Shown here in pieces: positions 1 to 21,836 of a stretch of 21,836 nucleotides of DNA (its first letter is position 1; the number at the start of each line of letters is the position of its first letter). The translations under genes were made by a program, and so were the position numbers. The notes beneath the pieces are model-generated. The model had not been told where the DNA came from. It worked only from the letters and a program-made list of their open reading frames with translations, and did not search any database. The stretch covers positions 1 to 21,836 of the IMG/VR virus record IMGVR_UViG_3300022752_000443; one strand, given 5' to 3'. Source of the stretch: a virus.

Positions 1-136
1 CGTTGCTGTGGGCCATGTCTGCCACGTCTGCCTCGCTCATGTACTGGAGGCATGCCATGAGGACGGCCTCTGGGTCGAGGATTCCGTCTTCGATCATATC
101 GAGGAGCTGGTTGGTTACCTTGCGGGTTCGGCTCAT
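1..136 (-). CDS. Small phage protein, C-terminus outside window
   Basis: Forty-five codons are visible, starting MSRTRKVTNQLLDMIEDG, followed by an acidic helical stretch (DPEAVLMACLQYMSEADVADM). The frame is open to the window edge, so the stop is not seen. The start is the ATG at 136, six bases after a TAGGAT -10 element, so the mRNA should be leaderless. No enzymatic motif is visible. The sequence looks like the short helical proteins common in actinobacteriophages, but I cannot assign a function. It is the last gene seen of the leftward small-gene bank. Confidence 0.8.
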   Translation of the reverse strand, partial: MSRTRKVTNQLLDMIEDGILDPEAVLMACLQYMSEADVADMAHSN

Positions 137-172
137 GGTCTTATCCTATCCTGTTGAGGGTTGACTTTGCAC
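137..172 (-). promoter_or_regulatory. Leaderless promoter for gene ending at left edge
   Basis: GTGCAAAGT box, 24 bases from box start to TAGGAT, then six bases (AAGACC) to the ATG at 136. Confidence 0.8.
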
Positions 173-181
173 AGACCGCGC

Positions 182-388
182 TCAGTCGAAGGCCGCGGCC
201 CAGGCTCGGTCGAGGGCGGCCATCTCGGCCGTCGTGATCTTGCGGAAAGTCTTGGGATCTGCGAAGATGCGACCGCATCCGAGCTCCGCCGACCGGCGCT
301 TCGCTTCCCGGAGCGTGGGTGCCACCGAGATGGGGCACGAGTTGTAACCGCCGCTGATCCAGTTCCAGGTCCAGAAGGTGTGTTCCAT
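182..388 (-). CDS. Unknown 68-aa phage protein
   Basis: The protein starts MEHTFWTWNWISGGYNSCPIS. It has an aromatic, Gly/Cys-containing N-terminus, a basic middle (TLREAKRRSAELG) and an Ala-rich helical end. The start at 388 is set by the promoter: the ATG lies six bases after TATACT. The frame stays open upstream to 424, but those 12 extra codons (MQSQPRTRYTKT) are only the promoter read as protein. It is a single-gene unit, with the next gene's promoter following after its stop. No family recognised. Confidence 0.75.
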   Translation of the reverse strand: MEHTFWTWNWISGGYNSCPISVAPTLREAKRRSAELGCGRIFADPKTFRKITTAEMAALDRAWAAAFD

Positions 389-424
389 GGTCTTAGTATA
401 CCTCGTTCGTGGTTGACTTTGCAC
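389..424 (-). promoter_or_regulatory. Leaderless promoter
   Basis: GTGCAAAGT box, 24-base spacing, TATACT, then AAGACC and the ATG at 388. The 36-bp cassette is nearly identical to those at 1069 and 3336. Confidence 0.85.
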
Positions 425-440
425 TGAATCGGGTAACTTT

Positions 441-620
441 TCAGCGCCAGGGACCGGGGTTCGAGAGCTCGTGGACGTAGGCGAAGATGACGTTGTTGGG
501 GTCTCCGGGGACGCAGAGACGAGCGATCTTGTCGACGCCGCGGCTGATGGCTGCGACCGCCCAAGAGCGACCGTTGAGGGTGACGTTGTCTCCGACCTGA
601 ACCTTACGAGTGTTTGCCAT
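441..620 (-). CDS. Unknown 59-aa protein, possible small beta-barrel
   Basis: Begins MANTRKVQVGDNVTLNGRSW and ends ELSNPGPWR. The pattern 'V.VGDNVTLNGRSWAVAAIS' followed by alternating hydrophobic strands suggests a small SH3/KOW-like beta-barrel; this is inference from spacing of hydrophobic residues, not a recognised domain. The ATG at 620 lies six bases after TATACT, so the gene is leaderless and monocistronic. Confidence 0.75.
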   Translation of the reverse strand: MANTRKVQVGDNVTLNGRSWAVAAISRGVDKIARLCVPGDPNNVIFAYVHELSNPGPWR

Positions 621-656
621 GGTTCTAGTATACCTTGTTCTTCAGCGACTTTGCAC
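621..656 (-). promoter_or_regulatory. Leaderless promoter
   Basis: GTGCAAAGT box, 24-base spacing, TATACT, AGAACC, ATG at 620. Confidence 0.85.
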
Positions 657-673
657 CGTGTGGTGCGGTTTCT

Positions 674-853
674 TCAGGGTTGGACGCCGGTTTGGGCCAG
701 TGCGACCCCGAGCTTCGAAGCATCTTCAGTGCTCATGACGATCGAGTAGCTGGAGCCGAAGGTGAGCTCGACCGTGTAGGGGAGAGGGCCTTCGTCGACG
801 GTGACGAGAACCTTTTCGTTCGTGTCCGGGTTGATGATGTACATTGTTTCCAT
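674..853 (-). CDS. Unknown 59-aa phage protein
   Basis: Begins METMYIINPDTNEKVLVTVD, continues with a beta-rich stretch (TVELTFGSSYSIVM) and ends with a short helix (TEDASKLGVALAQTG). It is acidic and has no cysteine or known motif. An internal ATG at codon 4 exists, but the first ATG (853) is the one at the fixed six-base distance from the -10 TATATT. Monocistronic. No function assigned. Confidence 0.75.
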   Translation of the reverse strand: METMYIINPDTNEKVLVTVDEGPLPYTVELTFGSSYSIVMSTEDASKLGVALAQTGVQP

Positions 854-889
854 GATTCTAATATATTCGGTTCGTCAGCGACTTTGCAC
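854..889 (-). promoter_or_regulatory. Leaderless promoter
   Basis: GTGCAAAGT box, 24-base spacing, TATATT, AGAATC, ATG at 853. Confidence 0.85.
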
Positions 890-906
890 CACGAGCTAAA
901 AAAAGT

Positions 907-1068
907 TCACTCACCGAGAAACTCGAGGATCCGATCCTCAATGTTCTCCAGCTCGGCAGAGTACACGGCCATGTCGGTGCCGGCGATCGAACCATGCTCA
1001 CGGAAGTGCTGCACGGCCTCGAGGATGTAGTTCAGTTCGACTTCGTCGAAGGAGAGCTTCGTTTCCAT
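907..1068 (-). CDS. Unknown 53-aa acidic helical protein
   Basis: Begins METKLSFDEVELNYILEAVQ and ends ENIEDRILEFLGE. It is predicted almost wholly helical, with two amphipathic segments around a Gly/Ser/Ala turn (HGSIAGTDM), so a two-helix hairpin is likely. The start at 1068 is fixed by the promoter. The 12 in-frame codons upstream (MQSQPRKRYTRT) are the translated promoter and are excluded. Function unknown. Confidence 0.75.
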   Translation of the reverse strand: METKLSFDEVELNYILEAVQHFREHGSIAGTDMAVYSAELENIEDRILEFLGE

Positions 1069-1104
1069 GGTTCTAGTATACCTCTTTCGTGGTTGACTTT
1101 GCAC
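1069..1104 (-). promoter_or_regulatory. Leaderless promoter
   Basis: GTGCAAAGT box, 24-base spacing, TATACT, AGAACC, ATG at 1068. Confidence 0.85.
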
Positions 1105-1143
1105 CGAATCGAGAAACTTTTTTCAGCACCCAGGAAGCCCTTG

Positions 1144-1211
1144 GGTTGGCCCAGGAAAGGCCGGCCTTGGTTACCCCTACCGAATATCCAAGAACCCTTC
1201 CTGGGCCAACC
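1144..1211 (-). terminator. Long stem-loop after the 242-aa gene
   Basis: Perfect 14-bp inverted repeat (GGTTGGCCCAGGAA at 1144-1157 against 1198-1211) around a 40-base loop, six bases after the stop of the leftward gene at 1218. The loop contains GGTTACC. There is no clear U-tract, so it may be a 3'-end stability or processing element rather than a classical terminator. A related element lies at 3830-3895. Confidence 0.6.
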
Positions 1212-1217
1212 TGAGCC

Positions 1218-1946
1218 TCAGAACCGGGCTGCATCCACCCATTGGACGTTACCCTTCGTGTCTTTGACCCCCGCTCGGGCGTTGAACTTGCCGTAATACT
1301 TGGAGACTCCGACCCAGAACACCTTACCGGTGAACCCGTCGACAGTGACCTCAGTGCCCTTGGCTGGGATGCGGGCCAGGAGCTTCTCCGCCTCGGCCTT
1401 AAGGGCATCCTCCTTGGCCTGCTTCTTGGCATTCCGTTCGGTGCGCTTGGCATTCTCGGCCTCTTGCGCAGCTTGACGAATTGCAGCCTGTCGCTTGTCC
1501 TCGGCGACCTTCGCCTCGAGGACGGCCTTGTGATGAGCCTCCCAGGCGGCCAGCTCATCGTATACCTCGGTGCCGCAGCGGAGGATGATGTCGCCGAAGG
1601 TGTCGACCACCGGAGAGAGGCTGAAGCCATTGCGATGCACGAAGAGGTTGGTGCAGTCGACCCAGGCGAATCGGTCGGCGATATCGAGGGCCTCGACCTC
1701 AACCCAGGGAGCATCGGTGACGTAGGCACGGCTGCCGACGTGGTGGTGGCGAGGCTTCTTGCCCTCGTGACCGAGGTAGACCAAGGCGTAGGTGCAGGTG
1801 GTGGACCGCATATCCGTGTAGTCCAGCGTGTCCGACCAGTTGCGGGTCTCAGTGGTCGTCTCAAGCCGGATGACTCGCCCGTGGTAGAGGGTCTCGGTGA
1901 TGGTGTAGAGGCCGTTGGCGTCGCAGCTGGTCTTGGTGATTGCCAT
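1218..1946 (-). CDS. Unknown 242-aa protein with coiled coil and SH3/KOW-like C-terminus
   Basis: Three regions can be seen. Residues 1-130 are beta-rich with scattered Cys and His (for example KKPRHHHVGSRAYV). Residues about 130-192 are a highly charged Ala/Lys/Glu/Arg helix, probably a coiled coil. Residues about 193-242 (KGTEVTVDGFTGKVFWVGVS then GNVQWVDAARF) have the spacing of a small KOW/SH3-type barrel. The protein at 10337-10963 has the same order of charged helix then KOW-like end. The start at 1946 lies six bases after TATATT. I do not recognise the family. Confidence 0.8.
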   Translation of the reverse strand: MAITKTSCDANGLYTITETLYHGRVIRLETTTETRNWSDTLDYTDMRSTTCTYALVYLGHEGKKPRHHHVGSRAYVTDAPWVEVEALDIADRFAWVDCTNLFVHRNGFSLSPVVDTFGDIILRCGTEVYDELAAWEAHHKAVLEAKVAEDKRQAAIRQAAQEAENAKRTERNAKKQAKEDALKAEAEKLLARIPAKGTEVTVDGFTGKVFWVGVSKYYGKFNARAGVKDTKGNVQWVDAARF

Positions 1947-1982
1947 GGTCTTAATATACCTCGTTCGTCAGCGACTTTGCAC
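1947..1982 (-). promoter_or_regulatory. Leaderless promoter
   Basis: GTGCAAAGT box, 24-base spacing, TATATT, AAGACC, ATG at 1946. Confidence 0.85.
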
Positions 1983-2174
1983 TCAACGTGTTACTTTTTG
2001 GACCGAATTAATTGCAGACGCAGTATTGGCCATGGCATGGAACAGGTCATCGTAATAAGATTCTGGAAGACCTGGAAGGTTGAAAAGAACGTCGAGTTCC
2101 TTGACAATGGCCTTGAGCTTAGTAGCTGCAGCCACCGGACCAAGAGACGGTTGGATGATGCAACGTTTGTCCAT
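1983..2174 (-). CDS. Unknown 63-aa helical protein
   Basis: MDKRCIIQPSLGPVAAATKL, then KAIVKELDVLFNLPGLPESY and a final helix. Mostly alpha-helical with a Leu/Pro turn. Two ATGs stand in tandem (2177 and 2174). The second is exactly six bases after TATACT, as in the other promoters here, so I choose 2174; the alternative adds one Met. The stop directly abuts the next promoter. Function unknown. Confidence 0.75.
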   Translation of the reverse strand: MDKRCIIQPSLGPVAAATKLKAIVKELDVLFNLPGLPESYYDDLFHAMANTASAINSVQKVTR

Positions 2175-2210
2175 CATCTTAGTATACCCTTTTTCTGTTG
2201 AATTTTGCGC
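2175..2210 (-). promoter_or_regulatory. Leaderless promoter, variant box
   Basis: Box GCGCAAAAT (two changes from consensus), 24-base spacing, TATACT, AAGATG, ATG at 2174. Confidence 0.7.
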
Positions 2211-2227
2211 CGCGGTGGAGAACTTTT

Positions 2228-2416
2228 TCAGCGCCCGAAAGCCGAAGGATCGCCACCATTCAACCAGGCGTCGATGTCATCGCGGGCCTGAGCCTCAAAG
2301 TTGCTGGGGGAACAGTTCTTGCAGAGCTGGAGAACTGGGGCGCCATTGTGGTAGAACTCGACTCCCGGGAGGGTGGCACCGCAGGAATCACACTTGCAAG
2401 TCTTGATCTCGTTCAT
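2228..2416 (-). CDS. 62-aa zinc-ribbon-like protein
   Basis: Begins MNEIKTCKCDSCGATLPGVE. Two CxxC pairs (C9/C12 as CDSC and C32/C35 as CKNC) are about 20 residues apart, the layout of a small zinc ribbon. A helical acidic tail (ARDDIDAWLNGG) follows. Such ribbons bind nucleic acid or protein partners, but the target cannot be inferred. The start at 2416 is promoter-determined. The upstream in-frame 12 codons (MQSQPPTRYSKT) are translated promoter sequence. Confidence 0.8.
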   Translation of the reverse strand: MNEIKTCKCDSCGATLPGVEFYHNGAPVLQLCKNCSPSNFEAQARDDIDAWLNGGDPSAFGR

Positions 2417-2452
2417 GGTCTTACTATACCTTGTTGGGGGTTGACTTTGCAC
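2417..2452 (-). promoter_or_regulatory. Leaderless promoter
   Basis: GTGCAAAGT box, 24-base spacing, TATAGT, AAGACC, ATG at 2416. Confidence 0.85.
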
Positions 2453-2457
2453 TGAAT

Positions 2458-2559
2458 TCAGGAACGAACTGCCTTGTAAGCCTCTACCGCGATGGCCGGA
2501 CCAAAGAAGACGCCGATGATGAAAGCCGCGGTGGAGATGGCTTCAATGATGATGTCCAT
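2458..2559 (-). CDS. 33-aa membrane peptide
   Basis: A very short gene: MDIIIEAISTAAFIIGVFFG, then PAIAVEAYKAVRS. The first 25 residues form one transmembrane helix and the C-terminus is mildly basic. It is supported by a full copy of the leaderless promoter with the ATG at the fixed distance, and by its stop lying just before the next promoter. It could act on the host membrane, but nothing shows a target. Confidence 0.7.
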   Translation of the reverse strand: MDIIIEAISTAAFIIGVFFGPAIAVEAYKAVRS

Positions 2560-2595
2560 GGTCTTAATCTATCAAACTCGTCAGTGACTTTGCAC
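2560..2595 (-). promoter_or_regulatory. Leaderless promoter
   Basis: GTGCAAAGT box, 24-base spacing, TAGATT, AAGACC, ATG at 2559. Confidence 0.85.
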
Positions 2596-2599
2596 TGCT

Positions 2600-2683
2600 T
2601 CAACAGAAGATGAGCACAATTGTGCAGAACACCAATGAAACCGCAACCAGAACGTGCTGGAAAGCCGGATCGTCTAGGCGCAT
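2600..2683 (-). CDS. 27-aa membrane peptide, coupled to upstream gene
   Basis: MRLDDPAFQHVLVAVSLVFC then TIVLIFC: a short acidic N-terminus and one strongly hydrophobic helix. The ATG follows two bases after the stop of the 123-aa gene (TGA-AC-ATG). The same arrangement, including the GGATTGAACATG context, occurs at 6660, which supports translation by reinitiation. There is no promoter of its own. It is short, so it could be chance, but the context and composition favour a real gene. Confidence 0.5.
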   Translation of the reverse strand: MRLDDPAFQHVLVAVSLVFCTIVLIFC

Positions 2684-2685
2684 GT

Positions 2686-3057
2686 TCAATCCGCGATGGA
2701 GCGGGAGGACGTCTGGACGAAGACCGTCACCTTCTCTCCCTCCAGGTACCCGTCCTGACCCTCGTAGAAGGTCCCCGATGCCGTCCGGTCCGGGAACAAA
2801 TCAAGGAACTTCCGAGTGATGACCCGGCCTTCCTCCTGGACGGCCTCCCGGCGCATGTCCAGGGGTGCCAACCGGATCGTCATGTAGATACCACTCCGGT
2901 CCTGCCAGGCCTCCTGGATCAACCAGGAACCACAATCCTCGAGGATGACAGCGTCTCGTTGGGGGCTTGACGCGAAGATCTCAGCCACTTTGTTCATGAC
3001 CTTTCGGTTGCGGGTGTTGATGAGCTCCTGAGGGGTGAAACTGTACTTGATCGGCAT
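2686..3057 (-). CDS. Unknown 123-aa phage protein
   Basis: Begins MPIKYSFTPQELINTRNRKV. It is a mixed alpha/beta protein with an N-terminal helical segment, a middle of alternating strands (YMTIRLAPLDMRREAV) and a C-terminal beta stretch (GEKVTVFVQTSS). No catalytic motif stands out. The start at 3057 lies six bases after TAGGAT. First gene of a two-gene unit with the 27-aa peptide. Confidence 0.8.
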   Translation of the reverse strand: MPIKYSFTPQELINTRNRKVMNKVAEIFASSPQRDAVILEDCGSWLIQEAWQDRSGIYMTIRLAPLDMRREAVQEEGRVITRKFLDLFPDRTASGTFYEGQDGYLEGEKVTVFVQTSSRSIAD

Positions 3058-3093
3058 AGATAGATCCTATCACTTCGGGGGTGAACTTTGCAC
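3058..3093 (-). promoter_or_regulatory. Leaderless promoter
   Basis: GTGCAAAGT box, 24-base spacing, TAGGAT, CTATCT, ATG at 3057. Confidence 0.85.
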
Positions 3094-3098
3094 CGAGT

Positions 3099-3335
3099 TC
3101 AGGCCCAAAAGCGGCCGTTGTGGGCCTCGAAGTCAGGTCCGGTGTGGGTGCCCGAGGCGATGCGGCGAGCCTCCTCGTCACACCAAGCCGCCTGGAGGCG
3201 GATCATCGTGTCGTCCCAGGCCCGAGAGGGGGTGAGGTTGAGGATGTCCTGGATGAACCAGAACTGTTGGTTGGTGTAGTTCCCCGAACGGAGGAGCTCG
3301 AGGAGCTGGGAGGCTTTGGAAGAGATGTTCTTCAT
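3099..3335 (-). CDS. Unknown 78-aa helical protein
   Basis: Begins MKNISSKASQLLELLRSGNY. Helical throughout, with conserved-looking aromatic residues (FWFIQDIL, RAWDD, NGRFWA). The promoter fixes the start at 3335. The open frame extends 23 codons further upstream, including the promoter-derived QSQPRTRYTRT, and these should not be annotated as protein. Function unknown. Confidence 0.75.
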   Translation of the reverse strand: MKNISSKASQLLELLRSGNYTNQQFWFIQDILNLTPSRAWDDTMIRLQAAWCDEEARRIASGTHTGPDFEAHNGRFWA

Positions 3336-3371
3336 GGTTCTAGTATACCTCGTTCGTGGTTGACTTTGCAC
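3336..3371 (-). promoter_or_regulatory. Leaderless promoter
   Basis: GTGCAAAGT box, 24-base spacing, TATACT, AGAACC, ATG at 3335. Confidence 0.85.
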
Positions 3372-3375
3372 CATG

Positions 3376-3759
3376 TCACGGAACTTCGTAAGTTCGCCAT
3401 CCATCGTACTGGAAGACGTAGACCCACTCTGCCCCGAAGTCTTCTCGGGCGTTCTTCACGAGTTCCACAACGTCCGGATAGACGTCGGCCGGTTCCAACT
3501 CTTCTCCACGATCTCGATGATATGCTGTCGTCCAGGCCACGGCCGTCTCCGGAGCAGAGTCAAAGTCATGTGCCTCGCCAATCTCAGGTCCAAGGTTTGA
3601 GATGGACCCCAAGGCAAGAAGTTCATCGATCTTCTCAAGATCAGTGTAATGGTCCTTGAGGATCCGACCAACGCCCTTAGGATACCCGTCATAGTGACAG
3701 TAGACCCCAGTGACAGTCCCGTCAAGATTGAGCTTACCGATGAATGATCTCGTTGCCAT
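3376..3759 (-). CDS. Conserved phage protein of the 'MATRS...YCHxDGYP' type
   Basis: The N-terminus MATRSFIGKLNLDGTVTGVY then CHYDGYPKGVGRIL, followed by HY..LEKIDELLALG.IS.LG, matches a family of about 120-150 residues that I recall from many unrelated large phages, always annotated without function. The later part (YHRDRGEE and DFGAEWVYVFQYDGWRTYEV) also fits. The start is the ATG at 3759, six bases after TAGGAT. The full family length appears present. Confidence 0.85.
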   Translation of the reverse strand: MATRSFIGKLNLDGTVTGVYCHYDGYPKGVGRILKDHYTDLEKIDELLALGSISNLGPEIGEAHDFDSAPETAVAWTTAYHRDRGEELEPADVYPDVVELVKNAREDFGAEWVYVFQYDGWRTYEVP

Positions 3760-3795
3760 GATCCAATCCTATCACTTCAAAGAGGAAGTTTGCAC
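3760..3795 (-). promoter_or_regulatory. Leaderless promoter
   Basis: Box GTGCAAACT, 24-base spacing, TAGGAT, TGGATC, ATG at 3759. Confidence 0.8.
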
Positions 3796-3829
3796 TCGTC
3801 ACCGCAAAAAGTTCATTCACTCGAGGATG

Positions 3830-3895
3830 CCCTGGAGAGGCTTTTAAAACCAACCCCATGGTAACCTTATCCCATTCTTGAAAGCCTCTCCTGGG
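3830..3895 (-). terminator. Long stem-loop abutting the Smr gene stop
   Basis: Arms 3830-3844 and 3881-3895 pair over 15 positions with one T-T mismatch (core GGAGAGGCTTT / AAAGCCTCTCC), with a 36-base loop containing GGTAACC. It begins directly after the stop codon of the leftward gene at 3896. The layout and loop motif resemble the element at 1144-1211. Confidence 0.6.
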
Positions 3896-4150
3896 TCATT
3901 CCTGCCATGTCTGGACCCTGATGTAACCTGAATTCCGCGGATCGCCTTCAAACACCTCGAGATCATAGCACTTCAACACGGACCGGACGATCGACTTCAT
4001 ACGTGCAGAATGGCCAGTGATGATGTGTAGTTCTACATTCGCGTGCCAATGGGCATTGACAAACTGATGCACGATGTCACCGGCTTCTTCATGAGAAACA
4101 CCATGAAGATCTAATGAATGCTTAGCTTCCCGTGCACGCACAAATTGCAA
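3896..4150 (-). CDS. Smr-domain protein (small MutS-related)
   Basis: The 84-residue protein is essentially one Smr domain: LDLHG at residues 13-17, ITGHS at 44-48 (the usual TGxG loop, with His-Ser here) and a C-terminal SGYIRVQ strand. Smr domains are often DNA- or RNA-nicking nucleases, including ones acting on mRNA at stalled ribosomes. Whether this one is active is unknown. The start is uncertain: a TTG at 4150 opens the frame and a GTG at 4141 is the alternative; no ATG or good ribosome site is present. It lies just after tRNA-Asn and may be co-transcribed with it. Confidence 0.75.
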   Translation of the reverse strand: MQFVRAREAKHSLDLHGVSHEEAGDIVHQFVNAHWHANVELHIITGHSARMKSIVRSVLKCYDLEVFEGDPRNSGYIRVQTWQE

Positions 4151-4168
4151 CTCATTGCATTAATAATT

Positions 4169-4244
4169 TGGCTGATGGGGTAGGATTCGAACCTACACAT
4201 CGTCGCATTAACAGTGCGAAGCCTTACCGTTTGGCTACCCATCA
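4169..4244 (-). tRNA. tRNA-Asn(GUU)
   Basis: Full cloverleaf: acceptor TGATGGG/CCCATCA, D-loop with GG, anticodon loop CTGTTAA (GUU), T-loop TTCGAAT. The 3' CCA is encoded. Confidence 0.95.
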
Positions 4245-4248
4245 ATGT

Positions 4249-4276
4249 GGGGTCAATCATATACCATGAAGACCCC
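4249..4276 (-). repeat. Small inverted repeat between gene and tRNA-Asn
   Basis: GGGGTC (4249-4254) and GACCCC (4271-4276) with a 16-base loop, between the stop of the leftward gene at 4285 and the tRNA 5' end. It could be a processing or pausing hairpin; no U-tract. Confidence 0.4.
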
Positions 4277-4284
4277 GTTGTACA

Positions 4285-4506
4285 TCATTGACTTGACTTT
4301 CGTGCCGCTCGAAGCGAGACATCATGATTCAAACGTAGCGTTGCAGCAACAGCCATCCACGCTGGAATTGCAACGAGGATGACATGAAGCATATCTGAAT
4401 TACGAGACATAGACCCCAAGGCTACGAATGATAGAAGCACGTACCAGTAACTCTTAAAGTTCTCAACATTATCACTAATAACTTGCTTAATTCGTTTAAT
4501 AATCAT
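4285..4506 (-). CDS. Small two-helix membrane protein
   Basis: From the chosen start the protein reads MIIKRIKQVISDNVENFKSY. It then has two hydrophobic segments (YVLLSFVALGSM and VILVAIPAWMAVAATL) separated by a short polar turn, and a basic tail. This is a basic N-terminus plus a membrane hairpin, 73 residues. I chose the ATG at 4506 because GGGAG lies eight bases upstream. Other candidates are the ATG at 4512 and an ATG at 4560 overlapping the previous stop (TGATG), which would allow coupled translation. Function unknown. Confidence 0.65.
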   Translation of the reverse strand: MIIKRIKQVISDNVENFKSYWYVLLSFVALGSMSRNSDMLHVILVAIPAWMAVAATLRLNHDVSLRAARKSSQ

Positions 4507-4559
4507 TTGCATTTCTCCCTTGTTCAACCTTCTATTGTTTTTAGCATTCAAAGAATGCA

Positions 4560-4862
4560 TCAATCCATGTCATCGTGCGCAGGGTAATCAGGTTCATCGG
4601 CAATTGCCTTTTGAGGCTTTGCCTTCGAAGACTTCTCTGCGAGATCGACCACGCTACGAATCAAATCGAACACTTGAACATTCAGATCCTCTGCTGACTG
4701 GAGGGTTCTCATGACGTCAGGATTGTCGGACAATGACGGCACCTCTTTCGTAAGATCTGAGCGTAACACATTGATCTCACGACGAACCCAATCGCGCAGG
4801 TTAACGATCATCGTGTCATGATGACCCCACGTCGTGTGTTGTGCTCCCTTTACCTTTCCCAT
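4560..4862 (-). CDS. Unknown 100-aa helical protein
   Basis: Begins MGKVKGAQHTTWGHHDTMIV, then mostly helix with a Lys-rich stretch (EKSSKAKPQK) and an acidic end (DEPDYPAHDDMD). The start at 4862 has a strong ribosome site, AAGGAGAA, eight bases upstream. It lies just after the tRNA-Arg-like gene and before the membrane gene, probably all on one leftward transcript. Unlike the monocistronic genes to the left, it is not leaderless. Function unknown. Confidence 0.75.
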   Translation of the reverse strand: MGKVKGAQHTTWGHHDTMIVNLRDWVRREINVLRSDLTKEVPSLSDNPDVMRTLQSAEDLNVQVFDLIRSVVDLAEKSSKAKPQKAIADEPDYPAHDDMD

Positions 4863-4904
4863 TTCGTATTCTCCTTCAAAGAACTATTAGAATTATTTGC
4901 TTTG

Positions 4905-4974
4905 CGCCTCGACTATGAGTTGAACATAGCACGCTGAATTTAGAAGACTCTGCTGGGCATCCGGCCCTCGAGGC
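4905..4974 (-). tRNA. tRNA-Arg(UCU)-like, reduced D-arm
   Basis: Acceptor GCCTCGA/TCGAGGC and T-arm CTATG-TTCAACT-CATAG are perfect; the anticodon loop is CTTCTAA (UCU). The D-arm is shortened (about GGGC-CGGAT-GCCC, with no normal T8-A9), giving only 70 nt, and the top anticodon pair is A-A. CCA is not encoded. It may be functional or decaying. Confidence 0.65.
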
Positions 4975-4979
4975 AAAAC

Positions 4980-5774
4980 TTATAAAAGTTTCTTTATTTT
5001 ATCGACTACATCTTCATTATAACAATCTTTATAATGAAGTTCAAGCAATTTCCATCCTGCGGATTCGATTAAGTCATGACGTTCTTGATAGTACTTTCGT
5101 AATGTTCCATCGCGATTGTAGTGCTGTTCTCCGTTAACTTCAATTCCTAACTTTTTTTCTGGAAAAGCTATGTCTAGTGAAAAGTAGCGATCTGGTAGCG
5201 GTGTAAATTCTTCCTCAAAGAGAACCCCTTCATTTTTCAAATCATTCTTTAGCTTTTCGCAAGGAATGCTAACGAACTTTTCGTTTCTTTTCCAAGGATG
5301 CCTATCAGGATTCTTCGTAAGCCATTCTTTTCTTTTTTTCGAAAGATTCTCTTTTTCTTCTTCCGAATGTTTACGCCCGGGCTTTCCTCTCAACTTTTCA
5401 TGAGCATCTTTATATGCTCCTCGTTTATGCGCTTCTTTTAAAGAAGAACGCATTTTTTCAATTGATTCTTTGTTTAAAGAGGAACTTTGCTTAAGAGTCT
5501 CTTTGTACTTTTCAAGATTTGGATTTAAATCACACCAACGAACATGATTAATAAAAGCAGATCTTACTAAGGTCAATTCTTTTCCGCACCACTTGCACGA
5601 TTTTGTAATCTCGTCAAAGAGATTATTTTTGATCTTTGATCTAGAATTACTTAACGTTTCTAAGTTCTTTTTTCTTTTTGGATTAAGAATACACCAAGTA
5701 ACATGTCCAGATAATTTAGCTTTGTTTTCAAATTCAACCGAGCAATATCTACATTTGAGTAATGTCATACTCAT
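4980..5774 (-). CDS. Homing-type endonuclease: zinc fingers, NUMOD3, Vsr-like nuclease
   Basis: Residues 8-28 (CRYC...HVTWC) and 60-81 (CKWC...HVRWC) are two C2HC-type zinc fingers. Residues about 130-152 (GKPGRKHSEEEKENLSKKRK) match the NUMOD3 DNA-binding repeat of homing endonucleases. Residues 198-250 hold a PD-(D/E)XK-type core like Vsr/EDxHD nucleases: FSLDIAF with D201, GIEVNGEQHY with E212-x-N214, then RHDLIESAGWKLLELHY. AT-richer than its neighbours. It starts inside a truncated tRNA. The first ATG (5774) is given; the second (5768) sits at the usual spacing from an AT-rich -10 and is equally possible. Confidence 0.85.
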   Translation of the reverse strand: MSMTLLKCRYCSVEFENKAKLSGHVTWCILNPKRKKNLETLSNSRSKIKNNLFDEITKSCKWCGKELTLVRSAFINHVRWCDLNPNLEKYKETLKQSSSLNKESIEKMRSSLKEAHKRGAYKDAHEKLRGKPGRKHSEEEKENLSKKRKEWLTKNPDRHPWKRNEKFVSIPCEKLKNDLKNEGVLFEEEFTPLPDRYFSLDIAFPEKKLGIEVNGEQHYNRDGTLRKYYQERHDLIESAGWKLLELHYKDCYNEDVVDKIKKLL

Positions 5775-5782
5775 ATATATAC

Positions 5783-5814
5783 TGCGCTGCTCTATCCGGC
5801 TGAGCTATTGGTGC
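5783..5814 (-). pseudogene. 5' half of a tRNA, cut off by the nuclease gene
   Basis: The sequence has a tRNA acceptor strand (GCACCAA), TA, a good D-arm (GCTC-AGCCGGATA-GAGC) and the first anticodon-stem strand (GCGCA), then runs into TATATATATG and the nuclease start. No matching 3' half ending TTGGTGC is found after the nuclease gene, so this is a remnant and not a split tRNA. Confidence 0.7.
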
Positions 5815-5818
5815 ATTG

Positions 5819-5900
5819 TGCCGCCCGTGGGAGTCGAACCCACAAGTCCTAGGACGTCGGAGTTTGAAACCGATGCGTATGCCAGTTCCGCCAGAGCGGC
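5819..5900 (-). tRNA. tRNA-Leu(CAA)
   Basis: Acceptor GCCGCTC/GGGCGGC, D-loop with GG, anticodon loop TTCAAAC (CAA), long variable arm (GTCCTAGGAC), T-loop TTCGACT. CCA not encoded. Confidence 0.93.
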
Positions 5901-5932
5901 ATGCAGTGTTTACCTTTTCAAAGAACAATTAG

Positions 5933-6014
5933 TGCCCCGAGCCAGACTCGAACTGGCATGTCTTTCGACGGAAAATTTTAAATTTTCTGCGGATACCGAT
6001 TTCGCCATCGGGGC
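5933..6014 (-). tRNA. tRNA-Leu(UAA)
   Basis: Acceptor GCCCCGA/TCGGGGC, AT-only upper anticodon stem GAAAA/TTTTC with loop TTTAAAA (UAA), long variable arm, T-arm GCCAG-TTCGAGT-CTGGC. CCA not encoded. Confidence 0.93.
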
Positions 6015-6020
6015 ATTGGT

Positions 6021-6044
6021 GCCGGAGATATCAGCCTCTCCGGC
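6021..6044 (-). repeat. GC-rich hairpin between gene and tRNA-Leu
   Basis: Perfect 8-bp stem GCCGGAGA/TCTCCGGC with an 8-base loop, between the stop at 6057 and the tRNA-Leu(UAA) 5' end. No U-tract, so a processing or stability hairpin is as likely as a terminator. Confidence 0.5.
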
Positions 6045-6056
6045 GGGGCTCCAAGT

Positions 6057-6326
6057 TCACTTTACCAGGCGTCCACGACCGCGTAGCTTGATCTCACGTA
6101 CCTGTGCGAAGTACGATGAGGTTCCATCTGGACGGCGGGCATTGATGTTGCTTGCGCAGCTCTGTGCCTGCTCACGAGTATAGAAGACCTCTGAATTATC
6201 AATTGTGTCCCAGATTCCACGCTGGCGACCTGAATAGGTGCGAGTGTTGAGGAATCGGCGGCTGTTTGCATCGCGAACGATGTATGCCGTGTAAAGCTTA
6301 CCTAGTGTTCGGTTGGTGTTTGTCAT
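6057..6326 (-). CDS. Unknown 89-aa basic protein
   Basis: Begins MTNTNRTLGKLYTAYIVRDA and ends VREIKLRGRGRLVK, with many Arg residues throughout. One beta-rich region (LYTAYIVRDANSRRFL) is followed by a helix (TREQAQSCASNINA). The basic C-terminus suggests nucleic-acid contact, but no family is recognised. The start at 6326 lies six bases after TAGTAT. The two Leu tRNAs downstream may be read from the same promoter. Confidence 0.75.
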   Translation of the reverse strand: MTNTNRTLGKLYTAYIVRDANSRRFLNTRTYSGRQRGIWDTIDNSEVFYTREQAQSCASNINARRPDGTSSYFAQVREIKLRGRGRLVK

Positions 6327-6362
6327 ATTGTTATACTACCACAAGGCTAGCTGATTTTACAC
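6327..6362 (-). promoter_or_regulatory. Leaderless promoter
   Basis: Box GTGTAAAAT, 24-base spacing, TAGTAT, AACAAT, ATG at 6326. Confidence 0.75.
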
Positions 6363-6366
6363 CGTC

Positions 6367-6660
6367 TCAATTCGCTTTTAGACTGGGCTCAACATGTTCT
6401 TGACAAACACCACACTTGCACGTACGAGAACCGGCATAAGGGGTTTCAGATCCAGAATTGAAGTTATAAACCGGTCCGTGGTGATCTTCTCCGTTGATTC
6501 GACGAAGTCCCGTCCACGAAATGAAGATATCCTCGTCAACTTCGACCCATGCACCTGACAGTTCGACTTGAAGAACCTTCGTGCCGATTGAGTCATCAAA
6601 GACTCGCTGCGTGGTGAGAAGAACAAGCTTTTCAACGTTCTTTTGTTCGTTCGTTTCCAT
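6367..6660 (-). CDS. Unknown 97-aa protein with Cys cluster
   Basis: From METNEQKNVEKLVLLTTQRV the protein is beta-rich (VLQVELSGAWVEVDEDIFIS) and ends with a CKCGVC cluster plus a nearby His (RTCKCGVCQEHVEP), a possible partial zinc site. The ATG at 6660 lies two bases after the stop of the preceding gene (TGA-AC-ATG), the same junction as at 2683, so I place the start there and not at the longer open frame. Translation is probably coupled. Function unknown. Confidence 0.7.
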   Translation of the reverse strand: METNEQKNVEKLVLLTTQRVFDDSIGTKVLQVELSGAWVEVDEDIFISWTGLRRINGEDHHGPVYNFNSGSETPYAGSRTCKCGVCQEHVEPSLKAN

Positions 6661-6662
6661 GT

Positions 6663-7067
6663 TCAATCCATTCCGATAGGTTTGAGACAATTTGGATCTG
6701 AGACCAGATACTTTGATCCGTTGTAAAAGATTGTTGCGTACAGTTTTGAGATGATTCTGCCTTTTGTTCCTAGACAATTTACGTTCGTTTGTCCAATATA
6801 AACAACTGGTTGTCCGATATTAACCGATGCATCTCCATACCGTCCACCTTGCCTCATGATTGGGTACGGATACAAACCGTCGCTCGATGGGAAGGCATTC
6901 ATTTCGTCGGTTACAAGACAAATTTGTCCAACGACAATCTGGGACCATGCATCCTTAAGTTCTTGGTCGACAATCTCTGGGGTGGGGAAGTATGCTGGCA
7001 TCTTGGCGATGTTACGTCGGGCAGGACCTTGGCCCGAACTCCACGTGACTTTCTTCTTAAGTGCCAT
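6663..7067 (-). CDS. Unknown 134-aa protein
   Basis: Begins MALKKKVTWSSGQGPARRNI. After a basic N-terminus it has a helix (EIVDQELKDAWSQI) and then a beta-rich Gly/Tyr/Asn-containing body (GLYPYPIMRQGGRYG, GQPVVYIGQTN, LYATIFYNGSKYLV). This composition is common in small beta-barrel proteins, but no family is clear. The start at 7067 is the first ATG. Unlike the other genes, it has about seven bases of leader between the predicted transcription start and the ATG. Confidence 0.75.
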   Translation of the reverse strand: MALKKKVTWSSGQGPARRNIAKMPAYFPTPEIVDQELKDAWSQIVVGQICLVTDEMNAFPSSDGLYPYPIMRQGGRYGDASVNIGQPVVYIGQTNVNCLGTKGRIISKLYATIFYNGSKYLVSDPNCLKPIGMD

Positions 7068-7110
7068 CGCCGATAGATATAATCTAACAAGTTTTCTTGT
7101 AACTTTACAC
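7068..7110 (-). promoter_or_regulatory. Same promoter class, short leader
   Basis: Box GTGTAAAGT, 24-base spacing, TAGATT, but 13 bases from the -10 to the ATG at 7067, so the mRNA would carry a leader of about 7 nt. Confidence 0.7.
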
Positions 7111-7719
7111 TGACTGAGGAGATTCTTTTCTTTTTAGTTTCCTCATCTTTATGTAAGCATCTAGGATCTTCTTCTTCACTTCTTCAGTCGCATTGCCCCA
7201 TTGCCATAAAACAGAATTTTCAGTTTCAACAAGCTGCTTTTGAAGATCCTTTGCAATCGATTCAAGTTTCAATACTGCACCCTCTGAAGCTTCAGGAATA
7301 TCGATGTTCAGCTCAACTGCAATTCGAAGGATCTCATCCACTGCACCATCTTCAACTGCTTTGCTGGCTTCAAGGTACAGTTTTGTCTTATGAGGATCGT
7401 TCTTTGTACGATCAGGATGAGTCATGCTGGCAATTGTCTTCCAGAGCTTCTTGATGTCTTCAGGTAATGGTTCACCCTTCGGCGCACTATCCACAGCCGC
7501 AGGTTCTTCAGAAGGAATACCATCTGCGCCCACAACAGACACGGTCGGGACAGGTTCTGGAATCTCGGGATCAGGTACGGGAGATCCGTCGGTCAATTCT
7601 GACAATGCTTGCAAGAATCCAGATTCAAGCTCTTGAATGGTTTCATTACGGTCCTCAATCTCCAACCTTAAGTGCTCGACCTTATGCTTCAAGCTCTTCC
7701 ACTTGCGCTTGCGGCTCAT
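7105..7719 (-). CDS. J-domain-like (HPD) coiled-coil protein
   Basis: A charged N-terminal coiled coil (about residues 8-43) is followed by a Pro-rich acidic linker. A segment resembling the end of a DnaJ domain comes next: LWKTIASMTHPDRTKND, then a helix (LYLEASKAVEDGAVDEIL). The His-Pro-Asp triplet is the motif by which J proteins stimulate Hsp70. A second basic helical region closes the protein. It might recruit the host DnaK; this is inferred from the motif only. The ATG at 7719 fits the six-base spacing to ATAAAT; the ATG at 7725 is the alternative. Confidence 0.65.
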   Translation of the reverse strand: MSRKRKWKSLKHKVEHLRLEIEDRNETIQELESGFLQALSELTDGSPVPDPEIPEPVPTVSVVGADGIPSEEPAAVDSAPKGEPLPEDIKKLWKTIASMTHPDRTKNDPHKTKLYLEASKAVEDGAVDEILRIAVELNIDIPEASEGAVLKLESIAKDLQKQLVETENSVLWQWGNATEEVKKKILDAYIKMRKLKRKESPQSV

Positions 7720-7780
7720 GATCATATTTATGCATCACACGAATTCTTTTAAATTCAAATGCATAAATTTATGTGATCAT
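7717..7780. repeat. AT-rich imperfect inverted repeat
   Basis: ATGATCA...TTTATGCAT (7718-7737) and ATGCATAAATTTATG...GATCAT (7759-7780) are inverted copies with a 4-base insertion in one arm. It spans the gap between the metallopeptidase stop and the J-domain gene start, so it may be a terminator, cruciform or operator. Confidence 0.5.
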
Positions 7781-7787
7781 TTTTGAA

Positions 7788-8354
7788 TTATCCTGGGCCA
7801 TCCTCCTGGAAGTTGGGATCACCAATTGCCCACTTCATGTAAGACTTTAACATGTATGCCTTGGTGGCAGAAAAACGTTCGTCATTTATTTCAATTCCAA
7901 GCTTCGAGGCTAACTTTCTACCTCTGTGCCACGCTTCAAATTCTTCTTCTACGACAGTGCATCGATGGATAAACTTTCTTCGCATATTAGGATCTGGGGT
8001 TAGATACCCATGCCTGAAGCGAAGCTCTGTCGTTTCTGCGTTGTTGTCGATCAACAAATGACCGCATTCGTGGATAAGAACGAACAATTGCTTTTCAGCA
8101 GTTTGTGTTGAGTTAACGTAAATCGTCTTCTCTGCGCCGACGTAGCCTCCTCCACACTTCCTGTTCGTAAATTCAACGTTAATCTTTTTTGATTCGCACC
8201 AATCGATCAATAGCTTTATACCATTGACAGCTGCTATTTCATCAGATAACTTTTTTGCTTGAATTGACTTACGCTCGGGTGACAACTTCTTCGCCACCCG
8301 AGCATACTTAGACCAAGCTTTATCTTCCCGCTTACGAGGGTCGAACTCGGCCAT
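7788..8354 (-). CDS. Zinc metallopeptidase-like protein (HECGH)
   Basis: A 188-residue protein with IHECGHLLI at residues 94-102, a classic HExxH zinc-binding helix, and an acidic helix VVEEEFEAW (134-142) well placed to give the third ligand. Size and layout recall small ImmA-like or phage-type metallopeptidases; the exact family is uncertain. The N-terminal 50 residues are basic and helical. The ATG at 8354 has GAGG six bases upstream and follows the MoxR stop by seven bases, so the two are one operon. It may act on host or phage proteins remodelled by the ATPase. Confidence 0.75.
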   Translation of the reverse strand: MAEFDPRKREDKAWSKYARVAKKLSPERKSIQAKKLSDEIAAVNGIKLLIDWCESKKINVEFTNRKCGGGYVGAEKTIYVNSTQTAEKQLFVLIHECGHLLIDNNAETTELRFRHGYLTPDPNMRRKFIHRCTVVEEEFEAWHRGRKLASKLGIEINDERFSATKAYMLKSYMKWAIGDPNFQEDGPG

Positions 8355-8361
8355 GACTACC

Positions 8362-9495
8362 TCACTTCGACTTGCCCTTCTTTGAAGAAGCCTTGACAGG
8401 CTGTACGGCCTTGTCGATGTCTGCCTTTGGCACACTCAAGGCTTCCAGGATTGCACCGACGCACCACTTGTGAATGCTCTTCGTAAGTTCGAGCTTCTCA
8501 ACTCCTGATGCCGTGAACTTTGACCATGCAGCGACTCGAAGCTCTGCAGGAAGATATTCCATAAAGTCCTTCAGGTTCTGACCTTGGGTGTCATTCACGG
8601 TCGTGACGTTCTTCAGGATGTAATCTGCAAGCTTATCGATGGCGATGTTGAGCTTCTCTTGACCAAGACGCTCAATCTTCTTCTTGACTTGAGGATACTG
8701 GTTAAGGATCTCCTCGCCAGTAACCTGTGCCTCGATCGTCTTAACATAGTCATGGAATGCGATCGTTGCCTCAGTACCGACATACCCCAAGCAGAGCGGG
8801 TAGAAGAGTGGATTGTCTGGCTGCTCGGCGATACCGGTCTGGACAAGTGCATTGCTGAGGCGTTCCCAGCTACGACGACTAGGGGACACAGCGCCTGGAT
8901 CTCCACCCTTAGGAGGATCGATCCACTTATCGTTTCCCGCGATGAACGTAATCACATTCTCATGGACCTTACCGGAATCCTTGGCCCATGCAATCCAATC
9001 CTCTACGTCCGGCGTCAGGTCGATAGCCCAAAATCGATCAAGAAGTGCAGGGTCCATCTCATTGACGGTATACGATCCACCAGTGTTGATGGCCGCAAAA
9101 ACGCGAGTCTGAGGATGAAGTTGCCACCCATTGAGCTCACGATCCAGAACAATCTGGAATGCAGCCTGCATGACCTCAGGGGTCGCACGATTCAGCTCAT
9201 CGAGGAAGAGACATACCGGCTTAACGCATGCCTCCTTGTACCATGAAGGAGGATTGAAACGAGTCACCTCACCATCCGTAGAGGGAAGACCAATCATGTC
9301 ACCTTCGGACATCTGAGACAGCCGCCGGTCGATGACTTCAAAGTTCTTCATTTCCTCATTTGATGCGATGATGCTGGCAACCTGCCGAACAACTTGACTC
9401 TTGCCGATGCCATGGTTTCCGCGGAGGAGAACCGACGTGGCACGAGGAAGAAGTGGAGCAACCTTCAGAAACGTTCGTACTTGCATCGTGGTCAT
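8362..9495 (-). CDS. MoxR-type AAA+ ATPase
   Basis: A 377-residue ATPase. Walker A is GNHGIGKS (26-33), Walker B VCLFLDE (94-100), sensor 1 AAINTGG (134-140), and the DPALLDRF segment carries the arginine finger (R154). The order and spacing are those of MoxR ATPases, which act as chaperones with VWA-domain partners. The tail is Lys/Ser-rich (KASSKKGKSK). The matching VWA/HExxH protein is at 12563-14029 on the other strand under the same promoter type. The leaderless ATG at 9495 is six bases after TAGGAT. First gene of an operon with the metallopeptidase. Confidence 0.92.
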   Translation of the reverse strand: MTTMQVRTFLKVAPLLPRATSVLLRGNHGIGKSQVVRQVASIIASNEEMKNFEVIDRRLSQMSEGDMIGLPSTDGEVTRFNPPSWYKEACVKPVCLFLDELNRATPEVMQAAFQIVLDRELNGWQLHPQTRVFAAINTGGSYTVNEMDPALLDRFWAIDLTPDVEDWIAWAKDSGKVHENVITFIAGNDKWIDPPKGGDPGAVSPSRRSWERLSNALVQTGIAEQPDNPLFYPLCLGYVGTEATIAFHDYVKTIEAQVTGEEILNQYPQVKKKIERLGQEKLNIAIDKLADYILKNVTTVNDTQGQNLKDFMEYLPAELRVAAWSKFTASGVEKLELTKSIHKWCVGAILEALSVPKADIDKAVQPVKASSKKGKSK

Positions 9496-9531
9496 GGTCT
9501 TATCCTATCCTGTTAATCAAACACTTTGCAC
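9496..9531 (-). promoter_or_regulatory. Leaderless promoter of the moxR-like operon
   Basis: GTGCAAAGT box, 24-base spacing, TAGGAT, AAGACC, ATG at 9495. Confidence 0.85.
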
Positions 9532-9544
9532 TATTGAAATCTTT

Positions 9545-9859
9545 TTATGAATCTTTCATTCCACCGTGAACTTCAATGACTGCAGCAACCAGTTCGACGG
9601 GGACATACGGATATACGGTGTCTGTCCAGTTCCCTGGCGATTCTGCATAATTCAAAAGGAGGGGCTCAACCCTACTGGGGAACCCGATCTCTACTGACCG
9701 CCATGGACCCATGTTGTTCTTGGGTTCGCAATAAACGAACTCATTGGCCTGGACAGACATGGCAAAACCATCGGCGCAGACAACAGGTGGGACCGGTCCC
9801 CCTACCCCTCTTCGCTGAGGATGCTTCAGATGGAGTTGGAGGGCTTCCAGATGGTTCAT
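9545..9859 (-). CDS. Conserved phage protein, 104 aa, unknown function
   Basis: Begins MNHLEALQLHLKHPQRRGVG. The segments VCADGFAMSVQANEFVYCEP, GPWRSVEIGFPSRVEP and VYPYVPVELVAAVIEVHGG resemble a short protein I recall from many actinobacteriophages, with no known role. The Gly at the VHGG end and the cysteine pair are typical. The ATG at 9859 overlaps the upstream stop by four bases (ATGA), so translation is coupled. Third gene of the operon starting at 10253. Confidence 0.8.
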   Translation of the reverse strand: MNHLEALQLHLKHPQRRGVGGPVPPVVCADGFAMSVQANEFVYCEPKNNMGPWRSVEIGFPSRVEPLLLNYAESPGNWTDTVYPYVPVELVAAVIEVHGGMKDS

Positions 9860-10041
9860 GACTCATGCTTAGGATCAGGATCCCAACCCAGTTCGTTCTG
9901 GGCCATCTTAAGCGCCGTATATGCTAGCATCAACTCGGATAACACTTTTGACTCTGGCTTGTAAAGATTAACGAGTTCTTCAGTGATAGTAAGCATACCA
10001 TTGATTCGATTGTATGCAGAGATGGTCCGATCTTTTGTCAC
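9856..10041 (-). CDS. Unknown 61-aa helical protein, GTG start
   Basis: From the GTG at 10041 the protein reads (M)TKDRTISAYNRINGMLTITE and continues as two amphipathic helices to DPDPKHES. The open frame runs further upstream to 10122, but that part overlaps the preceding gene. I choose the GTG because AGGAG lies seven bases upstream and the codon overlaps the preceding stop (GTGA), the same coupling used by the next gene. Function unknown. Confidence 0.75.
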   Translation of the reverse strand: MTKDRTISAYNRINGMLTITEELVNLYKPESKVLSELMLAYTALKMAQNELGWDPDPKHES

Positions 10042-10253
10042 GTCACGACTCCTTTCGATAGCTTGATTCCAGCGGTCTTGTACGCGGTCTTTGCGTCCTT
10101 CTCGGCGGCTGACGTGAGGCATAATCCGTCCACGTTGACCTGGACGATGAAGTAGGGCTTCTTACCACCGTTGTGCCGTTTCCGGCCACCGGTCACCTCG
10201 ACGAGTGAATTCGGATAAAGAGCTTGCGCCAACTGAATGACTTGCTTCTTCAT
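10038..10253 (-). CDS. Unknown 71-aa basic protein
   Basis: Begins MKKQVIQLAQALYPNSLVEV. It has an amphipathic helix, a very basic loop (GGRKRHNGGKKPYFIV), then strand and helix (AAEKDAKTAYKTAG), giving a small alpha-beta fold with a likely nucleic-acid-binding surface. No family recognised. The start at 10253 is leaderless (six bases after TATTAT). First gene of a three-gene operon with four-base overlaps. Confidence 0.75.
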   Translation of the reverse strand: MKKQVIQLAQALYPNSLVEVTGGRKRHNGGKKPYFIVQVNVDGLCLTSAAEKDAKTAYKTAGIKLSKGVVT

Positions 10254-10289
10254 GGTTCTATAATACCCTTTCTTGAAAGAACTTTACAC
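10254..10289 (-). promoter_or_regulatory. Leaderless promoter
   Basis: Box GTGTAAAGT, 24-base spacing, TATTAT, AGAACC, ATG at 10253. Confidence 0.85.
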
Positions 10290-10295
10290 TGGTCC

Positions 10296-10318
10296 GGTGA
10301 GATTGAAGTCATCTCACC
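10296..10318 (-). terminator. Hairpin after the 208-aa gene
   Basis: Stem GGTGAGAT/ATCTCACC (8 bp) with a 7-base loop, between the stop at 10337 and the next promoter box. No U-tract is present. Confidence 0.5.
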
Positions 10319-10336
10319 CACCGGAAAGTGGCTATA

Positions 10337-10963
10337 TCAGCCGTGAGTACCGGTCGATGCCTGCGCTACCTCGCAAACCTCAACATCTGAGGTAAAGCAA
10401 TAAGCATCTCGCTTGAAACCAGGAACTGACACGTAGCAACGAATCCGCTGCGCCTTGGTGACAGTACCAGTCATGCCAACAAACCGAGGATCACCACCAA
10501 TGATCCGAACAGCCTGACCAGCTTCGATCTTCTGACCGAGCGCACGTTCAGTCGCCTTGACACGATTGAAGTGCTGAAGGTGCAACGCAAGGGCTGTGAG
10601 CTGCTCAGCTGAGAAGTTCGTGGTTGCCTCATTGAACAGAAGCTGCGCTTGACCATTCAGCGATGGGAGCTTGCTTGCAGCACGATCGATCTTCTTCATG
10701 TGGGCAGGACCCTTGGGCTGAGAAGCCTTAGCCGCTCGACGTGCCTCACGATCTGCCTTCAGCTGCGCCTGACGCTGGGCACGTTCCGCGAGCTTGGCAG
10801 CCTTCTGCTCACTCGTCTGCTTCTGGCGTGGAACTGAAGTCGCAATCTCGACCGTGTCCGTCGAAGTACCTTCCTTCATTGCCTTGCGTGCCTTGGCTGC
10901 CGCAAGAGCCTTGTCGATGGCCGAGAGCTTCGTGTCGAGTGCCTGAATGTTCGTCGTATCCAT
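10337..10963 (-). CDS. 208-aa protein: charged coiled coil plus KOW-like domain
   Basis: Begins MDTTNIQALDTKLSAIDKAL. Residues 1-100 are Ala/Lys/Arg/Gln-rich helix, probably coiled coil and nucleic-acid binding. Residues about 149-197 (AGQAVRIIGGDPRFVGMTGT then VTKAQRIRCYVSV) have the G..V.I..G..F.G..G.V pattern of a KOW domain, which contacts RNA or RNA polymerase in NusG and L24 type proteins. Translation starts at the ATG at 10963, with AGGA about eight bases upstream. It has a leader of about 50 nt, so it is not leaderless. Confidence 0.75.
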   Translation of the reverse strand: MDTTNIQALDTKLSAIDKALAAAKARKAMKEGTSTDTVEIATSVPRQKQTSEQKAAKLAERAQRQAQLKADREARRAAKASQPKGPAHMKKIDRAASKLPSLNGQAQLLFNEATTNFSAEQLTALALHLQHFNRVKATERALGQKIEAGQAVRIIGGDPRFVGMTGTVTKAQRIRCYVSVPGFKRDAYCFTSDVEVCEVAQASTGTHG

Positions 10964-11216
10964 AGTTTTTTTCCTTTTCCTTTTCCGTTGGGTTGCGATC
11001 AAGATCGCGTTGATAAGATAACTTTAACTTGTCTTCCTCGAACTTTACACTGCTGAGTTGAATTTTTTTTTCGTTGTAGACTTTTACGTTGTTCGAATAA
11101 AACAGGATGCAAAAGCTTAAGAAAGTTCCGGCCGCCCCACAAGCAATCGGTATAACGTGCTCGCCTATGTAATCGTCGACCTTGTTAATCTTCCGAACCA
11201 GATCGTCTCTATCCAT
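10809..11216 (-). CDS. Small membrane protein with long out-of-frame overlap
   Basis: Begins MDRDDLVRKINKVDDYIGEH, then one transmembrane helix (VIPIACGAAGTFLSFCILFY) and a charged Lys/Glu-rich tail. The ATG lies one base after the preceding stop (TGA-C-ATG). The frame continues to 10809, so its last 51 codons overlap the start of the 208-aa gene in another frame, and the promoter of that gene lies inside it. The N-terminal part is convincing. The C-terminal overlap is low-complexity and may not matter. Confidence 0.6.
   Translation of the reverse strand: MDRDDLVRKINKVDDYIGEHVIPIACGAAGTFLSFCILFYSNNVKVYNEKKIQLSSVKFEEDKLKLSYQRDLDRNPTEKEKEKNYGYDEHSGTRHEALGHRQGSCGSQGTQGNEGRYFDGHGRDCDFSSTPEADE
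11021..11050 (-). promoter_or_regulatory. Promoter for the 208-aa gene, with leader
   Basis: Box GTGTAAAGT (from 11050), 24-base spacing, TAAAGT at 11021-11026. Predicted start near 11014 gives a leader of about 50 nt containing the inverted repeat GCGATCTTGATCGC and the ribosome site AAAAGGA. Confidence 0.6.
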
Positions 11217-11217
11217 G

Positions 11218-11451
11218 TCACAGGATCTTCGTGAATTCTGTCTTCGGCTGAAAACGAACCCACTCATCGTTGTGAAAGTACATGTCAGGCAATCCCTTGA
11301 AAACCGACGCAGGGACCCACCCAACCCCAGAAACCTGAACTTCACCTGTGAATCGAGGTCCACGAGCTTCTGGCTCTGGAACGGCAGGATACCGAGCATC
11401 AAACTCGTCCTGCGTCAATGTTCGAAACTTAACCTTTGAAAGCAAGTCCAT
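11218..11451 (-). CDS. Unknown 77-aa phage protein
   Basis: Begins MDLLSKVKFRTLTQDEFDAR. It has a Pro/Glu-rich segment (PAVPEPEARGPRF), then a beta-rich part (GEVQVSGVGWVPASVF) and an aromatic acidic stretch (DMYFHNDEWVRF). The start at 11451 lies six bases after TATATT; the frame is open for 12 more codons through the promoter, which I exclude. First gene of the leftward unit that leads into the small membrane protein. Function unknown. Confidence 0.75.
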   Translation of the reverse strand: MDLLSKVKFRTLTQDEFDARYPAVPEPEARGPRFTGEVQVSGVGWVPASVFKGLPDMYFHNDEWVRFQPKTEFTKIL

Positions 11452-11487
11452 GATCACAATATACCATGTCAACAGGAAACTTTGCAC
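11452..11487 (-). promoter_or_regulatory. Leaderless promoter, left half of divergent pair
   Basis: GTGCAAAGT box, 24-base spacing, TATATT, GTGATC, ATG at 11451. Its box is only 20 bases from the box of the rightward promoter at 11508. Confidence 0.85.
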
Positions 11488-11507
11488 CGAAAAAAAGAAA
11501 AAAAGCA

Positions 11508-11543
11508 GTGCAATGTTTCTCCATATTATGTTAGGATTGATTC
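11508..11543 (+). promoter_or_regulatory. Leaderless promoter, right half of divergent pair
   Basis: Box GTGCAATGT, 24-base spacing, TAGGAT, TGATTC, ATG at 11544. Shows that the motif follows the gene direction, not one genome strand. Confidence 0.85.
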
Positions 11544-12110
11544 ATGATCAACGATGACAACGGCCCGATCGTCAACGACGAGATGGACGAGATCTCTCGT
11601 GCTGCTGCAAAAGAAGCTGCCAAGGCAGCCAACAAGCCCATGATCGATCACCTCCCAGATGCAGTCGAAACCGATGAGATGGGTCTACCAACCCTTCTTG
11701 CAGAACCAGGAGACAAGATCATCATTGAACGCGTCGCGACGGTCCTCTCTCACAAGCCGTGGCTCGACACCAAGACCTATACGATCGAATCTATCGACGC
11801 AGCAACTGGCAATCTCGCTCTTTGGGATGATGACCTCCACCGATCGGCAACCAGCAACTTCGTACAAGGCATCAAGGTGGGATACCGATTCAAACTTCCC
11901 ACGTCCAAAGGACTCTGCATCGGTCATAAGAAACGCGGCCGGCCGAAGAAGAACCCAACTGGAATCCCTGAAGAACCAAAACCCGTTCTCCTCGGGCCAG
12001 ACGGCAAACCAGTCGCAAAACGACGAGGTCGTCCACCCGGAACGAAGAACCGATCCCGCGAAGTCATCATGGCAGAAAAGCGAGCAAAGCTGGAGAAGAA
12101 AAAGCGATGA
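11544..12110 (+). CDS. Two-AT-hook DNA-binding protein
   Basis: A 188-residue protein. Residues 1-35 are an Ala-rich acidic helix. Residues 50-120 are beta-rich, with a repeat-like strand pattern (GDKIIIERVATVL, TYTIESIDAATGNLALW). The C-terminus has two AT-hooks: KKRGRPKKN (RGRP at 131-134) and KRRGRPPGTKN (RGRP at 161-164), then a basic helix. AT-hooks bind the minor groove of AT-rich DNA, so it may bind phage DNA, host chromosome or promoters. Leaderless ATG at 11544. First gene of a rightward three-gene operon. Confidence 0.8.
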   Translation: MINDDNGPIVNDEMDEISRAAAKEAAKAANKPMIDHLPDAVETDEMGLPTLLAEPGDKIIIERVATVLSHKPWLDTKTYTIESIDAATGNLALWDDDLHRSATSNFVQGIKVGYRFKLPTSKGLCIGHKKRGRPKKNPTGIPEEPKPVLLGPDGKPVAKRRGRPPGTKNRSREVIMAEKRAKLEKKKR

Positions 12111-12298
12111 CATACGAAGACCTGATCCACATCGCCCGATTCCTGAGGCGATATGCAACCGCAGTTGAAACAAAACTCTACATCGACATGAAAACAGAAC
12201 ATGCTTTCAATGAGATCGAAGAAGCAAATAGACTTGCAGAACTTGTCGAAGACAAGGCGATGCGAATGGACACCATCTCACCAGCGGACCTAGGATGA
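12107..12298 (+). CDS. Unknown 63-aa helical protein
   Basis: Begins MTYEDLIHIARFLRRYATAV and is predicted helical throughout, with a basic first half and acidic second half (FNEIEEANRLAELVEDKAMR). The ATG overlaps the AT-hook stop by four bases (ATGA) and its own stop overlaps the next ATG in the same way, so the three genes are translationally coupled. No family recognised; it may be a partner of the AT-hook protein. Confidence 0.75.
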   Translation: MTYEDLIHIARFLRRYATAVETKLYIDMKTEHAFNEIEEANRLAELVEDKAMRMDTISPADLG

Positions 12299-12489
12299 AA
12301 AACGCCAATCACTACTCGAATATTGCCTTCGCTGCCATACTATCCTTGACCAGCGTGTGGTCAACCTCCGACAAGGAATTTGGCATCACAGGAATCATCA
12401 TCGTCTTGACAGGCTGGGCATATGCTCGAATCCTCAGGGATGCAATTTCTTCAGCAATCTACCTGATCAAACCAGACACAGACAAGTGA
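12295..12489 (+). CDS. Small membrane protein, 64 aa
   Basis: Begins MKNANHYSNIAFAAILSLTS. Two hydrophobic segments (IAFAAILSLTSVW and GITGIIIVLTGWAY) surround a polar turn, so a membrane hairpin is likely. A second amphipathic stretch (ISSAIYLI) lies near the end. The ATG overlaps the upstream stop by four bases. Last gene of the operon. Function unknown. Confidence 0.7.
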   Translation: MKNANHYSNIAFAAILSLTSVWSTSDKEFGITGIIIVLTGWAYARILRDAISSAIYLIKPDTDK

Positions 12490-12526
12490 ACAAGCCTGCA
12501 TTTTTGCAACTCGTTGCACTATAACC

Positions 12527-12562
12527 GTGTAATGTTCAACTAAATTGCGTTAGGATAGTAAC
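12527..12562 (+). promoter_or_regulatory. Leaderless promoter of the VWA gene
   Basis: Box GTGTAATGT, 24-base spacing, TAGGAT, AGTAAC, ATG at 12563. Confidence 0.8.
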
Positions 12563-14029
12563 ATGTTCAGCCACAGCGACACCGACTACAACATCGATCG
12601 CCACCTGATCTCATTCCTCCAGGACGCACCCTTCTTCGCGGAAATGTCTCGATACATCCGCAAGACTCCCACTGCGGACCTCCCAACGGCCGGTGTCGCA
12701 TTCGATCCTGAATATGACGACATCACGTTGTACTGGAATCCAGATTTCTTCAAATCGTTGACCGATGCAGAAGTTCGTGGCGTTCTTCTCCATGAGTTCT
12801 ATCATCTTGTCTTCTGCCACCTGACCCATCGGCGCAAGTCTCCTCCCAAAATGTGGAACATTGCAACCGACCTTGCGATCAACTCCATCATCACCACGGG
12901 CGAGAACGCCAAACAAAATGCACTACCCAGAGGTGGCCTCATTCCAGGAGTCTTTCCCCTCCCGCCGGACGGTCGTGAATTCACCAAAGAAGAGAAGGAC
13001 GCCATGCCCCTCGGCTCCCTCATCGAGTCATTCCCCCACGCCCAATCTTCTGAATGGTACTTCACCAAACTGAAACAAAAGGCAGATGAAGTCCGCCAAC
13101 AAATGCAGGACAACTGCCCGGTCCACGGCAAAGGATCCTCTCAGGGAGGCAAGGGCAAGCCCAAGAATAATCAGGATAATTCTGCCGGTGACAACAATGC
13201 AGATAATTCCAAGAATAAATCTGATGCCTCTGGCGATCACAAGCATGGCGGCGGTCATGACCATGCTGAAAATGGTCCCAAATGCACATGCGGAGAAGAC
13301 TGGCTGGACTCAATGGACGACCACTCAGGCTGGGATCGAATCCCAGAAGAACTTCGTGAGGCGGTGAAGGGACGAGTCTCCAGCATCGTCGAAAAGGCCG
13401 TTCGCAAAGCAGATTCACAAGCCAACGGCTGGGGCAACATCCCATCCCAACTCCGAGAAGACATCCGCAAGTCCGTCGCCAACATCGTCGACTGGCGCGC
13501 CATCCTCCGCAACTTCGTCGGAAGCCTGGAACGTGGCAACAAGACCACCACCATGAAGCGCATCAACAAGCGCTACCCATACATCCACCCGGGCACCAAA
13601 CGCGGCTACACCGCAAAACTTCTCGTCGCCATCGATCAATCAGGCTCAGTCTCCAACGAGATGCTGTCCGCTTTCTTCGGCGAACTATCCATCCTCACGA
13701 AACGAACGTCGGTCACCATCCTCCCCTTCGACTACACGGTCGCAGACAAGGAAATGTTCGAGTGGAAAAAGGGCACCAACCCAGACATCAAACGAGTCCG
13801 CGGCGGCGGCACCGACTTCGAGGCACCCACCAAGTTTGCCAACGACCCCAAGAACCGAGGTAAATGGGACGGCATGCTCATCCTCACCGACGGGGAATGC
13901 AACAAACCCTCACCTTCCCGAATCAAACGTGGCTGGGTCCTCGGTCAAGGATGCAAGCTTCACTTCCCCACCGACGAGATAACCATCTCACTCGACCCAA
14001 ACCCACACACGACCGGCGCATGGCGCTGA
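12563..14029 (+). CDS. HExxH plus VWA protein (DUF2201-like), MoxR partner
   Basis: A 488-residue protein. The N-terminal domain has VLLHEFYHLVFCH with HEFYH at 77-81, a metallopeptidase-like zinc site, followed by NIATDLAIN (99-107), whose Asp is usual in this family. A low-complexity Gly/Asn/Lys/His linker (about 188-240) has many His residues and a CTC near its end. The C-terminal VWA-like domain has the MIDAS residues DQSGS (358-362), GGGTDF (T417) and LTDGE (D443). This matches DUF2201-type proteins, which are encoded beside MoxR ATPases in bacteria. Here the ATPase is at 8362-9495 on the opposite strand. Codon choice is strikingly C-rich. Confidence 0.9.
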   Translation: MFSHSDTDYNIDRHLISFLQDAPFFAEMSRYIRKTPTADLPTAGVAFDPEYDDITLYWNPDFFKSLTDAEVRGVLLHEFYHLVFCHLTHRRKSPPKMWNIATDLAINSIITTGENAKQNALPRGGLIPGVFPLPPDGREFTKEEKDAMPLGSLIESFPHAQSSEWYFTKLKQKADEVRQQMQDNCPVHGKGSSQGGKGKPKNNQDNSAGDNNADNSKNKSDASGDHKHGGGHDHAENGPKCTCGEDWLDSMDDHSGWDRIPEELREAVKGRVSSIVEKAVRKADSQANGWGNIPSQLREDIRKSVANIVDWRAILRNFVGSLERGNKTTTMKRINKRYPYIHPGTKRGYTAKLLVAIDQSGSVSNEMLSAFFGELSILTKRTSVTILPFDYTVADKEMFEWKKGTNPDIKRVRGGGTDFEAPTKFANDPKNRGKWDGMLILTDGECNKPSPSRIKRGWVLGQGCKLHFPTDEITISLDPNPHTTGAWR

Positions 14030-14204
14030 CCCTGACATTTCGCAGCATCTAATCGCAAATGAATCCATAATTACTTTGGGCGGACACCGAGCCATCACAC
14101 CTCACCCATTCTTGGGTCACCAACGAGCAAACATCCCGGCCGGATTCTCCGCCCATTTTCTACCCTCGCCCCCGCGCGTAGACAACATTACCATCACTCC
14201 CCAG

Positions 14205-14232
14205 ACCACTTTCGGTCTGCTTTTCGTGCTAG
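14205..14232 (+). repeat. 28-bp direct repeat, copy 1
   Basis: Identical over 28 bases to 14330-14357; begins ACCACTTTCGGTCTGC and ends CGTGCTAG. It contains a small hairpin GACC-ACTTTC-GGTC with its flank. The copies are 125 bp apart. Confidence 0.9.
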
Positions 14233-14329
14233 TGGACACCCACAGACACACACCCCACCCCCTCTCCTGCTCAACCAGCTCACTCCTCCACCCTTCTCAT
14301 CACACCACAACCCTCCCACGCTTCAAGGA

Positions 14330-14357
14330 ACCACTTTCGGTCTGCTTTTCGTGCTAG
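14330..14357 (+). repeat. 28-bp direct repeat, copy 2
   Basis: Second exact copy of the 14205-14232 repeat; followed by CGG instead of TGG. Confidence 0.9.
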
Positions 14358-14415
14358 CGGAGATCAAACTACACGTGACTCCAACACGTTCCACCCACCT
14401 ACCACAAACCTGAAT

Positions 14416-14454
14416 AAAAAAAGTGCGGCGAATCTGCATTTTCTGCGGCACTTT
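14416..14454 (-). terminator. Leftward-facing terminator-like hairpin
   Basis: AAAGTGC (14420-14426) pairs with GCACTTT (14448-14454). Read leftward, the stem is followed by a T-run (from A7 at 14416-14422). The 21-base loop is long. Confidence 0.5.
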
Positions 14455-14510
14455 CTGTTCGGCAGCGAATATATATGTTTCTTATAGAGCTAAGTACACT
14501 CTAGACCCAC

Positions 14511-14542
14511 AGCCTTCTAGCCCTCTCGCAGAAGGCTTTTTT
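14511..14542 (+). terminator. Rho-independent terminator, rightward
   Basis: Perfect 8-bp stem AGCCTTCT/AGAAGGCT with an 11-base loop, directly followed by TTTTT. It would stop transcription coming from the AT-hook/VWA operons, or end a short RNA starting in the AT-rich stretch near 14470-14490. Confidence 0.85.
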
Positions 14543-14629
14543 ATTTTCCGTTGTTGTGTAGCGTTGCCTGATAGCATGATGGGCGTGTCCACTTGTCACG
14601 AGTGATGGGGTGGCAAAGTGCCCTCTAGA

Positions 14630-14940
14630 GCGTGTCGACCACCGTCTATTGGAGCCTGTGAGGGGTGGTTTTTTGGAGGTGGTAGGGAGTGGTATGAAGT
14701 GGTAAGCGAGTATATTTGTAGAGTGGTGTAGGTGGTGTAGTAGAGATGTGGGTGTGATATGGATAGAGTTGGATGTGTAGGGCTGGGGTGTAGTGTGTGG
14801 TATAGGGGATAAGTTACATTGTAGTAGGTTGGGTAGTATTAGATTGAGTTGGTGTAGGATAGGTGGGGGTTTGTCTAGTAGGGGGAGTCGTAGTTGGTAT
14901 GGGTGTTGTGGTTAGGCGTGAGTTGGGGTGTTGGGTTGAG
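14630..14940. other. G/T-rich, C-poor non-coding stretch
   Basis: By hand count, 14701-14820 holds 51 G and 3 C on the + strand. Several G-runs (GGGG, GGGGG) are present, so quadruplex or R-loop formation is possible. No gene seen. With the C-rich stretch on its left it forms an abrupt skew switch. Confidence 0.8.
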
Positions 14941-14963
14941 TGTTTTTAGAGATTGTCCGCGCC
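14937..14963 (+). promoter_or_regulatory. Repeated upstream element, copy A
   Basis: TGAGTGTTTTTAGAGATTGT continuing CCGCGCC. Nearly identical to 15757-15783. With TTGTCC and TATAGT (14977-14982) 18 bases apart it could be a promoter for the NAD synthetase gene, of a class different from GTGYAAAGT. Confidence 0.6.
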
Positions 14964-15000
14964 GGGGATATGGGTGTATAGTAAGTGTGAGAGGGAATTG

Positions 15001-15756
15001 ATGATGAAAGAGGACAAGAAGATTGTTGAGTGGATTGTTGATTATGCCGCGCGGAGTCGAAAGGATGCGTTGGTTGTTGGGATTTCGGGTGGGATTGATT
15101 CAGCGTTGGTATCGACGTTGTGTGCAGAGACTTCCATGAAGACGATTGTGGTTAGCTTGCCGTTGCATCAGGCTGAGAAGTTGCATGACTTATCGATGGC
15201 ACAGGGTGCATGGCTTGTTAAGAAGTATTCGAATGTTGAACATCGTGTGATAGATTTATCTGATGTGTATGATGTTTTTATTGATCTTTTCTCTAGCGAA
15301 GAAAAATCCGGATTGTCATTGGCAAACACGAAATCTAGATTGAGGATGGTGACGTTGTATCAGATAGCGTCCAATCATAATGGTCTTGTTGTGGGAACTG
15401 GGAATAAGGTTGAAGATTTTGGTGTAGGTTTCTTTACGAAATATGGTGATGGGGGTGTGGACATTTCACCGATTGCAGATTTATATAAGAGTGAAGTTTG
15501 GGAGATGGCGAAGAAGCTTGGCGTTTTGCAAGAGATTATTGATGCTCCGCCGACGGATGGATTATGGGATGATGATCGAACGGATGAACAGCAGATTGGT
15601 GCGACGTATGAACAATTGGAATGGGTGATGGAGAACCTTGATAAGGTCGATGAAATGACGGATGAACAGAAGAAGTGGGTTGAAACGTACACGAAGCATC
15701 ATAATGCAAATTTGCATAAGATGTTGCCGATACCAGTTTGCAAAGTATCGACTTAA
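15001..15756 (+). CDS. nadE: NH3-dependent NAD+ synthetase
   Basis: A 251-residue enzyme that amidates nicotinic acid adenine dinucleotide to NAD+ using ATP and ammonia. The PP-loop SGGIDS is at 29-34, ANTKSRLRM at 108-116, GTGNKVE at 132-138, TKYGDGGVD at 146-154 and the PTDGLWDDDRTDE stretch at 184-196; HK is near the C-terminus. There is no glutaminase domain, and the length fits the single-domain form (about 250-280). The ATG at 15001 has AGGG five to six bases upstream; the ATG at 15004 is possible. Codons are strongly G/T-rich, unlike genes left of 14 kb. It may offset NAD+ loss during infection. Confidence 0.92.
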   Translation: MMKEDKKIVEWIVDYAARSRKDALVVGISGGIDSALVSTLCAETSMKTIVVSLPLHQAEKLHDLSMAQGAWLVKKYSNVEHRVIDLSDVYDVFIDLFSSEEKSGLSLANTKSRLRMVTLYQIASNHNGLVVGTGNKVEDFGVGFFTKYGDGGVDISPIADLYKSEVWEMAKKLGVLQEIIDAPPTDGLWDDDRTDEQQIGATYEQLEWVMENLDKVDEMTDEQKKWVETYTKHHNANLHKMLPIPVCKVST

Positions 15757-15783
15757 TGAGCGTTTTTAGAAATTGTCTCCGCC
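15757..15783 (+). promoter_or_regulatory. Repeated upstream element, copy B
   Basis: TGAGCGTTTTTAGAAATTGT continuing CTCCGCC, beginning right after the nadE stop. It lies 22 bases before the start of the next small gene. Confidence 0.6.
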
Positions 15784-15804
15784 CTAGAGATATAGTTATC
15801 TGTT

Positions 15805-15918
15805 ATGAAGATTCGGTTGAGCGAGTTGAGGAAGTTGATCCGTGAGGCGATGGTTGGCGACCTTACCGATGACATGTACATCGACATCGAGGTTGAAGTG
15901 GACCGGTCGTTGCGATGA
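15805..15918 (+). CDS. Unknown 37-aa protein
   Basis: MKIRLSELRKLIREAMVGDL followed by TDDMYIDIEVEVDRSLR. It has a basic amphipathic helix and then an acidic beta stretch. The 'KIRLSELRKLIRE' opening is a pattern often seen at the start of small phage proteins. No ribosome site is visible. The ATG lies a short distance after TAGTTA/TTATCT, so it is probably leaderless from the copy-B element. It is short, so moderate confidence only. Confidence 0.6.
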   Translation: MKIRLSELRKLIREAMVGDLTDDMYIDIEVEVDRSLR

Positions 15919-15992
15919 TTCATGTAAGATTTAATGTTTTTAAAATTTTCAACGTTGACGAATACATTTCATGTCTTTAACAATATAATCGA

Positions 15993-16007
15993 TAAGTTGA
16001 TAACTTA
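15993..16007. promoter_or_regulatory. Small dyad before tRNA-Gly
   Basis: TAAGTT-GAT-AACTTA, six bases before the tRNA 5' end, with TATAAT just upstream (within AACAATATAATCG). A possible operator or promoter edge for the tRNA array. Confidence 0.35.
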
Positions 16008-16012
16008 ATCTT

Positions 16013-16088
16013 GCGGGTTTAGCTCAGTGAGTAGAGCAGCGTTTTTCCAAATCGCAGGTCATCGGGGCAGAGCCGATAACCCGCTCCA
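16013..16088 (+). tRNA. tRNA-Gly(UCC) with non-canonical T-loop
   Basis: Acceptor GCGGGTT/AACCCGC, anticodon loop TTTCCAA (UCC), encoded CCA. The T-stem ATCGG/CCGAT is perfect, but the T-loop is GGCAGAG and not TTCRANN. The D-loop is AGTGAGTA, with A at position 18. C56 and G19 are retained. Confidence 0.8.
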
Positions 16089-16144
16089 ACAATCAATCTT
16101 ACTAAACTTGGTTCAAATTCTTTTTATGCTCCATAGTTATAGAC

Positions 16145-17008
16145 ATGGATAACCACGTTTGCAAGTATTGCAAAAAAGAGTTTGAATCAGGCCCATTGTT
16201 GGGATCACATATTAGATCTCATACTAGGAAATTAATCGAATGTGACATATGCCATAAACAATTTGGCGAGAAGCAAATTGAAAAGCATGTTGTTCTTTGC
16301 CTTGAAAAAGAAAAAGCAAGTTATAAATCTTGCGAAAAGTGTAACAAAGACTTTAAGTCTTACTTCAATCGTTTCTGCAGCAGAAGTTGCGCAAACGGTC
16401 ATGTTGTTAGTGGTGAGCAGAAGTTAAAAACTTCGAATACTATAAAAAGTAAATTTTGTCAGACAAAAAAGCACGAAAATCTTTTACGAATAGAAAAAAA
16501 CCTACAACGATTCGTTGAAAAAAGACAAGACAAACAATGCAAGTATTGTAACAGGACTACAAAGTCGATTAACGGAAATCCAACAAAGATTATTTGTACC
16601 CCCAGGTGTCCTGAATTCAAAGAGACTTTATCAAAAAAACTTTCAGCGTCTACTAAAGGTAAAACTGGTGGATATAGAGAACGTGGTGGCAGGGGTCACG
16701 GATGTCACTACAAGGGTATATGGTTAGATTCTACATGGGAATTGGCTCTAGCAAAAAAGCTAGATGCACTAGGCGTTCTTTGGGAAAGAGATACTGGAAA
16801 GCATAAGTTTGATTACGTTGATCAGAACGGTGAGTTGAGGAATTACTTTCCAGATTTCTACCTTCCAAATCAAAGTCTTTACATAGAAGTTAAAGGATAC
16901 TGGACTGTAGAGACTAAATTTAAAATGTCTTCTGTAAAAAAAAGACATAAACATATAAGTTTATTGATATTAGAATCTATTGAAGAAATTGAAAATTTGA
17001 AACTATAG
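16145..17008 (+). CDS. Homing-type endonuclease: four zinc fingers plus PD-(D/E)XK
   Basis: A 287-residue protein. The N-terminal half has four Cys/His clusters: CKYC...HIRSH (6-25), CDIC...HVVLC (33-52), CEKC...CSRSC (63-82) and CKYC...CTPRC (132-155). The C-terminal nuclease has E199 (STWELAL), PDFYL (P236-D237) and IEVKGYW (E248-x-K250), a PD-(D/E)XK active site like TnsA or homing nucleases. It is AT-rich with AT-rich codons, unlike its surroundings, and sits between tRNA-Gly and tRNA-Ser. The leaderless ATG follows ATAGTT by six bases, as in the nuclease at 19504. Confidence 0.85.
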   Translation: MDNHVCKYCKKEFESGPLLGSHIRSHTRKLIECDICHKQFGEKQIEKHVVLCLEKEKASYKSCEKCNKDFKSYFNRFCSRSCANGHVVSGEQKLKTSNTIKSKFCQTKKHENLLRIEKNLQRFVEKRQDKQCKYCNRTTKSINGNPTKIICTPRCPEFKETLSKKLSASTKGKTGGYRERGGRGHGCHYKGIWLDSTWELALAKKLDALGVLWERDTGKHKFDYVDQNGELRNYFPDFYLPNQSLYIEVKGYWTVETKFKMSSVKKRHKHISLLILESIEEIENLKL

Positions 17009-17012
17009 CTTT

Positions 17013-17099
17013 GGAAGTGTGTCAGAGTGGCCGATTGAAACCGCCTGGAACGCGGTTGTACTGTAAAAGGTACCGTGGGTTCGAATCCCACCGCTTCCT
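17013..17099 (+). tRNA. tRNA-Ser(GGA)
   Basis: Acceptor GGAAGTG/CGCTTCC, anticodon loop CTGGAAC (GGA), long variable arm, T-arm GTGGG-TTCGAAT-CCCAC. CCA not encoded; one base separates it from tRNA-Gln. Confidence 0.94.
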
Positions 17100-17100
17100 C

Positions 17101-17175
17101 TGAGGTGTAGCGTAATGGCAACGCGCCAGACTTTGAATCTGTCCGATGTAGGTTCGACTCCTGCCACCTCTACCA
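17101..17175 (+). tRNA. tRNA-Gln(UUG)
   Basis: Anticodon loop CTTTGAA (UUG), D-loop with GG, T-arm GTAGG-TTCGACT-CCTGC, encoded CCA. The first acceptor pair is T-T, and the remaining six pair. Confidence 0.92.
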
Positions 17176-17176
17176 T

Positions 17177-17251
17177 GGCCCTATCGACCACTGGCTAAGT
17201 CGTCGCCCTTTCAAGGCGAAGAACCGGGATCGATACCCGGTAGGGTCACCA
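17177..17251 (+). tRNA. tRNA-Glu(UUC)
   Basis: Acceptor GGCCCTA/TAGGGTC with one G-T pair, anticodon loop CTTTCAA (UUC), T-stem CCGGG/CCCGG with loop ATCGATA (A at 54), encoded CCA. Confidence 0.93.
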
Positions 17252-17252
17252 A

Positions 17253-17289
17253 GTGTAAACTTTAACTTGATTGTTTTATATTAAGAACC
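17253..17289 (+). promoter_or_regulatory. Leaderless-class promoter after tRNA-Glu
   Basis: Box GTGTAAACT two bases after the tRNA CCA end, 24-base spacing, TATATT, seven bases (AAGAACC), ATG at 17290. Confidence 0.8.
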
Positions 17290-17508
17290 ATGAATAACGT
17301 CATATCTCTTCTTGATCGTGCCGAGACTTGGAAGTTTTCATACTCCAAGGATAATTTGCGTGTGTATGTATCCAGCCGCGGTCGAATCAAGATGTTCATT
17401 GGAGATGAATCAATTGTAATGGACACGATCGAATCAGTAGATTTTATGGGCCGAGTCTCTAAAATGTACGAGGATGAGTTTAACGTGTTATTCGGGGAGC
17501 AATGTTAA
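17290..17508 (+). CDS. Unknown 72-aa protein
   Basis: Begins MNNVISLLDRAETWKFSYSK and is an alpha/beta protein with alternating strands (LRVYVSSRGRIKMFIG) and an acidic helical end. No recognisable motif. It starts seven bases after TATATT, with no room for a ribosome site, so it is effectively leaderless. It overlaps the next gene by seven bases. Confidence 0.75.
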   Translation: MNNVISLLDRAETWKFSYSKDNLRVYVSSRGRIKMFIGDESIVMDTIESVDFMGRVSKMYEDEFNVLFGEQC

Positions 17509-17696
17509 AAAAAGCTTTATTATTATATGCACTCGCTCTAACGTGCGCTTGCTTTCCAACTAAAAAGCAAAAAAAAATCAAACATCCTTCTGCACAATGT
17601 ATACAAAAAGTTCAAGAAAGATATCTTTACATTGAAAATTGTGAGGAATGGAAACAAATTCCTCCCTCTGACGGACAAGCAATTTTACCACCTTGA
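17502..17696 (+). CDS. Probable small lipoprotein or secreted protein
   Basis: Begins MLKKALLLYALALTCACFPT: two lysines, a hydrophobic core, then LALTC at 11-15, close to a lipobox, with a second Cys at 17. The remaining 47 residues are basic then acidic, with two more Cys (AQCIQKV and IENCEEW) that could form a disulfide. That suggests a lipid-anchored surface protein, possibly an exclusion factor, but function is unproven. GGGGAG lies just before the ATG. Coupled to the upstream gene by a seven-base overlap. Confidence 0.65.
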   Translation: MLKKALLLYALALTCACFPTKKQKKIKHPSAQCIQKVQERYLYIENCEEWKQIPPSDGQAILPP

Positions 17697-17709
17697 CAAC
17701 ATAGATTAC

Positions 17710-17784
17710 GCCGCTCTAGCATAGCGATCATGCACCTCACTTGTAATGAGGATCAGGTGGGTTTGACTCCCACGGGCGGCTCCA
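17710..17784 (+). tRNA. tRNA-Thr(UGU)
   Basis: Acceptor GCCGCTC/GGGCGGC, anticodon loop CTTGTAA (UGU), encoded CCA. The T-loop is TTTGACT (T56) and the D-loop is AGCGATC (A19), a matched change of the usual 19-56 pair. Confidence 0.92.
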
Positions 17785-17785
17785 C

Positions 17786-17868
17786 GGAACGGTGCCCGAG
17801 TGGCTAAAGGGGACGCGCTGTAAACGCGTTGGCGTATGTCTACGGCAGTTCGAATCTGTCCCGTTCCA
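17786..17868 (+). tRNA. tRNA-Tyr(GUA)
   Basis: Acceptor GGAACGG/CCGTTCC, anticodon stem ACGCG/CGCGT with loop CTGTAAA (GUA), long variable arm, T-loop TTCGAAT. CCA not encoded. Confidence 0.94.
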
Positions 17869-17919
17869 CAAAAACGCAAAGTGACTAATAGTTATTAGAG
17901 TTAGGGCGTGTAGTTCGTC

Positions 17920-17995
17920 GGGGAATTAGTTTATTCAGGAAAAACAGTTGCCTTGCACGCAGCAGTGCCCGGAGCGTAGCCGGGATTCTCCACCA
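17920..17995 (+). tRNA. tRNA-Ala(UGC) with non-canonical T-loop
   Basis: Acceptor GGGGAAT/ATTCTCC with one G-T pair, anticodon stem GTTGC/GCAGC with loop CTTGCAC (UGC), encoded CCA. The T-stem CCCGG/CCGGG is perfect but the loop is AGCGTAG; D-loop ATTCAGGAA. Confidence 0.75.
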
Positions 17996-18006
17996 CTGAA
18001 ATCTTA

Positions 18007-18078
18007 GGGCTCATAGTTAATCGGTTATAACAGTACACTGTCACTGTACAATGGCGAGTTCGACTCTCGCTGAGCCCG
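18007..18078 (+). tRNA. tRNA-Asp(GUC)
   Basis: Acceptor GGGCTCA/TGAGCCC, anticodon loop CTGTCAC (GUC), normal D-loop GG and T-loop TTCGACT. CCA not encoded. Its 3' three quarters are antisense to the end of the HNH gene. Confidence 0.94.
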
Positions 18079-18621
18079 CTGAAAAGTTTGAATCTGAGGA
18101 AAATATTTCTTTACGATTCTTCTTACTTGAGTGTGGCTACGATTCATTTTTTTTGCTAATGTCTGTACCCAACCAAAAACTTCGACATCGATTGAAGAGA
18201 TAGCATTTTCCCACTCTTTTAATTGTTCTACAGACAATTTATTTTGACCTCCTCCACGCTTACCTCCCGAAGAACTTGATTTGGATCGTAGTTCATTAAA
18301 CTTTTCATCTCCGTATTTTGCTCGAGTACGAGTGTTTAGATTCATCCAAGTTCCTGATTCTACTTGATCAATGTGGTTATCTCGTGGTGTACCCCAATAG
18401 AGATGTTTGGGATTGCTACATCCGTGTTTATTACATGCATGGCATAGATAAACCTTGTTTTTGAATCCATGAGGAATTGTTGTTTTTAAAAAATGAGCTA
18501 GTAAACCTTTATATTGAACAGAGGTGCTACCCCCAATCATAATGCACTCTTCATTAAGATCTAAATGTTCTCTACGTTTTTCACGTGGAAGTTTGATATA
18601 ATCATCGATATTTTGAAACAT
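18025..18621 (-). CDS. HNH homing-type endonuclease
   Basis: A 198-residue protein with an HNH core of the HNH_3 type: VYLCHACNKHGCSNPKHLYW, with H61, N70 and H73, and GTPRDN after it. The Cys set (C60, C63, C68) probably adds a zinc site. The C-terminal part (QLKEWENAI, then a Thr/Val-rich helix SHTQVRRIVKKYF) looks like a DNA-binding helix-turn-helix. Opposite in direction to its neighbours and AT-rich. Its last 17 codons are antisense tRNA-Asp, so the reading frame runs through a tRNA. The ATG follows TATATA by six bases. Confidence 0.85.
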   Translation of the reverse strand: MFQNIDDYIKLPREKRREHLDLNEECIMIGGSTSVQYKGLLAHFLKTTIPHGFKNKVYLCHACNKHGCSNPKHLYWGTPRDNHIDQVESGTWMNLNTRTRAKYGDEKFNELRSKSSSSGGKRGGGQNKLSVEQLKEWENAISSIDVEVFGWVQTLAKKMNRSHTQVRRIVKKYFPQIQTFQRAQRESNSPLYSDSVLL

Positions 18622-18672
18622 AGATAATATATATACTTTGCAGGTTCAAATTTGAAAGTTCAAAAAAGTTTA

Positions 18673-18746
18673 GGGCCATTATATCAGTTAGTTAGATAGC
18701 CACTCTGATAAAGTGGAGGTCCCCCGGGCAGGACGGGGATGGCCCA
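18673..18746 (+). tRNA. tRNA-Ile(GAU) with non-canonical T-loop
   Basis: Acceptor GGGCCAT/ATGGCCC, anticodon stem CCACT/AGTGG with loop CTGATAA (GAU). The T-stem CCCCG/CGGGG is perfect but the loop is GGCAGGA. The D-loop is AGTTAGTTA (A18 where GG is usual). CCA not encoded. Confidence 0.8.
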
Positions 18747-18753
18747 CAAAGTT

Positions 18754-18790
18754 GTGTAAAGTAGATAGACAAGGTGGTATATTGGGGAAC
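18754..18790 (+). promoter_or_regulatory. Leaderless-class promoter
   Basis: Box GTGTAAAGT, 24-base spacing, TATATT, seven bases, ATG at 18791. Confidence 0.8.
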
Positions 18791-18988
18791 ATGGAAAAGA
18801 AGAAGAAGCGAGTAATCACAGGAGATTTTGTCACCCGCGATGGATTTGAAGGATCGTGGATGATCACGAAGATTGCCAAGAACTATGAGCTCGACGTCAT
18901 TCAGGCTCGTATTTGTAAGGTGGGTGATCCTAAAGTCTTCGATTTTGTTGATCCAGACACTCTTACGGTAATTGAAAAAAAGTTTTGA
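18791..18988 (+). CDS. Unknown 65-aa basic protein
   Basis: Begins MEKKKKRVITGDFVTRDGFE and is mostly beta-strands (GSWMITKIAKNYELDVIQAR), ending with an acidic then basic stretch. Composition suggests a small barrel with a basic N-terminal tail. The start at 18791 is set by the promoter; the open frame runs 26 codons further upstream into tRNA-Ile, which I exclude. Function unknown. Confidence 0.75.
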   Translation: MEKKKKRVITGDFVTRDGFEGSWMITKIAKNYELDVIQARICKVGDPKVFDFVDPDTLTVIEKKF

Positions 18989-19008
18989 AATATTGTTAGG
19001 AAAACAAT

Positions 19009-19245
19009 ATGCCTATTTTGTGGATTATTTTTGTTGTCTGCATGATAGTGTTTTATCCTAAGGTATTAGTTTATGGATGCACTGCACCTCTTGCAGGATT
19101 ATTTTTTGGAATAGGTTTTTGGATTTTGGGTGCGGCTTTTAATTGGCCATGGGCTAGTTTTAGTCGATCCTCTTTAGGATGGCATATCATCTGCGCAATG
19201 GTAATTTCTTTTATCCATGCATCAAGACGAGCATCAGAGGATTGA
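19009..19245 (+). CDS. Small multi-helix membrane protein
   Basis: Begins MPILWIIFVVCMIVFYPKVL and is hydrophobic almost throughout: about three membrane segments (residues 3-22, 27-46 and 56-72), a short loop (NWPWASFSRSS) and a charged tail (HASRRASED). AGGA is seven bases before the ATG; a TAGGAA at six bases could also serve as -10. It could be a holin-like or exclusion membrane protein, but there is no lysis context to support that. Confidence 0.65.
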   Translation: MPILWIIFVVCMIVFYPKVLVYGCTAPLAGLFFGIGFWILGAAFNWPWASFSRSSLGWHIICAMVISFIHASRRASED

Positions 19246-19249
19246 CAGT

Positions 19250-19414
19250 TTATCTTTCAATTCCTAGAAGATATCTTAAGGCTTTTAATAACCTGTTTGT
19301 GTTATCGATTTCTTTCTTTTTCCCTTTATCTTCTTGAATTGAAGCAAGTTGGGATAAGAAACTAAGAAAGGTTATCCCGGCTTTTAGAGATGCTGTTTTT
19401 TTATTTCTTGGCAT
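19250..19414 (-). CDS. Unknown 54-aa basic protein
   Basis: From MPRNKKTASLKAGITFLSFL it is a basic N-terminus, a hydrophobic helix, a Lys-rich loop (EDKGKKKEID) and a second helix (RLLKALRYLLGIER). It is leftward, opposite to its neighbours, and convergent with the membrane gene. The start at 19414 is supported by TATATT six bases upstream; a box-like TAAAACTTT appears near the expected -35 distance. Function unknown. Confidence 0.6.
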   Translation of the reverse strand: MPRNKKTASLKAGITFLSFLSQLASIQEDKGKKKEIDNTNRLLKALRYLLGIER

Positions 19415-19503
19415 AATATCAATATATTGCACGATGAAAAAAAGTTTTAGAAAATAACCGATTGTTTGTAGGTTCGATTTGTCGGAGCCCAATAGTTATT
19501 TAC

Positions 19504-20175
19504 ATGAAACAATGCGAATACTGCGGTTCTGACAATGATGGCTCTTATGGTTCTGGAAGATTTTGTTCTAAGGGATGTTCGAGAGGTTTTTCTACAAAGT
19601 CTAAAAGAAAAGAGATTAACGAAAAAGTTAGTAAGACGTTAACACTTGACCCATACGAAAAAACCTGTAAACAATGTGAAAAGAAATTTTCTACAAAAAA
19701 GAAGCATAAAAAGTTTTGCTCACATCAATGTGCTATCAATCATCAGCATTCCGATCCAACTGTTCTAGAAAAATGGAGAGTTTCTAGATTAAAAGAAATC
19801 GAAAAGGGAAACATCGGATACGGCATAAAAACGTCGTATGAAGGAATTCGATGCGACTCTGCTTTAGAGTATGCCTTTTTGAAATGGTACCTCGAACAAC
19901 ATCCAAATTCGAAAATTGAAAGATTCAAGGGTTATCTTGAGGGGGAAGGTATTAAGTACCAACCTGATTTCATTATTGACGGGAAGATTATCGTTGAAGT
20001 AAAATACACTTCTCCTTACGTTGGTGATAAGCTTTCTGATAAATGGAAAACTTATATTTCTACGCAAGAAGCAAAAAAGAAACTTTTATCCAAACATGAA
20101 CATCTCTGGATTACCGAAAAGGATATCGGACGCAAGTTCTATAGAAAGTGTTTGGATGAAATAAAAAAGCTCTAG
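19504..20175 (+). CDS. Homing-type endonuclease: zinc fingers plus PD-(D/E)XK
   Basis: A 223-residue protein. Two Cys clusters (CEYC...CSKGC at 4-25 and CKQC...CSHQC at 55-76) form zinc fingers of the same kind as in the nuclease at 16145. The C-terminal nuclease has SALEYAF (E122), YQPDF (P154-D155) and VEVKY (E165-x-K167), a PD-(D/E)XK core. The start at 19504 follows ATAGTT by six bases, matching the other nuclease's start context; the longer upstream frame lies in tRNA-like debris. AT-rich, with AT-rich codons. It sits between the tRNA-Ile region and tRNA-Lys. Confidence 0.85.
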   Translation: MKQCEYCGSDNDGSYGSGRFCSKGCSRGFSTKSKRKEINEKVSKTLTLDPYEKTCKQCEKKFSTKKKHKKFCSHQCAINHQHSDPTVLEKWRVSRLKEIEKGNIGYGIKTSYEGIRCDSALEYAFLKWYLEQHPNSKIERFKGYLEGEGIKYQPDFIIDGKIIVEVKYTSPYVGDKLSDKWKTYISTQEAKKKLLSKHEHLWITEKDIGRKFYRKCLDEIKKL

Positions 20176-20178
20176 AGC

Positions 20179-20208
20179 GTGTAAAGTCTTAACTTAGTAT
20201 GATATATT
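20179..20208 (+). promoter_or_regulatory. GTGYAAAGT-class promoter driving tRNA-Lys
   Basis: Box GTGTAAAGT, 24-base spacing, TATATT (20203-20208). Predicted start near 20215, six bases before the tRNA 5' end. Shows the promoter class also serves RNA genes. Confidence 0.8.
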
Positions 20209-20220
20209 AACAATATCAAT

Positions 20221-20292
20221 GGGTTGCAAGCATTAGTGGTGATGCAGTAGGCTTTTAACCTTCTGAACTGTGTTCGACTCACAGGCGACCCA
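20221..20292 (+). tRNA. tRNA-Lys(UUU)
   Basis: Acceptor GGGTTGC/GCGACCC, anticodon loop CTTTTAA (UUU), T-arm CTGTG-TTCGACT-CACAG, D-loop with GG. CCA not encoded. Confidence 0.93.
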
Positions 20293-20322
20293 CAAATTCA
20301 ACATCGAATTAAGGAGATCAAC

Positions 20323-20655
20323 ATGCGAGACTGTGTTTCTTGTGGTGGTTCTTTCGACTCAAATTCGCTAGCGAAGCGGCTCGCCGGCGGACGGATCAAC
20401 ACGTGCCCTGACTGTTCTGAGGAACCCGCTGTCAGGTATCTGGGTCTGTCCGCCGGCGACGGGAAGCAGGCTGGTGTTACCATCCTCAAGTTTGATTCGC
20501 ATGAGGACCGTGAGGAGTATCGCCAGGCATTTTGGGTCAATAGTGGAATGATGGTTGGAAAAAGTTGTCAGCTGGGGTATCAGAAGCGGACCCCGAACGT
20601 CAAGTTCAAAACGGTGACGCAGTCCGCGGCCACGAACCATAAGGGTCGTATGTGA
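20323..20655 (+). CDS. 110-aa zinc-ribbon protein
   Basis: Begins MRDCVSCGGSFDSNSLAKRL, with CVSC (4-7) and CPDC (28-31) forming a zinc ribbon, followed by a beta-rich, Gly-containing middle (AVRYLGLSAGDGKQAGVTIL) and a polar C-terminus. A strong ribosome site, AAGGAG, lies before the ATG. It is probably on the tRNA-Lys transcript, since no other promoter is visible between. The GC content is higher than that of the genes on both sides. Function unknown. Confidence 0.75.
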   Translation: MRDCVSCGGSFDSNSLAKRLAGGRINTCPDCSEEPAVRYLGLSAGDGKQAGVTILKFDSHEDREEYRQAFWVNSGMMVGKSCQLGYQKRTPNVKFKTVTQSAATNHKGRM

Positions 20656-20873
20656 GATTCAAAAAGGGCGAATTGCTCATGACAAAAGAGCATTACTTTG
20701 GAACGACCGTGTGGGACGAAGATCTCAATAATGCAGTTGATTCAATCAATGGTCGAGGTTTTGTCATCGTCATTTCATGCGAAAATGACAGTGGATGGAC
20801 TCAGGTTGCAACGCAAAACGGCATCATAGGTTTTGTACATAGAAATAATTTGAATCGTATTGCTCAACGGTAA
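20652..20873 (+). CDS. Small SH3-like protein, 73 aa
   Basis: The GTG at 20652 overlaps the upstream stop (GTGA) and has AAGGG six bases before it; an in-frame ATG at 20679 gives a 64-residue alternative. The C-terminal half (GFVIVISCENDSGWTQVATQ then NGIIGFVHRNNL) has the pattern of a bacterial SH3 domain, in which the GxxGxV strand follows a Trp. This is a resemblance only. Second gene of the operon with the zinc ribbon. Confidence 0.65.
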   Translation: MRFKKGELLMTKEHYFGTTVWDEDLNNAVDSINGRGFVIVISCENDSGWTQVATQNGIIGFVHRNNLNRIAQR

Positions 20874-20881
20874 AAAGAACA

Positions 20882-21028
20882 ATGGACATGATAGAAAATT
20901 ACGAGAACGTATTATCTCAACTTCAAGACATCATATATCTTTTGAGGATCCAAAATCGTAATGAAGAAGCGAAAGAACTTCAAGAAGTGATGAAGACCAT
21001 AAGAGAAATTTATGAAAGTTATTCTTGA
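20882..21028 (+). CDS. 48-aa coiled-coil-like protein
   Basis: [20 protein letters not shown] continuing [20 protein letters not shown] to the end. Heptad-like hydrophobic spacing indicates a short coiled coil. The ATG follows the previous stop by eight bases, with only a weak AAAAGAA site. It is convergent with the collagen-like gene, the two stops overlapping by ten bases. Too short for the longer open-frame lists, but composition and spacing fit a real gene. Confidence 0.6.
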
Positions 21029-21513
21029 GGTAATTTAAGAGATTTATTTGCCCATTTAGCTATTAGTTCTCGATCTGCAGGTCCCCCGCTGTCTCCTTTA
21101 AGTCCTGGAGGACCTTGTAGCCCAGGGATACCCTGGGGACCTTGCGGTCCTATTTCTCCTTTTGTTCCAGGATCTCCTTTTATACCAACCGGTCCTGGTT
21201 GGCCTTGCGGTCCTATTTCTCCTTTTGTTCCAGGATCGCCTTTATCTCCTTTATTCCCTTTGTTACCCTTTGGTCCTTCATATCCTTGTGGGCCTTGTGG
21301 TCCTATTTCTCCTTTCGGCCCAATTTCTCCCTTAAGTCCTTGAGGTCCTTGTATCCCCTGCACCCCAGGAATTCCTTGAGGTCCTTGTTCACCTTTTATT
21401 CCTGGGATTCCTTGTGGTCCTGGGATTCTTTTTAATTTGTTCAATAGATTTAATGAATAAATTGATAACGCTATTGCATTGATCGACATGAATAGAGAGA
21501 CGTACACTAACAT
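21019..21513 (-). CDS. Membrane-anchored collagen-like protein
   Basis: A 164-residue protein. Residues 1-26 ([20 protein letters not shown]) are one hydrophobic segment, a membrane anchor or signal-anchor. From G32 to P145 there are 38 uninterrupted Gly-X-Y triplets, rich in GPQ, GIP, GEI and GDK, then a short charged tail ([18 protein letters not shown]). Such triplets form trimeric collagen-like stalks. Phage collagen-like proteins are usually tail fibres without a membrane anchor, so this layout is unusual. The coding DNA holds a 35-bp repeat at 21140 and 21203. The promoter is uncertain; TACAAT lies seven bases before the ATG. Confidence 0.85.
21140..21174 (+). repeat. 35-bp tandem-type repeat in collagen gene, copy 1
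   Basis: Identical to 21203-21237; 63-bp period (21 residues) encoding the [13 protein letters not shown] block. A sign of triplet expansion by slippage or recombination. Confidence 0.85.
21203..21237 (+). repeat. 35-bp tandem-type repeat in collagen gene, copy 2
   Basis: Second exact copy of the repeat at 21140-21174. Confidence 0.85.
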
Positions 21514-21622
21514 AGTGAAGATTGTATAATACTTCTTAAGTTTTGTCCAGAAAAGTCGACTTTTATTTTTCTTCTTTATAGTTCTCTTCAGAATTTTTTA
21601 TTAAGTTCGCATACATATTTGT

Positions 21623-21836
21623 ATGTCGTCGAAGAGTACGAAAAGTGCGCCGAAGATTAGTTACGAAGAATTAGCGTTAGCGTGGTATGCGATATTTGAT
21701 TCGTTGGAGCACGTTGAGAATGCAGATCTTCGAGCTAACATGACTTCTAAAGCTTTTACTGAGTTGCTTCCTCAGGTGGGGTGGACATTACCTGAATGGC
21801 ATTCTGCTGTTGATCGCGAATTGCAGAAAAAGAAGA
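21623..21836 (+). CDS. Unknown protein, 3' end outside window
   Basis: Begins MSSKSTKSAPKISYEELALA and continues as a helical, acidic-then-aromatic sequence (WYAIFDSLEHVENADLRANM, TELLPQVGWTLPEWHSAVDR) to the window edge without a stop (71 codons). No motif recognised. No ribosome site is visible; ATACAT lies six bases upstream of the ATG, so it may be leaderless, but no GTGYAAAGT box is clear. Divergent from the collagen-like gene. Confidence 0.7.
   Translation, partial: MSSKSTKSAPKISYEELALAWYAIFDSLEHVENADLRANMTSKAFTELLPQVGWTLPEWHSAVDRELQKKK

Follow-up and report, generated by a model that had tools for sequence, protein, structure and literature searches.

The contact between G18 of the tRNA D-loop and Ψ55 of the T-loop is taught as among the most conserved in biology, and it is built into tRNA detectors. 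In the canonical bacterial elbow it is accompanied by G19-C56 and T54-A58. In the staphylococcal cell-wall glycyl-tRNAs, consensus bases of both the T-loop and the D-loop are altered, and these tRNAs serve a single amino acid in a non-ribosomal role. Outside tRNA, the UGNRA lonepair triloop/T-loop of riboswitches and other RNAs has a G at its second position, a purine at its fourth, and an outside A that touches this G and completes a composite GNRA fold (PMC2258182). Eukaryotic tRNA-Ala with unusual 54/58 and 15/48 pairs combines a non-standard closure (A54/A58) with another elbow change; the report of these tRNAs mentions neither A18 nor G55, and the unusual pairs are reported absent from bacteria and archaea (PMC7566577). 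Finally, phages carry tRNA genes that are unlike the host versions at conserved positions, but there the changes lie in the anticodon loop, with T-loop and D-loop unmentioned (PMC10264068).

The window considered here, a viral DNA stretch of 21,836 nucleotides, contains three tRNA genes that depart from the canonical elbow:

16013-16088, plus strand: tRNA-Gly(UCC) including CCA (16013-16085 without it); Rfam tRNA, 49.0 bits
17920-17995, plus strand: tRNA-Ala(UGC) including CCA (17920-17992 without it); Rfam, 41.1 bits, and ARAGORN
18673-18746, plus strand: tRNA-Ile(GAU), CCA not encoded; found only by a T-loop-agnostic scan

The first-pass annotation had described non-canonical T-loops on perfect T-stems in these genes, and all three were found as claimed: GGCAGAG (16066-16072) on ATCGG/CCGAT in tRNA-Gly, AGCGTAG (17973-17979) on CCCGG/CCGGG in tRNA-Ala, and GGCAGGA (18727-18733) on CCCCG/CGGGG in tRNA-Ile. 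Positions 54, 55, and 58 are changed, while C56 and G19 are kept. The 54/58 bases are G/G in Gly and Ile and A/U in Ala, in place of the canonical U54/A58, and the three genes otherwise share with canonical tRNAs the cloverleaf, the 7-base T-loop, G19-C56, G53-C61, and charging determinants. A18 and G55 replace G18 and U55 plainly in tRNA-Gly (D-loop 16026-16033, AGTGAGTA; A18 at 16030, G19 at 16031) and tRNA-Ile (D-loop 18686-18694, AGTTAGTTA; A18 at 18690, G19 at 18691). In tRNA-Ala (D-loop 17933-17941, ATTCAGGAA) loops of this CAGG type are ambiguous, and A18-G19-G20 (17937, 17938, and 17939) is the better reading, because G20, a determinant for alanine (PMC9976931), is then retained and because a tRNA-Ile of contig L202 combines an unambiguous D-loop, ATTCAGTTA, with AGCATAG, a T-loop like that of tRNA-Ala. 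Two artifacts of alignment were considered and rejected. A shifted T-stem, in which GGCAGAG and the following CC form a GGC/GCC hairpin, cannot be formed by GGCAGAA or GGCAGGA, and misnumbering of the D-loop is dismissed by comparison of AGTNAGTA loops with AGTNGGTA, which fixes A18-G19 in the former.

It is barely credible that these genes are decayed pseudogenes. Standard tools do detect them weakly or miss them: tRNA-Gly and tRNA-Ala score above the RF00005 gathering cut-off of 29 and so belong to the tRNA family, while tRNA-Ile falls below it, and of the three genes ARAGORN reports only the one for Ala. Yet the T-stems are perfect, compensatory pairs are present, the identical paired change is seen repeatedly, and parsing of tRNA-Ile yields complete acceptor, D-, anticodon, and T-stems. 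Charging determinants, scored against Table 1 of PMC9976931, are kept as well. All of those listed for bacterial Gly (G1-C72, C2-G71, G3-C70, C35, C36, and U73, at 16085) and for Ala (G2-C71, G3:U70, G4-C69, A73, and, by the A18 reading, G20) are there, and both genes encode CCA; tRNA-Ile retains A73, C4-G69, U12-A23, and A35-A38 and has lost C29-G41 (minor D-loop determinants were left unscored). The loci are also conserved in the related contig L020, where tRNA-Ile is identical and tRNA-Ala is one D-loop base shorter. Across the wider A18/G55 class there is no excess of stem mismatches (0.26 per gene, vs 0.33 in canonical tRNAs). This bears out the earlier view that the genes have not decayed. 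ARAGORN missed 29 of 35 genes of the G54/G58 (GGCRG) type vs none of 376 canonical genes; because most genes of this type are overlooked, phage tRNA catalogues are incomplete.

Positions 18 and 55 change together, the first predicting the second almost without exception. Among tRNAs that had been gathered independently of the motif, GG in the D-loop occurred with U55 in 527 cases and with G55 in 5, while AG occurred with U55 once and with G55 71 times; in all five of the GG/G55 tRNAs an AG step is present too, so that A18-G19 is a possible reading. In controlled IMG/VR scans using one D-arm, G18 was accompanied by U55 in 105/105 distinct tRNAs and A18 by G55 in 38/43, and no tRNA with that D-arm combined G18 with GGCAG. 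GGCAG T-arms fetched with the D-loop left free had A18 in 22 of 22 parsed tRNAs, several of which are near-identical Thr genes. The recurrence of the paired change is far above chance (Fisher p = 3e-85, over non-independent genes). For the evidence at large, tRNAs that share a phage or a lineage do not count as independent, and many were fetched by A18 or GGCAG patterns. A18 does occur with U55 in a few tRNAs, 5/43 distinct viral ones and 10/79 in cellular genomes, so the switch does not follow from A18 by itself.

Two further tRNA genes of the window show a canonical counterpart and a change at the neighbouring elbow pair:

17177-17251, plus strand: tRNA-Glu(UUC), G18/U55 state; D-loop ACTGGCTA, T-loop ATCGATA
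17710-17784, plus strand: tRNA-Thr(UGU), with A19 (D-loop AGCGATC) and U56 (T-loop TTTGACT), the neighbouring elbow pair being swapped; it is one of 12 tRNAs with a base other than C56, each of which has at 19 a base complementary to it

The L020 orthologue of this tRNA-Glu is in the A18/G55 state (D-loop ACGTCAGCTA, T-loop GGCAGCA). The two genes are 96% identical outside the loops, both loops differ, and one T-stem pair is compensated, in contigs whose flanks are 98% identical. The window has no near relatives in the phage collection, and its distant matches were to nadE and ordinary tRNAs only. Some BLAST searches for cultured examples gave canonical tRNAs only; examples came by way of phage PVP-SE1. 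Among Vequintavirinae, the tRNA-Ile orthologues have A18 with AGCAAAG (PVP-SE1 and K18PH07C1) or GGCAGAG (Av-05), or else G18 with TTC (K54_rec2, DP, and LNA4), so that both loops have switched among cultured phages of Salmonella, E. coli, and Klebsiella. Together, the two-way covariation across unrelated tRNAs and the orthologues that switch both loops give strong support to the original proposal that G18-Ψ55 has been replaced by A18-G55 with the 19-56 contact preserved.

How such an elbow might be built is suggested by the UGNRA T-loops, and the A18-G55 contact is probably the GNRA-like contact known from them. A18 would take the place of G18 as the D-loop base intercalating between bases 57 and 58 of the T-loop. 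It would pair with G55 rather than Ψ55, leaving G19-C56 unchanged. The likeliest geometry would be a G-A contact of the sheared type, as in UGNRA T-loops, with G55-C56-R57 and A18, as the outside A, forming the composite GNRA fold. All three window genes have the G55, the R57, and the available A18 that this fold requires. They differ from the described motif in that the loop lies in a tRNA whose own D-loop supplies the outside A, and in that G-G (Gly, Ile) or A/U (Ala) stands in place of the U1/A5 closure; U1/A5 is found in 96 of 145 A18/G55 tRNAs elsewhere. The trans pair at 54/58 would thus be U-A or a substitute (G-G, A-U, A-A, or C-C), with G54-G58 and C54-C58 proposed from sequence. Since the genes encode A18 and G55, these tRNAs can have neither Ψ55 nor Gm18, and where base 54 is not U, as in the GGCRG form, no T54.

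The sequences argue with good confidence for intact tRNAs whose elbow is of another type yet compensated, and which very likely function in translation. The A18/G55 class comprises 168 tRNAs with 36 anticodons for 19 amino acids. A genome scan placed the same elbow in bacterial and archaeal chromosomes, which rules out a phenomenon confined to phages; the exact, strict pattern of a Saccharibacteria Thr gene matched 1 of 145 genomes of the phylum, and in a Mycoplasmataceae genome the one tRNA-Phe present carries the A18/G55 elbow, which can therefore serve ordinary translation. A non-translational role is accordingly very improbable. Its model is the EF-Tu-avoiding glycyl-tRNAs of the staphylococcal cell wall, and their hallmark, a changed T-loop with loss of GG at 18-19, counts in favour of such a role; but here many amino acids are represented rather than one, a sole tRNA-Phe belongs to the class, and G19-C56 is kept.

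Why the switch arose is a separate question. Neutral compensatory drift under loose constraint, between two equally good elbows, supposes the same structure and concerns cause only; it is plausible and falls just short of probable. It fits the background of 2/206 (about 1%) in viral contigs picked by a canonical D-arm, the mixed elbow sets of this phage and L202, and the similar drift of pair 19-56 (A-U, C-G, and U-A). It also needs several base changes, however, and tRNA-Glu has switched both loops between contigs with nearly identical flanks. In addition, G55 occurs in 34/34 tRNA genes of the 120-kb phage contig G150 and in 30/37 tRNAs of the G151 array, which is hard to achieve one gene at a time unless selection or common descent is involved. 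Such whole-set conversion hints at selection on the elbow, beyond drift alone.

Selected escape from a tRNA-cutting defence, from a sensor of tRNA damage, or from dependence on Ψ55, T54, or Gm18 during infection is a fairly unlikely cause. The converted sets speak for it, as do the anticodon-loop mutations of phage tRNAs, which have been proposed to evade anticodon nucleases (PMC10264068); so does the modification of tRNAs at positions 18, 54, and 55 (PMC7912444). Against it, the elbow is present in cellular genomes too; its chromosomal occurrence, including the sole tRNA-Phe, means that it is neither phage-specific nor, alone, a sign of defence escape. Among 30 large ORFs of G150, the only candidate tRNA-acting gene is one with a weak 2'-5' RNA ligase-like domain. 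No elbow-reading nuclease that would suit is known. Altered EF-Tu use and freedom from TruB/TrmFO, also offered as reasons in the first-pass annotation, are candidates of the same kind; the loss of Ψ55 is dictated by the sequence, and it may or may not be what was selected.

Escape could instead operate on the DNA, with the loop changes destroying a homing endonuclease or integrase site at the tRNA genes. Two ORFs adjoin the switched Gly and Ile genes:

16145-17008, plus strand: free-standing endonuclease-like ORF (PHROG endonuclease matches, sub-threshold Pfam zinc-finger matches), between tRNA-Gly and tRNA-Ser
18025-18621, minus strand: HNH-endonuclease-like ORF (PHROG HNH matches), between tRNA-Asp and tRNA-Ile

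Each is missing at the corresponding junction of L020, where placement is different. But the D-loop base tracks the T-loop base, which site escape does not need, and chromosomal tRNAs have switched as well, making this cause improbable. Returning to selection on the tRNA itself, it is unlikely, though conceivable, that some large phages have converted near-complete sets as a whole to A18-G55 because a trans-acting, elbow-reading factor spares that type. Such a factor might belong to a defence system, as a nuclease, might modify tRNAs, or might be made by a phage to attack those of the host; if so, an infected cell would contain two tRNA populations, separable by elbow type.

No description of an A18-G55 elbow was found in the open-access papers searched. 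Natural tRNAs that cannot carry Ψ55, T54, and Gm18 make the role of those modifications testable, and culturable phages with tRNA-Ile orthologues in either state provide a ready test system. That phages, and chromosomes for essential tRNAs, use a second, covarying solution shows that the tRNA elbow is more replaceable than has been assumed.

Three tRNA genes of the window have non-consensus T-loops:

tRNA-Gly(UCC), 16013-16085: complete cloverleaf, D-loop AGTGAGTA, T-loop GGCAGAG
tRNA-Ala(UGC), 17920-17992: complete cloverleaf, D-loop ATTCAGGAA, T-loop AGCGTAG
tRNA-Ile(GAU), 18673-18746: complete cloverleaf, D-loop AGTTAGTTA, T-loop GGCAGGA

As the first-pass annotation had described, all three have perfect T-stems and altered bases at positions 54, 55, and 58, with C56 and G19 retained, and both Gly and Ile carry A at D-loop position 18. 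Its suggestion that Ala fits the same scheme also holds: A18-G19-G20 is the better reading, because it keeps the G20 listed for alanine among the bacterial charging determinants in Table 1 of PMC9976931, and because AGCATAG, a similar T-loop, is found in a comparison tRNA-Ile (L202) with the unambiguous D-loop ATTCAGTTA. The Rfam tRNA model scores Gly at 49.0 bits and Ala at 41.1 bits, Ile falling below its gathering score; ARAGORN detects only Ala, missing the other two. A custom scanner was used that works from stems plus a handful of conserved bases (T8, A14, A21, T33, R37), makes the T-loop consensus optional, and rewards C56 and an encoded CCA only slightly; in a neutral version the D-loop GG bonus is removed as well.

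The proposal of a matched swap to A18-G55 is supported by searches in both directions and by a G18 control. When viral tRNAs were searched with an A18 D-arm and a free T-loop, G55 was present in 48 of 55 parsed genes (38 of 43 distinct); with a GGCAGR T-arm and a free D-loop, A18 was present in 22 of 22, several being near copies of a single Thr gene. With G18 in place of A18 in the D-arm, 105/105 distinct genes had U55, and a control search for G18 with GGGCAG returned 8 matches, of which the 3 that parse as tRNA all have TTC. Among tRNAs with neither search pattern, the counts were GG/U55 527, GG/G55 5, AG/U55 1, and AG/G55 71; since these genes are not independent of one another, the p-value for the association is a guide only. 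Each of the five GG/G55 exceptions, which include the window Ala, has an AG step permitting A18-G19. The A18/G55 class takes in 36 anticodons at 100 loci, and as a rough estimate accounts for 2 of 206 other tRNAs in contigs picked by a canonical D-arm.

The strongest evidence for joint change of 18 and 55 comes from orthologues in both states, comparisons in which the gene is held nearly constant. The window tRNA-Glu(UUC) is G18/U55 (D-loop ACTGGCTA, T-loop ATCGATA), whereas its counterpart in L020, a related 211-kb contig, has D-loop ACGTCAGCTA, T-loop GGCAGCA, and a compensated T-stem pair; outside the loops the two are 96% identical. The tRNA-Ile genes of cultured Vequintavirinae have closely similar stems and, in most, the same anticodon loop (40 to 49 of 49 positions outside the loops identical to the reference, PVP-SE1). 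A18 occurs with AGCAAAG in Salmonella phage PVP-SE1 and Klebsiella phage K18PH07C1 and with GGCAGAG in Escherichia phage Av-05; G18 occurs with TTCAAGC or TTCGATC in Klebsiella phages K54_rec2 and DP and Escherichia phage LNA4. The PVP-SE1 gene (L615 3391-3466, A18/G55) also has C33 instead of the near-universal U33 (loop CCGATAA), a feature common to relatives of either elbow state.

Single A18/G55 tRNAs are surely already present in databases; the PVP-SE1 gene has an ordinary tRNA-Ile annotation, and that of Av-05 is unannotated and missed by ARAGORN. The passages searched in reviews on the T-loop, the elbow, non-canonical tRNAs, and unusual tRNA-Ala pairs make no mention of A18 with G55. 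No paper on the pair turned up in a text search of a literature that leaves out most subscription journals, so an earlier description is possible.

Neighboring pairs of the elbow vary too. Positions 54/58 of A18/G55 tRNAs are U-A in 96, G-G in 35, A-U in 5, A-A in 4, C-C in 3, and C-A in 2; G-G is found in 0 of 376 G18/U55 tRNAs. The 19/56 pair covaries, a complementary base being available at 19 (A-U, C-G, or U-A) in all 12 non-C56 tRNAs of the set compared, one of which is the window Thr gene (17710; A19/U56). In a Saccharibacteria genome (G003, L429 and L430), U19/A56 replaces G19-C56 in tRNA-Ala(UGC) and tRNA-Gly(GCC) (AGTTGTTTA with TTAGAGT).

In the canonical elbow, according to PMC4810234 and PMC7912444, base 18, intercalated between 57 and 58, pairs with Ψ55. 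T-loops outside tRNA are often UGNRA, in which the G touches an outside A, giving a composite GNRA fold (PMC2258182); G55-C56-R57 of the tRNA with an intercalated A18 matches this arrangement. We infer that A18 would intercalate and form a composite GNRA-like contact with G55-C56-R57. Because 55 is G and 18 is A, Ψ55 and Gm18 cannot form, nor can T54 in those tRNAs where 54 is not U. Independence from modification is one hypothesis for the switch, and escape from defence is another.

Judged by their sequences, the window genes do not look decayed, and the earlier argument against functional loss is supported: the T-stems are perfect and the charging determinants largely kept. Gly has all those listed (G1-C72, C2-G71, G3-C70, U73, C35, C36); Ala has A73, G2-C71, G3:U70, G4-C69, and G20; Ile has A73, C4-G69, U12-A23, A35, U36, A37, and A38, lacking C29-G41. 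A relative points the same way: L020 (98% identical to the window in the flanks, 88% across the tRNA island) keeps an identical Ile gene and an Ala gene shorter by one D-loop base. Where the window has its tRNA-Gly, L020 carries a different tRNA-Gly(UCC) (13680-13758), whose elbow is canonical and whose variable arm, at ~12 bases, is unusually long.

The window also carries endonuclease-like ORFs among its tRNA genes:

4980-5774: endonuclease-like ORF
16145-17008: endonuclease-like ORF
18025-18621: endonuclease-like ORF
19462-20175: endonuclease-like ORF

At least two occupy other positions in L020, which suggests recent turnover. Escape at the DNA level from the endonucleases adjoining Gly and Ile is a possible reason for the switch, although it leaves the D-loop changes unexplained. 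Upstream of a nadE-like ORF, a G/T-rich stretch of ~300 bases (14640-14950) has no obvious gene.

Drift via compensated states fits the mixed tRNA sets. Selection working through the elbow is suggested by whole-set conversion in two phage contigs, G150 (120,043 bp; T4-like by gp23 and gp20), with G55 in 34/34 Rfam tRNA matches, and G151 (224,954 bp), with G55 in 30 of the 37 tRNAs of its main array, but common ancestry inside arrays may also account for such conversion. At L478 (IMGVR_UViG_3300033153_010718, 18900-24900), on a phage contig with 34 tRNA genes that all have G55 T-loops, 0 of 31 scanner-parsed tRNAs encode CCA. In the G151 phage, where most other tRNAs are A18/G55, a CUA-anticodon tRNA (amber suppressor; L480 182-254, about 132,581-132,653 of G151) has a canonical elbow; stop-codon recoding is possible.

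The class extends to cells. Among cellular matches to the A18 D-arm, G55 is present in 69 of 79 parsed genes, in Saccharibacteria, Nomurabacteria, Omnitrophota, Mycoplasmataceae, gut and rumen Bacilli, several archaeal MAGs, and some Actinobacteria. Chromosomal tRNA-like genes of Embleya, Actinoplanes, Actinomadura, and Micromonosporaceae (L275, L282, L380, L383) have C1:G72, G73, and GGCRG T-loops on a similar body with varying anticodons (Met, Arg, Leu, Tyr); in these cultured strains they may represent an unusual actinobacterial tRNA family. In one Mycoplasmataceae genome, with all 33 tRNA matches accounted for, the sole tRNA-Phe has AGTCAGTA with TGCAATT; in one Saccharibacteria genome, with 32 tRNA genes read, the sole tRNA-Thr(UGU) has GGCAGAG. 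As sole copies, such A18/G55 tRNAs should be needed for ordinary translation, with the caveat that both genomes, being MAGs, may lack some genes.
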